Part shown: piece after piece, positions 1 to 64,000 of the stretch
How the letters are laid out: the number at the start of each line of letters is the position of its first letter
Position numbering within the stretch: position 1 is the stretch's first letter
Assembly (NCBI GenBank): GCA_019359695.1
Contig: JAHHGV010000008.1
Coordinates: forward strand, 124,001-188,000
From: Brasilonema angustatum HA4187-MV1
Lineage (GTDB): Bacteria > Cyanobacteriota > Cyanobacteriia > Cyanobacteriales > Nostocaceae
Direction: 5' to 3'
Length of the DNA: 64,000 bases
The notes under the pieces: generated by a model
The model's database searches: none
Told to the model about the DNA's origin: nothing
Seen by the model: only the letters and a program-made list of their open reading frames with translations
Made by a program: the position numbers and the translations under genes

Positions 1-981
1 GCAACAGGAGGTCCTGTTGTCGGGGAGCTAAACCGCAAGATACAACAGACAGCCAACACAACCAGCGCACAATTCCAAGAAATTGTAGACACTACCAGTG
101 AAAAGTTGCAACAGGGTGCTGGCGTTGCGAATGAAAAACTACGAGAAATGACTCGTACCGCCGCTGCTAAGTTAACAAATGCAGTGGTTGATCCAGAAGA
201 GCAGAAGGCACTGATCATTGACAGAGTAGTTGAGTGCGATGTTATTGCACCAGATGGAACATTGCTCATTCCTCAAAGTCAGTTAGTCACATTAGAGATT
301 GCCGATGAAGCTGAGCGTCTAGGTGTGCTGGATCAACTGTTTCGGGCAGCAGGAGGTAGTTTATCAACCGAGTTGAGCAACTTAGCAAATAACTTCCTTG
401 CTGGTCATGCGGTTGAACAAGCGTTAGGTCGGCGTGTACATCATATCGTTCAGAGTAATGAAGCATTAGTCGTGGCTGCACCGGGACAAATTGTCACGCC
501 GGAAGTGATAAAACGGGCGCAGACTTATCAACTTGAGCAGGCTTTACTCAATGCTGTTGGTTTAACCTCAACTGAAGCAGCTTATGCCAATGCCAACAAA
601 ACATTTGCAGAGGCGAGTGATCTCGTCGTGGATGGTGTCATTCAAATACGGGACAATGCAAGTACTCTGTTAGTAGTGCTCAAAGAAAGGTTTGAATATT
701 TACGTAAACATGCACTTCAAGTCCTAGAAGAACAACGGATGAAGCAAGCCTTGGGACGTCCAGTGAATCGAATTATCCTTGATTACAAGGATAACATCAT
801 TCTCAGTCCTGGTGATGTCATCACTCATCGTGCGATTGAACTTGCTCGTCAAGCTGATGTACTTGATATCTTATTTAGTTCTGTATGGAAGACTCCGGAA
901 CTTCCAGCTACCGTACTATTGAACTCATCGCCAAAGGCTGAGGTCAAAACAATTCAAAATTCCAAATCACCGAAGATTTGA
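1..981 (+). CDS. Hypothetical protein with three related ~45-aa repeats (5' end outside window)
   Basis: The reading frame is open from base 1 and no stop precedes the first visible start-like codon (TTG at 106), so the gene begins upstream of the window. The visible protein is soluble and has no signal peptide. Three stretches resemble each other: a first one with APDGTLLIPQSQLVT, a second with ALGRRVHHIV...PGQIVTPEVI, and a third with ALGRPVNRIILD...PGDVITHRAI. Each combines a short beta-rich segment, a Pro-Gly turn, an (I/V)T motif and a helix ending in Leu/Ala. I do not recognise the family. The repeats suggest a scaffold or binding role, but that is inference. Confidence 0.7.
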   Translation, partial: ATGGPVVGELNRKIQQTANTTSAQFQEIVDTTSEKLQQGAGVANEKLREMTRTAAAKLTNAVVDPEEQKALIIDRVVECDVIAPDGTLLIPQSQLVTLEIADEAERLGVLDQLFRAAGGSLSTELSNLANNFLAGHAVEQALGRRVHHIVQSNEALVVAAPGQIVTPEVIKRAQTYQLEQALLNAVGLTSTEAAYANANKTFAEASDLVVDGVIQIRDNASTLLVVLKERFEYLRKHALQVLEEQRMKQALGRPVNRIILDYKDNIILSPGDVITHRAIELARQADVLDILFSSVWKTPELPATVLLNSSPKAEVKTIQNSKSPKI

Positions 982-1061
982 TCGGAGGAAACCTCCGCTC
1001 AAACTTCTCTCAAAGTTCAAAATTAAGAATCCCCATCCATTTGGGGGCTTGAAATATTGAT

Positions 1062-1253
1062 AGGACTTACGCATGGAAACGAGAAATCAAGGGTTTGGGC
1101 AAGGGGTATAGGGGTATAGGGGAGCCAGTACTGAAGGAGGGAAACCCTTTCGGCAGTCGCTCATGGGGGAAACCCCCAAGACCGCACTGCCTCACCCCGG
1201 CACTGGCTTCCCTTACACCCTCCCACAACTCAGGGTCTCGTTGCCTAAGTCCT
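1062..1253. repeat. MITE-like element with AGGACTTA termini and nested GCCAG repeat
   Basis: The left end reads AGGACTTACGCA (1062-1073). The right end reads TGCCTAAGTCCT (1242-1253), an almost perfect inverted copy. Inside lies a G-rich run of GGGG separated by TATA (1103-1122), then a GCCAGTACTG...CTGGC palindrome. The same termini bound a much shorter element at 8030-8117, so the GCCAG repeat is probably nested within an older element. No open reading frame. Confidence 0.55.
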
Positions 1254-1294
1254 GATTGAGTAGGGTGGGCATTATGCCCACCCTACACTTTTAT

Positions 1295-2098
1295 TTAATT
1301 TTTAAGCCTTCCATTGATTTTGGGATCTAATACCAGTTGTGAACCTGATTCGTTGACATGGTATGTCCAAGATTGTCTGCCAACTTGGATAACAACTTCC
1401 CAGCCTTTAATGGGGTTATATTCTTTGGTGCAAATTTCGCCAAATTTGAATTCGCAGGGATTACCAAAGGTTTTCGGTGTGGCTTTGCTAACTTTTAGGT
1501 TAGAAGTTGGTATTCTCGAACGCTTGTAGGCATCCCGTAAAATTCTATCTTCGATTTCTTTTGAGAGTGCGCTTGATTGTGATGTACTCACTTTTGGATC
1601 TAATACCAGTTGTGAGCCGGATTCGTTAACGTGGTAAGTCCAAGAATTCTCTCCCACGCGAACAACCACTTCCCAACCTTTAATAGGGTTGAATTCCCTG
1701 GTACAAACTTCTCCAAATTTGAAGATGCAAGGATTGCTGAAGGTTTTTGCTGTAGCTTCGGTAATTTGTAATTCACGAATTGGTACGCCGGAACGTTTGG
1801 AAGCATCCTGCAGAATTCGATTTTCTATCCGTTTTGGCAGATCGTTTGAGTTCTGGTTTGTGGTTTGGGATATTTGAATGGTACTGTAGCTTGAGTTCTG
1901 GTTTGTAGTTTGGGATATTTGAACGCTGCTATAACTGCTCTGTATCTGCTCGTTTTCCCCAGAAGCAGCAGCAGGATAGTTTCCAACTACTCCGAGTCCA
2001 CTTGAGAACAGACTCGTTAAGGTTAGAGTCAACAAAATTCCTTTGGGGGACTTGAGAGTTTTGCTAAGTGCAGGATATAGTTTGTTTATATATTTCAT
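1295..2098 (-). CDS. Secreted protein with two tandem copies of an ~85-aa domain
   Basis: About 267 aa. The N-terminus has basic residues followed by a hydrophobic run (GILLTLTLTSLFSSGLGVV) and a likely AAAS cleavage site, so it is probably exported. After a Ser/Gln-rich linker with a duplicated ISQTTNQNS segment come two near-identical domains. Each starts IE(N/D)RIL(Q/R)DA, contains a Cys pair around NPC.FKFGE.CT, then NPIKGWEV and WTYHVNESGSQLVLDPK, and the paired Cys could form a disulfide. The ATG at 2098 is preferred over a TTG eight codons upstream because AAGGTG precedes it at a suitable distance. The family is not recognised; the internal duplication is clear. Confidence 0.75.
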   Translation of the reverse strand: MKYINKLYPALSKTLKSPKGILLTLTLTSLFSSGLGVVGNYPAAASGENEQIQSSYSSVQISQTTNQNSSYSTIQISQTTNQNSNDLPKRIENRILQDASKRSGVPIRELQITEATAKTFSNPCIFKFGEVCTREFNPIKGWEVVVRVGENSWTYHVNESGSQLVLDPKVSTSQSSALSKEIEDRILRDAYKRSRIPTSNLKVSKATPKTFGNPCEFKFGEICTKEYNPIKGWEVVIQVGRQSWTYHVNESGSQLVLDPKINGRLKN

Positions 2099-2637
2099 AG
2101 AACACCTTGAAGATTGAATCAATCAAATCGCGACTGAGGCTAATGCCCCAAGCGCGGTTTTTGTCTGTTTTGCTTTCGCTCTATAATCACAGACTACAAA
2201 CTCAAGTTTCAAAGTTTCGGCTTATGTGCCGGATTAGCAACTGGTTGTCATCAAATTCCCTATCAACTTGGGCTAAATTCTTATCCGAACCGTATTAAGA
2301 CAGTAGCCACAAAAGCAGGTTTGTCTAGGAAGCAATTGTGCTGTACCCAACCGAAGTCTCTGTCGTATTCTATTTTTTATTGTATAATTTATAACAAAGC
2401 AAGCCCTTGACAATTTTAGTATTTTGTAAAACAAATGAGAAAATTATCTATTATCCTAAGTTGTACAACTAGATATAAGCGAATCGTCGCTATGACGACA
2501 TTTTCCTAGTAAAATACCAGTTAAGCTACCAGTTAAGCTTAAAATTACTGGTGTATGGGCTTGAAAGTATTAGTATTATCTATATTACTTGGTAATAACT
2601 TGCATTTGCTGTTAAGTTCAGTTACATTCAAGATGAA

Positions 2638-2685
2638 CACCAAGTTTCAGTTCTTAATGAAACGATCAAGAACTGAAACTTGGTG
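2638..2685 (+). promoter_or_regulatory. Perfect 18-bp hairpin upstream of the 57-aa peptide gene
   Basis: CACCAAGTTTCAGTTCTT (2638-2655) and its exact reverse complement (2668-2685) are separated by a 12-base loop. The hairpin ends 31 bases before the peptide start codon. No T-run follows, so it is not a classical terminator. It could be a 5' UTR structure, an operator or a small MITE. The rest of 2299-2637 is AT-rich with one short direct duplication (CCAGTTAAGCT near 2518) and no gene that I can see. Confidence 0.6.
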
Positions 2686-2716
2686 AATACCTGAGTAAGA
2701 CATTCGGAGAGGAAAC

Positions 2717-2890
2717 ATGTTAAATCAATTTGAAAAAAATGCTCAAAAGCATTTCCGTTCCAGCAAAATTCAAGTTGAAATCAAAGAATTGGCTCAGCCA
2801 CTCAGTAAAAATACTACTGCTCAGTTAAATACTGATGCTGATGGCAGTGACTTAAATACTGATGCTGATGGAAGTGATTTGAGCAGCTAA
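2717..2890 (+). CDS. 57-aa peptide with tandem LNTDADGSD repeat, candidate RiPP precursor
   Basis: A small frame starts at ATG 2717 behind a strong GGAGAGGAAAC ribosome site. The first ~36 residues are charged and leader-like (MLNQFEKNAQKHF..., then KIQVEIKELAQPL). The C-terminus is two exact copies of LNTDADGSD followed by LSS. The next gene is a JmjC/Cupin_4 hydroxylase in the same direction, a protein and peptide oxygenase family. Leader plus repeated Asp/Asn-rich core plus adjacent hydroxylase fits a ribosomally made, post-translationally modified peptide, but this is inference. The DADGSD motif also resembles calcium-binding loops, which is the main alternative. I know of no named family. 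Confidence 0.65.
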   Translation: MLNQFEKNAQKHFRSSKIQVEIKELAQPLSKNTTAQLNTDADGSDLNTDADGSDLSS

Positions 2891-2937
2891 TAGTTGCTAA
2901 TTATCCCATTACATTTAAACGCTAAGGAGTAGGTGCT

Positions 2938-4167
2938 ATGATACCTCCTACTCCAATTTATAATTGGTTTTCATTATTTTTTTGTAAATTTATTGAGAAA
3001 GATTATAAATTAATCATGTTTAGAGATATACTAAAGCCATATACAGTTGAAGAGTTTTTCAAAAAGAATTGGACAAGCGAAGCAGTGTTTATCTCTAGTG
3101 GAGACCAAACGAAATTTGCTAACTTGTTTTCTTGGGAAAAACTCACATATCTTTTGAACTTTCATCAGTTCAAATACCCTGATCTCCGTTTAGCATTAGA
3201 TGAAAAAGTCTTGGATGAAAGTGCAAATGCTAATATCATCCAGCGATGCCAAGAAGGTGCAACTCTAATCCTCAACGGAGTACATAAGCTAATTCCAGAA
3301 CTGGCTACTTTCGCCTCGCAAATCAAATATGATTTGGGGTGTGGCGTACAAGTAAATGCCTATTGTTCCTGGCCCAAAAGACAGGGTTTTTCTTCTCACT
3401 ATGACACCCATGAAGTCTTTATTTTACAAATAGATGGTACAAAGCAATGGTATGTATTTCGTGACACTATAAAGTATCCTTTAGCGGAACAGAAATCATC
3501 TTCTTTCTCGCCTCCAGAAGAAGAAGCTTATTTAATTTGCACTCTCAAACCGGGAGATGTTCTTTATATTCCTCGCGGTCATTGGCACTATGCAGTTGCT
3601 GTTGATCAACCATCACTGCATTTGACTTTAGGGGTGCATTGCAAAACAGGTATTGATTTTCTGGAATGGTTAGTGAACGAACTGCGTCAGCAGGAAGAGT
3701 GGCGCAAAAGTCTGGCATTACGTGTAGAGACAGCGGCTGCACAGAGGTATGTAGATAGCTTAATTGAAAAATTAAGTAAACATATTGCTCATAGCAATCT
3801 TTCTGATGATTATATCAGTTATATCGAGAGCTTCGACAAAGCGATCGCTCGCTACTCTTTACCTTATCAAGCTGGATTTAATATCTTTGAACAAGGGACA
3901 CAAACTAAGTTCAAAAGCGCCAAGTTTCAGCGATTTAGAATTACCGAACTGCCAGATGGCAGTGGCTACAAAATTGTTGTAGCTGGAAAAGAAGTATCTC
4001 TAAAAGGGGTACCTCTCTCTCTTGTGGATAATTTATTCACTGGAGAAATATTTACAGGGAATGATGTGCTCAATTGGTTACCAGATTATGATTGGGAAAT
4101 TGATATTGTTCCTCTTTTATCTCGCCTGGTAACTGAAGGCATCATTTTTGTTGCTCCCTCTACGTAA
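2938..4167 (+). CDS. JmjC/Cupin_4-type 2-oxoglutarate-dependent oxygenase
   Basis: 409 aa. The iron-binding HxD appears in SSHYDTHEVFILQIDG and the distal His in the GHWHYAVAV...LHLTLGVH region, the layout of YcfD/RoxA and MINA/NO66 protein hydroxylases. The following GTKQWYVF and KPGDVLYIPRGHWHY are typical of the fold. The C-terminal ~150 residues form a winged-helix-like region, as in Cupin_4 proteins. The start at 2938 has AAGGAG eight bases upstream; an internal ATG near 3018 lacks a ribosome site. The gene lies 47 bp after the 57-aa peptide and 40 bp before the next gene, so the three probably share a transcript. The substrate may be the adjacent peptide or a ribosomal protein. Confidence 0.85.
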   Translation: MIPPTPIYNWFSLFFCKFIEKDYKLIMFRDILKPYTVEEFFKKNWTSEAVFISSGDQTKFANLFSWEKLTYLLNFHQFKYPDLRLALDEKVLDESANANIIQRCQEGATLILNGVHKLIPELATFASQIKYDLGCGVQVNAYCSWPKRQGFSSHYDTHEVFILQIDGTKQWYVFRDTIKYPLAEQKSSSFSPPEEEAYLICTLKPGDVLYIPRGHWHYAVAVDQPSLHLTLGVHCKTGIDFLEWLVNELRQQEEWRKSLALRVETAAAQRYVDSLIEKLSKHIAHSNLSDDYISYIESFDKAIARYSLPYQAGFNIFEQGTQTKFKSAKFQRFRITELPDGSGYKIVVAGKEVSLKGVPLSLVDNLFTGEIFTGNDVLNWLPDYDWEIDIVPLLSRLVTEGIIFVAPST

Positions 4168-4207
4168 TATCCTCATTAATCTTAAAACAACACTTACTAC
4201 GACATAA

Positions 4208-5185
4208 ATGAATACTTTGTTTTGTTCTGATAATTCACGCCGAATAGGAGAAGATATTATTGGCAGCGGCACCAATAACCAAACTTACATATTGGTTGAG
4301 TGCCCGACTCCCTGGACATCAGAAGCCTTCAATTCTAAATGGGTTCCAGAGAATTTGAAGCTTTTAATTGAAAAGTGTAAGTCGGCTAAAATTCCGGTAA
4401 GATTCCTTTTGATTGCTAATAACTTATCACATAAAGTAGACAGTACAACTGTATTAATTTATCAGAAAGAAGAAGGACTTAGTAACGGATACCACAAACA
4501 AGAGTTTCATCTAGCACATATTGAGCAAGCAGCAGGAGTTGTGAGAAAATGGTTATCTGGTCACTCTAGTAATTATGAAGTGAAAAGCAGTGCAACCAGA
4601 GATATTTTAGTGTGTACCCACGGTAGTCATGATCTTTGCTGTGCTAGGTATGGTAATCCCTTTTATTGCCAAGCTGTAGCGATGTGTGATAACTTGTGCT
4701 TGGACAATGTTCGGATTTGGAAATCAAGTCACTTTGGTGGACATCGATTTGCACCAACAATAATAGACTTGCCAGAAGGAAGATTCTATGGTGCCCTCGA
4801 TCAAGATTCATTTCGCTCGATTTTAACGCGAACTGGTGATATCAACTGCTTGAATAAAGTTTATCGAGGTTGGGGAATTCTGCCAACTTCTATTCAGGTT
4901 TTGGAAAGAGAACTCATTCTCCAGCATGGATGGGATTGGTTTGATTACAAAGTTGCTGGCAGAATCATTGAGCAAAGTTCAGATAACACTACAATTCTAG
5001 CTGAACTAACTGTTGAAAAACCTGATTGTTCTCTTGACACTTACCAAGCTAAGCTTGTGAAAAATGAGAGTGAGAGTGTTGTGCTGCGGGGTTCTTGCAA
5101 TGCCAAGAAAGAGTCATTGTTCGTTAAATATTCTGTAGCTAATCTCTCGGTTTTCTCTGAGACTGTTGCAGCTTGTATTGCATAA
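4208..5185 (+). CDS. Sucrase/ferredoxin-like (thioredoxin-like [2Fe-2S]) family protein
   Basis: 325 aa. The signature CTHGSHDLCCARYG and the later SHFGGHRFAPT are hallmarks of the sucrase/ferredoxin-like family, where Cys and His residues can hold an iron-sulfur cluster in a thioredoxin-like fold. No signal peptide or membrane segment is visible, so a cytoplasmic redox role is likely. It follows the JmjC gene by 40 bp. If the preceding oxygenase modifies the peptide, this protein might supply electrons, although 2-oxoglutarate oxygenases do not normally need a reductase. The last 47 bases overlap the convergent GNAT gene. Confidence 0.8.
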   Translation: MNTLFCSDNSRRIGEDIIGSGTNNQTYILVECPTPWTSEAFNSKWVPENLKLLIEKCKSAKIPVRFLLIANNLSHKVDSTTVLIYQKEEGLSNGYHKQEFHLAHIEQAAGVVRKWLSGHSSNYEVKSSATRDILVCTHGSHDLCCARYGNPFYCQAVAMCDNLCLDNVRIWKSSHFGGHRFAPTIIDLPEGRFYGALDQDSFRSILTRTGDINCLNKVYRGWGILPTSIQVLERELILQHGWDWFDYKVAGRIIEQSSDNTTILAELTVEKPDCSLDTYQAKLVKNESESVVLRGSCNAKKESLFVKYSVANLSVFSETVAACIA

Positions 5186-5600
5186 AAATATGACTCATGT
5201 CCAGATAATCAAATGGCTCCCCTGCTTCGTAGAAGCATAGTCGCTTGTAAAAGTTGATAGCATCAATTCGTGACATTAATCTCAAAGTCTTGAGATTTTT
5301 GTCATGAGCTATTTCTATCAATTTTTCCATGAGTTTTGTACCAATGCCTTGACGGCGAAACTCAGGTAACACAGCGAGATAAGCAATACTTCCCAATTCT
5401 TTTGACAGTAAGCGCAGTCTCGCTGAACCAATGACTTTGTGATCACAAACAGCAACTAGATGAAAAGCGCTATCTTCATGCTTGTCTTTTTCTGTTCCTT
5501 TGTCCATTCCTAAAGGTGCTCTCAAAACAAGCCACCTTTGGTGGAACATATCATCTAGTTCTTGTTTATCTTTGACGGGACGTATCTCGATGTTTTGCAT
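5139..5600 (-). CDS. GNAT family N-acetyltransferase
   Basis: 153 aa, the usual length for a single GNAT domain. Motif A is clear (AVLPEFRRQGIGTKLMEKLI), giving the acetyl-CoA pyrophosphate loop, and the NFYKRLCFYEAGEPF segment is the usual C-terminal motif. Acetyl transfer from acetyl-CoA to an amine is expected; the substrate cannot be read from the sequence. It overlaps the 3' end of the sucrase/ferredoxin-like gene tail to tail and lies 14 bp downstream of the helicase gene on the same strand, so it may be co-transcribed with that gene. Confidence 0.85.
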   Translation of the reverse strand: MQNIEIRPVKDKQELDDMFHQRWLVLRAPLGMDKGTEKDKHEDSAFHLVAVCDHKVIGSARLRLLSKELGSIAYLAVLPEFRRQGIGTKLMEKLIEIAHDKNLKTLRLMSRIDAINFYKRLCFYEAGEPFDYLDMSHIFMQYKLQQSQRKPRD

Positions 5601-5614
5601 TGAAATAAAAGGGG

Positions 5615-7999
5615 TTAGTTTCGTACACTTTTAGGAAACTGGCGTTTGAGTGCTGGAAAAACAGGACAAGGTGTTTGCTCTTGTAAATTTTCTGGTTTAC
5701 TCCAGGTAAATGGGGCTTTTTTTGCAGCAGACATCCATAACAAACGCTTTGCTCGTGTCATAGCAACATAAAGTAAGCGGTATTCTTCAGCTGTTTTGAG
5801 GTGTTTTGCTTGTTCCCAAGCTACGGTGATGCTGGGTAAGGTAGATTGATTGTGGAGAGCAGCCCGAATTTGGGCGCGGGCAACTTCTGATAAAGTAAAG
5901 TTACCCAAAAACTGGCTTTGGGGAGGAACCCAAAATCTACCGGGAATCAAATTCTCATGTAGAAAGGGCATGAAAACGTAGTCCCAATCTAGCCCTTTTG
6001 CTTTATGCATGGTGATGATTGTCAGTTGACCGTTACGGGTGTATCGTTTTTCTAAGTCTTCTGTTTCCACTGGTTCAAAGCGTTCGGAACTGACGATTTC
6101 ACTCAATGCATTCAGCATTGAACCCATTGAAGTATTGCCAGCTATTTGCTGGATGACTCTTTCTGCTAGTTTGTCGGCTGTTGCGAGTTCTGCTTGCTCA
6201 TATTTGAGTGTTAGGGCTATGAATGAAATTAAATGGTAGAGGGGTAGTTCTAAACGCGCACGAAGTAAACTGCGACATAGGTGAGCAGCTTTTTGGACTG
6301 GTTGTGACTGAGGCGAAGCTATAGGAGTAGGATACAAAAATTCTTCCGGTAAAGTTGCAAGGGCGTTAAGATCCTGGGTTTCTATCAAACGTCGTTGTAC
6401 AAAAACTTCTAATGTTCTTTTGAGGTAGTCAGGAGAGTGGGGGCGATCGCAAAATTGTAAAATTGCCAAAACTTCTTCTGGTACATGAGAATGGCGATCG
6501 CGCTCCCCCACATCATACACAGGAATGTTATGCTCTTTACACACAGAACTCAGCGCTTGTGCCAACCACCGTCCCTGACGATGTTCCCGTACTAAAATCG
6601 CTGCACTAATATTGTTGGGTTCTTGAGAAAATAACTCTACAATCCTCTGAGACAGCAACTCGACTGTGTGATGAATGTCGCGTGGTGTGTACAGTTCCAA
6701 TCCTAGTCCCACAGCTTGGGGATTGACATCAGCTTCACGGTGATTAGGTTCAACGGGGCGAATTCTTTGGAAACGAAAAGGAGTGGGAGGAGTCAGGGAA
6801 AATTCTTTGTTGATCTGTGTTTCCCTGTTATTATCCTCTTGTTGTGTGGTTTTCACATAAAGACTATTTACCCACTCTAAGACAAAGTTGGCGGCGTCGA
6901 TGATAATTTTCGTGCTACGACCAGCTTGATCCATTGTTACTAATCGTTGCTGGGCGTCGCAATCTTTGCAAAATTGCCGAAAATAAATCGGATCGGCTGG
7001 GGTGAAGGTTGAGTTAATCGCTTGGTTTGGATCACCAACGCGAATCATATTTGGTGGTTCGTCAAGATTGTTGGGGTTAGTGGCGAGAATTGTTAATAGC
7101 TTTGTTTGCAAGGGACTCGAATCTTGGGCTTCGTCTTCAAAAACAGCGAAAACTTGATTTTGCTCAATTCTGCGAGCGTTTTCGTTTTCCAAAACACGCA
7201 GGGCGGCTAAAATCATGTCGTCGTAGTCGATGAAGTCACGCGATCGCATTAACTTTTGATATTGCTCGTACAACCCAGCCGCGATACTTAAGATGTTATA
7301 TTCGTCTGTGGTTTGTTTGCCAGTGGTTTGTTTGCCAAATTCACGCAAATCTTCTGGTAATAAACCAGAACTCTTTGCTTCATGAATAACTATAGTTGCT
7401 AGTTCTGGTAAGACTTCTGTCCGCAACACCGACTGTCGCCGCAGTCTTTCTGTTTCTTCGCCGTCAAATTGAATACCTTCTAATAACCGATAATACCGCC
7501 CCGGAGCGGTGGCAATCCATTGCTCTACAGCAGTCCGAATAAATCTATGACTTTGATTTGGTGTAATTAAAGTGACGTTATCTAATTCTAAACCTGATAA
7601 ATCGGGATAACGGCTGGCTATGTTCAACGCCAGACCATGTAATGTATTGACACTAAAGCCAGTTTGGGGTAATGATAATTTTTTTAAGTATTCGCGGATT
7701 TTGATTTTAATATTAGCAGCAGCTGAGCGAGTAAAAGTAACAACAATCAGTTGACGACGGATGTTTCGACGTGATTGGGCAGATTGTTCATACTGACGGG
7801 CGATCGCAATTGCAGCTGCTGCAGCCATTCCAGTAGATTTGCCTGCACCGGGAACTGCTGACACAGCTAGTGAACCGGAGTTCCAGTCAGCCATACGCTG
7901 CTGTCCTTGACGCAGAGTATTACGGATATTCGCTATGGTTGTCTCTCGCAGGGAAGAGACAGATAATGTAGATTCTATAGATTGAGATTCTTTAGGCAC
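5615..7999 (-). CDS. UvrD/PcrA-like superfamily 1 DNA helicase
   Basis: 794 aa. The SF1A motifs are present in order: Walker A VPGAGKSTG, the TFTRSAAANIK motif Ia region, motif II FEDEAQDSSPLQ, motif III RVGDPNQAI, motif V TMHKAKGLDWDYVF and motif VI LYVAMTRAKRLLW. It should unwind DNA 3'-5' using ATP, in repair or in clearing replication blocks. The length is slightly above that of typical PcrA/UvrD, and there is a divergent insert between motifs III and V. The ATG at 7999 is the only good start. The GNAT gene follows directly downstream. Confidence 0.88.
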   Translation of the reverse strand: MPKESQSIESTLSVSSLRETTIANIRNTLRQGQQRMADWNSGSLAVSAVPGAGKSTGMAAAAAIAIARQYEQSAQSRRNIRRQLIVVTFTRSAAANIKIKIREYLKKLSLPQTGFSVNTLHGLALNIASRYPDLSGLELDNVTLITPNQSHRFIRTAVEQWIATAPGRYYRLLEGIQFDGEETERLRRQSVLRTEVLPELATIVIHEAKSSGLLPEDLREFGKQTTGKQTTDEYNILSIAAGLYEQYQKLMRSRDFIDYDDMILAALRVLENENARRIEQNQVFAVFEDEAQDSSPLQTKLLTILATNPNNLDEPPNMIRVGDPNQAINSTFTPADPIYFRQFCKDCDAQQRLVTMDQAGRSTKIIIDAANFVLEWVNSLYVKTTQQEDNNRETQINKEFSLTPPTPFRFQRIRPVEPNHREADVNPQAVGLGLELYTPRDIHHTVELLSQRIVELFSQEPNNISAAILVREHRQGRWLAQALSSVCKEHNIPVYDVGERDRHSHVPEEVLAILQFCDRPHSPDYLKRTLEVFVQRRLIETQDLNALATLPEEFLYPTPIASPQSQPVQKAAHLCRSLLRARLELPLYHLISFIALTLKYEQAELATADKLAERVIQQIAGNTSMGSMLNALSEIVSSERFEPVETEDLEKRYTRNGQLTIITMHKAKGLDWDYVFMPFLHENLIPGRFWVPPQSQFLGNFTLSEVARAQIRAALHNQSTLPSITVAWEQAKHLKTAEEYRLLYVAMTRAKRLLWMSAAKKAPFTWSKPENLQEQTPCPVFPALKRQFPKSVRN

Positions 8000-8029
8000 T
8001 GATTTTTAGTATAAGCGTCTTATCTAATC

Positions 8030-8117
8030 AGGACTTACGCAAGGGAAACGTAGTTGTGTCATTGCGACGTAAGTCGTAACTACAGTCTTGTTCTTTCGTA
8101 ACTCGTGCGTAAGTCCT
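8030..8117. repeat. 88-bp MITE-like inverted repeat (AGGACTTACGCA ends)
   Basis: AGGACTTACGCA (8030-8041) is mirrored by TGCGTAAGTCCT (8106-8117). The short interior has no reading frame. The termini match the element at 1062-1253. It lies between the start of the helicase gene and the start of the downstream glycosyltransferase gene, so it may carry or disturb promoters of both. Confidence 0.65.
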
Positions 8118-8210
8118 ACTAATAAGATTTTAGATTTTGAACCGCAGATGGACGCAGACGGACGCAGATAATGTTTAGATTTTTATCTGCATCCATCAAA
8201 CCATCAGCAG

Positions 8211-8240
8211 TTATCAGTTACCAGTTATCAGTTATCAGTT
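8211..8240. repeat. Short tandem repeat (TTATCAG/TTACCAG units)
   Basis: Tandem heptamer-like units TTATCAGTTACCAG are repeated just before the glycosyltransferase gene. Similar units occur at 27344-27379. Such short repeats are common between genes in Nostocales. The preceding 8140-8170 holds a dispersed GCAGATGGACGCAGACGG motif. Confidence 0.7.
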
Positions 8241-8264
8241 TCCCTGTTCCCTGCTATAGAAGGA

Positions 8265-9974
8265 ATGGCAAATCGTAAATTTTCTCTACATTATCTCGCT
8301 TTGGTTGGGGCGATCGCCCTCGGTGCAATTTTACGTTTTTGGAATTTGGATGTTAAACCTCTGTGGATGGATGAGGTGATTACTGCAATTTTCAGCTTGG
8401 GCAAAAGCTACAACGATTTGCCAATGGAAGTGGTGTTACCTCTAAAACGCGTCAGCGAGATTTTTACTCTTCAATCAGGGGTGAGTTGTTCTGAAATTGC
8501 TAAGAATATTGCTAGCCAGTCTACTCATCCGCCGCTGTTTTTTTGTGGGATGTACAGTTGGTTGCAGTGGTTGAGTCCTTTGGCAAGTGAGTGGGTTGCG
8601 AAGTTGCGATCGCCTGCAGCATTTTTTGGTGTCGCTGAAATTGTCACAATTTACTATCTCAATCGTATTGCTTTCTTTCCGTCTGCCGGGATAATCGCAG
8701 CAGTTTTTATGGCTGTTTCCCCTCTGGCTGTTTACCTTTCCCAAGAAGCAAGACATTACACATTGCCGATGTTCGTGATCACTTTAGCAATACTTGGGCT
8801 GGTGCAAATTGTCAAAGATATTGAAAAGCGGCAAAAAGTGAGATTGTGGGTTTTGCTGGGATGGGCAATCATTAACAGTATTGGTTTTTATGTTCATTAC
8901 TTTTGTATTCTTGCTTTTATTGCTCAAATTGCAACGCTACTAGTACTGATGTGTTGGCGAAGAGGAAGTATTCTCAACAAGCGCCCAATTTGGCTAGCAC
9001 TCATTGTATGTGTGAGTTTTGTTGCAGTTAGCTTTCTGCCCTGGTTACCAGTTGTTTTGAATAACTATAACCGTTCTGAAACCAGTTGGCTTGATCCTCC
9101 GCAAAATATTTCCCCAGTTTATCAAACTCTGATTACCTGGCTGCTGATGGTGATTTCTCTTCCTGTGGAAAAGCAGCCACTTGCAATTGCAGTTTTATCT
9201 GGGTTGTTAATGCTTTTATTTGGTATTTGGGTGGGTTGGCAAGTTTACAAAGGTTTAAGGCAGCTATGGTGTAAACAATCAACGCATTTAGCGACACTCA
9301 CGCTGCTTAGTTTCTCTGTGTGCGTGTTATTGGAATTCTTTGCGATCGCCTATTTCTTGGGAAAAGATATTACTGCTGTTCCCCGCTATCACTTTGTTTA
9401 TTATCCCAGCTTTTGTGCCCTAATTGCTGCAAGTTTCGCTCAAATCAACAAGAAAGAAAAAAGAAGACATTTCATTTTCAATCAGAAGTCTTCATGTTTG
9501 ATCATTTTATTCGTCGGATTTTTTAGTTGTGTTTTTCTTGTTTTCAACTTAGTTTTTCAAAAACCATTTGAACCGGAACAAGTGGCGCGAAATATGAATC
9601 AAAATCCTTCCATTCCTCTTGTGATGGTAGTGGGATACAGAGATTACCAAGATGTGGCATTAGGGTTAAGTTTCGCTTTAGCATTGGAACCACTTAGGGA
9701 AGCGCAAGAATATTCCTCCTCTAATGTTGCTTTCTTCAAGCAATCACCAGACTTTGCTCCTGTTTTGCAAAAACTTTCCCAACTTCCTCCACCAACTGCA
9801 ACTGATCTTAGTTTATGGCTTGTTGGTCCAGGTAGAAAACGCAAAGACTATCCGCAGCAGATAACACTTTCCCAGCAAATGACTTGCACTATAGATTCTT
9901 TGCAGCACTATCGCATTGGTGTTCCTTATCAGTTGTATCGTTGTGCAGTTTCAATTCCTGATAAGACTTTGTAA
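8265..9974 (+). CDS. GT39/PMT_2-type polytopic membrane glycosyltransferase
   Basis: 569 aa with about ten or more hydrophobic segments. The N-terminal ALGAILRFWNLDVKPLWMDE is typical of the GT-C fold, in which the acidic pair in the first outer loop (MDEV) is catalytic. HPPLFFCGMYSW and SQEARHYTLPM are further family-like motifs (dolichyl-phosphate mannosyltransferase, ArnT and cyanobacterial PMT_2 proteins). It should transfer a sugar from a lipid-phosphate donor on the outer face of the plasma membrane; the acceptor is unknown. The soluble C-terminal part is about 140 residues. It stands alone on this strand and is followed by hairpins at 10027-10079. Confidence 0.85.
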   Translation: MANRKFSLHYLALVGAIALGAILRFWNLDVKPLWMDEVITAIFSLGKSYNDLPMEVVLPLKRVSEIFTLQSGVSCSEIAKNIASQSTHPPLFFCGMYSWLQWLSPLASEWVAKLRSPAAFFGVAEIVTIYYLNRIAFFPSAGIIAAVFMAVSPLAVYLSQEARHYTLPMFVITLAILGLVQIVKDIEKRQKVRLWVLLGWAIINSIGFYVHYFCILAFIAQIATLLVLMCWRRGSILNKRPIWLALIVCVSFVAVSFLPWLPVVLNNYNRSETSWLDPPQNISPVYQTLITWLLMVISLPVEKQPLAIAVLSGLLMLLFGIWVGWQVYKGLRQLWCKQSTHLATLTLLSFSVCVLLEFFAIAYFLGKDITAVPRYHFVYYPSFCALIAASFAQINKKEKRRHFIFNQKSSCLIILFVGFFSCVFLVFNLVFQKPFEPEQVARNMNQNPSIPLVMVVGYRDYQDVALGLSFALALEPLREAQEYSSSNVAFFKQSPDFAPVLQKLSQLPPPTATDLSLWLVGPGRKRKDYPQQITLSQQMTCTIDSLQHYRIGVPYQLYRCAVSIPDKTL

Positions 9975-10026
9975 AAAACTCGGATAAAAATCAATACGCT
10001 TGCTGTTAAGGATTGATCCTCCCTAG

Positions 10027-10079
10027 CCCTCCTTAAAAAGGAGGGAACGAAGCCCGGTTTTTTTAAGAAACTGGGCTTC
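10027..10079 (+). terminator. Two adjacent hairpins after the glycosyltransferase gene
   Basis: CCCTCCTT (10027-10034) pairs with AAGGAGGG (10038-10045). GAAGCCCGGTTT (10049-10060) pairs with AAACTGGGCTTC (10068-10079) with one G-U pair. No strong T-run follows the second stem. The AAACCCGGTTTT-type motif recurs near 54453-54517, so this may be a dispersed repeat used as a terminator. Confidence 0.45.
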
Positions 10080-10123
10080 TAATTTCTCGGGTTACTTCTT
10101 AAAAAAGATATTAGAGTATTGTT

Positions 10124-10348
10124 TTAACTATGTGCGGTTCCCTGATGGAATGGACAACCCTGAGTTTGATCTAGCGTCTTCCAAGGCTCAGGTGCATAGA
10201 AATAGTTCGGTTTGAGTATCCGGTTTTCCATTCCCATTGCCCACGCTTTGGAGGTTGAGCCAGAAATGGGCGGGATGATCCAAGTCCAGTCAGCGTACAA
10301 GGAACGACCGCAACGCTTCTCTTCATCTACGAACTTTATAAAGTAATC
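10124..10348 (-). pseudogene. C-terminal remnant of an unidentified gene, cut by IS1
   Basis: About 74 codons are open on the minus strand, starting DYFIKFVDEEKRCGRS at the edge of the IS element and ending TQGCPFHQGTAHS before TAA at 10124. The composition (Trp, Tyr, Pro, Cys) looks like a real protein rather than chance. The upstream part is not found on the other side of the IS, so the 5' portion has been lost. I cannot name the family. Confidence 0.5.
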
Positions 10349-11155
10349 GGCGTTGCTGAATCACGATATGAATTGTGCGTTAAGCGTAGCTCTGCCGTAG
10401 GCAATCGCCATGCCAAAGCGGGGGCTTCGCCCCCGCATCGGAATCTCACGATGTTTAAGATAATAAATTAACAATCTAACCGAAAGTTCAAGCATTTCTA
10501 CTGATGCGCGAATAACAAAAAGTTTTACGGTGTAATCGCGCCAAGTAGTGTCTTAATCTACTATTTTCACCTTCCACCCAAGTCAATTATATTTTACTAA
10601 TAATATGGTCTTCCTGATTAATAAAACGTGGATAAACTGGATAACCATCCGTAACATAAAAATACGATTTCCACGCCTTAATTCTCTGCCACAAATGTCT
10701 AAAAGTGTCCGAACTTCTATCTCCTAACACACATCCCAAAATTCCTGGAATCTTGTGATTAACTACGCTCCACACCCAAATCTTGTTTTTTTTGAGCCGA
10801 CGAAAGTTTCTAATTCATCAATTTCCGTTATTTCCGGTATTTCTGTTGTCTCTGGATTCTCAGGTAATTGACGACCAATTTGTTTTACCCAAAAAATTAT
10901 TGTTGTATGATGCACTTTTTTCACTCTTTCAATTGCACGGAAACCAGAACCATTAACGTACATTTCTAAACACTCACGTTTCATTTCATCGCTATATCCT
11001 TTCGGATTATGATATTCAATGAATTGACGACCACAATCTGCATATATGTAATTCTGTTTACCTCTTTGTTTCCCATTTTTACGGATATGGTTTGAATCAC
11101 AACGCGGACACTGCATGAAGATTCACCCTAATTTATATTCTCATTATGCAACGCC
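10349..11155 (-). mobile_element. IS1-family insertion sequence, decayed
   Basis: The left end GGCGTTGCTGAAT (from 10349) and right end (inverted GGCGTTGCATAATGAG, to 11155) form imperfect terminal inverted repeats about 26 bp long. The element is 807 bp and carries one broken transposase frame pair. A dispersed repeat with a GCGGGGGC-TTC-GCCCCCGC hairpin (10418-10436) has been inserted between the 3' end of the transposase and the left terminus. No convincing 8-9 bp target duplication remains. Confidence 0.75.
10445..11116 (-). pseudogene. IS1-type transposase (InsA/InsB frames), truncated
   Basis: The first frame (10763-11116) encodes a zinc-finger start CPRCDSNHIRKNGKQRG, the helix-turn-helix region and DELETFVGSKK. 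An eight-A run then allows the -1 frameshift typical of IS1, leading into a second frame (to 10587) with NHKIPGILGCVLGD and SYFYVTDGYPVYP. The second frame stops after ISKI. The expected continuation, WVEGENSRLRHYLARLHRKT, is still readable beyond the stop but shifted and interrupted down to about 10445. The transposase is therefore inactive. Confidence 0.8.
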
Positions 11156-11479
11156 AGATAAAAATAGTTTAAAACGTAGATTTAGTAAAACTTTTACATC
11201 TATTCTATAGTAGTCACTGATTAGTAGTCACTGATTTTTGATGGTACTCAAGATAAGCTTTTGTTTAATCAAGATTTCTGGTAAAATTTCTATCTAAAGG
11301 TAGATGATAAATATCAGCAAGTAAACAGGGGTGTGATCAGAGTGAGAAATGTACAGTTAATATTTGTCACTCTATAAATAGTAATTTACCAAGATAGGGT
11401 AAATTCAAACTTTGATTTGAATGTAATCAGAAGCTGACTAAACGTGGCGCTATTATTTCTATTCTAGGCAAGTTGAACA
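11156..11479. other. Gene-free AT-rich leader of the chemosensory locus
   Basis: No gene is seen. TAGTAGTCACTGATT is repeated directly twice around 11209-11237. The promoter of the CheR operon probably lies here, but no box is convincing. Confidence 0.4.
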
Positions 11480-12772
11480 ATGAGTCAGTTATCAATTGAG
11501 AATTTACTGAAACAAAAGATAGGCTTAGACGCCAGTACCCTTGGTTCTGCCACCATCAACAGAGCAATTTCTCAATGCATGGCAATTTGCGGTTTGAATA
11601 ACATAACAGATTACCTGGCACGATTGCAAACATCAACTCAGGAATTAGAACAATTGATTGAAATGGTTGTCGTACCAGAGACTTGGTTCTTTCGGGACAA
11701 AGAACCTTTTGTATTTTTAAGCCGCTATGTGATGTCTGAATGGTTTCCAAACCATCGTGGTAGGGTGCTGCGTATATTAAGCATACCTTGTTCAACCGGT
11801 GAAGAACCATACTCGATCGCGATCGCACTTACTGAAGCTGGGTTACCTACCAAAAATTTTTCTATTGACGCAGTTGATATCAGCAAAAAGTCACTCCTCA
11901 AAGCACAAAGGGCTGTCTACAGCAGAAATTCCTTTCGTGGTAACAACGACTCTATGCGGAAACGCTATTTTACCCAAGTTGGGGAAGAATACCAGTTGTG
12001 CGACTCTCTTAAGAGTACCGTTCATTTCATCCACGGCAATCTCCTAGATCCTTCTTTTTTAATGAACAAAGTTCCTTATGATGTGATTTTTTGTCGCAAT
12101 GTATTAATTTACTTTGATAGCTCAGCCACAGAGAAAACTGTCCAGGTTTTGTCACGTTTATTAATAGATAAAGGGCTGCTATTTGTGGGACACTCTGAAA
12201 CACAGTTATTAAGTCCTCAGTTTGTGAGTGTGCGACACCCCCTAGCATTTGCTTACCAAAAGCAGGAGAATAAAAACCAGCAGTTAAGGCATGAGGAAAA
12301 ATCAAACAATAGTAGTCAGCCTACAGAAAGAAAAAAACCTTTACAAAAATTAAACTCCAAATCAGACGTAAAAATAACTTCTCATTCTTTTTTAGATAAG
12401 TCTAAAGAAGTTAAAACCATACCTTTGAACAAAGCCAAGGGTGATTCTACCACTACCCCAACCCCGATGCTCAAAACTGCACAAAGCTTGGCTGAACAAG
12501 GACAGTTGGATGAAGCTCTTCGCTTATGCGAAACTTACCTAAGTCAAAACCCCACCAGTGCTGAAGCTTACCTTTTGTTGGGACAACTGTATCAGATACA
12601 AAGTAATCAGGAACAGGCTCTTGCGTCCTACCAAAAAGCGATTTACCTAGAGCCAAATCATTATGAAGCACTTCTCAATCTAGCCCTACTTAAAGAACGT
12701 AGTGGCGATCTTGCCAGTGCAGCAGTTATCCGACAGCGAATCCAACGACTGCAAAAGTTTCATAATCAATAA
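11480..12772 (+). CDS. cheR: CheR-type chemoreceptor methyltransferase with C-terminal TPR
   Basis: 430 aa. The N-terminal CheR domain has VVPETWFFRD, the SAM-binding region LSIPCSTGEEPYSIAIAL and DVIFCRNVLIYFD, all diagnostic of glutamate O-methyltransferases that modify MCPs. After a low-complexity linker (about residues 265-325) come TPR repeats (LAEQGQLDEALRLCETYLSQ, then LLLGQLYQIQSNQEQALASY and a third unit). CheR fused to TPR is the architecture of WspC. It heads the chemosensory cluster, 124 bp before the MCP remnant. The substrates are presumably the downstream MCPs. Confidence 0.92.
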   Translation: MSQLSIENLLKQKIGLDASTLGSATINRAISQCMAICGLNNITDYLARLQTSTQELEQLIEMVVVPETWFFRDKEPFVFLSRYVMSEWFPNHRGRVLRILSIPCSTGEEPYSIAIALTEAGLPTKNFSIDAVDISKKSLLKAQRAVYSRNSFRGNNDSMRKRYFTQVGEEYQLCDSLKSTVHFIHGNLLDPSFLMNKVPYDVIFCRNVLIYFDSSATEKTVQVLSRLLIDKGLLFVGHSETQLLSPQFVSVRHPLAFAYQKQENKNQQLRHEEKSNNSSQPTERKKPLQKLNSKSDVKITSHSFLDKSKEVKTIPLNKAKGDSTTTPTPMLKTAQSLAEQGQLDEALRLCETYLSQNPTSAEAYLLLGQLYQIQSNQEQALASYQKAIYLEPNHYEALLNLALLKERSGDLASAAVIRQRIQRLQKFHNQ

Positions 12773-12895
12773 AAACCCGAGCAATTAGCAACTGAAAAAT
12801 CTATTAATAATTTTTTGGTAGAAGTTGAATCGAGGGTTATTGTCACGTTATTGTCTATAGATTGTCGTTTTTTTGTTATTAGGTATAAATAGAAA

Positions 12896-13196
12896 ATGTT
12901 TAAAAAATTGAAACTTAGAGACCGCAGAATTCTGAACTATTCTATATATCAGCATACAAATCGGCGAAATTATTGAGCAAGTGCAAGCGCTAACTCCACG
13001 TTTTCAAATGGTGAGTGGGGGTATGGAAGCTCAGTCAGAAAGTGCTCAACAAATCAATGAAGCGATGGTGCAGCTCAGTGAAGCTTCCTCTCAAACCGCT
13101 GATTCCCTGCGTGGAATTAACATGGCGATCGCCCAATTGAATGATGCGGCACATAGCTTACGCCAAGAAGTTTCTCAGTTTAAGGTCAAGTCTTAA
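12896..13196 (+). pseudogene. MCP remnant: 5' end joined to 3' end by internal deletion
   Basis: ATG at 12896 begins MFKKLKLRDRRILNYSI, a typical N-terminus of WspA-like chemoreceptors. At about 12946 the sequence jumps to bases identical to 14734 onward in the next MCP, in a different frame, so the first frame stops soon after. From 12981 the original frame encodes the last ~70 residues of an MCP ending SQFKVKS. One base differs from the intact copy (about 13018). The gene has lost its transmembrane, HAMP and signalling tip regions and cannot work. Confidence 0.8.
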
Positions 13197-13211
13197 TAAA
13201 GTCCAATTACA

Positions 13212-14984
13212 ATGAATCAACTCATACCTTTTAATAATAAAAAAAACAATAGCTTAGAAGGTCGTCTGTTCCTCTCATTTTTATTCATGGGTTTAATCGT
13301 ATTAATTGTGTCGATAATTGGCTGGTTTTCGACTACCCGGCTAAGCAACCACATCTACATACTGGGAGATTATGCTTTTCCCAGCGTAGTGAATTTATGG
13401 AAAATAACTGAAGGTCAGACTCAGATTCAGTCATCAGAAAGGTCACAGCTCAATCCAGCAGCAAGTGCGGAAACGAGGCGAAATGATTCAATTAGAATTG
13501 AAAATGCTTGGAAGCAGATTAACGATGGCTTTAGCAAATACGAAAAACTTCCTCGTAATCCAGATGAAGATAAATTATATCAAACATTTCTGCCACTCTG
13601 GAATCAATGGAAGCAAACTGAGCAAGAATTTCAACAGTTAAATCAAGCATTTGAAAGATTTAATCTCCTCAATCCTCGGCAAGTACAGATTGATTTGTTA
13701 ATCAAGGGTCAAGCTAATGCACCGGAATTCGCAGCCGCCAAAGCAGCAGTTGAAGCGCTTACTAAGATGAATGAGGAGACAGTGGCGAAGAAAGTACCTG
13801 CATACAAGGAAGCCACAAATGCACTGCAAGCACTCATAAGATATAACGAGAATTTGGCAGCAGATGCAAGGAAATCAGCGGCTGCTGATGTGAGTCAATC
13901 TACATTTTGGATCTTGCTCGGTTTGCTAATTGGTCCAGTCACAGCGGTGATTTTTGGTAGGTACTTTAGTAATACAATTGCTAAGCCATTGGGTGCGAAA
14001 ATTGCCGGAGTTGTGGGAGTTGCACAACAAATATCGAGTGGAGATCTTACCACCCAAGTCCAAGTCACCGAGGAGCAGGATGAGATCGGAAAATTACTGG
14101 TTGCCTTCCGTTCGATGAGTCAAAATCTGAATTCGTTAATCCGCCAGGTGCAGCAATCTGGAATTCAAATTACCACCTCCGCCACGCAAATAGCCGCCTC
14201 TGGCAAACAATTGGAAGCGACTGTCGCACAACAAGTTGCTTCTACCAACGAAGTATTAGCCACGGCAAAGCAGATTGCCAGCACTTCTGGCAAACTAGTC
14301 AAGACAATGGACGAAGTTGCCGATACTTCAGCCTCCACAGCAACTGCTGCAAATGACTCTCAAAAAGACCTTTCGCGCATGGAAGCAACCATGCGTCACT
14401 TGGCAGGGGCTACCGGTACTATCTCCGCTAAACTGGGAGTGATTAGTGACAAAGCTAATAATATTAATAGTATCGTTACCACAATCACCAAAGTCGCCGA
14501 CCAGACAAATTTGCTATCTCTCAATGCAGCAATTGAAGCCGAGAAAGCTGGAGAGTATGGCATGGGTTTTGCTGTGGTAGCCAGGGAAATCCGCCGCCTA
14601 GCCGATCAAACAGCAGTCGCCACCTTGGATATCGAAAGCATGGTTAAAGAAATGCAAGCGGCAGTTTCCACCGGGGTGATGGAAATGGATAAGTTCACAC
14701 AGCAAGTAGGACATGGTGTAGAAGACGTTCAGAATATCAGCATACAAATCGGCGAAATTATTGAGCAAGTGCAAGCGCTAACTCCACGTTTTCAAATGGT
14801 GAGTGAGGGTATGGAAGCTCAGTCAGAAAGTGCTCAACAAATCAATGAAGCGATGGTGCAGCTCAGTGAAGCTTCCTCTCAAACCGCTGATTCCCTGCGT
14901 GGAATTAACATGGCGATCGCCCAATTGAATGATGCGGCACATAGCTTACGCCAAGAAGTTTCTCAGTTTAAGGTCAAGTCTTAA
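13212..14984 (+). CDS. Methyl-accepting chemotaxis protein (copy 1)
   Basis: 590 aa. A first membrane helix at about residues 19-40 ([20 protein letters not shown]), a four-helix-bundle sensor to about residue 230, a second membrane helix ([18 protein letters not shown]), a HAMP domain and a long coiled-coil signalling domain. The conserved tip is [18 protein letters not shown] followed by [15 protein letters not shown]. It should sense a periplasmic signal and control the downstream CheA. The start 15 bp after the previous frame suits translation within an operon. It is almost identical to the next gene. Confidence 0.92.
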
Positions 14985-14999
14985 TAAAGTCCAATTACA

Positions 15000-16766
15000 A
15001 TGAATCAACTCATACCTTTTAATAATAAAAAAAACAATAGCTTAGAAGGTCGTCTGTTCCTCTCATTTTTATTCATGGGTTTAATCGTATTAATTGTGTC
15101 GATAATTGGCTGGTTTTCGACTACCCGGCTAAGCAACCACATCTACATACTGGGAGATTATGCTTTTCCCAGCGTAGTGAATTTATGGAAAATAACTGAA
15201 GGTCAGACTCAGATTCAGTCATCAGAAAGGTCACAGCTCAATCCAGCAGCAAGTGCGGAAACGAGGCGAAATGATTCAATTAGAATTGAAAATGCTTGGA
15301 AGCAGATTAACGATGGCTTTAGCAAATACGAAAAACTTCCTCGTAATCCAGATGAAGATAAATTATATCAAACATTTCTGCCACTCTGGAATCAATGGAA
15401 GCAAACTGAGCAAGAATTTCAACAGTTAAATCAAGCATTTGAAAGATTTAATCTCCTCAATCCTCGGCAAGTACAGATTGATTTGTTAATCAAGGGTCAA
15501 GCTAATGCACCGGAATTCGCAGCCGCCAAAGCAGCAGTTGAAGCGCTTACTAAGATGAATGAGGAGACAGTGGCGAAGAAAGTACCTGCATACAAGGAAG
15601 CCACAAATGCACTGCAAGCACTCATAAGATATAACGAGAATTTGGCAGCAGATGCAAGGAAATCAGCGGCTGCTGATGTGAGTCAATCTACATTTTGGAT
15701 CTTGCTCGGTTTGCTAATTGGTCCAGTCACAGCGGTGATTTTTGGTAGGTACTTTAGTAATACAATTGCTAAGCCATTGGGTGCGAAAATTGCCGGAGTT
15801 GTGGGAGTTGCACAACAAATATCGAGTGGAGATCTTACCACCCAAGTCCAAGTCACCGAGGAGCAGGATGAGATCGGAAAATTACTGGTTGCCTTCCGTT
15901 CGATGAGTCAAAATCTGAATTCGTTAATCCGCCAGGTGCAGCAATCTGGAATTCAAATTACCACCTCCGCCACGCAAATAGCCGCCTCTGGCAAACAATT
16001 GGAAGCGACTGTCGCACAACAAGTTGCTTCTACCAACGAAGTATTAGCCACGGCAAAGCAGATTGCCAGCACTTCTGGCAAACTAGTCAAGACAATGGAC
16101 GAAGTTGCCGATACTTCAGCCTCCACAGCAACTGCTGCAAATGACTCTCAAAAAGACCTTTCGCGCATGGAAGCAACCATGCGTCACTTGGCAGGGGCTA
16201 CCGGTACTATCTCCGCTAAACTGGGAGTGATTAGTGACAAAGCTAATAATATTAATAGTATCGTTACCACAATCACCAAAGTCGCCGACCAGACAAATTT
16301 GCTATCTCTCAATGCAGCAATTGAAGCCGAGAAAGCTGGAGAGTATGGCATGGGTTTTGCTGTGGTAGCCAGGGAAATCCGCCGCCTAGCCGATCAAACA
16401 GCAGTCGCCACCTTGGATATCGAAAGCATGGTTAAAGAAATGCAAGCGGCAGTTTCCACCGGGGTGATGGAAATGGATAAGTTCACACAGCAAGTAGGAC
16501 ATGGTGTAGAAGACGTTCAGAATATCAGCATACAAATCGGCGAAATTATTGAGCAAGTGCAAGCGCTAACTCCACGTTTTCAAATGGTGAGTGAGGGTAT
16601 GGAAGCTCAGTCAGAAAGTGCTCAACAAATCAATGAAGCGATGGTGCAGCTCAGTGAAGCTTCCTCTCAAACCGCTGATTCCCTGCGTGGAATTAACATG
16701 GCGATCGCCCAATTGAATGAGGCGTCAGTTGGCTTACGCCAAGAAGTTTCTCGCTTTAAAGTCTAG
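15000..16766 (+). CDS. Methyl-accepting chemotaxis protein (copy 2)
   Basis: 588 aa, identical to copy 1 over about residues 1-573 and different only at the extreme C-terminus, which ends [10 protein letters not shown] instead of [12 protein letters not shown]. The architecture is the same: TM1, four-helix sensor, TM2, HAMP, MCP signalling hairpin. The divergent tail shows that two different receptor 3' ends existed before the bodies were homogenised. The CheW gene starts 16 bp downstream with its own ribosome site. Two identical receptors would raise dosage without adding a new specificity. Confidence 0.92.
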
Positions 16767-16782
16767 TTCTAGGAGCACCGGG

Positions 16783-17493
16783 ATGCGTGTAGAAGAAGTT
16801 CCCAATTCAAAAGTGCACAATTGCTGGAATCAAATCGGCATTTGGGGCGATCACTCTTGTCCCGAACTAAAAAAGCATATTCACTGCCAAAACTGTCCAG
16901 TTTATTCTTCAATGGGACGGAGTTTATTAGAACGCGAAGTCCCTCAAGCATATGTGGATGAGTGGACTGATTTGCTCTCTAAGGAAAAATTAGAAAAATC
17001 TGTAGAGGCAACCGACCGAGTAGCTTCAATTGAGACGATAACGGTGGGCATCTTTAGACTAGGACAAGAATGGCTGGCATTATCGGCGCAATTAATTCAA
17101 GAAGTGATGCCGACATCTACAATTCACATTCTACCACATCGCAGCAACAATATTTTCTTGGGACTGGTGAATCTTCGGGGTGAAGTCCAGATTTGCGTCT
17201 CACTTAAACAGTTCCTGGGAATAGAAACAGCAGATGACAATCAGCAGAATATCAGCCCTGTCATCTATAACCGGATGGTAGTTGTGGAGAAATTTGGCAA
17301 TCGTTGGGTATTTCCTGTTGATGAAATTTCTGGTATACACCGCATCCACCCGATGCAACTAACAAATGTGCCTGCAACTTTATCCAAAATGCCAGAAAAT
17401 TATACACAAGGAATATTTAACTGGAAGAATCAAAAGGTTAGTTACTTAGATGATGAATTATTATTTTACGCACTCAATAAGAAAGTTATATGA
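16783..17493 (+). CDS. cheW: CheW-type coupling protein with Cys-rich N-terminal motif (WspD-like)
   Basis: 236 aa. The N-terminus has CWNQIGIWGDHSCP and HCQNCPVY, four cysteines in the pattern found in WspD-type CheW proteins. A CheW domain follows (GIFRLGQEWLALSAQLIQEV, LGLVNLRGEVQICVSL and a region near VVVEKFGNRWVFPVDEI). It should link the receptors to CheA. The ATG at 16783 is chosen because AGGAG lies 7 bp upstream; a longer frame from 16717 would overlap the MCP gene. The cysteines could bind a metal or sense redox state, which is inference. Confidence 0.9.
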   Translation: MRVEEVPNSKVHNCWNQIGIWGDHSCPELKKHIHCQNCPVYSSMGRSLLEREVPQAYVDEWTDLLSKEKLEKSVEATDRVASIETITVGIFRLGQEWLALSAQLIQEVMPTSTIHILPHRSNNIFLGLVNLRGEVQICVSLKQFLGIETADDNQQNISPVIYNRMVVVEKFGNRWVFPVDEISGIHRIHPMQLTNVPATLSKMPENYTQGIFNWKNQKVSYLDDELLFYALNKKVI

Positions 17494-17500
17494 CCAAGAA

Positions 17501-17732
17501 GGGGTGTAGGGGTGTAGGGGTATAGGGGAGCCAGTACTGCAGGAGGGTCTCCCTCCGTAGGTATCTGGCGTGAAAAGAAGAATCGTATTTTTTGTACAGC
17601 CTACACCCGGAGCCAAACTGGGTAAGATCCCCACCAAATCGTAGATTTTGGTGGTCTCCAATCAGTGCACCGGGTAAGGCCCCCACTGATTTTATCCCTT
17701 ACACCCTTACACCCTCATACCCCTACACCCCT
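17501..17732. repeat. Element bounded by G-rich octamers, with GCCAG palindrome
   Basis: It starts with four GGGG runs separated by TGTA, TGTA and TATA (17501-17528) and ends with C-rich units such as CCCTTACACCC and CCCCTACACCCCT, an inverted counterpart. Inside is GAGCCAGTACTGCAGGAGGG...CTGGCGTGA (17528-17573), which can fold on itself. Related pieces occur at 1103-1200, 54227-54295 and 58636-58690. No reading frame. The rest of 17733-17915 holds nothing recognisable except the cheA leader. Confidence 0.65.
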
Positions 17733-17915
17733 AATTTTTGACAACATTTATGACGAACAAGCAAAACTGCACATTTGTCAAGTAAGAATACAAAATATAG
17801 CAGATCAATAGTTTGTCAGCAGCAAGTAGATAAATATTCTCGATTCCATTGCATGCCCCTAATCCCCATTCCGTGGGAATCTTGATCTTCCTAGTTCCCT
17901 AGATCCAATCATCAA

Positions 17916-20900
17916 ATGACAAATCATGATATGAGCAATTTCTCCATGCTGGATTTATTCCGCATGGAGGTGGAAGCCCAGGCAACAATAATAAACGACA
18001 ATCTCTTAGCGTTGGAAGGTAACCCCAACGCCAGCAAAGAACTTGAAAGTTTGATGCGTGCATCTCATTCGATCAAGGGTGCTGCTCGTACTGTGCAACT
18101 TGATGCCGCAGTCAGAATAGCTCACGTTATGGAAGATTGCTTTGTAGCTGCACAAAAAGGAGCAATCACAATTGACTCGGGTGACCAAGTCGATGTGCTA
18201 CTGCAAGGAGTTGATATGATTGAGCGCCTCTCTCAACTTAAAGAGAGCGAAGCGCTCAATTGGTTAGCCGCTCATCAAGGAGAAATTGAAAGCTTAATAG
18301 CAGCCATCTCTGCTATTTTGACACCAAACCAGCAAGCACAAGACACGGTTCAGCGCTTAAGCGCCGACGCGGTTAATGAACAGAACACGGCGGATGTTAG
18401 CGCAGCGTTAACGAAGTGGACCGTAGGTCGCCGTAGGCTGGAGGAGGAGGATGAGGAGGATGAGGAGGATGAGGAGGAGGATGAGGAGGAGGATGAGGAG
18501 GAGGATGAGGAAGAAATTCCCACTTCCTTGTCTCCCTCTGCCTCCCCTGCCTTCCCTGCTCCCCCGACTCCCCCTGTGGACGTCTTTGCCTTTCCCTCCA
18601 TCTCCCAAGATGACGAAAATTTAACCATGCTGGATTTATTTCGGCAGGAAGTGGTAAATTTATCAGCAATATTTAAGTCGAGTTTACAAGAGCGCAAAAA
18701 TAATTCAAATCCAGGCTATACCAAAGCACAAATCGAATCCCTGATTCAGGCAGCCCATAGCGTTGGTGGGGCGGCGCGGATTGTCGAAATTGATGCTGCG
18801 TTCCGAATCTCCGACGCAATCAAGCATTGCTTAATCGCTGCTAAGGAAGGAAAAGTTTCCTTAGTCGGCTCGCCAATCGATAATTGCCTCCAAGGCATTG
18901 ATGTGCTCCTACGCATCGCGCAAGTCCCGGAAACTGATTTAGAAAACTGGTCAACCCAACATCTGTCAGAAATTGAAACTCTAGTTTCTGCTATCTCTGC
19001 TATTCCAACACAGGAAACCAAAAAGCCAGAAAGCCCGAAATCAAACATCAGCAAGAAGACAAAGAAAAAAGCAGACAAAGAGAAAACAGAGCAGGAAAGC
19101 AGGAAAGCAGGGGAGCAGGGGAGCAGGGGAGCAGGGGAGCAGGAAAGCAGGGGAGCAGAGGAAGCAGGGGAGCAGGGGAGCCAGCGCCGTGCGGAGGTTC
19201 CCTCCGTTGAGGCGACTGGCGTGAGCAGAGGAAGCAGAGGAGTAGGGGAGCAGGAGAGCAGGGGAGCAGCTCAGACAGCGAGCAGTTCCCAGGAGGTTCT
19301 GCCTCGTGCCGGCTCTACGTTTGTCGAAGCTGTGCCGTTCAGCGTTAGCGAAGCGCGCCCTTCGGCGCTAGCTGTGCCGAAGACTCAGGCATACCCGAAG
19401 GGGGGAGAAATGACTGCCTCATCTCCCCAACCCCTAGCTGCAACTGCCACATCTTCCATTACCTCATCACCCAAAACCCCCATTACACCATCACCAAAAA
19501 CTCCACCCCCAACGACCACATCCAAATCTCCCAAGGAAATAGCAGAGATCCAAAATGCAAAGAGTGTAGACCGCGTGGTGCGGGTGAGTGCGGATAACCT
19601 CAATCGCATTATGGGACTCGCTGGAGAAACTCTCGTAGAAGCAAACTGGCTACAACCGTTTGCTACTTCTTTGCTAAGGCTCAAGAAAAGCCAAGTTGAA
19701 CTGTCTAACCTTCTAGAAAAGCTGCAGGAATCCCTGGTAGGGGAAAACCTGAACGAGCGTGCTGCTGACTCGCTCTCTACTTCAAGAGCAAAGGCAAACG
19801 AATGTCGCCAAATTTTATCTGATCGCCTGAATGAACTGGAATTATTTGCCCGTCGTTCTGGGAATCTTTCAGATCGTCTTTATCGGGAAGTCATTGCCAG
19901 TAATATGCGTCCTTTCGTAGATGGCGCTCAGGGGTTTCCCCGAATGATGCGGGATTTAGCCAGACGTTTGGGAAAGCAAGTCAAATTTGAAATTATCGGC
20001 AAATCCACCCAAGTGGATCGCGATATTTTAGAAAAGCTAGAAGCTCCCCTAACTCATATCTTACGTAACTCCGTTGATCACGGTCTTGAGCCGCCCGAAG
20101 CTCGGCAGGCTGTGGGGAAACCTCCTGAAGGTACAGTGCGATTGGAAGCTGCTCATCGAGCCGGAATGTTATCGATTACAGTTTCCGATGATGGTGGTGG
20201 AATAGACTTAGAGCGCCTGCGCCAAAAAATTGTCACCAAGGGCATGATTAATGCTGACATGGCGGAGCAGTTAAGCGAACCCGAATTGATGGAGTTTCTA
20301 TTTCTGCCAGGTTTTTCCACAGCAAAGGCAGTTACCGAGGTTTCAGGTCGCGGTGTTGGTTTGGATGTCGTACAAAGCATGGTGCAGGAGGTAGGGGGCA
20401 TTGTGCGAGCTGCATCTCAGTTAGGGAAGGGAACAAGTTTTCACTTACAATTGCCACTGACCTTGTCTGTGATTCGCACGCTGTTGGTGGAAATATCAGG
20501 AGAACCTTATGCTTTTCCGCTGACGCGCATTGACCGGATTATCATGATTCATCCCTCTTCTATTTCCGTTGTGGAAAATCGCCAGTATTTTGTTTTGGAT
20601 GGGCAAAACATAGGATTGGTGGCGGCTCATGAAGTGTTGGAATTGAACAACTCTGCTGACAACTCAGAAGAATTACCATGCGTTATCATCAGCGATCGCC
20701 TGAGTCGTTATGGCTTAGTAGTCGATAAATTTCTGGGTGAGCGGGATTTGGTTGTCAAACCTTTAGTTAAGAGTTTGGGAAAAGTACCAGATATTAGCGC
20801 AGTCGCACTGATGGATGATGGTTCTCCCGTTCTGATTGTTGATGTTGAAGATTTGCTACGTTCGATTGACAAATTGCTCAATGTCGGTTTGATTAGCAAA

Positions 20901-21308
20901 ATTAACAAAGGAATTGACAGCAGCGGATCTAGACAACACAAGCGGATTCTTGTCGTAGATGATTCCATTACTGTGCGCGAAATGGAGCGGCAGTTGCTAG
21001 AAAATAATGGTTATGAAGTTGAAGTCAGTATGGATGGAATGGATGGTTGGAATGCTGTGCGCACGGGTGTTTATGATTTAGTTATTAGCGACATTGATAT
21101 GCCGAGAATGAATGGGATAGAACTAGTCGGCAATATTAAAAATCATCCGAATTTGAATTCTTTACCTGTGATTATTGTTTCTTACAAAGACAGTCAAGAA
21201 GACAGAATACGTGGTTTAGAAGTTGGCGCTAATTATTACTTAACTAAGAGCAGTTTCCATGATAATAGTTTGTTAAATGCCGTTCTTGATTTGATTGGCG
21301 ATCCCTGA
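17916..21308 (+). CDS. cheA: CheA hybrid kinase with two Hpt domains and receiver (WspE-like)
   Basis: 1130 aa. Hpt1 carries the phospho-His in ASHSIKGAAR (His 51). Hpt2 has AAHSVGGAAR (His 281), where the usual Lys is Gly. An acidic run of Glu/Asp (about 175-199) separates them, and a low-complexity linker (about 390-500) follows. The dimerisation and ATPase core has RNSVDHGLEPPEAR (N box, about 714), DDGGGID and GRGVGLDVV. A CheW-like domain comes next and then a receiver with VVDDSITVRE and phospho-acceptor Asp 1059 in VISDIDMPRMNG. This is the WspE architecture with an extra Hpt. It should phosphorylate its own receiver, CheB and the downstream receiver-phosphatase. Confidence 0.92.
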   Translation: MTNHDMSNFSMLDLFRMEVEAQATIINDNLLALEGNPNASKELESLMRASHSIKGAARTVQLDAAVRIAHVMEDCFVAAQKGAITIDSGDQVDVLLQGVDMIERLSQLKESEALNWLAAHQGEIESLIAAISAILTPNQQAQDTVQRLSADAVNEQNTADVSAALTKWTVGRRRLEEEDEEDEEDEEEDEEEDEEEDEEEIPTSLSPSASPAFPAPPTPPVDVFAFPSISQDDENLTMLDLFRQEVVNLSAIFKSSLQERKNNSNPGYTKAQIESLIQAAHSVGGAARIVEIDAAFRISDAIKHCLIAAKEGKVSLVGSPIDNCLQGIDVLLRIAQVPETDLENWSTQHLSEIETLVSAISAIPTQETKKPESPKSNISKKTKKKADKEKTEQESRKAGEQGSRGAGEQESRGAEEAGEQGSQRRAEVPSVEATGVSRGSRGVGEQESRGAAQTASSSQEVLPRAGSTFVEAVPFSVSEARPSALAVPKTQAYPKGGEMTASSPQPLAATATSSITSSPKTPITPSPKTPPPTTTSKSPKEIAEIQNAKSVDRVVRVSADNLNRIMGLAGETLVEANWLQPFATSLLRLKKSQVELSNLLEKLQESLVGENLNERAADSLSTSRAKANECRQILSDRLNELELFARRSGNLSDRLYREVIASNMRPFVDGAQGFPRMMRDLARRLGKQVKFEIIGKSTQVDRDILEKLEAPLTHILRNSVDHGLEPPEARQAVGKPPEGTVRLEAAHRAGMLSITVSDDGGGIDLERLRQKIVTKGMINADMAEQLSEPELMEFLFLPGFSTAKAVTEVSGRGVGLDVVQSMVQEVGGIVRAASQLGKGTSFHLQLPLTLSVIRTLLVEISGEPYAFPLTRIDRIIMIHPSSISVVENRQYFVLDGQNIGLVAAHEVLELNNSADNSEELPCVIISDRLSRYGLVVDKFLGERDLVVKPLVKSLGKVPDISAVALMDDGSPVLIVDVEDLLRSIDKLLNVGLISKINKGIDSSGSRQHKRILVVDDSITVREMERQLLENNGYEVEVSMDGMDGWNAVRTGVYDLVISDIDMPRMNGIELVGNIKNHPNLNSLPVIIVSYKDSQEDRIRGLEVGANYYLTKSSFHDNSLLNAVLDLIGDP
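18439..18513 (+). repeat. In-frame GAGGAGGAT microsatellite in cheA
   Basis: Repeated GAG/GAT triplets encode an uninterrupted acidic stretch of about 25 Glu/Asp residues between the two Hpt domains. Units are multiples of three, so length changes keep the frame. The bases just before it (GTTAGCGCAGCGTTAACGAAG) resemble dispersed repeats seen elsewhere in the window. Confidence 0.8.
19088..19180 (+). repeat. Octamer tandem repeat (GGGGAGCA) inside cheA
   Basis: About eleven units of an 8-base repeat, mostly GGGGAGCA with GAAAGCA variants. Eight is not a multiple of three, so three units give eight residues and produce the GEQGSRGA-type peptide repeat. Gain or loss of one unit would shift the frame upstream of the ATPase core. 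Several consecutive GGGG runs also make this a potential quadruplex. Confidence 0.8.
19176..19400 (+). other. Dispersed GCCAG...CTGGC repeat inserted in frame in cheA
   Basis: GAGCCAGCGCCGTGCGGAGG...GGCGACTGGCGTGAG (about 19176-19225) matches the intergenic palindrome family at 17528, 34021 and 54735. Further pieces (GTTAGCGAAGCGCGCC and a GCGCTAGCTGTGCCG segment near 19343-19380) match other intergenic repeats. The whole stretch is translated as linker. Confidence 0.75.
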
Positions 21309-21338
21309 TAAAGTTGCAAATACTTTTATGAATTTGTT

Positions 21339-22370
21339 ATGAGAATAGCCATTGTAAATGATATGCCAACCGCAATAGAAGCGCTACGGTGTGTCTTGGC
21401 GCAAGTCCCAAATTATGAAATACTTTGGATTGCTCATGATGGTAGCCAAGCAGTGGCAAAATGTGCAGCAGATACCCCAGACTTAATTTTGATGGATTTA
21501 CTCATACCAATTATCGATGGGGTGGAAGCAACGCGTCAAATTATGACCAATTCCCCTTGCGCAATTATTTTGGTAACAGCGACTGTCAGCGGTAATGCAT
21601 CCAAAGTCTTTACGGCAATGGGATATGGCGCACTGGATGCTATAGATACACCTGTTTTGGGTAGGAGCGGGCAAATCCAAGGCGGTGTAGAGATATTAGA
21701 AAAAATCGCTACGATAGGCAAATTAATTGGCAAAACCAGCAAGTCATCTCAAAGAATTGGAGAGCGTAGAGGTTACCAATCAAAGCTAAGTCCCCCCCTA
21801 ATTGCAATTGGTTCTTCCACGGGTGGTCCCCAAGCGTTGGCAGTGATCCTTTCTCAGTTACCAGCAAATTTCTCAGCAGCTGTCGTTATTGTGCAGCATG
21901 TAGATGAACAATTTACCCCAGGTTTAGCACAATGGTTGAATACTCAAACACCATTGCCAGTTAAACTAGCGATCGCAGGCTCGCATATAGAAGTTGGGCA
22001 AGTCTTGATTGCTGCTACCAATGACCACCTAGTTTTGCAATCTAATCTCAGCCTCAAGTACACTCAGGAACCGCGTGATTATCCTTACCGTCCGTCTGTG
22101 GACGTCTTTTTTGAAAGTTTAGTTAAAAACTGGCCAACAAAGGGAGTAGCGGTGCTATTGACTGGTATGGGCAGGGATGGGGCACAAGGACTCTTATCCT
22201 TGCGCTCTGTTGGTTGGCATACTATCGCTCAGGATCAAGCTACTTGTGTCGTTTATGGTATGCCAAAAGCAGCAGCCCAGTTGGGAGCGGCTGTGGAGAT
22301 TTTACCGATTGAGGCGATCGCAAAAGCTTGTGCTAAGCAACTCTTACGCCTACCGTTTACGCAAGCGTAA
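21339..22370 (+). CDS. cheB: CheB protein-glutamate methylesterase (receiver plus esterase)
   Basis: 343 aa. Receiver domain with phospho-acceptor Asp 53 ([13 protein letters not shown]). The esterase domain has the catalytic Ser in [12 protein letters not shown], His in VQHVDEQF and Asp in [12 protein letters not shown], the standard triad, and [14 protein letters not shown] near the end. It removes methyl groups added by CheR or deamidates receptors, with activity controlled by phosphorylation from CheA (WspF-like). It starts 30 bp after cheA in the same operon. Confidence 0.93.
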
Positions 22371-22490
22371 GAGAATACGCATGTCTATAAAGTATTATTT
22401 AACACCAAATTTTTCTCACTTTTCTTATTAAATTAAGATACACCCCCCACTCCTGATTTGAAAAAAACGTCTCGCAAGGAGGCTATACCA

Positions 22491-23807
22491 GTGGCAGAAG
22501 ACCCAATTACAGTTCTGCTGATCGACGATCAACCAATGATTGGCGAAGCCGTTCGTCGAATGTTACTCACAGAAGAAGATATCACCTTTCATTACTGTAG
22601 TGACCCAACCTTGGCTTTTAAAGTCGCTAAGTCATGTCAGCCAACGATCATCTTACAAGACTTGGTGATGCCAGAGATGGATGGACTGGTTTTAGTGCGC
22701 TTTTTACGCGCCCACAACGCCCCCACCAAAGACGTTCCGCTGATCGTTCTCTCTAGTAAAGAAGAACCGGTTATCAAAGCAAAAGCTTTTGCATTAGGAG
22801 CCAACGATTATATAGTCAAACTCCCAGACAAGGCAGAACTAATCGCTCGCATCCGCTACCATTCTAAAGCATACGCCAACCTTCTCAAGCGACAAGAAGC
22901 GGAAGCCATCCTCCAGGCTGATAACCTCCGCATGCGTAAAGAACTGGAGATGTTGCGCCAAATGCAACGGATGATTCTGCCTACATCCGAAGAACTAAAT
23001 GCCATAGAAGGTTTAGAAATTGCCGGCTATATGGAACCAGCCGACGAAGTAGGCGGCGACTACTATGACGTTCTGTACACAGATGGTCTCGTCACAATTG
23101 CCATCGGTGATGTCACTGGTCACGGTCTTGAAAGTGGCATCGTCATGGTAATGACGCAAACAGCAGTCCGTACTCTTAAAGAAATTCGAGAACTCGATCC
23201 AGTTAAATTTTTAGATGCGCTCAATCGGACTATTTATAAAAATGTCCGACGGATGAATTCTGAGAAGAATTTGACGTTAGTGGTTCTTACTTATTCAGAA
23301 GGCAAAATCAGTATCAGTGGTCAGCATGAAGAAATAATTGTAGTGCGCAATGGGGGTGATATTGAGCGCGTTAACACAATCAATCTGGGGTTCCCGATTG
23401 GGTTAGATGAGGAAATTACTGATTTTATTGATCATACCATGATCGAATTAAATTCGGGTGATGGAGTTGTGCTTTATACCGATGGAATTCCGGAAGCGTA
23501 CAATATTGAGAAAAAACAATATGGAATTGAGCGATTATGCGAAGTTATTAGTCAAAACTGGCATGATTCTGCCGAACAAATTAAGCAAGCGATCGTTGAT
23601 GATGTGAAGCAATTTATTGGTACACAAAAGGTTTTTGATGACATTACTTTAGTAGTTATTAAACAGAAAAAAATTGAAAATAAGCAAATGTTTGAAAATC
23701 AGGAATCATTTGAGGAGGAAGAACCGTTTGAAGAAGAAGAACTATTTGAGGAAATTAAGCAGAATGTGAATAAAAGGAAAAAGTTGGGGTTTTTTCGTCG
23801 CAAATGA
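22491..23807 (+). CDS. Response regulator with PP2C (SpoIIE/RsbU-type) phosphatase domain
   Basis: 438 aa. N-terminal receiver (VLLIDDQPMIGEA, phospho-acceptor Asp in LQDLVMPEMDG), a coiled coil at about 135-165, then a PP2C domain with ADEVGGDYYDV, GDVTGHGLESGI, LYTDGIPEA and DDITLVVI metal-binding motifs. It should dephosphorylate a Ser/Thr-phosphorylated STAS-type antagonist when activated by CheA. GTG at 22491 is preferred because CAAGGAGG lies 8 bp before it; a TTG 33 bp upstream has no ribosome site. The C-terminal tail is very acidic (EEEEPFEEEELFEE) and then basic. Confidence 0.9.
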   Translation: MAEDPITVLLIDDQPMIGEAVRRMLLTEEDITFHYCSDPTLAFKVAKSCQPTIILQDLVMPEMDGLVLVRFLRAHNAPTKDVPLIVLSSKEEPVIKAKAFALGANDYIVKLPDKAELIARIRYHSKAYANLLKRQEAEAILQADNLRMRKELEMLRQMQRMILPTSEELNAIEGLEIAGYMEPADEVGGDYYDVLYTDGLVTIAIGDVTGHGLESGIVMVMTQTAVRTLKEIRELDPVKFLDALNRTIYKNVRRMNSEKNLTLVVLTYSEGKISISGQHEEIIVVRNGGDIERVNTINLGFPIGLDEEITDFIDHTMIELNSGDGVVLYTDGIPEAYNIEKKQYGIERLCEVISQNWHDSAEQIKQAIVDDVKQFIGTQKVFDDITLVVIKQKKIENKQMFENQESFEEEEPFEEEELFEEIKQNVNKRKKLGFFRRK

Positions 23808-23880
23808 TCTGCTAATAAAATTTACTATTAATAGTAAAAACTCAAAAAAAATGATTGCGTTAATGAGATAACTTTAAGAA

Positions 23881-24498
23881 ATGACAAACATGAACCAAGT
23901 TTTTGGAGAATTTCTTGAGGACTTAAGCCGAGAACATAATTCTTTAGAACTGAGCTTTACCTCTCCTTCTCAAATAATTAAACAACAATGGCGCAATATC
24001 CGTTTATCAGCTTATTTTGTTGCTGACTATTTTTCGACTTTTCTACCTGATGAACCGGATAGCGATGTCTTACGACAAGCCGCTTCGCGTCTACGCATTA
24101 AAGCAATTAAAAACAATGTGAGTTATATCAGCAACGAACTTTTAGAAAATGCCATTAAATTTAACGAAAAAATCAATAATTATCCAGTTAAGTTTGGAAT
24201 TCATTTTCTGGAAGACATTGAGAAAGTCACTGCAGTAATTTTTACTCAGAACAGTATGACTACTCAAAAAGTTGATAAATTTCAAGCCTTGATTAAGGAA
24301 CTACTCTCTGCTGATACTTATGAGTTATATATTCAGCAGATTGAAAAAACATCTGAAGACGAACAAAGTGAAGCCTCTGGCTTAGGTTTACTGACCATAA
24401 TCAATGATTATTCAGCAAAATTAGGCTGGAAATTTGAGTCTGATCCCAGTCATCCACAAATTATCACTGTGACTACAATGGCTCAAGTCGTTGTATAA
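23881..24498 (+). CDS. HATPase-like switch kinase (SpoIIAB/SiaB-like)
   Basis: 205 aa. A likely N box (SNELLENAIKFN) and a glycine motif (ASGLGLLTI) point to the GHKL ATP-binding fold as in anti-sigma kinases or the SiaB/DUF6272 family. It sits between a PP2C regulator and an STAS-like protein, as in partner-switching modules (IcfG in Synechocystis, SiaABC in Pseudomonas). It should phosphorylate the downstream antagonist. The sequence is divergent, so family placement is by motif and context. Confidence 0.7.
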   Translation: MTNMNQVFGEFLEDLSREHNSLELSFTSPSQIIKQQWRNIRLSAYFVADYFSTFLPDEPDSDVLRQAASRLRIKAIKNNVSYISNELLENAIKFNEKINNYPVKFGIHFLEDIEKVTAVIFTQNSMTTQKVDKFQALIKELLSADTYELYIQQIEKTSEDEQSEASGLGLLTIINDYSAKLGWKFESDPSHPQIITVTTMAQVVV

Positions 24499-24550
24499 TT
24501 TATCTATAATTAATGATTTGGATAACTGAATAAAAAAGTACGAATAACCT

Positions 24551-24904
24551 ATGACAGGTCAAGAAGTTAAAAGCGATGACTATCAGGTTCAATACGATCC
24601 AGCATCCACAACAGTTTATTTTAAAGGGCAAATCGCGCTAGGAGGTCCCAAAGATTACGCTCCTATTGTTAATTTGCTCAATGAAGTGGCTGGTTTAGAA
24701 CCTAAAACCATCACAATAAATGTGAAAGAATTAGCATTCCTCAACAGTTCGGGCATTAGTATGTTATCTAAGTTTGTTCTTGGAATGCGGAAAAAGAAAG
24801 GAGTTCAATTGGTAGTGTTAGGTTCAAAAAAAATACCTTGGCAAGGAAAATCATTGAAAAATTTAGAGCGATTGCTTCCAGGTTTAAAACTAGTAGTGCA
24901 ATAA
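24551..24904 (+). CDS. Slr1659-like/STAS-type antagonist protein
   Basis: 117 aa. The short single domain contains TITINVKELAFLNSSGISML, resembling the phosphorylatable Ser region of anti-sigma antagonists (DSSGIxxL). Cyanobacterial proteins of this kind are called the Slr1659 superfamily. It is probably the substrate of the adjacent kinase and PP2C phosphatase, and its unphosphorylated form would bind an unknown target. It lies 52 bp after the kinase gene. Confidence 0.75.
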   Translation: MTGQEVKSDDYQVQYDPASTTVYFKGQIALGGPKDYAPIVNLLNEVAGLEPKTITINVKELAFLNSSGISMLSKFVLGMRKKKGVQLVVLGSKKIPWQGKSLKNLERLLPGLKLVVQ

Positions 24905-24939
24905 GCTAAAAATGTGATTGATTTCATGGAGAAAGTAAT

Positions 24940-26610
24940 ATGTTAGAAAACCTATTGCATCAATTTCATAAAATGAATACAGGGGGCTTGATCCTAACAA
25001 GTTTGCTAATTACGGCTTTAGGAACTGGGTTGTTATATTTATTTTTCTCTTATATCTTGCGCCCCATATTTCGCAAGTTTGAACGGGACATCGCAATCGT
25101 TACCTTAAAAGTTTCCACTTATCCTGTCCTAATTATCTTCGCTATCCTCAGCTTAAAAATCACTTTTTGGAAGTTAGCCAAGATTCACATTCTTCCAGTG
25201 ATAGAACATATCTTGATAGCAAGTATAGTTATAGTTATTACTTATTGGTCTGTCCAAATATTTACCCAAGTTTTCATCTATTACCTTAAAGAGTACACTC
25301 AACAAAGCGAAGCGATGTGGGATGACGTACTTCTTCCCATTCTCTCAGGCGTTGTTCCTTTGCTTCTGTTCACACTTGGTGGAGTTGTTGTTATCAGTTC
25401 CTTTGGGGTTGATTTAACTGGAATTTGGGTAACGCTAGGTGGTGCTACTTTTGTGCTTGGTTTTGCACTTCAGGATATTTTGGCTAATTTCTTTAGTGGG
25501 ATTGTTTTACTCATTGATACTCCTTTTCGATTTGGTGACATCCTGCTGCTTGAAGATGGTTCAATCGGAATGCTACGCCGAATAGGTATTAGAGTGACTG
25601 AGCTATATATATTTAGTACTCATTGTGATGTTTATATTCCTAACAGTCTATTACAAGGTCAGAAAATCACTAATTTGAGCCGTCCCACCTCTTTATACTA
25701 TCACTCGATTTCGCTAGAAATACCCTCTGAATGTAATATTGATGAATCTAATAAACTCATAGAAGAAATCGTGTTAGCTCATCCCGATACTCTCGGGGAT
25801 ATGGATATTAAATTGGAAGTGATAGATGAATACTATAATTCGGAAGAAAGTGACCTTAATCTCATTAAACAACAAAAAATTGGTAAATTACGATTACTAG
25901 CTGAACAAGAGGTCATTTTAAAACTAGAGGAAGTTGAACAAGCCCTTGAAGCTTTAGTTGTGACAATGCAGTTTGTAGAAAAAGGAGGGATGACGCCAGA
26001 AGAAATAGAAAATGTTCAACAGGAATATCAAGGTGTTTTAGAACTCATAGGTTTCCAAGTAATTGAGGATAGTAATAATAATAACCGCACTGTAGTTAAT
26101 TTTGAGGAAACCAATCAAGAGGGACTGATTGAGTTAATTAGGGAGTGGTATCGATTTGGGATTAAAGATCCTAATTTGCTGGATGAAGATGAATCCTTCA
26201 TTTCGGATGAGTGGGAGCGAAAGATTAATTTGTTAAAGCGAAGGGTGCAACGTTTGTCTCAAAAAATATCTAATCCTCAAGTTGACGAAACTCGTTTAGA
26301 TGATGATGTCATGGACTTGCTTAAGTGGGTGAAACATAAGTTAAAAGCGCCGCGCAAGAAGTGGCAAGAACCGCAAATCAAGATGATAGGAATGAAACAT
26401 GATGGCTCTGACTATTATATTGAATTGGAACTGACATTTTTTGTGGATGAGATAAAATTGGAAGATGGAAAACGAGGCGATCGCGTCAGGAGCCAAATTT
26501 ATCAAGAAATCTTCCGCCACTTCAAAAACACCTATCTTGATTGGGATGGCATTAAACAGAAAGAAGCGGGAGATAATATTGGAAATACCCTTGATGTCAG
26601 CATTAATTAA
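24940..26610 (+). CDS. MscS-family mechanosensitive channel with C-terminal insert
   Basis: 556 aa. Four hydrophobic helices in the first ~200 residues, then the pore-lining TM3 region LGGATFVLGFALQDILANFF and the beta domain start DTPFRFGDILLLEDG. About 110 charged, coiled-coil residues interrupt the cytoplasmic part (about 290-420), which is longer than E. coli MscS. It should open under membrane tension. GGAGAAAG precedes the ATG. Its place after the switch module suggests that it belongs to the operon, possibly as an output target; this is inference. Confidence 0.88.
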   Translation: MLENLLHQFHKMNTGGLILTSLLITALGTGLLYLFFSYILRPIFRKFERDIAIVTLKVSTYPVLIIFAILSLKITFWKLAKIHILPVIEHILIASIVIVITYWSVQIFTQVFIYYLKEYTQQSEAMWDDVLLPILSGVVPLLLFTLGGVVVISSFGVDLTGIWVTLGGATFVLGFALQDILANFFSGIVLLIDTPFRFGDILLLEDGSIGMLRRIGIRVTELYIFSTHCDVYIPNSLLQGQKITNLSRPTSLYYHSISLEIPSECNIDESNKLIEEIVLAHPDTLGDMDIKLEVIDEYYNSEESDLNLIKQQKIGKLRLLAEQEVILKLEEVEQALEALVVTMQFVEKGGMTPEEIENVQQEYQGVLELIGFQVIEDSNNNNRTVVNFEETNQEGLIELIREWYRFGIKDPNLLDEDESFISDEWERKINLLKRRVQRLSQKISNPQVDETRLDDDVMDLLKWVKHKLKAPRKKWQEPQIKMIGMKHDGSDYYIELELTFFVDEIKLEDGKRGDRVRSQIYQEIFRHFKNTYLDWDGIKQKEAGDNIGNTLDVSIN

Positions 26611-26617
26611 AATCCTG

Positions 26618-27115
26618 TCAATAACTTTGCTGTTCAGGTAACAAGAATATTCGCTCTCGTTCTGGCAAAATGTAGTCTAACTGAAGGCATTGAATCATTC
26701 CTTGTCCATCAGTAATCATTTCTCCCAAATAAGGAGCAGTATCGACTTTCATTCCTGGAACAAAATGCTGTGTTTCTTGCTTGCGGAATGTGTCGGTAAC
26801 ACGTTCTGCCATCAATCCTAAAATATGCGATTTTGGTTGAGAACCAAAGCTATTTCCCGTAGGTGAATCATCATTGTGAATTTGGTAATTCACCAAGATA
26901 ATCCGACTACTAAATAGAGGACGACAAGGAGTACCCTGAATTAAACGGCATAAATCAATTACTGGTACAAGACGATTTCGGTAGTTAAATAAACCAGCGA
27001 TCAAATCAGGTCCATGATGTAGAGTTTTCAGTGCTACCTTAGGCACTACTTCTACAACTCGCTTAGTTTCCAAGGCATAACGCTCATTGTTTACATAGAA
27101 AAGCAACATTAACAT
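26618..27115 (-). CDS. CheW-like protein
   Basis: 165 aa. A CheW domain is recognisable: LLFYVNNERYALETKRVVEV, LIAGLFNYRNRLVPVIDL and the closing LGEMITDGQG. It is convergent with the channel gene, 7 bp apart, and separate from the main operon. It may be a second coupling protein, equivalent to WspB, for the same receptors. Confidence 0.85.
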   Translation of the reverse strand: MLMLLFYVNNERYALETKRVVEVVPKVALKTLHHGPDLIAGLFNYRNRLVPVIDLCRLIQGTPCRPLFSSRIILVNYQIHNDDSPTGNSFGSQPKSHILGLMAERVTDTFRKQETQHFVPGMKVDTAPYLGEMITDGQGMIQCLQLDYILPERERIFLLPEQQSY

Positions 27116-27343
27116 ATAGGAATCCGGTTTTATTAATGAACTTACTCGTTAGGGCGCTTAACAGGCAACAGGGAACAGTCAACAGTTACCAGTTACCAGT
27201 GATATCGTGTTCGGTTAAAGACTTATCATTAAGACCGCAGGGGGGGCAGAGGTGCAGAGGGGCAGAGGGGAAGGGTTTTTAAGCTTAATGCATAGATTCG
27301 GGAATTATAACTAATTAGCCGAACTTGATATGAACAATTGATC

Positions 27344-27379
27344 ACTGGTAACTGGTAACTGGTAACTGATAACTGATAA
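27344..27379. repeat. Short tandem repeat (ACTGGTA units)
   Basis: Tandem ACTGGTA and ACTGATA heptamers. Another run (TGACTAA/TGACCAA heptamers) lies at 27795-27825. Together with the element at 27516-27670 they fill the gene-free stretch 27116-27917, where I see no gene. Confidence 0.75.
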
Positions 27380-27515
27380 AAGTCTACCTAGCTTCGTCAA
27401 AAATCAAATATGAGTCCTATAGAATAGATAAAAAATCGTATTTAATTCTAGTCAAGACTGGATTTGCGTTCCCGTGTCAATTTTCAGGTTTTCCGCAAAT
27501 TGGTATTTTTTGTAA

Positions 27516-27670
27516 TACCAAGTTGCGTTCTGTTGTAGTAATTTGTGGTTGGGGGAGATTGCTGAGTCCCAAGGGGACACGCTGCGCGAACGCTCCACTT
27601 CGTTTCGTATGCCCTTCGGGCACGCTACGCTAACGCAATGACAGATGCTACGTTTGATTGCAACTTGGTA
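27516..27670. repeat. 155-bp MITE-like element (TACCAAGTTGC ends)
   Basis: TACCAAGTTGC (27516-27526) is mirrored by GCAACTTGGTA (27660-27670). The inside carries GACACGCTGCGCGAACGC and a GCCCTTCGGGC hairpin, motifs that recur in other repeats of the window. A minus-strand frame across it is not a credible gene. Confidence 0.7.
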
Positions 27671-27917
27671 TAAGATAGATTTTTGTCCAGTATCCTTTGT
27701 CCAAAGCACTACAAATGACAGATGACAAATGATAAGTAGATAGGTGGAAATAAACAGAACTATGTTAATAAATGTAAAAACAGCTCAAACCCTTACTAAT
27801 GACTAATGACCAATGACTAATGACTGCCTTTACTAGTTAACTTTATTTGTACCGACCTACTTAAAAGACTAGTTTCACAAGTTTGCAGTGCATTTTGAAT
27901 GCACCGCAGCCTATGAG

Positions 27918-29687
27918 CTAATTATTACCAGTTTCTGAATTATCCAAAGCCTTGTCTTGTGTAGGAACAACAATATCAGGAGAATCAAATTGCTTTGGTT
28001 GCGCAATTGATGGCTGTTCTGGTACAACAACAGGAGAATTCTTTGACTGGTTAACTGGTTGCGATGATTCAGACGCACCATGATAAGATGGTCGGTTATT
28101 TCCTGAAGATTGTGAAGAGGTATTGCGAGACTCGCGGATTGCTCGTAGTCTCTCTCTGAGTGAAGGTGATGAACTAGTCTTAGGCTCAGTTTTAGTAGAT
28201 CCAGAAGCTTCCTGCTGTGAGTCTTGTTGGTATCGGCGACGTTGGGATTTTCTTGAGTCGGTTTGAGGCGATTCTTTGCTCGCATCGCTGTTATCGTCCG
28301 ATTCGTTTGTGACATTCCTCCTATAGGATCTCCTATAAGATTCTCTTGTCACATTGCTGTTATCAGGAGTATCGTCAGTTGAAACGCGACGCAGACGCCG
28401 ACGGCGTGTTGAAGTTGAAGTTGAAGTAGATGCAGATTTCACTTGCGAGGAAGTATTATCTTCTTTCTGTTGAGTATTAGTTTCTTTTGTAGTAGTGTTA
28501 GTTTCTTTAATAACAGGCGATGGTGTTAGGATGACTGTAGGTTTTGCCTCGTTAGGATCATTCTTTTCGACAACAGATTGTGGTTGTGGGACTGATGAGG
28601 TTGGTCGGGTTTTAGTCAACAAACTTGTGATACCAAAACCACCTGTAACACCCAAAAGAGCTATACCCGTTGCTATCAGTGCTTTAGGTGATGAGATAAT
28701 TTTCTTGAATATGGTATTACCTGAAGGTGGTGCGGTTGGCGTGCTCACAGATCGTACTTGTTGTGGCACATTTGGCACATTTGGCACATTTGGCACATCT
28801 GGCACGTCTGGGTATGGCTGATTAGATAAATTGATAGTTGGCACTACTGATGTCACAAGTAATTGCTGTGCACCACTTTGAATGTCAGGTAATAGCAGTA
28901 ACCATTCTCCTACTGTTTGCGGACGAAAGCGAGCGTCAGTAGCCATACCACGAATGATTGCTTGATTGACAGCAGCACTCAAATGGGGTTGTAAGTCTCG
29001 GGGGGAAGGCATTTGCTCGCGATCGCGCAGAAGTGCTGGTATAGGCACTTGTGCTGTCAATAAGGCATACAGTGTTGCTGCTAAACCATAAACATCAGTT
29101 GCAGGACTACGGGTTGCTTGCGACAGATACTGCTCAATTGGTGAATAACCCTCAGAAACAATACCCGTGTGAGTTTGCCTGACGCCATTGTGAAATTCCC
29201 GTGCAATCCCAAAATCGATCAGTATTACCTCTTGCGTTCCTTCACGAAGAATGATGTTATCTGGTTTCACATCCCTATGAAGCAAACCATTTTGGTGTAC
29301 GACCTGCAATGCACCTGCTATTTGCCTAATGTAATGAATTGCTTTATCCTCTGGCAAAGGTATCCCTGGCATGACATATGCCTCAGCCAAAGTTTCACCA
29401 GGAATATATTCCATCACCATGTAGGGTAGTCTGTCTTCGACAAAAAAGTCGCTTACCCGGACAATATTCGGATGGATACAAGTAGCTAATCGTCTTGCTT
29501 CGTCTTGAAATTGACGCTCAAACTTAACATAATCAGGATGCTGTCGCAGCTTTTCATTGAGAGTTTTAATCACCACGACCTGATTGAGGAAATTGTGAGT
29601 TGCTTTGAACGTAATGCCAAAGCCACCTCGACCGATTTCCTGGTTAATGGTGTACTTACCACTCTGCAAAGTTTTAGTAACTAGCAT
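27918..29687 (-). CDS. Membrane-anchored Ser/Thr protein kinase
   Basis: 589 aa. N-terminal Pkn2-type kinase: glycine loop IGRGGFGITF, catalytic Lys in VVVIKTL, HRDVKPDNII, DFGIAREF. A short linker carries tandem PDVPNVPNVP repeats, then a membrane helix (ALIATGIALLGVTGGFGI) near residue 345. The C-terminal ~220 residues are Ser/Thr/Arg-rich and low in complexity, with no known domain. The kinase should be cytoplasmic and the tail outside. Targets are unknown. A small gene-free gap separates it from the Omp85 gene. Confidence 0.9.
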   Translation of the reverse strand: MLVTKTLQSGKYTINQEIGRGGFGITFKATHNFLNQVVVIKTLNEKLRQHPDYVKFERQFQDEARRLATCIHPNIVRVSDFFVEDRLPYMVMEYIPGETLAEAYVMPGIPLPEDKAIHYIRQIAGALQVVHQNGLLHRDVKPDNIILREGTQEVILIDFGIAREFHNGVRQTHTGIVSEGYSPIEQYLSQATRSPATDVYGLAATLYALLTAQVPIPALLRDREQMPSPRDLQPHLSAAVNQAIIRGMATDARFRPQTVGEWLLLLPDIQSGAQQLLVTSVVPTINLSNQPYPDVPDVPNVPNVPNVPQQVRSVSTPTAPPSGNTIFKKIISSPKALIATGIALLGVTGGFGITSLLTKTRPTSSVPQPQSVVEKNDPNEAKPTVILTPSPVIKETNTTTKETNTQQKEDNTSSQVKSASTSTSTSTRRRRLRRVSTDDTPDNSNVTRESYRRSYRRNVTNESDDNSDASKESPQTDSRKSQRRRYQQDSQQEASGSTKTEPKTSSSPSLRERLRAIRESRNTSSQSSGNNRPSYHGASESSQPVNQSKNSPVVVPEQPSIAQPKQFDSPDIVVPTQDKALDNSETGNN

Positions 29688-29887
29688 AGAGAGTCCTGAT
29701 TAGTAAATATGATTAGTACTACTTTTTTTAAAGATAACCGGGAACTGTAAAAGCTCTGGTTTTGAATCCTGAGTCTAACCCGAATTTTGAGGAATATCAA
29801 ACCATGTTCAATACTTAACCCACGCAACAGTTTTATTTTTCTTTCGTTATTCCTTATAGTATACTTATCACTTCAAATTATCCACTT

Positions 29888-31948
29888 TTAAAAGCGCTGA
29901 CCAATACCAAAATGAACGCGGCTTTCTCCCTGGTCATTCAGCCCAAAGTCAGCCCTAATTAAGCCTAGAGGTGAGTCAAAGCGGACTCCCGCACCGTAAC
30001 CGAAACCAGTTCCAGGTTTATCACGAACTCCTGCAGGGTTACCCAACACAGACTCACCAGAACCTAAGTCTGAGGCAAAATCAGCAAAGAAAACTCCTCC
30101 CAATGCTTGGACAATCGGAAAGCGATATTCTGCCGACGCTAACACATAAGTGCGACCACTACCAACATCACCCTCACCATAACCGCGTACTGAATTGACA
30201 CCACCCAAGTTGAAACTTTCATAAGGTGGTAAATCACCAAGGACTGTACCAGCTTGGACATTCAAGGCGAAGACTTGTGGTTTTTTGGATTCAAATAACT
30301 TTACGGGCATAAACTGGCTATAGTCTGCCTTTATGCGGTTCATAGAAATTTGTCCTTCCCCAAGAGGGATGGATTGTTCGGCACTGAGTTTAAGAATAGA
30401 ACCATTGGTTGGATTGAAGGGATTATCTCGCTGGTCTTTGGTGGCAGTTAAGGATACAGTCGTCAGGTCATCAATACCAGTCCCGCTAAAAGATAGAGGA
30501 TTTCCCTTTTCATCAGTAGGGGTCACTTTACCATCGCGATCGCGAAGACTAACACGAGTATAGTTTAAGCCTAAAGAAGTATTCCAACCATCAATCGGGC
30601 GCTGCAAGCTAACACCACCCCCAACTCGACCTTCCCGGATTCTATCGCCATTTGCAAATTTGACGTCACCATCAAAAGTTTCAGAAAGTCCCCGCTTGCG
30701 GAACGCACTCACACTATAACCAAAGGCGTCTGGATTAGTTTCCCGGTAGGGACTTGTAAATTTAGTATCAAATTGAAAGTCACGCGCACCAACTTCAAGA
30801 TTAAAACCGAAAATATCGTTAACGCCACCAACATTTTGATCTCGGTAAGTTAATGTACCAACTATCCCTTGATCGGCGTTATAATTACCGCCCACATTAA
30901 TAGAACGCGCCCCTATTTCCTTAAGTTCGTAAACGACATCCAGTTTTGTCGCATCTCCTTCAAAAGCAACATTGACATTCTGAAATAACCCTGTCTTATA
31001 AAGTTGCTGTAAATCTTGTTTAACTAAGTTTTCTTGATAAACTTGTCCTGGCTTAAACTTAAGCTGTTGCTGCAAGAAATCTGTTTTTGTACGTCCTTGG
31101 ACTGGTTTACCCTTGTTATCAACTGTTTTGCCTTCTTCGTTCACAAAACGAAACTTGATATTGTTGACAACACCTTCAGCAACATTCAAAGTCAGGATTC
31201 CTTCAGCACTGGGTCTAATCGATATAACTCTTGCAACTTTATAACCTTTGTCAGCGTACCATTTATTAATATCTTGGACTACTTGTTTGAGACCACTGGG
31301 ACTGATAACTTTTCCTATTTGAGGTTGAAAGCGTTCCCTGGCGACTTCATAACTCAACACGTTTGCCCCGGAAAGTTGTAGAGAACGCACAACAACTGGT
31401 TGTACTTGGTATTCTACATTTAAGCCAGTTGGCGTAGAACGGCTATTAACACGAGCATCCGTAAATAAACCAGTCTCCAAAATTGCTTTAACATCTTTTT
31501 GTAACTGACTTTGACTGGTTTTTGCACCGACTTGAGTGTTGATGACACTGCGAATCGCCTGCTGCAATTCCTCATTAGCCCCGACTATGTTCACTTGTGT
31601 AGCAGTGACTTTATCACCATTACCACTAGCTGGAGATGAGCCAGATGAGGGAGATGAAAAAGTTATTTCCTTTGTCTGGTCCTCCTTTTCAGTAGTTATC
31701 ACCACCGGTTTACCACCAGTACTACTTTGCACGCTGCCAGATTTCTGAGAGAATTGTCCAATAACTACTGTCTCTGGGGGTGCGATCGTTTCTATCTTAG
31801 CTGGCGCTTCTTCGGTCACTGGCACCACTACGTTATCAGGTTTTTCAGCTTGCTCAGAAGTATTAGAGGGTGCAGCAAATGCTTGCTGATTAGCATTGCC
31901 AGCTGCCAAAGTCACTAGAGTAAAAATTGCCGCAGAAGAAACTCGCAT
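29888..31948 (-). CDS. Omp85/BamA outer membrane assembly protein
   Basis: 686 aa. Signal peptide (AAIFTLVTLAAGNANQQAFA), a Pro/Ser/Thr-rich region, about three POTRA domains (for example GLFTDARVNSRSTPTGLNVEY and GLFQNVNVAFEGDATKLDVVY) and a C-terminal beta-barrel with GGVNSVRGYGEGDVG and a terminal Phe (HFGIGQRF). Such proteins insert beta-barrels into the outer membrane. Cyanobacterial members have a reduced POTRA number, as here. The gene is divergent from the LpxB-like gene, with a 159-bp shared control region. Confidence 0.92.
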   Translation of the reverse strand: MRVSSAAIFTLVTLAAGNANQQAFAAPSNTSEQAEKPDNVVVPVTEEAPAKIETIAPPETVVIGQFSQKSGSVQSSTGGKPVVITTEKEDQTKEITFSSPSSGSSPASGNGDKVTATQVNIVGANEELQQAIRSVINTQVGAKTSQSQLQKDVKAILETGLFTDARVNSRSTPTGLNVEYQVQPVVVRSLQLSGANVLSYEVARERFQPQIGKVISPSGLKQVVQDINKWYADKGYKVARVISIRPSAEGILTLNVAEGVVNNIKFRFVNEEGKTVDNKGKPVQGRTKTDFLQQQLKFKPGQVYQENLVKQDLQQLYKTGLFQNVNVAFEGDATKLDVVYELKEIGARSINVGGNYNADQGIVGTLTYRDQNVGGVNDIFGFNLEVGARDFQFDTKFTSPYRETNPDAFGYSVSAFRKRGLSETFDGDVKFANGDRIREGRVGGGVSLQRPIDGWNTSLGLNYTRVSLRDRDGKVTPTDEKGNPLSFSGTGIDDLTTVSLTATKDQRDNPFNPTNGSILKLSAEQSIPLGEGQISMNRIKADYSQFMPVKLFESKKPQVFALNVQAGTVLGDLPPYESFNLGGVNSVRGYGEGDVGSGRTYVLASAEYRFPIVQALGGVFFADFASDLGSGESVLGNPAGVRDKPGTGFGYGAGVRFDSPLGLIRADFGLNDQGESRVHFGIGQRF

Positions 31949-32107
31949 AATGATAGTAGCCTTATAAACTGGGAGTTAGTTCGTACTTTCGTACTGAGGT
32001 TTAGTAATGGGGACAGTACTAACTTCCAGCTGCATCGCCGATTTATTTATACCCCCATTCAATTCCTCTTGCGGCAAACGACAGTTATTTTGAAGTTTTT
32101 GTTTCTC

Positions 32108-33478
32108 ATGAGTGATTTATCACCATCATCGCTAACCTCTGATATCGAAAAAAATACTCCAGGCTTACGGTTACTTGTTTTAAGCAACGGACATGGCGAG
32201 GATATTATTGCAGTCCGTATTTTGCAAGAACTTCAGCAACAACCCAACCCACCCGAAATCTTTGCTTTGCCCTTGGTGGGACAAGGATACGCTTACCACG
32301 GGTTGGATATTCGCCTCATCGGTTCGGTACGCACAATGCCTTCGGGCGGTTTTATTTACATGGATGGACGCCAATTTGTACGCGATGTACAAGGTGGTTT
32401 GTTACAACTCACCGCCAGTCAAATGAACTCCATACGTCATTGGGTAAATACTCAGAAAAAATCAGGCCACAAGATAGCTATATTAGCAGTGGGCGATATT
32501 GTACCACTGATATTTGCGCGGTTGAGTGGTGCTAACTACGGCTTCGTAGGCACAGCGAAATCTGAGTATTATGTGCGAGATGACGTGAATTTCTTAAAAC
32601 GCAAAAATAAAGGAGCATGGTGGGAAAGTTTTTCTGGCTCAATTTACCATCCTTGGGAACGTTGGTTGATGAATCAGCAGCGTTGCAAAGCTGTGTTTCC
32701 CAGAGACTCGTTAACAGCAGAGATATTGAAAAAGTGGGCGATTCCGGCTTTTGATTTGGGTAACCCGATGATGGATGCTTTGGAACCAACAATTCCACGT
32801 CCAAGATTTTATGGTACTCATATAGAAAAGCAAGAATTAGCTCGACCTTTAGTTGTCACTCTGCTTCCCGGTTCTCGTCCGCCAGAAGCATACGCTAACT
32901 GGCAGCAAATGATGATTGCTGTCTCTGCATTGATGGCGCTTTGGGAAGAAGAAAAGTTTGTGGGATATACTTGTGAAACTGTTGTGTTCTTGGGTGCGAT
33001 CGCCCCCAGTTTACACTTTGACAGTATACGCTTAATTCTCGAATCTCAAGGCTGGCAGCCCCACGCTCAACCTCCAATCAAAATCCCCGACAAAGATTGC
33101 TTGACATTTAAGCAGAAAAATGCATTTTTTATTTTATCGCAGAATGCTTATAACGACTGTTTGGATCAGGGAGATTTGGCGATCGCAATGGCAGGGACAG
33201 CAACAGAGCAATTTGTGGGTTTAGGCAAACCTGCGATTACTATCCCTGGACATGGTCCCCAATTTACCTATACCTTTGCTGAAGCACAAAGCCGTCACTT
33301 GGGGTCATCTGTAATTTTAGTAGAAGAACCAGCAGAAGTTGCTAAGGTGGTGAAGTCACTGTTTGCCAATCCAGACAAATTGCAAGCAATAGCAGAAAAT
33401 GGCGTACGACGAATGGGTAAACCAGGTGCAGCCAAACGAATCGCTGAGTATTCGATGAAGCTGTTGTGGCAAGAATGA
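32108..33478 (+). CDS. LpxB-related glycosyltransferase (lipid-A-disaccharide synthase-like)
   Basis: 456 aa. LRLLVLSNGHGEDIIAVRIL at the start and GDLAIAMAGTATEQFVGLGKPAITIPG near the end match the LpxB-related family of cyanobacteria and plants. GFVGTAKSEYYVRDD is also family-like. A sugar transfer onto a lipid is expected, but most cyanobacteria do not make standard lipid A, so the substrate is unclear. ATG at 32108 is preferred to a TTG 13 codons upstream, since the family usually begins near this point; there is no clear ribosome site. Confidence 0.82.
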   Translation: MSDLSPSSLTSDIEKNTPGLRLLVLSNGHGEDIIAVRILQELQQQPNPPEIFALPLVGQGYAYHGLDIRLIGSVRTMPSGGFIYMDGRQFVRDVQGGLLQLTASQMNSIRHWVNTQKKSGHKIAILAVGDIVPLIFARLSGANYGFVGTAKSEYYVRDDVNFLKRKNKGAWWESFSGSIYHPWERWLMNQQRCKAVFPRDSLTAEILKKWAIPAFDLGNPMMDALEPTIPRPRFYGTHIEKQELARPLVVTLLPGSRPPEAYANWQQMMIAVSALMALWEEEKFVGYTCETVVFLGAIAPSLHFDSIRLILESQGWQPHAQPPIKIPDKDCLTFKQKNAFFILSQNAYNDCLDQGDLAIAMAGTATEQFVGLGKPAITIPGHGPQFTYTFAEAQSRHLGSSVILVEEPAEVAKVVKSLFANPDKLQAIAENGVRRMGKPGAAKRIAEYSMKLLWQE

Positions 33479-33641
33479 ACTCGCTTGTTGGAAGTGAGTT
33501 CATTTCTACATGGTGCTGCACAATAAAGTACCGCTCGTTATGCCTGTACAACCCGACGGACGATGGATGGAGCCAACTTTATTGTTAACGTTAAGCGTTT
33601 GCGTAGCGCCCCCTTAGGGGCTAGCTCTGCCGTAGGCAATC

Positions 33642-33848
33642 GCCTACATCAATGTTTCGGTTCGATACACATCTACTTCTCCATGTCAACTCCTACAACT
33701 GGACTCTTCCTTTACAACCCTACTCCCACCTGCTTTCGGTGAAATGTTAAGAAAGATCCGGGTAATGGATAGCTCTGGGACGGGGGAGGCTAACGCCAAT
33801 GGAGAGAATGTAAGACCAACTCGGGGGCGCAAGCTTAAGATGAGGTAA
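33642..33848 (+). pseudogene. Possible transposase-tail remnant, 68 open codons
   Basis: After a dispersed repeat ending near 33641, a frame stays open for 68 codons and stops at 33848. It reads AYINVSVRYTSTSPCQLLQL... and ends with SSGTGEANANGENVRPTRGR and a basic KLKMR tail. Such tails occur in TnpB-like transposases, but similarity is only by eye. Without a start and with repeats on both sides it is at best a remnant. It could be chance. Confidence 0.25.
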
Positions 33849-34019
33849 TATCATGTCCGGTTGATTACTTATAATTCCTGCTTGACCTCACCCCAACCCT
33901 CTCCTTATTAAGGAGAGCCAGTGCGTTGGGCGGCTTTGCCGACTTGAAGCACCTGGCGTGAGGGTGCCGGAGGCGGGTGAGGTTCCTCGTTTTTATAAGT
34001 GTTTATCCGGACATGATAT
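33848..34019. repeat. Inverted-repeat element (ATATCATGTCCGG ends) with GCCAG repeat
   Basis: ATATCATGTCCGG (33848-33860) is mirrored by CCGGACATGATAT (34007-34019). Inside are CTCTCCTTATTAAGGAGAG and a GAGCCAGTGCGTT...ACCTGGCGTGAG palindrome. More GCCAG-type sequence continues to about 34150. No credible gene lies in 33849-34185. Confidence 0.6.
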
Positions 34020-34185
34020 AAGACCAGCGCAGCAGGAGGGTTTCCCTCCGCAGGCGACTGGCGTTAGCGCAGCGAGACCGGAGGTCTTCCTTCCCCGGAG
34101 GGCATTCCTCCGTGAAGTTGGAAGCCCCCACCATACCCACAAGGGTTGGTGGTGGGTAGTTCACAGCCGATTCCTATATCACTGA

Positions 34186-35172
34186 TCAAACTAGTTGATC
34201 GAATAGCCGTAAAAACCGTTCGGTATCCACCTCTAAGCAAGCCTCTACGTTGGGCGGATTGGTTTTCTCATTTGTGCGATCGCGCCGATCAGCTAGTGAC
34301 ATTCCAGTGGTGAATCTTCCTTCGGTTTCAACCATCATATATAGCGATTTTGTAGTTACCAAACTCGGATCAATCGCAACCGCCATAGCTAAAGGATCGT
34401 GTAGATAACATCCGTGAAAGTTTTCGTTGTCACGGTGGAAAGCCATATACATTCCAGTGCAATCGGCAATAAACTGGGTAACTTTAGAAGGACGACGCTG
34501 TAAATTATCTTCAACAACTTGACGTGCTAGAGGGGCTTTCATCGTCACATCTAAACCAACCAGGGTGAGGGGAATTCCTGATTCCATCACAATCCCCGCT
34601 GCATGGGGATCGACAAAAAAGTTAAATTCAGCAGCAGCTGTAATATTTCCGGGTACAGTCACAGCCCCACCCATGATCACAATCCGTCCGATTTTTTTCA
34701 TGGTTGCGCCATCTTTCTGAATCGCTGTTGCCAGATTCGTGAGTGGTCCTAAAGCAATAATGATCAAACTATCGCCGTATTCTTGAGCTGTTTTGAGAAG
34801 CAGCTCAATTGCATTCTCTGTAGATGGCTCAATAGTAAGTTTAGGATAGCGAGGTGTACCATCAGCTTCCAAGAACCGATCTAATTCACCCAAACCGTCT
34901 GCACCATGAATCCCCGCTGCATTGAACGGAGGTTTCACCAATGGTTTTTCACAGCCTTTGGCAACGATGGGCGAAGTATCGGGTTCAACAATACTCAGTA
35001 CACGCAACACATTATTAGTAGCCAGATCTACGTTAACATTGCCAGCGACAACGGTGACTGCTTTCAGGTCTAATTGAGGTGAATTCAATGCCATAATCAG
35101 AGCTAAGGCATCATCAACACCACCGTCTGTATCTACTATTACTGGGACGGGCTGATTTGCAAGGGCTATCAT
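34186..35172 (-). CDS. Nucleoside hydrolase (inosine-uridine preferring type)
   Basis: 328 aa. The Ca2+-binding N-terminal motif VIVDTDGGVDDALAL, the loop IIALGPLTNLATAIQ and IVIMGGAV, then NFFVDPHAA, and the late HDPLAMAVAID are typical of IunH/RihA-type enzymes, which split N-ribosyl bonds for nucleoside salvage. The first Asp pair is DTDGGVDD rather than the usual DTDPGIDD. ATG at 35172 is preferred to a GTG 17 codons upstream because the family starts shortly before VIVDTD and GGAG precedes it. Confidence 0.9.
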   Translation of the reverse strand: MIALANQPVPVIVDTDGGVDDALALIMALNSPQLDLKAVTVVAGNVNVDLATNNVLRVLSIVEPDTSPIVAKGCEKPLVKPPFNAAGIHGADGLGELDRFLEADGTPRYPKLTIEPSTENAIELLLKTAQEYGDSLIIIALGPLTNLATAIQKDGATMKKIGRIVIMGGAVTVPGNITAAAEFNFFVDPHAAGIVMESGIPLTLVGLDVTMKAPLARQVVEDNLQRRPSKVTQFIADCTGMYMAFHRDNENFHGCYLHDPLAMAVAIDPSLVTTKSLYMMVETEGRFTTGMSLADRRDRTNEKTNPPNVEACLEVDTERFLRLFDQLV

Positions 35173-35432
35173 GTGAATTGTTGCTCCATAAGAAATTTGC
35201 TTAAAAGTTAAGATTCGTATCACTTTTACAACAGAAATGTTGTTTAAATCAGAAGCTCAATCCCAATTAGCCAGCAGGTTTGAGCGATCGCACCTCTATT
35301 ACAATTCTGTTAAATCCCATTTCTTGGGGCTACAAGTTCTGCGAAAATCAGAAACGATTTAAAAAACAAGCACGCTATAAGTCCACCTATTATCGGATAT
35401 AGTTCGTTTCAATAAAAGGGAGAACACTAAAG

Positions 35433-36959
35433 ATGAAATTGGCTTACTGGATGTATGCAGGTCCTGCCCATATTGGAACTCTGCGGGTTGCCAGTTCCTT
35501 TAAAAATGTTCATGCGATAATGCACGCGCCCTTGGGTGATGACTACTTTAACGTTATGCGCTCTATGCTAGAACGGGAGAGGAATTTCACGCCAGTGACA
35601 GCCAGTATTGTTGATCGCAACGTATTGGCACGGGGTTCGCAAGAAAAAGTGGTGGACAATATCACCCGCAAAGACGCGGAAGAACACCCAGATTTGATTG
35701 TATTAACTCCCACCTGCACTTCCAGCATTTTACAAGAAGACTTAGCAAACTTTGTGGAAAGGGCATCTCTGGAGGCGAAAGCGGATGTGCTGCTGGCAGA
35801 CGTGAACCACTACCGCGTTAATGAACTCCAAGCTGCCGATCGCACTCTGCAACAAATCGTCCAATACTACATCGAGAAAGCCCGCAAAAAGGGCCAACTG
35901 CCCGAAGGTAAAACCGAAAAGCCCTCTGTCAACATCATCGGTATTTCTACCCTCGGTTTCCATAACCAGCACGACTGCACAGAACTCAAGCGGTTAATGG
36001 CTGACTTGGGTATTGAGGTGAATGCTGTGATTCCTGAAGGTGCTTCCGTCCACGAGTTGAAGAACCTGCCCCGCGCCTGGTTTAACCTTGTCCCTTACCG
36101 GGAACTTGGTGTTATGGCAGCTCGTTACCTTGAAGAACAATTCGGAACCCCAACCGTAGATATTACACCTATGGGTGTAGTTGAAACTGCTCGTTGTATC
36201 CGTAAAATTCAGCAGATAATTAACGCTCAAGGCGCGGATGTTGATTACGAAGAGTTTATCAACCAGCAAACTCTGTATGTATCACAGGCTGCATGGTTTT
36301 CTCGTTCGATTGACTGTCAAAACTTGACTGGTAAGAAAGCCGTTGTGTTTGGTGATAGCACTCACGCCGCTGCTATGACTAAGATTCTGGCACGAGAAAT
36401 GGGCATTCACGTTGTCTGGGCTGGAACTTACTGCAAGTACGATGCGGAGTGGTTCAGCCAGCAGGTGAGCGAGTATTGTGATGAAGTGCTGATCACCGAG
36501 GATCATGGGGCAATTGGGGATGCGATCGCCCGCGTCGAACCTTCTGCTATCTTCGGTACCCAAATGGAACGCCACGTTGGTAAGCGTCTGGATATCCCCT
36601 GCGGTGTGATTGCTGCACCCATTCACATCCAGAACTTCCCCATTGGTTACAAACCATTCATGGGTTACGAAGGAACAAATCAGATTGCGGATTTGGTCTA
36701 CAATTCCTTTACCTTAGGAATGGAAGACCACCTGTTGGAAATCTTTGGCGGACATGATACCAAGGAAGTCATTACCAAGGGCATTTCTGCTGATTCTGAT
36801 TTGGGATGGACTAAGGATGCTCAAGCAGAATTGAACAAGGTTCCTGGCTTTGTGCGTGGTAAAGTCAAGCGCAACACCGAGAAATTTGCTCGCGAGCGCA
36901 ATTTCAGTCAAATTACTCTGGAAGTGATGTACGCTGCCAAAGAAGCTGTGGGCGCTTAG
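35433..36959 (+). CDS. chlB: Light-independent protochlorophyllide reductase subunit B
   Basis: 508 aa, the normal length. It begins [18 protein letters not shown] and contains [47 protein letters not shown] and [20 protein letters not shown], all characteristic. ChlB and ChlN form the catalytic nitrogenase-like component that, with ChlL, reduces the D-ring of protochlorophyllide without light. AAAAGGGAG stands just upstream. chlL and chlN are not in the window, so the gene is separated from them here, as in many cyanobacteria. Confidence 0.97.
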
Positions 36960-37206
36960 TTTTTAGAAGCGTGAATTCTCAATTGGGTACAATACACGTT
37001 ATTTGTAGGGGTAAAGGCTAGCCCATTGGTGTCAACTTAAGCTGAAACTCTTGTTCTTATACCAATTTGAAAAAAGAATGCGACAGATGGAATGCTAAAA
37101 GCAATTACCAGTAAGTCTTTTACAATCCAAAATCTAAAATCCAAAATCCAAAATGGTATTAGGTTACCGAGATGCTTTATTCTACTTGCCCACAATTGTC
37201 GCGTAA

Positions 37207-37292
37207 CCTCACCCCGGTTTTGTCTTACGCCAAAACTGCCCCTCTCCTTACTAAGGAGAGGGGACGTTAAGCGTAGCTTAACGGGGGTGAGG
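37207..37292. repeat. Inverted-repeat element with CCTCACCCC ends
   Basis: CCTCACCCC (37207-37215) faces GGGGTGAGG (37284-37292). Inside, CCCCTCTCCTTA and its complement (37239-37263) form a tight hairpin, and CGTTAAGCGTAGC resembles other repeats. The surrounding 36960-37484 holds TCCAAAA tandem repeats near 37135 and no gene. Confidence 0.6.
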
Positions 37293-37484
37293 TTAAATCA
37301 ACGTGGAATTAAGGCTTGAACGTTAAGTTGACACGTATGGGCAATGCCGTGCCCCTACCGCGTGCGTGTGTGTAGTATGCAAGTAAGAATCGCTATATTT
37401 TGTCCTCAAAAACTTCTTCCAACATCAACAACAACCTTTCCAGTGTTAGAAATTGGAAAGAAGCACTTCTGAGGTCGAGCGACA

Positions 37485-38738
37485 ATGAACTCACAGCAAC
37501 CTCACTCAAGAGTACAGCCGCAAGAGGAATGGATGCATCCAAGTACCAATCCGAAAGATTGGTCATGGTCCTTTTGGGCTGTTGTACCACTTTACCCCTA
37601 CGGTAAGCGGCGGACAGTGTGTAGAGAAATAGTTAAGGACACTATCTGGACATTCGACCAGCTTCAAGGCATCCTCTACACCATCGTACCGATTCGTATG
37701 ACCGTCGTAAAGCTCTGGGCAGGGGGTCTACTTGTCTATGCGCCTGTTGCTCCGACGACCGAGTGTGTCCGCCTAGTGAACCAGTTGGTAGCAAAGCACG
37801 GTGAAGTTAAGTATATCATTCTGCCAACGAGTTCTGGTTTGGAGCACAAAGTTTTCGTTGGTCCCTTTGCCAGACGCTTTCCAAACGCACAGGTTTTCAT
37901 TGCCCCGCATCAGTGGAGTTTGCCGTTCAACCTGCCATTGAGTTGGCTTGGCTTTCCCCAAAAACGAACCCAAGTGCTTCCAGAGGACAGCAGACAAGCG
38001 CCCTTTGGTAATGAGTTTGATTATGCAGTGTTGGACATTAACTTGGGACGGGGTTCTTTTGCGGAAGTAGCGGTTTTCCACAGGCGATCGCGCACTCTGC
38101 TTGTAACTGATTCTGTTCTATCTGTGCCAGAAGAACCACCAGCGATCGCCCAATTAGATCCATATCCCTTGCTGTTTCATGCTAGAGACAATGCCTTCGA
38201 GGCGATCGAGGACAACGAAGCAAACCGCCGCAAAGGATGGCAACGCATCTGTTTATTTGCAGTTTACTTTCGTCCAAGTGTGCTAGAGGTAACTGGAATG
38301 GTGCAGACGTTTCGCGATACTTTTCAAGCACCAAATCACTCACCAAAGGCGTACTTTGGTTTGTTTCCATTTCGCTGGAAACAGAACTGGAAGCAGTCAT
38401 TCGATATCCTACGAGAAAATGGGGGTCCTTTTGTAGCACCAATTCTGCAAATCCTCATTCTTCCCCAAGCACCGAAACAAGTGCTCAACTGGGCTGACAA
38501 AGTTGCAACTTGGGATTTTGGGCGAATTATTTCCTGTCACTTTGACTCGCCAATGGAAGCTGTTCCACGTCAATTTCGGCAGGCATTTGCTTTTCTTGAG
38601 AAGAAACCTTTGGCAAGTGAGAACTCATTTGGAAGCTCAAATGAGCCTCTGGTGGAGGAAGACTTTAAATTCATCAAAGAACTTGAGGCTAATCTGGTTA
38701 GGGGCGGAATCGCCACACCAGCTAAAGAGAAGGTGTAA
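37485..38738 (+). CDS. DUF4336 domain protein (metallo-beta-lactamase-like)
   Basis: 417 aa. The region from VVPLYPYGKRRTVCREIV through TIWTFDQLQGILYTIVPIRM and VYAPVAPT matches cyanobacterial DUF4336 proteins, which look like degenerate metallo-beta-lactamase folds; SGLEHKVFVGPFAR occupies the usual metal-ligand position. Function is unknown. No signal peptide or membrane segment. It is a single gene with no obvious partner. Confidence 0.8.
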   Translation: MNSQQPHSRVQPQEEWMHPSTNPKDWSWSFWAVVPLYPYGKRRTVCREIVKDTIWTFDQLQGILYTIVPIRMTVVKLWAGGLLVYAPVAPTTECVRLVNQLVAKHGEVKYIILPTSSGLEHKVFVGPFARRFPNAQVFIAPHQWSLPFNLPLSWLGFPQKRTQVLPEDSRQAPFGNEFDYAVLDINLGRGSFAEVAVFHRRSRTLLVTDSVLSVPEEPPAIAQLDPYPLLFHARDNAFEAIEDNEANRRKGWQRICLFAVYFRPSVLEVTGMVQTFRDTFQAPNHSPKAYFGLFPFRWKQNWKQSFDILRENGGPFVAPILQILILPQAPKQVLNWADKVATWDFGRIISCHFDSPMEAVPRQFRQAFAFLEKKPLASENSFGSSNEPLVEEDFKFIKELEANLVRGGIATPAKEKV

Positions 38739-38830
38739 AACATTAGCTACTCTATCCCCTGTCAGCTTTTGTGAGTCAATAGCAGATCCCACTCCTAATT
38801 AGCGCACCCTACGCCTAAATTCTATTCTGG

Positions 38831-39256
38831 TCAATCATCAGGAGGATGCCAACCAATAATTGTCCAACGTCGTCGGGCAACAACTATTACTGGATTATTC
38901 ATTCGCAGGCAAACAATTGTAGCCCTACCAATAGTAGTTAAACCTTCTACTTTTGTAGCATCAGAACTCCAAGTAAAATGCTCAGACCATCTCTGTGTAC
39001 GCGGATTAAATAGAGGTGCTATTTCCCCAGTTAAAGGGTCTATAACTTCGATTGAATCAGCTTTAAATTCATTGCAAGAGCGACAGGCTAAACAAATATT
39101 TTCAAAGGTCGTTTCTCCACCTTTTGATCGGGGTTGAATATGGTCATGGCTCATCGGAATACCGCTATTCGCTTCTGTTGTTAAGCAATAACAGCAACGT
39201 CCTTTATCGCTAACAGCTATTTGATTTCGTAAGCTTTCAGAAATATATTTAGACAC
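38831..39256 (-). CDS. HNH endonuclease
   Basis: 141 aa. The zinc-binding CxxC (CCYC) is followed by HDHIQPRSKGGETTFENICL, the HNH core, and ACRSCNEFKAD with the second Cys pair. HNH proteins cleave DNA with a single metal ion; this one has no extra domain. It lies 6 bp downstream of a small gene on the same strand, and such pairs recur in cyanobacteria. Whether it acts in defence, transposition or conflict is unknown. Confidence 0.88.
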   Translation of the reverse strand: MSKYISESLRNQIAVSDKGRCCYCLTTEANSGIPMSHDHIQPRSKGGETTFENICLACRSCNEFKADSIEVIDPLTGEIAPLFNPRTQRWSEHFTWSSDATKVEGLTTIGRATIVCLRMNNPVIVVARRRWTIIGWHPPDD

Positions 39257-39262
39257 AACAAT

Positions 39263-39667
39263 TTAAGGAGTCGGCACATGATGTCCTCGCCAACGGAGTA
39301 ACACAGCAGCTTGGGCTTTACATAGGATAAAACAGTCAGCTTCGTGACGCAGTTTTATTAGTTCCAATTGTTCTGCATCTGTAATGTTACCACTAGAGTT
39401 ACGCAAAAGCAGAAAGTTGTATCGCTCCATTTGGTCTGCTGTTTTGCAACTGCGGACTATTTGCCACAAACTATTGTCATTTAGTTTATCTAAAGCCGCG
39501 AGGTCAGCTTGGAATTCCTCTGGTACATCATCCCATTCCGGAGGACTACCCACCTGTAAAGCATGAACTATTACCTCTTCAATGGGGCGACGTTGCGCGT
39601 GGGCAGTGTTGACTAAACGCTGATAGAGTATTTCTGGGATTTGAAGAGTTAGTGTCTGTGTTGTCAT
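39263..39667 (-). CDS. Small protein upstream of HNH nuclease (ribbon-helix-helix-like start)
   Basis: 134 aa. The first ~40 residues (TLTLQIPEILYQRLVNTA, then IEEVIVHAL) resemble antitoxin-type ribbon-helix-helix proteins, with a beta strand and two helices. The rest is helical with no recognised domain. Tight linkage with the HNH gene suggests a regulatory or antitoxin partner, which is inference. No toxin phenotype can be read from sequence. Confidence 0.65.
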   Translation of the reverse strand: MTTQTLTLQIPEILYQRLVNTAHAQRRPIEEVIVHALQVGSPPEWDDVPEEFQADLAALDKLNDNSLWQIVRSCKTADQMERYNFLLLRNSSGNITDAEQLELIKLRHEADCFILCKAQAAVLLRWRGHHVPTP

Positions 39668-39864
39668 TGTTCAATTCTCTACCCATGCCTTGATTGAACC
39701 GTCTTAATTTTAGCGTAGTTCAAACAAGGATAATTATGGCAAAATGCTTTCTTTATTCTATGCAGCTAGAGCGTCTAACGCAGCAGTAATAAAAGCTCTG
39801 CTACAGCCAGATACCGATGGTGATTTGAAGACTAACAAATCAACAAATCAATAAAAGCAAGACT

Positions 39865-41004
39865 TTAAACCTTGAAAAACCATCGCCGCTGATACATCAC
39901 ATAAGCAACTGCCACCCAAAGTAACACAGTGACTATCGCGAACAATAAAGAACCATTCATCGCACCAGCCCAAGACGCAAAGACATTCTGGTAAATCCAA
40001 TCATAAGTGCTGGGAGCATTTTCCCCAGAACCGATTTTAGTTCTCACCAAGATTTTAATTAGTAATACAGAAGCAACAAAAAGGGAAATGGCATTTAATC
40101 CCAGCACTTCAAAAGCTTTATCCCAACGCCGTACCCGCCGCACTTCAATAAGTTCATAACAAGCTGCAAGTAACAATAATGCCCAACCACTAGTGAAAAT
40201 TACATAAGAACTCGTCCATAGCTTTTTGTTAATCGGGAATGTCCAGCCCCATGCCCAACCAATAATTAAGCAACCAATACCAAATAAGACTAAACCTATG
40301 CTTGTACGAGATTTCACTGGCTGAGCGCGTATCCATTGTCCAGCGAAATATCCAGCCAATACACTCACAATAGCAGGAATAGTGCCAAAAAGTCCCTCTG
40401 GATCTCCTAAATTCTTAAAACCATCGCCCTTGTAAAGATGTGCTTGAGGAATAATTAAGCGGTCTATATAAGCACCGATATTTCCCTCCCGCGTCGTCAG
40501 CACTCCAGCACCATAACCGGGAACGGGCACATACATCATTGCTAACCAATAGCCGATGAGTAACACTCCTGCTAATATCCATTGTCCTTTACGTGGGAGT
40601 TTAAGGACGGCAATAGAAGCAAGGAGATATGTCAAGCTAATGCGTTGCAACACTCCCATAATGCGGATAGTACTCAAATCAAAAGTCCAAGGACCTTTAT
40701 TCCAAAAACCATTGAGTAATAATCCTAAAGCGAATAAAATCGCAGCGCGACGCAAAATACGCAAGTAAACAGGCGCTGTGGGTTTATTGTCGCCAGTGTA
40801 CTTTGACAAGGAGAAAGTCATCGCCACACCAACAATAAACAGAAAGAAAGGAAAGACTAAATCAGTTGGGGTACAGCCGTGCCAATCTGCATGGAGTAGT
40901 GGAGGGTAGACATTAGGAGGTTCGGTAACACCCGCCATGTTAACAAGAATCATGGCTGCAATAGTTATGCCGCGAAAAACATCAAGCGAAGTAAGACGAC
41001 CCAT
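39865..41004 (-). CDS. DUF5009/heparan-alpha-glucosaminide N-acetyltransferase-like membrane protein
   Basis: 379 aa with about ten hydrophobic helices. The N-terminal RLTSLDVFRGITIAAMILVN and then HADWHGCTPTDLVFPFFLFI are the signature of the YeiB/NagX/HGSNAT group, polytopic acyltransferases that acetylate amino sugars. The His in HADWHG is near the proposed acetyl-carrying position. Substrate here is unknown; wall or exopolysaccharide sugar is likely. Single gene. Confidence 0.85.
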   Translation of the reverse strand: MGRLTSLDVFRGITIAAMILVNMAGVTEPPNVYPPLLHADWHGCTPTDLVFPFFLFIVGVAMTFSLSKYTGDNKPTAPVYLRILRRAAILFALGLLLNGFWNKGPWTFDLSTIRIMGVLQRISLTYLLASIAVLKLPRKGQWILAGVLLIGYWLAMMYVPVPGYGAGVLTTREGNIGAYIDRLIIPQAHLYKGDGFKNLGDPEGLFGTIPAIVSVLAGYFAGQWIRAQPVKSRTSIGLVLFGIGCLIIGWAWGWTFPINKKLWTSSYVIFTSGWALLLLAACYELIEVRRVRRWDKAFEVLGLNAISLFVASVLLIKILVRTKIGSGENAPSTYDWIYQNVFASWAGAMNGSLLFAIVTVLLWVAVAYVMYQRRWFFKV

Positions 41005-41319
41005 AAGCGGAGTTTTGGATGAAGTACTATAAAATACTCCGCTTTGTACAGATAATCAAGATAAATTTGTACAATGAAATACAAGTTAAAATTTTATTCA
41101 ACACCTGCCAGTGTAGGAACGCCCCAGGACAACTCCTGTCAAAATCTCAGAGGTCGTTCTTTTAATGGATTTATTTCTAGTAGTTTTACTACCAATATTG
41201 TTCTATTTTTTGAGTATTCTCTTGATTTTATACCGGGATACTTTGGAAACAATACATAATTTACTATTTGAGCCTTCAGTGAACCGTATGGCGCTAGAAT
41301 TCCACTGGGATTAGTAAAC

Positions 41320-41440
41320 TCAGATCTTGCAGCAGTATCAATAACGAGGCAGAGCCTCGACATCTCGTTCCCAGGCTCAGCCTGGGAACGAGGGTTGGGA
41401 GGCTCCGCCTCCTAATTATTGAGAATGGGTGCAAGATCTC
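41320..41440. repeat. ATCTTGCA-ended MITE just upstream of the YcaO gene
   Basis: The left end TCAGATCTTGCAGCA and right end GGGTGCAAGATCTC are inverted copies. The 7-base direct repeat AGTAAAC flanks both ends (41313-41319 and 41441-41447) and looks like a target duplication. Inside is a palindrome TCGTTCCCAGGC...GCCTGGGAACGA. The rest of 41005-41319 has no clear gene. Confidence 0.7.
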
Positions 41441-41473
41441 AGTAAACAAACAACTAATAACGAGCAACGAGCA

Positions 41474-43780
41474 ATGCAACCTAAACCCCAATTCAATCCT
41501 TGTTACTCAGTTGAAACTATAGAAACAGACAATGTATTTTTGTTGTCTGAGAGAGAAAAAGTTTGGTTAAGCGATCGCCTTTCTTGTAGTTTAGCTGCTT
41601 TGATAGATGGCGATCGCAATATTGACGAAATTATAGATACCATTCAACAGTCGCTACTGCAAGACCCAAAATCTTTACAGTCAGCTACCACCTTCTTCCA
41701 AGAAGTTCTCAATATAAGTATTAAAGCCCAATATGCTTTATTCCAAATGCAACAAAAGGGCTATCTTGTTCAAGAAGATAACTCTGTTCCATCGCACTTA
41801 AGCATATTCTGCCATCATCTCAATGTTGCTCCCACAGTAGCCCATCAAAGATTGCGATCGACTAAAGTAGCAGTAAAAGCTAATGGTTCAGTTGCGGCAT
41901 CTGACTTGATTGCTGTGCTTGAGTCTCTCCAAATTCAAGTAGCAGACGAAGGTGATTTGACAGTAGTTTTAACTGATGATTATCTCAATCCTGAGCTAGA
42001 TAAATTTAATCAACAAGCCTTAAAATCCCAATCTCCCTGGATGCTGGTTAAGCCATTAGGGACAATAGTTTGGATTGGTCCTTTATTTCATCCTCAGAAA
42101 ACAGGTTGTTGGAACTGTTTAGCCAAGCGTTTGCGAGATAATAGACCAATTGAAGGGTTTATTCAGAGACAAAAGCGCATTTCTTCCCCTTTAACTTCTC
42201 CTTTGGGATTTTTGCCATCTACAGTACAAACTGCATTAGGAATGGTAGCCACAGAGGTGTTTAAGTGGATTGTCCAAGGAGAAAATAAACAATTAGAAAG
42301 TAATTTGATTGCTTACGATGCGATCGCACTGCAAACTCAAAATCATACCTGGGTGAAGCGTCCTCAATGTTCTAGCTGTGGAGAGATGGTAAATGGGTTA
42401 ACCAACAACCCCCTGCCTGTTGTTTTAGAACACCGCCAGAAAACCTTTACCGTCGATGGAGGACACCGTATTTGTTCGCCACAAGAAACTCTCAAGAAAT
42501 ATCAGCATCATATTAGCCCCATTACTGGCGTTGTGCGAGAACTAAATAAAATTCCTGGGAATGGATTAACTCATAATTACATTGCCAAACATCATTTTCT
42601 CAGTATTTTCGACGATTGCGCTAGTTTGCGCCAAAATTTGGGGGGTAGAAGTGCAGGGAAAGGTAGGACTGACTCTCAAGCTATGGCTAGCGGTTTCTGC
42701 GAAGCGATCGAGCGATATTCTGGGGTGTTTCAAGGGTATGAAATTAGAGAAAAAGGCATTTACCAACAAATGGGGGACAAGGCGATCCATCCCAATGTTT
42801 GTATGAACTTCAGCCAACAGCAATATCAGAATAGAGAGCAATGGAATGCTGAGTGTCAAGGCTGGTTTCAAAAAGTCCCCGAACTTTTTGATGAAGAAAG
42901 AGAAATTGACTGGACTCCCGTTTGGTCTTTAACCCATCAAGAATTTAAGTATCTGCCAACGGCTTACTGTTATTATGGCTATCAACCGTCTTATAAACCC
43001 GACTGTTGGGCTGATTCTAATGGATGTGCGGCGGGTAATACTCTTGAAGAAGCAATTCTGCAAGGGTTTATGGAGTTAGTAGAGCGCGATGCTGTCGCGT
43101 TATGGTGGTATAACTCCCTGCAAAAGCCTCAAGTGGATTTAGATAGTTTCGACGAGCCTTATTTTCAAAGCCTGAAGCAATATTATCAAACTATTAATCG
43201 GGAACTTTGGGTTTTAGATATTACCAGCGATCTCAACATTCCTGTCTTTGCTGCTATTAGTCGCAGAAGCGATCGCCAAGTAGAAGATATTGTTTTGGGT
43301 TATGGCGCTCATTTCGATGCCAAGATTGCTATTAGTCGAGCCTTGACTGAAGTTAACCAAATTTTACCTAATGTTTTATTAACGCAAGCCGATGGCAATA
43401 CCCAATATCCTCCATCAGCAGATCGCTTGGCGGTAGATTGGTGGACAACTGCGACTTTGACAAATCAATCTTATCTAGTTCCCGATAATCGAGTTGCTGC
43501 TAAAGTCGCAGTAGATTATCCTCAAATTGCCAGTGACAATCTTTTAGAAGATATTAAGCTGTGTCAACAAATCGTCGAGAAAAACGGTATGGAAATGCTG
43601 GTTTTAGATCAGACTCGTCCTGATATCGAACTGAAGGTAGCTAAGGTAATTGTTCCGGGGATGAGGCACTGGTGGAGTCGGTTAGGTGGAGGGAGATTAT
43701 ATAAGGTTCCGGTCAAAATGGGTTGGTTGAAAGAAACCTTGACGGAGGAGGAACTTAATCCTTTCCCGATGTGGATGTAA
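41474..43780 (+). CDS. Fused E1-like/YcaO cyclodehydratase (TOMM-type)
   Basis: 768 aa. The N-terminal half is the E1-like leader-binding part with two zinc Cys pairs (GCWNCLAKRL and CSSCGEM). The C-terminal half is a YcaO domain: GKGRTDSQAMASGFCEAIER for ATP binding, then GNTLEEAILQGFMELVERDA. The last residues NPFPMWM resemble the proline-rich YcaO C-terminus. It should use ATP to cyclise Cys, Ser or Thr in a precursor peptide to azolines, as PatD/TruD do. ATG at 41474 is chosen over an earlier start inside the MITE. No obvious short precursor sits beside it. Confidence 0.9.
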   Translation: MQPKPQFNPCYSVETIETDNVFLLSEREKVWLSDRLSCSLAALIDGDRNIDEIIDTIQQSLLQDPKSLQSATTFFQEVLNISIKAQYALFQMQQKGYLVQEDNSVPSHLSIFCHHLNVAPTVAHQRLRSTKVAVKANGSVAASDLIAVLESLQIQVADEGDLTVVLTDDYLNPELDKFNQQALKSQSPWMLVKPLGTIVWIGPLFHPQKTGCWNCLAKRLRDNRPIEGFIQRQKRISSPLTSPLGFLPSTVQTALGMVATEVFKWIVQGENKQLESNLIAYDAIALQTQNHTWVKRPQCSSCGEMVNGLTNNPLPVVLEHRQKTFTVDGGHRICSPQETLKKYQHHISPITGVVRELNKIPGNGLTHNYIAKHHFLSIFDDCASLRQNLGGRSAGKGRTDSQAMASGFCEAIERYSGVFQGYEIREKGIYQQMGDKAIHPNVCMNFSQQQYQNREQWNAECQGWFQKVPELFDEEREIDWTPVWSLTHQEFKYLPTAYCYYGYQPSYKPDCWADSNGCAAGNTLEEAILQGFMELVERDAVALWWYNSLQKPQVDLDSFDEPYFQSLKQYYQTINRELWVLDITSDLNIPVFAAISRRSDRQVEDIVLGYGAHFDAKIAISRALTEVNQILPNVLLTQADGNTQYPPSADRLAVDWWTTATLTNQSYLVPDNRVAAKVAVDYPQIASDNLLEDIKLCQQIVEKNGMEMLVLDQTRPDIELKVAKVIVPGMRHWWSRLGGGRLYKVPVKMGWLKETLTEEELNPFPMWM

Positions 43781-43808
43781 AAATTAATTAAACTAAACTT
43801 ACCCCAGA

Positions 43809-44660
43809 TTAGAAATTCATACGTCTCGCAGTAACGAGATAGTGATTAAAAACACTTGAAGTTGGACTCGATACAGGGGAAGTCCAACGACCGTAGTTTG
43901 CTTCTGCTTCTCCCAGAACTACAATCCTTGGTTGCCTTGGCTGCCATCCATAGTGCAAAATGAATTGCTCAGGATTGGAGACACCAAAATGCCAAGGACA
44001 TCCCAGTTTTCTGAGCTTAGAGAGAAATGGTTGTGCATAGGGAGAGTTTAGAAGCTGTGCTTCAACGAAGTCCATTCCAAGCCAGCTACCTGGACAGGCA
44101 AGACTTTGTAGTGTCTCAAGCACAGTCGCTACAGTCGCGGGTTTTAGGTAAAACATCAGTCCCTCGAACAGAAATGCTGCGGGTTTATGTCGGTCAAAGC
44201 CAAAGTCGGTAAGAGCAGTTGCCCAATCCTGTTCCAAGTCTGTTACTACGACCTTTCGTACACACTGTGCTCTAGCATTCAAATTTAGAAGGATAGGCTC
44301 CTTGTATTGAAATATTTCTTGACGATCTACTTCAAATAGTTGAACGCCATCCATCCAGGGCAAGCGGAAAGCACGGGCATCCATTCCGGATGCTACCAGA
44401 ACAACCTGCTTGAGAGATAATTCATGGACAGCCATCAGTAAAGCATCATCAAAAAAACGAGTCCGAATAGAAATACCAGGATGTGGATCATTAGCTGACA
44501 ATCCCGGGGAAAATGCCCTCAAATCTGAGAACAGTGCAAACCCCCTGTCACTGGCAAAAGCCCGAGCATATGTATCTACAAACAACCGTTGTCGATACTC
44601 AGTTTCATATGCTCGTGCTGCTGCAACATATAGCGATGTAACGCCGACAGAACTCAACAT
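43809..44660 (-). CDS. LCM-type SAM-dependent methyltransferase
   Basis: 283 aa. VVLVASGMDARAFRLPW and LFEVDRQEIFQYK are the SAM-binding signature of the leucine carboxyl methyltransferase/TIGR00027 family, with FLFEGLMFYLKPATV as a further conserved block. These enzymes methylate carboxyl or hydroxyl groups of natural products or proteins. It is convergent with the YcaO gene (28 bp apart). A tailoring role on the same product is possible, but it may be unrelated. Confidence 0.85.
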   Translation of the reverse strand: MLSSVGVTSLYVAAARAYETEYRQRLFVDTYARAFASDRGFALFSDLRAFSPGLSANDPHPGISIRTRFFDDALLMAVHELSLKQVVLVASGMDARAFRLPWMDGVQLFEVDRQEIFQYKEPILLNLNARAQCVRKVVVTDLEQDWATALTDFGFDRHKPAAFLFEGLMFYLKPATVATVLETLQSLACPGSWLGMDFVEAQLLNSPYAQPFLSKLRKLGCPWHFGVSNPEQFILHYGWQPRQPRIVVLGEAEANYGRWTSPVSSPTSSVFNHYLVTARRMNF

Positions 44661-44918
44661 AAATACATTGATAAAATTAGTTCATCATGGTAATATCAGG
44701 GCAATACAACAAAGCAATTTACTCTTTATTGCTCATTATTTTAACGAGTCACTAGCGAGAATGAATATTTTACTCTCTCTAACTGATAGTTAAAAGCCTG
44801 ATTCTTTCATAATTGCCTAGTCGTGTATTAACTCTCTCCTAAGAAATCGCAAGGTTTCCTTACATCCATAAGGCGAGATCGCGCTTAAACAGCTTTTAAG
44901 AAATATTTCTGTTTCTTT

Positions 44919-45094
44919 GTATCGATTTTGAATGTGATCGCTTTCCTTGAACGCTCTTGTCAGGCTGGGTTATCAAATTTGAAAATGCAGCCAATTAAAG
45001 AGCATCACTGGTTATGGTTTTCCTGTGAGATGAGTGATTTCAAGATTTTTCATCACATCAACATTTAGTGAATTTATGAAAATAGGAGATTGAA
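44919..45094 (+). promoter_or_regulatory. Duplicated 176-bp upstream region, copy A
   Basis: From GTATCGATTTTG to the base before the start codon of the next gene, this stretch matches 45788-45963 with four substitutions and no gap. It ends in AAATAGGAGATTGAA, giving a clear ribosome site. A 27-codon frame (MQPIKEHHWLWFSC...) lies inside both copies. It probably contains the promoter and 5' leader. Confidence 0.7.
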
Positions 45095-45760
45095 ATGGAA
45101 TCCCAAGATTTACGTGATACATTTTTCGATCGTTTTTTATTACAAGCTAAGCTAATTTCTCAGCTCGTTACATTTTGGTGGACATATAGTGAGGAGGATG
45201 AGGAGGATGATAATAATGATCAAGATAAAACAAAGGCAGCAAATATTCTAGGACAATGTTTCTTTCCAGGTTTTTCTGAAGTAGATCCTTTCATAGCTCC
45301 CCCGAAATTACGTTATCTATTTTCAGCCGACCCCAGACAACACCTTCAGGATATTAATAATGGTTCTCCTACTGATTCATTTGGCAATACTGATGAAAAC
45401 CCTCTGGGACTACATGTTAGTACGCTTATTACAGTCTTTGGTTCAGACCGTATTAACAACCAAGAAAAATATCTTTCTCCTATATTCACTTCTACTGAAC
45501 TAGGGTTAGACAAAGACAAAAATAATTCTCCGTATTACGAATTTAGAATTGATAATAGCGGTACAAAATTTGGCCGACTTACTGATCCTGAACTGGTTCC
45601 AACGGACGAAAATTTAACAATAAAATATATATATACTATTCCAATTCCTCCACGCCATCTAGATCCACACTATCCAAAACATAAGCGGATCTATGAAAAA
45701 TGGATCTCAGATCAAGAAAATACATATCCTCCTAGTATGCATATACCCTTTACTACTTAA
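45095..45760 (+). CDS. Unknown 221-aa acidic protein, first of a tandem pair
   Basis: 221 aa. Starts MESQD, then FFDRFLLQAKLISQLVTFWW, an acidic Glu/Asp-rich stretch, then VSTLITVFGSDRINNQEKYL, LSPIFTSTELGLDK, a Tyr/Pro-rich part and the end IPFTT. It has no signal peptide and no known domain. Clear relative of the next gene, about half identical. AGGAGATTGAA precedes the ATG. Candidate substrate or accessory of the nearby YcaO or radical SAM enzymes, but this rests on location only. Confidence 0.75.
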   Translation: MESQDLRDTFFDRFLLQAKLISQLVTFWWTYSEEDEEDDNNDQDKTKAANILGQCFFPGFSEVDPFIAPPKLRYLFSADPRQHLQDINNGSPTDSFGNTDENPLGLHVSTLITVFGSDRINNQEKYLSPIFTSTELGLDKDKNNSPYYEFRIDNSGTKFGRLTDPELVPTDENLTIKYIYTIPIPPRHLDPHYPKHKRIYEKWISDQENTYPPSMHIPFTT

Positions 45761-45787
45761 TGAAGGCGTTAGAAGCCAATAATCCTA

Positions 45788-45963
45788 GTATCGATTTTGA
45801 ATGTGATCGCTTTCCTTGAACGCTCTTGTCACGCTGGGTTATCAAATTTGAAAATGCAGCCAATTAAAGAGCATCACTGGTTATGGTTTTCATGTAAGAT
45901 GAGTGATCTCAAGATTTTTCATCACATCAACATTTAGTGAATTTATGAAAATAGGAGATTGAA
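45788..45963 (+). promoter_or_regulatory. Duplicated 176-bp upstream region, copy B
   Basis: Four substitutions from copy A (for example CAGGCT to CACGCT and TCCTGTGAG to TCATGTAAG), same length, same ribosome site. The extreme similarity contrasts with the diverged coding parts that follow. Confidence 0.7.
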
Positions 45964-46620
45964 ATGGAATCCCAAGATTCAATATGTGATGATTTTTTAA
46001 AGCGTTTTTTATTACAAGGTAAGATAATTTCTCAGATCATTACGTTTTGGTGGCGATATGATGATAACGAGAAAGCAACAGGAGATGATCCAAAGAAAAT
46101 AGAGATAGCAAAGCTTTTAGGAGAATATTTCTTTCCAAACGAGCCCGCTAGTTCACCAGGTAGGCTTTCCCCCTCTCAATTTTTAATTGAGCTATTTAAA
46201 ACCGAAAGTAGGCTTTCCCCGTCTCCATCTTTAATTGACCTATTTAAAGCTGATCCCAGATTACATATTAATGAAGAAAATCCGGAAAAATCTGTTGAGG
46301 TGCTAATAACGATCTTTGGCCGAGATCGTATTTCTAACAAAGAAACATATCTTTCTCCTATATTCAATTCTACTGAACTGGGCTTAAACAACAGAAATAA
46401 TCTTGCACGTTACGAATTTGAAATTGATATTAACGGTACAAGATTTGGCAAGCTTACTGACCCTAGAATAATAATAGAGAATGACAATTCACTGTTGAAA
46501 TATATATATATTATTCCAATTCCTCCACGCCCTAGAATAGATAATATGATCTATGAACAATGGATCTCAAATGAAAATGACAATTATCCTCCTAACCAAT
46601 TAATACCCTTTACCACTTAA
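45964..46620 (+). CDS. Unknown 218-aa protein, second of a tandem pair
   Basis: 218 aa. Same plan as the preceding gene: MESQD start, FLLQGKIISQIITFWWRY, an acidic or polar middle, LITIFGRDRISNKETYL, LSPIFNSTELGL, then YIIPIPPRP and the end LIPFTT. An internal duplication RLSPS(Q/P)(F/S)LI(E/D)LFK is present near residues 65-90. Paralogue by tandem duplication. A terminator follows at 46787-46817. Function unknown. Confidence 0.75.
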   Translation: MESQDSICDDFLKRFLLQGKIISQIITFWWRYDDNEKATGDDPKKIEIAKLLGEYFFPNEPASSPGRLSPSQFLIELFKTESRLSPSPSLIDLFKADPRLHINEENPEKSVEVLITIFGRDRISNKETYLSPIFNSTELGLNNRNNLARYEFEIDINGTRFGKLTDPRIIIENDNSLLKYIYIIPIPPRPRIDNMIYEQWISNENDNYPPNQLIPFTT

Positions 46621-46786
46621 TAAAGGTATTAGAAACCGATAGCTTTAAGCTGGAATAATTATTATTCAGCACTATTATAGGGTTTCTTAAGCAACTTAGA
46701 CACACCTAAATCTTTTCTAGCAAAAGAAGCAGCTTTAAAAACATACCTCACCAGGTTGGGAATCGTTATAAGTTAAATATTGATTG

Positions 46787-46817
46787 ACCCACAGCTAGGA
46801 ACTGCTTGTGGGTTTTT
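46787..46817 (+). terminator. Rho-independent terminator
   Basis: ACCCACA (46787-46793) pairs with TGTGGGT (46807-46813), extended by GC/GC inside, followed by TTTT. It ends the transcript of the tandem pair and separates it from the radical SAM gene, which starts 57 bases on. Confidence 0.75.
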
Positions 46818-46873
46818 ATATAGATATTGCCACTAAAAAACGTAGAGATAGATAATATCAATAGGTAATAATT

Positions 46874-48304
46874 ATGATTATTAAAGATCCCCAAAAAATG
46901 TTACCAAGTCAAATTAAAGTCGAGGGGGAAATGCGGGACATGATACTGGAAATTCCTCCCCATAATATTCCCTTACATCCCAAAAGTATAGAAAAACTTT
47001 TTGCCGCCATCAAATTTGGAGAGCAAGCGGTAGCTTTCAGACCTTTCATACCAATTGCATCAGACTTAGGTTTATGTCCACCCTATCCTACGTTAGCCTA
47101 CTTATATCCTCAAAAGTTAAATCATAACGAAGATATTGAGAAGCAGTTGTTACAGAAATCTGGCAAGATAGCACAGAATACCCTTGATGCTTTAAATCAA
47201 TTTACCCTGATTTCCCAAATTGATATTGAGGAGCAGCTACATTACTTTGGTGATTTCTATGGAATAGCGGCAAAGCCATCCTATATAAGAGTTGTCGTGA
47301 GCAATACCTGTAATCTCAAATGCGTCATGTGTCCTTATCACAGCACTTCGCTGAAATTAACTCATACAACAGACTTCTTTAAGAGCAACAAAACAATGTC
47401 TTGGGAAATGATGGAGCGTCTCGCCAAAGATTGTGGAGAAGCAAAAATCATGATTATTCTTGGGAACGTCGAAGAACCAATGCTACACCCCAACCTTGTC
47501 AAATTTGTCGAACTTTGTCGGCAGCAAGGGGTTCCTGGGGTTCATCTGACGACCAATGGTCAACTCCTAGATGAAAATCGAGCTAGGTCTTTACTGAAAG
47601 CGGGCTTAACCAGTATTGATATTAGCATTGATGCCGCAGATCCAGATACCTATCTCAAGATTCGGGGTGCTGACCTCAAGCGAGTTGAAACAAATGTCTT
47701 CAATTTTTTGAAGCTGCGGGATGAATTAGATATTCCCTGTTATGTAAGAACATCTTTTGTGAGAAATCAAAATGTTACACTGGATGAAGAAGAAAGATTC
47801 CGAGAACGTTGGCTTGCAAAAGCTGATGGCGTATTTATCAATAACGTAGCTCAATATAAAGAAACTAATACGCGCCTCGGTAAAACTAACCAGACTGTAC
47901 AAGCTTTACTAAAACACTATCTGAAAAAAGCTCAGGGACGTTGGCCATGCCTGTTTCCCTTTACTGAAATGGCTGTTTTACCCGATGGCAGAATTTATTA
48001 CTGTGTTGAAACTTTATTTAGATTGGGCTTTGATCAGACTCTTGAAAGTTTAGGAGATTATAATCAACAAACATTACAAGAGATTTGGCATGGGGAGCTA
48101 TTCAAGCAGCTTCGACGAGATTTGCTCCTTAATCAGTTAGAACATAGATCAGCCTGTAAAAGTTGTGAACTATGGATGGCACAGGTTTTGTCTAGAGAGT
48201 CTAAAAATGGGTTTGAGGTTACGACAACCACAATAACCGAGATTTATCAGTCTGGTTTTAGGCAACAGAGAACGGAAAACGGGGAACATAAATCTTCAAA
48301 TTAA
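46874..48304 (+). CDS. Radical SAM/SPASM-like enzyme
   Basis: 476 aa. The 4Fe-4S binding motif CNLKCVMC (Cys 146, 150, 153) is the CxxxCxxC signature. LTTNGQLLDENRA and DISIDAADPDTYLKIRG are typical of the SPASM-containing group. A C-terminal Cys-rich segment (PCLFPF, PDGRIYYCVETLF, CKSCELWM) fits a SPASM or twitch domain with auxiliary clusters. An N-terminal ~140-residue part is unassigned. Such enzymes modify peptides, form crosslinks or do sugar chemistry. It has its own transcript start after the terminator. The context suggests peptide modification, unproven. Confidence 0.88.
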   Translation: MIIKDPQKMLPSQIKVEGEMRDMILEIPPHNIPLHPKSIEKLFAAIKFGEQAVAFRPFIPIASDLGLCPPYPTLAYLYPQKLNHNEDIEKQLLQKSGKIAQNTLDALNQFTLISQIDIEEQLHYFGDFYGIAAKPSYIRVVVSNTCNLKCVMCPYHSTSLKLTHTTDFFKSNKTMSWEMMERLAKDCGEAKIMIILGNVEEPMLHPNLVKFVELCRQQGVPGVHLTTNGQLLDENRARSLLKAGLTSIDISIDAADPDTYLKIRGADLKRVETNVFNFLKLRDELDIPCYVRTSFVRNQNVTLDEEERFRERWLAKADGVFINNVAQYKETNTRLGKTNQTVQALLKHYLKKAQGRWPCLFPFTEMAVLPDGRIYYCVETLFRLGFDQTLESLGDYNQQTLQEIWHGELFKQLRRDLLLNQLEHRSACKSCELWMAQVLSRESKNGFEVTTTTITEIYQSGFRQQRTENGEHKSSN

Positions 48305-48400
48305 GTGCAATATCTAAGATCAAACTGTAACTTCATGACTCCAAGAAACGCTATACCATACAATCAGAAATAAAGAGATTGGTGAGTTAGGAGTGTTAGT

Positions 48401-51400
48401 ATGAGAGCGATGGCAGAATATCACATTAGTCAGAAGATATATGAAAGTTATAATTCGCTAGTCTATCGGGCTAATCTCAAGCGAGATAATCAACCAATTA
48501 TTCTTAAAATTCTTAAAGAGAACTATCCAACTCCCTCAGAATTGACTCGATATAAACAGGAATATGAAATCACACGACATCTGAACGTAGATAGCATTAT
48601 CAAAGCCTACGACTTACAGCGATATGACAATAGCCTAGTCATGTTCTTAGAGGATTTTGGCGGGAAATCCCTAAAACTGTTAATGTCTGAACGCAGGTTC
48701 AGTATAGAAGAAATTTTCATCATTGCCATTAAGACCTCTGAAAGTTTAGCTGCTATTCATGCAGCCAATATTATCCATAAAGACATTAATCCCTCCAATA
48801 TTGTCTATAATCCAGAAACTAAACAACTGAAGATTATTGATTTTGGCATTTCTACCCGTTTATTCCAAGAAAACCAAATCCTTTGTAACTTAAATCAACT
48901 AGAAGGTACTTTAGCCTACATTGCACCAGAGCAAACTGGCAGAATGAATCGAGGAATAGATTACCGCAGTGACTTTTATTCCCTTGGTGCAACCTTGTAT
49001 GAACTCCTAACGCATCAACTCCCCTTTGCAACCACTGATCCAATAGAACTGGTTCATTGCCATCTTGCACAACAAGCAAACCCGCCTCATGCACTCATCC
49101 CTACTATTCCCTTGACGGTATCCAAGATCGTTATGAAATTGTTAGCTAAAACCCCAGAGGAACGATACCAAAGTGCTTGGGGGCTAAAAGCTGATTGGGA
49201 AATTTGTTTTAAACAGTGGCAGACTCAGGGACAAATCCTGCCCTTTCCACTAGGACAGCAAGATATTTCCGATAAGTTTCACATTCCCAAAAAACTCTAC
49301 GGACGGGAACAAGAAGTTTCTCAAGTGCTAAGCACCTTTGAGCGAGTTAGCCAAGGTACCACTGAGATGATATTGGTTGCTGGCTATTCAGGGATTGGTA
49401 AATCTGTCTTAGTTCAGGAAATTCACAAACCAATTGTAAGGCAGCGAGGTTATTTTATAACTGGAAAATTTGACCAATTCAAGCGAGATATTCCCTACGC
49501 TGCTATTAGCACAGCTTTCCAGGACTTAATCCGTCAACTCTTGAGTGAATCTGACACAGATATCGAAATTTGGAAAGCACAAATTTTGGAACTCTTGGAA
49601 CCTAATGGGCAGGTCATAATTGACGTAATCCCTGAACTAGAAAAAATTATTGGTAAACAGCCGTCTGTTGAAAAACTTGGAGCTAATGAAGCCCAAAATC
49701 GATTTAACTTATCTTTTCAAAGATTTATTAGCGTTTTCAGTCAACAAGAACATCCTTTAGTCATTTTTCTTGATGATTTACAGTGGGCAGATTTGCCTTC
49801 ACTGAAGTTAATTGAACAGCTAATTACCGATTTTGATAGTAAATATTTATTGATTATAGGAGCTTATAGAGATAATGAAGTCAACCCCACTCATGCTTTA
49901 ATTCTGACGTTAGAATTAGTTAAAAAAGCAGGTGTTAGGGTCAATGAAGTCATCCTAACTTCCTTGAGATTAGAGCACATAAATCAATTACTTGCTGATA
50001 CACTACTTTGTTCTACAGAGATGTCAAAACCGCTAGCAGAGTTACTAACAAACAGAACTCAGGGCAATCCCTTTTTCTTAACTCAACTGCTAAAATCTCT
50101 GTACGATGAAAACCTTATATCGTTTGATTATAATGGACAATCATGGTGTTGGAACATTGAGCAGATTTTAAAAACAGGCATTACTGATAATGTCATAGAT
50201 TTGATGGTTAGTAAAATTAATAAACTCAGTGAGAATACCCGGAATGCTTTAAAGTTAGCAGCATGTATTGGTAATAGATTTAACCTAGAACTACTCTCCG
50301 GCATTAGAGACAAATCTAAAACCTCCATAGCTCAAGATATTCAACCAGCTCTTCAGGAAGGGTTAATTGTCCCACTGAGTTATGATTACAAAATTCCCTT
50401 GCTTTGGGAACAAGGAGAAATTTCAAGTGATTCTTCAGCCGTCTCTTCTAATTTTATTCCTAGTTTTCCTTCAGTTATTCCCTACAAATTTTTACATGAC
50501 CGAATTCAGCAAGCGGCTTATACTCTAATTGCAGAAGGAGAAAAGAAGCTCATTCATCTGCAAGTCGGAAGACTTCTGCTGAAGAATATGAGAAAAGATA
50601 AAAGTGAGGAAAATATTTTTGATGTTGTCAATCAACTTAATGAAGCAGCATCTCTCATCACTGATCAATTAGAAAGAGATGAGCTAGCTCAATTAAATCT
50701 TTACGTAGGTAAAAAAGCTAAGGCATCAGCTGCTTATGAACCAGCATTGAAATATTTAGAGACTGGATTAGAACTTCTAACAAAAAATAGTTGGGAAAGC
50801 CAATATGAATTGACTATAGAGCTTTATTTGGAAACACTTGAGGTGCTGTACTTCAACACCAAATTTGAGAAAGTAGAAGAGCTTTCTATATTTATTCTGC
50901 AACACACTCAAGAAATTCTTGATAAAGTAAAAGTGTATCAAGTAAATATACTAGTATACAATTCTAAATCCCAGGAGCAACAAGCAATAAATACTGCTCT
51001 TAAAGCTTTAGCAGAACTAGGTATAGAAATATCTCAAGAGCCTAGCGAAATAGAAGAGAGAATCAAGCAAGAACAAATATTTCTAGATATATTTTTGAAA
51101 GAAGTACCAGTTCAAAGTTTAGCGAATCTCTCTCCAATGACTGATCCATATAAATTAAAGGCTATACCATTATTGCAACAAATTATAGCCTCTACAATAA
51201 TCACTAATTTCCTCTTGCATATTGAAGTTGTTTTAATTCAACTTAATCTTTGCCTAAAATATGGTAACCCTCCTCAAGCACCCTGTCCTTATATATTTTA
51301 TGGAACGTTTCTCTGCAAGGGAATAGAAAATATTGGTTTAATGAGAGATATTCATTTAGGCAATGAATTTGGAGAATTGTCTATTAGTTTACTATCCGAA

Positions 51401-54169
51401 TCTCAACTTCCTGAACTAGAGACTCTAGTTATTCATATTTACTATGCATTTATATATCAATGGAAGAACTCCCTCAGAAATAATATTGCATTAGAAAGAT
51501 TAATCAAGGCTTTTCAAAGGGGATTAGAGACTGGGGATTATCAATATGCTTGTTTTGCATCTGCAAGCATTTGTCTTATTAAATTCTTCGGAGGGTATCA
51601 TCTAGAAGAAGTTTCTCAGGAGCTTGCAAAATATACTAGGCTAATGAAGAAATTAAAACAAGAATATACTTACTCTTCTGTAACTATATATGAAAAAACC
51701 ACGATTAATTTAATTGAAGGATATGAAAACAACTTTTGCTTGGTAATTGGTCGTAATCAAGAAGAAGAAGAGGAATGTATAAAAACTGCTAATATTTGGC
51801 TTTTATGTTGGTTGTGTATTGCCAAAATAATCACACATTATATCTTTAAGGAAAATAACTTTGCTATTGGTAATGTATTGAAAATTGAAAACTATGTTGA
51901 ATATCTTAGTTCACATTTAAATTTATCACAATACAATTTTTTCTCTTCTCTATCACTGCTTGCTAATTATGAGATTATAGATGTATACTCACAAAATAAG
52001 TTTTTGAAGCTAGTAGAAAAAAACCAGGAAGATATGAAAACCTGGTCTAGCTACTGCCCAGAAAATTTTCAGCACAAATCTGATTTAGTAGAAGCAGAAA
52101 AAGCTAGAGTATTAGGACAAAATTGGCAAGCAGAAGAATTGTATGAAAAAGCAATTCAAGGTGCTAAAAAACATGAGTTCATCCACGAAGAAGCCATAGC
52201 TTACGAACGTGCAGCAGAATTTTATCTTGCCTTGGGTAGAGAAGAAATAGGGAAACTATACTTAAAAAATGCCCATCATTGTTATAGTCGCTGGGGCGCA
52301 AAAGCCAAAGTTCAAGCCCTAGAATCGGAGTATCCACAGTTTCTAATGGATATAAACAACCGAAAAGAAGACCAAACCATTAATACAACTGAATCTACTG
52401 ATGGTACAAATCCCCAAGTACTCGATCTCATCACAGTCACAAAAGCATCTCAAGTATTAGCTAGCGAAATAAAACTAGACCAACTGCTGGCTAAGTTAAT
52501 GAAAACTGTAATTGAAAATGGAGGTGCTCAAAAAGGCTTTCTGATATTGGAAAAAGATCATCAATGGGCGATCGCAGCTGAAAGTACAGTAGATTCTGAT
52601 GAGGTTACTTTACCGCGATCGCTTCCCATTGATTCTATAGATGGCGATACGCAGACACCTATCTTACCAGTTGCGATCGTTAACTATGTTGTCCGTACTC
52701 AAGAAAATGTAGTTCTTAATAACGCTACTGAAGAAAAACAGTTTATCCGCGATCCCTATGTCGTCGCCACTCAACCAAAATCGATTCTCTGTACTCCTTT
52801 GTTAAATCAAGGCAAACTAAGCGGTATTTTATATTTAGAAAACAATTTAGCCACAGGCGCATTTACCAGCGATCGCATTGAAGTTTTAAGAATTCTTTCT
52901 GCTCAAGCTGCTATCTCCATTGAAAATGCCCGTCTCTACGGACAGTTAGAAGATTATAACCGAAATCTAGAGCTGAGAGTCGAAGAGCGCACTCATGAAC
53001 TCTCACAAACCCTAGAAGTTCTTAAAGCCACCCAAGCCGAACTGCTGTTTGAAAACGAGTTACTCAAAAGCGCCGAACAACCGTCTACCTTTGACTATCA
53101 AGTGGGAGGAAGTTTGCCGATGGATGCTCCCACTTATGTTGTACGTTCAGCAGACCGTTATCTCTATAAGGCGTTGAAGCGCGGAGAATTTTGTTACACT
53201 CTCAATCCTCGGCAGATGGGCAAGTCAAGTCTGATGGTACGCATGATACATCACCTCCGGCATGAGGGATTTAGCTGTGGGGCGATCGATCTGACTCGGA
53301 TTGGTAGCGAAAACGTCACGCCTGATCAATGGTACAAAGGCTTAACAGTAGAGCTATGCCGAAGTTTTGGTTTACTAAGAAAGATTAATTTAAAAACTTG
53401 GTGGCAAGAGCAAGGAGATATTTCTCCGGTTCAGAGGTTGAGTCAATTTATTGAAGAAGTTTTGCTAGTTGAAGTTGCTAAAAATGATAATACTATCTCT
53501 AAAAACCTGATAATTTTTATTGATGAAATTGATAGCTTCTTAAGTTTAAATTTTCCAGTTAATGACTTTTTTGCGTTAATTCGCTCTTGCTATAATCAGC
53601 GTAGTATTAATCCAGAGTATCGACGTTTAACCTTTGCTCTTTTTGGAGTAGCTACCCCTGGTGACTTAATTACTGACCACCAAAGAACGCCTTTTAACAT
53701 CGGTCAGACTATTCAATTGGAAGGGTTTAAAGAGCATGAAGCCCAGCCTCTACTTCAGGGATTGGCAGAGAAAGTGAGCAATCCTCAAACAGTTTTAAAA
53801 GAATTGTTAGCCTGGACTAATGGTCAGCCCTTTTTGACCCAAAAACTCTGTAAAGTCATCCGCAATTCTTCATCTCCTATTCCTACCAACAGAGAAGCCG
53901 AATGGATTGAAAATTTGGTGCGAACTCAGGTAATAGAAAATTGGGAATCACAGGATGAACCAGAACATTTAAGAACTATTCGCGATCGCCTCCTTAATAG
54001 CAAACAATCCGTTCGGCTACTAGAACTTTATCGACACATTTTGCATCAAGGAGAGATTGTTGCAGTTGATAGTTCAGAGGAAAGAGAATTGCTTTTATCG
54101 GGTCTAGTAGTCAAGCAACAGGGAAAATTGAGAGTTCAGAACCGTATTTATGAATCTATTTTTGTTTGA
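48401..54169 (+). CDS. Giant Ser/Thr kinase-AAA-GAF protein ending in AAA_35 NTPase
   Basis: 1922 aa. Order: Pkn2-type kinase (catalytic HKDINPSN instead of HRDLKPxN, then DFGIS), AAA_16 NTPase (Walker [10 protein letters not shown] near 330), a long helical TPR-like middle (about 750-1330), GAF domain (about 1340-1507), coiled coil (to about 1560), and a second NTPase from about 1564 with [13 protein letters not shown] and FIDEIDSFL. This last part is AAA_35-like, as in vWA-MoxR-associated proteins. Usual cyanobacterial relatives end in a histidine kinase. AGGAG precedes the ATG. It is a sensor or scaffold; ligand unknown. Confidence 0.88.
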
Positions 54170-54249
54170 TTTACGAAAACATTTGTTTGATCTGGAAAGT
54201 GAAAGAAGAGGTCTACTCCTAAGAAACACAGGGGTGTAGGGGTGTAAGG

Positions 54250-54294
54250 GAGCCAGTACTTGATGAGGGTCTCCCGACCTAGGTATCTGGCGTG
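54250..54294. repeat. GCCAGTACT...CTGGC palindrome
   Basis: GAGCCAGTACTTGATGAGGG followed by TATCTGGCGTGA, preceded by GGGGTGTA octamers. An inverted copy with the same flank (GAAAGAAACACC) lies at 58288-58475. Confidence 0.7.
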
Positions 54295-54422
54295 AAAAAG
54301 GTGTTTCTTTCATATTTTGCTGGCTGCGAAGCCGCTAGTCAGAGGCTCAGATCTTGCACCATACTTTTCGTCCGCCAAGAAATAAATTTCTTGGCTCAAA
54401 GTCCAAGTCCGTTAAAACTGAC

Positions 54423-54534
54423 ATCTTGCACCATTCTCAACAAGACCTAAAAAAACCGGGTTTCTGAACGGTAAATTAAGGTTTGCAAATGTCATCATTC
54501 TCAAGAAACCCGGTTTTTGACCCTGGTGCAAGAT
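54423..54534. repeat. ATCTTGCACC-ended MITE (112 bp)
   Basis: ATCTTGCACC (54423-54432) is mirrored by GGTGCAAGAT (54525-54534). The inside has two inverted AAACCCGGTTTT arms that can form a long hairpin. Confidence 0.75.
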
Positions 54535-54550
54535 CTGAGTTAAAACTGAG

Positions 54551-54672
54551 ATCTTGCACCATTCTCAATTACTGTAGGGTGGGCACTGCCCACAACGTAA
54601 AAATAAGGTTTTGAGCGAACTATAGGCAGTGCCCACCTTACAAAAATTGCAATAACGCAACTGGTGCAAGAT
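54551..54672. repeat. ATCTTGCACC-ended MITE (122 bp), copy 1
   Basis: ATCTTGCACC at the left, GGTGCAAGAT at the right. Inside, GTGGGCACTGCCCAC forms a hairpin. An almost identical copy of the same length is at 58488-58609. There is no other content in 54295-54734 apart from these elements. Confidence 0.8.
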
Positions 54673-54734
54673 GTAAGATAAACCTTAATTTCTGGTTCAG
54701 AAACCCGGTTTTTTGGGTCTTGTTGAGAATGGTG

Positions 54735-54905
54735 AGCCAGCGCGTTGCGGTGAATCCAGCGCGAATGACGGCTTTCCCGACAGAGGCGACTGGTGTTAGC
54801 GCAGCGAGACCGGAGGTCTTCCCCGAAGGGGGGTTCCCGAGCCACTGCGTTGGGCGGCTGTGCCGACTTGTAGCATGTGGCGTCCCGTTGAAGCACCTGG
54901 CGTGG
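54735..54905. repeat. Composite GCCAG-type repeats
   Basis: GAGCCAGCGCGTTGCGG..., GGCGACTGGTGTTAGCGCAG and a second unit GAGCCACTGCGTTGGGCGG ending GCACCTGGCGTGG. Matches the family at 33925, 34021 and inside cheA. No gene. Confidence 0.65.
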
Positions 54906-55010
54906 TTTCCCCGATGAGCGACGCAATACTTTTGTACTAATAAATGGCAGATATTGTGTTACTTGCGCAACTCCTGTTATCTTAATTAGTAGCATTTGTC
55001 TGTAATCTCT

Positions 55011-56366
55011 ATGAACCTTGATTGTCTCTTTGAGATTGTTGACCGCCAATTAATTGAGAGCCACAATCGCCCCCTTAATTCCGCAGAAAACCTGATTCTG
55101 CATGGCATTTGGCAATATAGAACTTATAACCAAATGGCGATAGAGGCAGGTTATAGTCCCGGCTACTTTACCAATGTCGTTGCCCCAGAGTTGTTTGGGC
55201 GACTCTCCGAGGTCATTGGTCAGCGCGTGACCAAAAAAAACTGTCGGGTGTTGCTGGAGTCTTATGCCATCACCAAAGAAGCCCCAAAAACAATACCAAA
55301 AAGACAAGACCTGACGCAATTTCCCCCCATACTTAACCAGGATACGTCACCTTGCTACCCCAGCGGCTCAGTTCCTCTTGACTCTCCTTTTTACCTCAAA
55401 CGTTCTTACCTTGAGGAGCAAGTTTATCAAGAAATTAAGAAACCAGGAGCGTTAGTCAGGATCAAAGCTCCCAGAGAAATGGGCAAAACTTCACTGCTGC
55501 TGAGAATTCTTGATTATGCGAACCTCCAGGGCTACCACATTATCCGCTTGAATCTAGAACAAGTCGAGCAGACAATTCTGAGCGACTTGAATCAACTTTT
55601 GCGCTGGTTGTGTGCCAATATCGCCCGCCAGCTTCAGCTTCAACCAATGTTAGACGAGTATTGGGATGAAGATTTGGGAAGTAAAGTTAGCTGCACCGTC
55701 TACTTTGAAGAATATCTACTAGAGTCAATTCATACTCCCCTGATCTTGGCGTTGGATGACGTGAACCATATTTTCGAGCATCCCCAAGTAGCGAAGGATT
55801 TTCTACCTCTGTTGCGTTCTTGGTACGAAGAAGCGAAAAGACTGCCCATTTGGCAAAAGCTTCGTCTACTCGTGGTTCACTCAACAGATATTTATGTTCC
55901 TCTCGAACTTAATCAGTCTCCTTTCAATATAGGGTTACCGATTCAGTTAGACAGCTTTAGCCAAGAAGAGGTAGAGCAGTTAGCCCAACGCTATGGACTC
56001 AATTGGACAGATGGGGAAGGAGCCAGACAATTAATGACAATGGTCGGGGGACATCCGGCACTAGTACACTTAGCACTCTATCATCTAGCTCGAAAGGAGA
56101 TAACTCTGTCGCAACTGCTAGAAACTGCTCCCACTGCTAGCGGAATTTATTTTCATCATTTGCAGCGTCACTGGGCAACCTTGCGAAAACAGCCTGAGTT
56201 AGCACAAGCTTTTGATATCGTTGTGAATGCCAATGAAGCTGTTTCTTTAGATCCCATTTTAACTCACAAGTTAAGCAGTATGGGGCTGATAAAACTTTCT
56301 GGAACTCAAGCGATCGCAGGTTGTGAATTGTATCGGCGATTTTTTACGAAAAAGGGAGAGTTATAG
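55011..56366 (+). CDS. AAA_35-like NTPase with N-terminal vMAP-type domain
   Basis: 451 aa. The first ~80 residues (VDRQLIESHNRPLNSAENLI, then YNQMAIEAGYSPGYFTNVVA) resemble the small HTH-like domain of vWA-MoxR-associated proteins. The NTPase follows: Walker A APREMGKTSLLLR, DDVNHIFEHP as Walker B, and SPFNIGLPIQLDSFSQEEVE. No effector domain is seen. It shares its NTPase type with the C-terminus of the preceding giant kinase. ATG at 55011 is preferred over TTG at 54996. Roles in signalling or conflict are proposed for the family; the target is unknown. Confidence 0.82.
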   Translation: MNLDCLFEIVDRQLIESHNRPLNSAENLILHGIWQYRTYNQMAIEAGYSPGYFTNVVAPELFGRLSEVIGQRVTKKNCRVLLESYAITKEAPKTIPKRQDLTQFPPILNQDTSPCYPSGSVPLDSPFYLKRSYLEEQVYQEIKKPGALVRIKAPREMGKTSLLLRILDYANLQGYHIIRLNLEQVEQTILSDLNQLLRWLCANIARQLQLQPMLDEYWDEDLGSKVSCTVYFEEYLLESIHTPLILALDDVNHIFEHPQVAKDFLPLLRSWYEEAKRLPIWQKLRLLVVHSTDIYVPLELNQSPFNIGLPIQLDSFSQEEVEQLAQRYGLNWTDGEGARQLMTMVGGHPALVHLALYHLARKEITLSQLLETAPTASGIYFHHLQRHWATLRKQPELAQAFDIVVNANEAVSLDPILTHKLSSMGLIKLSGTQAIAGCELYRRFFTKKGEL

Positions 56367-56423
56367 TTTAGCAAAATTTCATTTACACGACGCACTGCTG
56401 TATCGATACCTTCTCCACGCTTC

Positions 56424-57986
56424 TCAAAACGTGTGTTGGATCACTTCTCCCATCTCGTTTAATTTTTGGCGAACTATTTGTGCATAGGGACTGGTCATCA
56501 AACGATTTGTACCTGCTTGAATTTCATTGCTTGCTGCTTGAAAAACCTTATCATCTACAAATACTTCGATTTGTTCAACAAGATTTTTGAGAGAATTTGG
56601 TTCAAGAGGTATTTTAATTAAATCTTCTTTTTGTGCTTTGCTTAAAATACGTTCTAGTAAGTTTTGCACAGTCTTTTGGCGGACTTTTGCTAGGAGTTCC
56701 CCGGGATTTAACACCCTTCGAGCTTGATCCCAACTGGACATTTTGAGAATTTCCGTGATTTCTCTCAAAGATTTTCCTTGCTCGTAGTAAAGTTGCAATG
56801 CAGGAATACATTTTCCTGCTAAAGGTGCATACTTCCTGCTCGTTTTTAATTTGCTGATATGATTTTGAAGTTCTTGTTCGATAACTTGATTAAAAGTAAG
56901 CTGAAATTGGAAGTGTAAAAATTCCAAGAGTTCGCTTTCTTCGATATCAACTTTGCTCATTGATTTAGAGAGTAAATCACCTTTCAATGAATACTCTCCA
57001 ATCTCTAAGTCTTGAAATTCTAGAGATCCGCGATAACTCCAAATGTCGTATTGTCTCAGTTGTTCTGCTACGTATTTGAGAGCTATCATCAACTCAGTAG
57101 TGTTGTTGATAGCTATACCCCGTTCCAGAAGTAGCGCTAGCATTTCTTGCAGTTGAGCATTGGTAGGATCGGGACATTGCTTTGCTGTTTGTCGTTGTTT
57201 TAATCGATCGCGACGGTAAACTGCATGAAATATTTCGACTAAATTACTATCGTGTGTTGATAACTGTTTGATTTGGTTGTGTCGAGTCCGATTCAATAAT
57301 GCCCAATCGCTGAAATGTTTAAATCCAAACTCTGATAAAAATTTTCTCAGTTCTGGATGCTGCTTAGTTTGTAAATATGCCCAGTTTTCCAAACTCATTA
57401 ATTCTGGTTTAAATGTTTGCAGCACTCTCACTGTAAAGTATTGATACGCCGCCTCCGTTGTCTGAGCATCGTGATTGACAACAAGCTGTTTTTTACGCTC
57501 TCTATCTAAAATTATCAAATTTTGACCATCATCATTCAAAACCAACCCTAATAAATCTTGATATCTAAAACTTTCACCACCAAAAAGATGGGTGATTTTT
57601 TTACAAGCTTTTAATATTGCTTCGCTAACATAGCATCGCAAACAAAGTCCTGCATAAGCTTTCACTAAGTTATCAACAGAATTATCGCCATAAAAGTAAT
57701 TTAATAGAGTAACTTGTAAGCTGTCACCGGAAAAAGCATCAAGTTGCTGAGTGAAGAAATTTTGTGCAGTTTCCACAGGATGAAGTTTGTATCCAAGTCC
57801 TTCACTACTAAAATCAATTAGCCACATATTTCCATATCTAGAGAATGGATATATTGGCGATAGCCTTTGTGGAAATTTAGAATTTGGATTTTCTTGAATT
57901 ATACTAGATGTCTCAAAACATCTTTTTATTTGTTCTGTGTATTGCTGTTCATAGTTTTGAGTTTGATTTTGTCTATCTTTAGCCAT
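56424..57986 (-). CDS. Unknown 520-aa helical protein
   Basis: 520 aa, soluble. Recognisable only by pattern: FSRYGNMWLIDFSSEGLGYK, then LLNYFYGDNSVDNLVKAYAGL, and LVLNDDGQNLIILDR. A possible helix-turn-helix lies near SLREITEILKMSSWDQARRV, so DNA binding is possible. It is convergent with the AAA_35 gene, 57 bp apart. I do not recognise the family and no motif gives a reaction. Confidence 0.65.
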   Translation of the reverse strand: MAKDRQNQTQNYEQQYTEQIKRCFETSSIIQENPNSKFPQRLSPIYPFSRYGNMWLIDFSSEGLGYKLHPVETAQNFFTQQLDAFSGDSLQVTLLNYFYGDNSVDNLVKAYAGLCLRCYVSEAILKACKKITHLFGGESFRYQDLLGLVLNDDGQNLIILDRERKKQLVVNHDAQTTEAAYQYFTVRVLQTFKPELMSLENWAYLQTKQHPELRKFLSEFGFKHFSDWALLNRTRHNQIKQLSTHDSNLVEIFHAVYRRDRLKQRQTAKQCPDPTNAQLQEMLALLLERGIAINNTTELMIALKYVAEQLRQYDIWSYRGSLEFQDLEIGEYSLKGDLLSKSMSKVDIEESELLEFLHFQFQLTFNQVIEQELQNHISKLKTSRKYAPLAGKCIPALQLYYEQGKSLREITEILKMSSWDQARRVLNPGELLAKVRQKTVQNLLERILSKAQKEDLIKIPLEPNSLKNLVEQIEVFVDDKVFQAASNEIQAGTNRLMTSPYAQIVRQKLNEMGEVIQHTF

Positions 57987-58282
57987 AATTAGTCTCCACT
58001 CATTCTTGTGTATTGAATATAAGGTTGGCTTCTTTGTTTTATTTTCAAACAGATTTACAGTGTTGAAAATACAGCTAAGATTGATAAAAGGGTTAATTTT
58101 TAGAGCATTCCAAATATGTTTTCACCATCACTATTTTTGTCTATTTTGAGTTGTCAATTGTCTCATGAGGGCTCTTAACAGGGAACAGGGAACGCTTAAC
58201 AGGAATTGTTTATAAATGATTTAGGATTGCCATATCAGTTTTTCTTGGTGCAAGATGTGAGCGCCCAAGGGGCGCGATTACA

Positions 58283-58475
58283 CGCCCGCAACGAATGAAA
58301 GAAACACCTTTTTCACGCCCTTCGGGGAAGACCTTCGGTCTCGCTGCGCTTTAGACCTCTGGGCGTGCGCTTTGCGCATACGCCAGTCGCCTACGGAGGG
58401 AAACCCTCCTGCAGCGCTGGTCTCACCAGATACCTAGGTCGGGAGACCCTCATCAAGTACTGGCTCACGCCACAT
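58283..58475. repeat. Inverted copy of GCCAG-type repeats
   Basis: It contains GAAAGAAACACC, CGCCAGTCGCCTACGGAGGG and CCAGATACCTAGGTCGGGAG. The last reads as the reverse complement of 54250-54294 including its flank. The surrounding 57987-58879 has no gene. C-rich octamers (CCCCTACA, CCCGTGAC) at 58636-58690 are the complement of the GGGG runs elsewhere. Confidence 0.65.
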
Positions 58476-58487
58476 GCCTCAACTGAG

Positions 58488-58609
58488 ATCTTGCACCATT
58501 ATCAATCACCGTAGGGTGGGCACTGCCCACAACGTAAAAATAAGGTTTTGAGCGAACTCTAGGCAGTGCCCACCTTACAAAAATTGCAATAACGCAACTG
58601 CTGCAAGAT
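58488..58609. repeat. ATCTTGCACC-ended MITE (122 bp), copy 2
   Basis: Same length and orientation as 54551-54672, with a few substitutions. The two copies flank the AAA_35 and unknown genes as direct repeats. Confidence 0.8.
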
Positions 58610-58965
58610 GTGAGTCAACGCGCTTAACCCTCGCACGGCAGTGGCTCCCCTACACCCGTGACCCCCCTACACCCCTACACCCGTGACCCCCCTGTGTTTC
58701 TTGAGAGAAGATCTATTTTGACTTTCCACTTTTTGACTTACGTTTTGATATTAGCTTTGCTCTTAGTCTCTTAATCTCATAAAACTTATTTCATAACTCA
58801 TTAACAATCTCATACAAAAACTCATGAAAAAATATAAAAAATAAATCAATGTATCAATTGAGGTTATTTAGTACCTTTTATGCTGAGAATTCCACTGAAG
58901 AAGGACTTACGAAGACAAAATTCAGAATATGTCCTACGGACACGCTACGCGAACAGAATCGAATC

Positions 58966-59322
58966 GATGGTACTTGCAATATTGACGAAATTATTGATAC
59001 CATTCAATAGTAGCTACTGCAAGATTCTAAATCTTTACAATCAGCTACTACCTTCTTCCAAGAAGTTCTCAATGCGAGTATTAAAGCCCAATATGCTTTA
59101 TTACAAATGCAACAAAAGGGTTATATCACATCTTGCACCAAGAAAAGTTAATTAACTTTTAACACTCACCTGCGTTGCCTCAAGCCTTTATTCTTACGAA
59201 AAAAGACAAGAAAAACCGTGTCACTTTCTTGCGCTGCTTTTCACTAAGTCTGGGCTTATACGGAAAGGTGCAAGATTTAAGTTATCTTGTTCAAGAAGAT
59301 AACTCTGTTCCATTGCACTGAG
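58966..59322 (+). pseudogene. Fragment of a second YcaO cyclodehydratase gene
   Basis: 58966-59124 and 59286-59322 match 41611-41815 of the intact gene closely (for example CAATATTGACGAAATTAT and CTTCTTCCAAGAAGTTCTC). A stop codon (TAG where the intact gene has CAG) breaks the frame, and a MITE splits it at GGGTTAT/CTTGTTC. Only the N-terminal region of the protein is covered. It is non-functional. Confidence 0.8.
59125..59281. mobile_element. MITE inserted in the YcaO pseudogene
   Basis: ATCACATCTTGCACC on the left and GGTGCAAGATTTAAG on the right. TTAT flanks both sides (59121-59124 and 59282-59285), and removing the insert plus one TTAT restores the sequence of the intact gene. This gives exact ends for the ATCTTGCACC family. 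Confidence 0.85.
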
Positions 59323-59344
59323 AGACCATTTATAAAGTAAATCT

Positions 59345-59542
59345 TTAGACGACAAGGCGACGCAGCATGATAGGAGTCATAACAGCATATATGGCAGCTT
59401 GACTCGTTTGTAGAAGACGTTCGTAATCTTTACTGAGACGATGGTACTGGGTGAACTACCCAAATGTTCTTTCTACTACCCAACGCTTGGGTAAAATCTC
59501 AAACTCTTTTTCTGTACGGCGCATCACTTCAACATCAGCTAA
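59345..59542 (-). pseudogene. 3' fragment of an IS5-like DDE transposase
   Basis: Reading LADVEVMRRTEKEFEI, LPKRWVVERTFG, then a stop in place of the expected Trp, then QYHRLSKDYERLLQTS and IMLRRLVV. These blocks are typical of the end of IS5-type transposases (WVVERTFGW...RLSKDYE). Only the last ~65 codons remain. Confidence 0.8.
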
Positions 59543-59607
59543 ATTAATTCACACTCACAAATAATTCCGTTAATTTGTACATATAGTTAATTCTGAACTT
59601 TAAATCT

Positions 59608-60069
59608 ATGCCAGTTAAAGTAGGAGACACAGCCCCCAATTTCACATTACCGTCCCAAAACGGTACACCTGTGAGCCTGCAAGATTTTCGCGGTAAACCA
59701 GTCGTCCTGTACTTTTACCCCAAAGACGACACACCAGGATGTACGGCGGAATCGTGTGCTTTTCGCGATCAATACGAAGTTTTTAAAACAGCAGGTGCAG
59801 AAGTCATTGGTGTGAGTGGTGACTCACCCGAGTCTCACCAGAAATTTGCCGCCAAGTACCAACTGCCTTTTACCCTTTTAAGCGATAAAGGCGACCAAGT
59901 GCGCAAGCAATACGGCGCAACTACAGCCTTCGGTTTGATTCCGGGTCGGGTGAGTTATGTTATTGATAACCAAGGAGTTGTACAGTATGTCTTTGACTCA
60001 ATGTTTAACTTCAAAGGTCACGTCGAGGAAGCAATCAAAACATTGCAACAACTGCAAACAGCCTCATAG
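59608..60069 (+). CDS. prxQ: Peroxiredoxin Q/BCP
   Basis: 153 aa, single thioredoxin-fold domain. YPKDDTPGCTAESCAFRD holds the peroxidatic Cys and a second Cys five residues on, the pattern of atypical 2-Cys PrxQ/BCP enzymes, which reduce peroxides using thioredoxin. No signal peptide, so cytoplasmic. It is convergent with hpf, with a strong hairpin between them. Confidence 0.93.
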   Translation: MPVKVGDTAPNFTLPSQNGTPVSLQDFRGKPVVLYFYPKDDTPGCTAESCAFRDQYEVFKTAGAEVIGVSGDSPESHQKFAAKYQLPFTLLSDKGDQVRKQYGATTAFGLIPGRVSYVIDNQGVVQYVFDSMFNFKGHVEEAIKTLQQLQTAS

Positions 60070-60106
60070 CAGCGATGTTAAAGAGTGAATAAAGTTTTTT
60101 AAATAG

Positions 60107-60149
60107 GGTAAGTGGAGCGATCGCCTAAAGTGCAATCGCTCCACTTACC
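60107..60149. terminator. Bidirectional hairpin between prxQ and hpf
   Basis: GGTAAGTGGAGCGAT (60107-60121) pairs perfectly with ATCGCTCCACTTACC (60135-60149). It lies between two convergent genes. The T-runs on either side are weak, so it may act as a shared terminator or 3' stabiliser. Confidence 0.65.
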
Positions 60150-60159
60150 TTACTTGCTC

Positions 60160-60816
60160 CTACATCTTATTCTGGAAAGTCTTCTCCGGCATAGCAACGT
60201 GACCATTGGTTGTCTTGCCGTTCTTGCCGTTAGTATCACCATTATTGGTATGACGTGGTTGAATCACGCCATAACCACCGTGATTGCGTTCATAAATAAC
60301 ATTGATTTCGCCAGTATCCACATTGTGGAACATATAAAAGTCGTGTCCTACCAATTGCAGATGTTCTAAAGCTTCTGCCATCGTCATCGGAGGCATGGCA
60401 AAATATTTACAACGGACTACTTCTTCAGGTAGTTCTGGAGTGCGATCGCCAATTAAATCTGTGACTACTGCCTCTTGAACAACTCCTTCAATTGTTTCTT
60501 GCGCGTGTGTTTTCTTCTCTTGACGGCGCTCTTTATATTTACGCAGCCGACGGGCTATTTTGTCTGATACCAAATCTATACTGGCGTAGAGGTTCTCGCT
60601 ACTCTCCTCAGCACGAATAACACTGCCATTAGCATAAATCGTGACTTCAGCCGACTGCCTGGGATTAATTCGGGGATTACGAGCTACGCTCAGATGCACA
60701 TCTACTTCATGGGTGATGTTTTGATAATGACTTGCCGCCTTTTCAATTTTTTGATGCACATAATCCCTAATTGCATCGGTGATTTCAATATTTTTGCCGT
60801 GGATGACAAGCTTCAT
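60160..60816 (-). CDS. hpf: Long-form ribosome hibernation promotion factor (LrtA/HPF)
   Basis: 218 aa. [19 protein letters not shown] starts the ribosome-binding domain, and the long-form C-terminal dimerisation domain has [20 protein letters not shown] and [19 protein letters not shown]. It dimerises 70S ribosomes into inactive 100S particles under dark or starved conditions; the cyanobacterial gene is known as lrtA. The upstream stretch 60817-61354 has no gene and could hold a long 5' leader, as known for lrtA. Confidence 0.93.
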
Positions 60817-61354
60817 GCAAACTCTCCCGCTCTATATTTTTTGTGAATTTTGTTTCGGATGACAAGGAAATGCGGTAAGGTCTATGACTGCCGCCAGAAT
60901 CTATCGTGAACGGATTTAGACTGACTACATCTAAGTTTTTGTGAGGTTTGGCTCATCTTTACCTTACGAACCTCTGCTGTGATTCCAATCGGTTGAAAAG
61001 CAATCAGAGATTACGCAGACTTCTTTGGTTTTCTGCTTGGTGAAGGCTTAATCGTTTTTCCTAAAATACACAAGTCTTTTTGCTATTCTTAATTTTGTAT
61101 TTTCTGTCAACCATTGTTTAGGCGTCATCAGCCAGTAGACTTATTACTCTGTTGTTGGCGTGACAGTTCTTGCAGAAAATTCCTCCCAACTCCATTGAGG
61201 TTATATATTCAAAATTAGCATCTTGTATTTTGGAAAACCAATTCCTTGACTTTCCTTTAAAATCCTTTGCATAGCTTGACATTTTTCACCCCATATTGGT
61301 TACAAGAGATACATTTTGCTCTGTATTCTCGTTGATTTTTTCTTTGTTTGTAAT

Positions 61355-62041
61355 ATGTCTTTGCACAAAAATCGATGTTTGCTATATAACCAAGTAGTGA
61401 TACCATACTCAGATGCGCTGATGTGGCAGCGCACGCTTCTAGGTGAGCGCATTCAAAACCCAAGCCTGGAAGATGTGCTAATCTTGCTAGAACATCGGCC
61501 TGTCTACACTTTGGGGCAAGGAGCCAATTCAGAATTTCTGAAATTTGACCAGACTAACAGTACCTATGAAGTGCATCGAGTTGAACGAGGTGGCGAAGTC
61601 ACATACCATTGTCCTGGTCAACTGGTAGGATACCCAATTTTAAATTTGCAACATTACCATAAAGACCTCCACTGGTACTTGCGTCAACTAGAAGAAGTCT
61701 TAATTCGCACACTCAAAATGTATGGCTTACAAGGAGAACGCAATCCTGGTTTTACAGGTGTTTGGTTAGAAGGGCACAAAGTTGCTGCGATCGGGATTAA
61801 AGTCAGCCGTTGGATAACCATGCACGGCTTTGCATTAAATGTCTGTCCTGACATGAGCGGATTTGAGCGCATTGTACCTTGTGGTATTGCTGATAAACCT
61901 GTGGGCAGTTTAGCTCAGTGGATTCCGGACATTTCTTTGTTGGAGGTGCGCGCCCATGTGGCAAAGTGCTTTGCGGAAGTTTTTGAGGTTGAATTGGTTA
62001 TTGGTGATGTGAATGCAAGTTCCATTCTATACAATAGCTGA
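61355..62041 (+). CDS. lipB: Octanoyltransferase LipB
   Basis: 228 aa. [35 protein letters not shown] (catalytic Lys) and [17 protein letters not shown] (catalytic Cys) are the LipB signatures. It transfers octanoyl from acyl carrier protein to lipoyl domains. ATG at 61355 (MSLHKNRC) is chosen; an ATG 13 codons upstream adds a hydrophobic tail untypical of the family. No clear ribosome site. Confidence 0.94.
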
Positions 62042-62458
62042 AGAGAATTTAGCGATTTTTTGGAAGACGAAAAAGCTGCTGGTAACGGAGGCAGCAAAAA
62101 TGAACGTGGAGATTTTACTTATCAAGAACTTAGCTCGACTTTATCCATTGAAAAATAGCTTATTGTATGTGTAAGATACAGTTTACCAGTAGTAAATAGC
62201 AACTAACATGATGTAAAGAATTAGCCCAGTAGAATGCCTAAATCAGTAGCGTTAGTGTAGATGAAATCAAAGCAGAATCTCTAAGGACTTGCAGAGAAAT
62301 AAGATACCAGATAATGTAAAGGGTTAACGACCCAAAATGGGTCTAAATAAATAAACAGGGTCATCAAAGCAGAGCTATTTCATTCATGGATTATTGTTTT
62401 ATGGTTTATCTTGCCAATAATTTTGCCTTGCAAATCTCCAAACTTCATTTACCGAAAC
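62042..62458. other. Gene-free leader of the ureohydrolase gene
   Basis: AT-rich with no gene. I looked for a guanidine riboswitch because of the downstream gene and found no convincing guanidine-I or guanidine-II pattern. One GGGTTAACGACCC stem near 62320 has a loop that does not fit. Confidence 0.4.
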
Positions 62459-63652
62459 ATGACTGAACAATCTTTTACTGATCCTAATTCTCATTTTCAG
62501 CCAAGTTCTACGCAAGCAGGACGTGCGCTGGAAAAAGAAGCCCGTTTACCACTAACAGGCTGGCAGCAGGAAGTTTCTAGAGGACTAGAATTTGGGTTAG
62601 AGGCAGCAGACAGTATACGCGATCGCTCGATTCCTACCTTTTCTCGTGGAGAACTTCCTCACTTTGCCGGGATTAATACTTTCTTAAAAGCACCCTATTT
62701 AGAAGATGTGCGGAAAGTTGGTGAATACGACGTTGCGATCGTCGGCGTACCGCACGATTCGGGAACTACGTATCGACCTGGAACGCGTTTTGGTCCTCAA
62801 GGAATCCGCCGAATCTCCGCATTATATACCCCTTATAACTTTGAATTGGGTGTAGACCTGCGCGAGCAGATTACTTTATGTGATGTAGGTGACATTTTCA
62901 CCATTCCAGCTAATAATGAAAAGTCCTTTGACCAGATTTCCAAAGGCATTGCACATATTTTTAATTCAGGTGCATTCCCCATAATTTTAGGAGGCGATCA
63001 CTCAATAGGCTTTCCCACTGTTCGTGGTGTTTGTCGTCATTTAGGCGATAAAAAAGTCGGGATTATTCACTTTGATCGTCATGTGGATACCCAGGAAACA
63101 GATCTAGATGAAAGAATGCATACTTGTCCCTGGTTTCATGCCACAAATATCAAAAATGCTCCAGCAAAAAATTTGGTGCAATTGGGAATTGGTGGTTGGC
63201 AAGTACCGCGTCAAGGTGTTAAAGTTTGTCGAGAAAGAGCCACAAATATCTTAACAGTGACAGACATCACTGAAATGGGACTAGATGCAGCCGTCAACTT
63301 TGCCCTAGAGAGAGCATTAGACGGTACAGATTGCGTTTATATCAGTTTCGATATTGACTGTATTGATGCAGGATTTGTGCCTGGAACTGGTTGGCCCGAA
63401 CCTGGTGGATTATTACCGCGTGAGGCACTATATTTGCTGGGTAAGATTGTCCAAAACACACCTGTTTGTGGATTGGAAGTTGTAGAAGTTTCACCACCTT
63501 ATGATATTAGTGATATGACATCATTAATGGCGGCGCGAGTAATTTGTGATACTATGGCACATTTAGTTGTATCAGGTCAATTACCGCGCAAAGAAAAACC
63601 TGCATATATTCATCCCGCAACACAACCAGAGTTAGTGGAGGAATGGAGGTAA
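62459..63652 (+). CDS. Arginase-family ureohydrolase, probably nickel guanidine hydrolase (GdmH-like)
   Basis: 397 aa. Metal-binding blocks ILGGDHSIGFPT, IIHFDRHVDTQ and SFDIDCIDAGFVPGTGWPEP place it in the arginase/agmatinase family. The Arg in FDRHVD, where agmatinases have FDAH, and the DERMHTCPWFHATN block resemble cyanobacterial guanidine hydrolase (Synechocystis Sll1077 type), which splits guanidine to urea and ammonia with nickel. The following HypA-like gene supports a nickel enzyme. ATG at 62459 (MTEQSF) is preferred over TTG at 62411. Alternative: agmatinase. Confidence 0.82.
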   Translation: MTEQSFTDPNSHFQPSSTQAGRALEKEARLPLTGWQQEVSRGLEFGLEAADSIRDRSIPTFSRGELPHFAGINTFLKAPYLEDVRKVGEYDVAIVGVPHDSGTTYRPGTRFGPQGIRRISALYTPYNFELGVDLREQITLCDVGDIFTIPANNEKSFDQISKGIAHIFNSGAFPIILGGDHSIGFPTVRGVCRHLGDKKVGIIHFDRHVDTQETDLDERMHTCPWFHATNIKNAPAKNLVQLGIGGWQVPRQGVKVCRERATNILTVTDITEMGLDAAVNFALERALDGTDCVYISFDIDCIDAGFVPGTGWPEPGGLLPREALYLLGKIVQNTPVCGLEVVEVSPPYDISDMTSLMAARVICDTMAHLVVSGQLPRKEKPAYIHPATQPELVEEWR

Positions 63653-63655
63653 AGT

Positions 63656-64000
63656 TTGCACGAAACTGATATGACAAAGGCACTAATTTTAACAGTAAAA
63701 GATTGGTGGGAATCCCAACCTGAGCGCCCAGTAATTTCTCAAGTTCACTTAATTGTTGGTAAATTCACTTGCGTTGAACCTGCAAGTTTGCAATTTGCTT
63801 TTGAAGTACAAACGCGCAATACTTTTTTAGAAAAAGTCAAATTGATAATTCAAGAAACACCACTAATTGCCTTTTGTCATCGTTGTCAACAAGAATATTC
63901 ACCTCAAATTGGTTTACAGTACGCTTGTCCTGAGTGTAATACCTCAATGGAGGATATTCGCTCAGGTAGAGAATTAAAAATTGACAGAATTGAGTACGCT
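63656..64000 (+). CDS. HypA-like nickel chaperone (3' end outside window)
   Basis: At least 115 aa, running off the window. It begins TTG CAC GAA, so the protein starts MHETDMTKAL with the conserved nickel-binding MHE of HypA. Zinc Cys pairs follow in FCHRCQQEY and YACPECN. GGAGG lies 7 bp before the TTG, and the gene starts 4 bp after the preceding stop, so the two are co-transcribed. An internal ATG at 63671 would lose the MHE. Known GdmH operons carry HypA/HypB-like partners, which fits. Confidence 0.85.
   Translation, partial: MHETDMTKALILTVKDWWESQPERPVISQVHLIVGKFTCVEPASLQFAFEVQTRNTFLEKVKLIIQETPLIAFCHRCQQEYSPQIGLQYACPECNTSMEDIRSGRELKIDRIEYA

Follow-up and report, generated by a model that had tools for sequence, protein, structure and literature searches.

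Does a 57-amino-acid peptide ending in an exact repeat serve as the substrate of the oxygenase encoded downstream of it, and what would the two genes make together? The question is raised by the window analysed here, a stretch of 64,000 nucleotides (64 kb) from the 8.5-Mb genome of Brasilonema angustatum HA4187-MV1, of which Brasilonema sp. CT11 is the nearest relative as judged by the oxygenase. The first-pass annotation of the window had proposed a candidate RiPP unit with hydroxylated Asp and Asn residues. We consider it probable, with moderate confidence, that the locus encodes a system of the RiPP type, whose JmjC oxygenase hydroxylates Asp or Asn residues of the neighbouring peptide and gives a metal-binding peptide that is perhaps an iron carrier.

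The peptide gene (positions 2717-2890, + strand) is present as an open reading frame with GGAGAGGAAAC ahead of its ATG, which agrees with the ribosome site that had been read there, and it is kept among relatives. Residues 16-25 form the leader motif SKIQVEIKEL (2762-2791, +), which is conserved and may be a strand bound by a recognition domain, the binding being inferred. The putative core consists of two tandem copies of LNTDADGSD (2825-2878, +) with an EF-hand-like loop, NTDADGSDLNTD; the copies are identical as protein, as first described, and 93% identical as 27-nt DNA copies. Comparison of the window peptide with Pfam and NCBIfam at E values up to 1 returned no family and no named RiPP precursor model. 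Immediately 5' of the gene lies an inverted repeat with 21-nt arms and a 6-nt loop (2638-2685, +; fold of 2630-2716, z -6.4), and an RNA hairpin of eight pairs is predicted between the peptide and oxygenase genes (2926-2954, +; fold of 2890-3015, z -3.0). The intergenic RNA of three other loci folds well in two cases (L013, z -3.1; L017, z -5.1) and poorly in the third (L028, z -0.4).

The protein encoded next matches the JmjC family PF08007 with an E value of 8.7e-26 (90.4 bits, cutoff 22). The intact HxD...H ligands reported at first pass correspond to H128, D130 and H191 (numbered on the 383-aa protein), which do not vary among 17 aligned sequences; their role as iron ligands is inferred by aligning the protein with NO66. 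The start of the gene appears better placed at 3016 (383 aa; 3016-4167, +) than at 2938 (409 aa), as 19 of 26 relatives, contig-cut frames excluded, are 382-386 aa long when read from their first start; ATG 2938 sits in the loop of the predicted hairpin. With the start at 3016 the gap between peptide and oxygenase is therefore 125 nt, and the 47 bp given originally holds only for the longer frame. The third gene of the cassette (4208-5185, +) encodes the sucrase/ferredoxin-like protein that had been recognised there (SUC; PF06999 Suc_Fer-like, E 1.9e-30), and a convergent gene for a GNAT acetyltransferase follows (5139-5600, -; profile match).

The pairing of peptide and oxygenase is not confined to this genome. 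An oxygenase scan of genome contigs from 84,980 species gave 28 loci, all cyanobacterial by title, and in 25 of these a short upstream frame combines a SKIQVEVKEL-like leader motif with an acidic tail. Two of the exceptions, L022 and L036, are cut by the contig end (only 90 and 320 bases upstream), and the third, L038, has a Nif11-leader peptide inside a YcaO/ThcOx cluster. Two further loci from another family (L192 and L193) each have a short frame that contains GRIQI[ED][VI] and a tail rich in Asp; these precursors were spotted by eye, the leader pattern having missed both. Homologous short frames thus stand beside the oxygenase in other cyanobacteria, and the condition under which the first-pass annotation would have failed, absence of the peptide next to the enzyme in every relative, does not hold. 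In Okeania, Hydrocoleum and Trichodesmium roughly 0.6-1.2 kb separate the peptide from the oxygenase. The peptide occurs in six of seven genomes of the window's genus, the window genome included, and no peptide match was found in G006, a 99% complete genome of the same genus. The leader motif was likewise not found at L010 and L011, two matches at 36%. Upstream of SUC, genomes of the same family (L079-L082) show short stretches that match the C-terminal half of the oxygenase, with no motif frame in the approximately 1.5 kb searched.

A class-wide sample of 388 cyanobacterial genomes, 33 of them with an oxygenase match at 1e-30, gave a similar picture. Oxygenase genes of at least 39% identity number 28 (that of the window, that of G035 among the shorter loci, and 26 with surroundings). 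Nine of these genes accompany a precursor like that of the window (type A), 15 a precursor of a second kind (type B), one a Nif11 peptide (G033) and one a peptide that is likely type B by eye (G106); no precursor was seen at G112 and G174. A profile built from 17 type A precursors matched in eight of the 388 genomes, each time beside an oxygenase match. Two of the eight (G000 and apparently G363) are rows of the profile itself, and the match in G088 is a type B-like peptide with a different tail. The two collections apparently overlap, L038 being G033 and L035 being G363. A leader pattern, drawn up after the precursors were known, matches the 57-aa ORF as the sole frame of 40-200 aa in the window, and gave seven non-precursor matches in 575,248 bases of 45 related loci, both strands counted. 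The pattern found no match in L073-L077, five of ten oxygenase paralogues; the power of this control is limited, since the pattern also failed to detect the type B frames at L145 and L149. That peptide and oxygenase belong together as a pair is very likely. We found nothing in favour of a chance association of the enzyme with a small repeat-holding ORF, which the 25 loci, the eight profile matches adjoining an oxygenase and the low pattern background practically rule out.

Both halves of the type A peptide carry conserved positions. In the alignment of 17 precursors the leader residue I18 and the tail residue G43 never change, and S16, Q19 and E21 of the leader and D40 and D42 of the tail hardly do. 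Within type A the tail too is thus retained at these three positions, and the large differences are those between type A and type B. Type A tails contain between one and three copies of a unit, some of them variants, for example NVDADGSDVTNE, NSDADGGDLTNE, NFDSDGGDRNFDSDGGDRHFDSDGGDRHQ and FDGDDGSD. The tail at L109 lacks the DxDG pattern. Among five close relatives dN amounts to 0.3-0.6 of dS in nine of the ten pairs, the tenth showing zero amino-acid changes, and the constraint on the peptide estimated in this way is only moderate.

Type B precursors (n=15) are longer frames with a start that by eye resembles a signal peptide, a related motif (SAIQVEVVDLEG and similar; weak in L134) and a repeat tail. 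These tails are rich in Asn, Ser and Asp, for example NSNSNSN, NDSSNSSS, NNDDSRR, NYDYSRNYDYSR and NDFGGSDFG. A type B profile matched in 16 genomes and is a weak test because 11 of them supplied the 11 rows of the profile. Among the other five, the matches in G237, G245 and G318 lie beside an oxygenase match, that in G357 lies at a contig edge and that in G398 is marginal.

An oxygenase relative is found in a known type of RiPP context. The oxygenase of L038, from Cylindrospermum sp. FACHB-282, shares 50% identity and is encoded downstream of YcaO, sulfotransferase and ThcOx-type genes and of the Nif11-leader precursor, which scores 54.7 bits at a cutoff of 32.3. In the oxygenase tree the 31 type A rows all lie on one side of a branch (support 85), the Nif11 relative joins them (96), and the 15 type B rows fall together with two that have no clear precursor (85); the tree was made by a quick method with SH-aLRT support only, and some rows are partial. 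Judged from sequence, the criterion for a RiPP, namely a short precursor with a conserved leader and a differing core beside a modifying enzyme, is fulfilled. The proposed unit of peptide and modifying enzyme is strengthened by the conserved leader motif, the differing tails of two types and the relative in the YcaO/Nif11 cluster.

The hairpins on both sides of the ORF in the window, and the closeness of the oxygenase fold to ribosomal oxygenases, could also mean that the peptide is a small operon regulator or a self-standing metal-binding peptide and that the oxygenase acts on a cellular protein, for example a ribosomal one. We regard this as improbable, given that it is an amino-acid motif that is retained across the two precursor types, that this motif tracks the oxygenase and is not found with SUC alone (by pattern search only), and that the oxygenase has a relative inside the YcaO/ThcOx/Nif11 cluster.

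The C-terminal domain of the oxygenase is a candidate for recognition of the leader. The full model of the enzyme (pLDDT 76.9) predicts a fold like that of NO66, MINA53, YcfD and YxbC. The C-terminal part (3868-4164, +), modelled alone with AF2 (pLDDT 85.9), is a predicted winged-helix domain that resembles RiPP recognition elements (RREs). A Foldseek search with this domain gave no match at E 0.001, the best E value being 0.016. Its 14 best ranks comprise ten RiPP enzymes or RREs (microcin B17 synthetase three times, TigE, PqqD, a heterocyclase, ThcOx twice, the PbtF RRE and a sactipeptide enzyme), two YcfD-like proteins and two unrelated ones. The output gave no aligned part of each target; the matches to microcin synthetase, TigE, heterocyclase, ThcOx and the sactipeptide enzyme presumably fall on their RREs. 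No Pfam PqqD match was obtained for the domain in 18 members. YcfD-like ribosomal oxygenases appear among the RREs in this ranking, so the resemblance may be a general property of PF08007. The modelled fold is consistent with leader binding and does not prove it; the likeness to RREs is weak.

In the mechanism that we propose, the product of the 57-aa gene would be the substrate of the adjoining oxygenase. SKIQVEIKEL would be bound as a β strand by the RRE-like domain, so that the Asp-rich tail could reach the JmjC active site, where with Fe(II), 2-oxoglutarate and O2 the side chains of tail Asp (or Asn) residues would be hydroxylated. Hydroxylation of Asp or Asn is likely, although it is inferred and no modification has been shown. 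Among 28 distinct type A tails Asp and Gly occur in all, Ser in 27, Asn in 25, His in 14 and Arg in 12. The 14 type B tails counted all contain Asn, one of them (L116) without Asp, and every counted tail of either type has Asp, Asn or both. Arg and His are absent from many tails, that of the window included, and neither can therefore be a target common to the tails; a shared tail Arg or His was rejected on this basis.

The same counts leave room for a different target. Gly and Ser are as widespread in type A tails as Asp or almost so, and Asn is in all type B tails counted, L116 lacking Asp; the oxygenase might hydroxylate Ser, Gly or only Asn, or an Arg or His of the leader in the manner of ribosomal oxygenases. 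Known PF08007 members act on Arg and His according to PDB titles, BipG, also a JmjC enzyme, is reported to act on ornithine, and the leader column R14 is Arg in 15 of the 17 aligned precursors, which keeps a leader Arg open as a target. L019 and L024 have another residue in the R14 column, H12 of the leader is not kept, and it is Asp and Asn that shape the tails. We therefore think these alternative targets unlikely, and retain hydroxylation of tail Asp or Asn as the preferred reading.

Precedents exist for parts of this proposal. BipG is a JmjC hydroxylase of a biphenomycin-type RiPP pathway (PMC12707348), and PbsQ adds +16 Da only in the presence of arginase (PMC12257519). Similar to the oxygenase described here, these are JmjC or cupin-like oxygenases that hydroxylate a ribosomal precursor peptide. 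Their clusters are reported also to encode MNIO and radical SAM enzymes, whereas here the JmjC protein is the sole obvious modifying enzyme and the tail is rich in Asp and Asn. β-Hydroxylation of Asp, as proposed here, is reported in RiPP precursors for PesHI (PMC13060819), which differs in being an MNIO, and for SmaO (cited in PMC13097080). The ribosomal oxygenases YcfD, NO66 and MINA53 share the Pfam family and overall fold; their targets, from PDB titles, are Arg or His residues of ribosomal proteins, which are missing from many tails here. Methanobactin is a ribosomal peptide that carries copper via Cys-derived ligands. Similar to it and to other RiPP metallophores, the product proposed here would be a metal-carrying ribosomal peptide, with an Asp-rich tail and a JmjC enzyme instead. 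No published description of the peptide-oxygenase pair was recognised in open-licence literature; most subscription journals were outside the scope of this search and novelty is unproven.

With hydroxylated Asp or Asn and many carboxylates, the tail would be a ligand for a hard metal, Fe(III) or Ca(II). β-Hydroxyaspartate binds Fe(III) in nonribosomal siderophores. A metal-binding product is plausible by inference, and an iron carrier has roughly one chance in three; iron is favoured as the metal on account of the neighbouring genes seen in a single family. At L109 of this family an AraC regulator, a 104-aa frame, the precursor, the JmjC protein, a TonB receptor with AMIN domain, Peripla_BP_2, MFS and SUC are encoded on one strand. 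L193 has TonB receptor, Peripla_BP_2, precursor, JmjC, SUC, GNAT and MFS genes, and at L194 TonB-receptor, Peripla_BP_2, MFS and SUC genes surround an oxygenase lacking its N-terminal part, with a PKS-like frame near by eye and no precursor seen. L192, only 3.3 kb long, contains precursor, JmjC and SUC. The family has the oxygenase in four of nine genomes, and TonB-receptor, Peripla_BP_2 and MFS genes in all three long loci; genes of this type serve siderophores. A TonB receptor is also present at L130. No TonB-receptor or binding-protein homologue was found in the available surroundings of the other 30 of 32 type A loci and of all 15 type B loci, nor in the 64 kb of the window. A search of 18 upstream regions for Fur boxes with the E. 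coli consensus gave no overall enrichment; L012 and L013 reached 3 of 100 shuffles.

The absence of iron genes at those 30 loci can be taken to mean that the modification is the same and that the tail serves as a calcium-binding (EF-hand-like) or structural peptide, with SUC in redox recycling of the oxygenase. An EF-hand-like loop, [DN]xDxDGxxxxx[DE], occurs in 20 of the 28 type A tails (shuffle mean 0.18, maximum 2), and the signal-peptide-like starts and repeat tails of type B would fit such a role. The shuffle overstates the significance because the tails are related by descent, eight of the 28 lack the strict loop, and iron-type neighbours do occur in one family. A calcium or structural role is in our view doubtful. 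It partly overlaps the preferred reading, a hydroxylated metal-binding peptide, and the likelihoods given here are not meant to add up to certainty.

Extending the preferred reading, a new RiPP class is possible, though this remains tentative: a single RRE-bearing JmjC hydroxylase and a β-strand leader motif common to two precursor kinds would make poly-hydroxy-Asp/Asn peptides in cyanobacteria including Trichodesmium and Okeania, the type A products being ribosomal siderophores and SUC their ferric-siderophore reductase. If true, RiPPs would come to include a class that relies on a JmjC enzyme alone, and the winged helix of ribosomal oxygenases would be linked with RREs. Through a two-gene unit a genetically encoded acidic repeat would become a hydroxylated ligand for metal, the number and spacing of ligands being readable from DNA, and cyanobacteria such as Trichodesmium would offer a testable ribosomal metallophore.

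The surroundings of the pair vary further out by lineage. GNAT follows beyond SUC at 21 of the 28 fetched loci as well as in the window, and may acylate the peptide. TRAP-transporter genes lie upstream at 12 loci of the Okeania-Trichodesmium lineage; export of the product is inferred. No peptidase was found among six neighbour clusters scanned. A defence system was discarded as an explanation, the four proteins giving no PADLOC match.

SUC itself is encoded downstream at 26 of the 28 oxygenase loci; L024 ends before the SUC position, and no SUC was seen at L038. All four residues of its CX8C...HX3H motif, that of bis-histidinyl [2Fe-2S] thioredoxin-like ferredoxins, are present in every one of the 32 SUC proteins aligned. 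The yeast redox proteins Aim32 and Apd1 are reported to share this motif (PMC8482512); SUC differs from these in adjoining a peptide and an oxygenase. Being a [2Fe-2S] protein elsewhere often near siderophore-uptake genes, SUC might release the iron by reduction, a role that is inferred and that, if true, would suggest a function for the sucrase/ferredoxin-like proteins that 113 of the 388 cyanobacterial genomes encode. From the class-wide SUC matches 34 loci without an intact oxygenase were picked by hand; 16 of these, among them the second SUC of the window genome (L183), have a TonB-receptor or Peripla_BP_2 homologue within 6-13 kb, four such proteins being checked in Pfam. SUC as the peptide's partner was dismissed, as the 34 loci gave only scattered, non-precursor-like matches to the leader pattern, the same pattern that had failed to pick up the true precursors at L192 and L193. 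In the SUC tree the protein of L109 (entered twice) lies on a different branch from the other cassette SUCs, which suggests that JmjC and SUC genes were brought together more than once.

In loci L079-L082, from genomes of the window's family, the DNA upstream of the gene for the sucrase/ferredoxin-like protein (SUC) matches the C-terminal half of the JmjC oxygenase over short stretches; the precursor motif was not found with these matches. Judged from sequence, they look like remnants of a cassette that was lost while SUC was retained.

Okeania and Hydrocoleum carry tandem copies, most of them decayed, of the oxygenase gene's 3′ end, which encodes the winged-helix part. Such copies lie between the JmjC and SUC genes in L024-L027 and L033, and others are located at L028:8119-8400 and L030:5137-5409; two of the copies in the Okeania/Hydrocoleum loci are open stand-alone frames. 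In the Okeania-Trichodesmium lineage (L024-L034, L039), TRAP-transporter genes are present upstream of the cassette (DctM in 12 loci, DctQ in 8).

The type B oxygenase, which accompanies precursors with an Asn/Ser/Asp-rich repeat tail, is followed downstream in L110, L112, L113, L114, L115, L117, L118, L122, L124 and L126 by a conserved minus-strand gene of ca. 275 amino acids. Its product carries the motif GSxPRGxxIxxxSDLD and by eye resembles a nucleotidyltransferase; Pfam gave no match for the four copies scanned.

A 226-amino acid frame following the oxygenase relative within the YcaO/Nif11 cluster of Cylindrospermum sp. FACHB-282 (L038:7284-7964) had no match in Pfam or NCBIfam. The 275-amino acid protein encoded at 1295-2122 (minus strand) of the window matched no Pfam family above the cutoff, and its two halves look alike by eye. 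Directly upstream of the window's peptide gene lies a near-perfect 21-nt inverted repeat (2638-2685), a region with an RNA fold z of -6.4.
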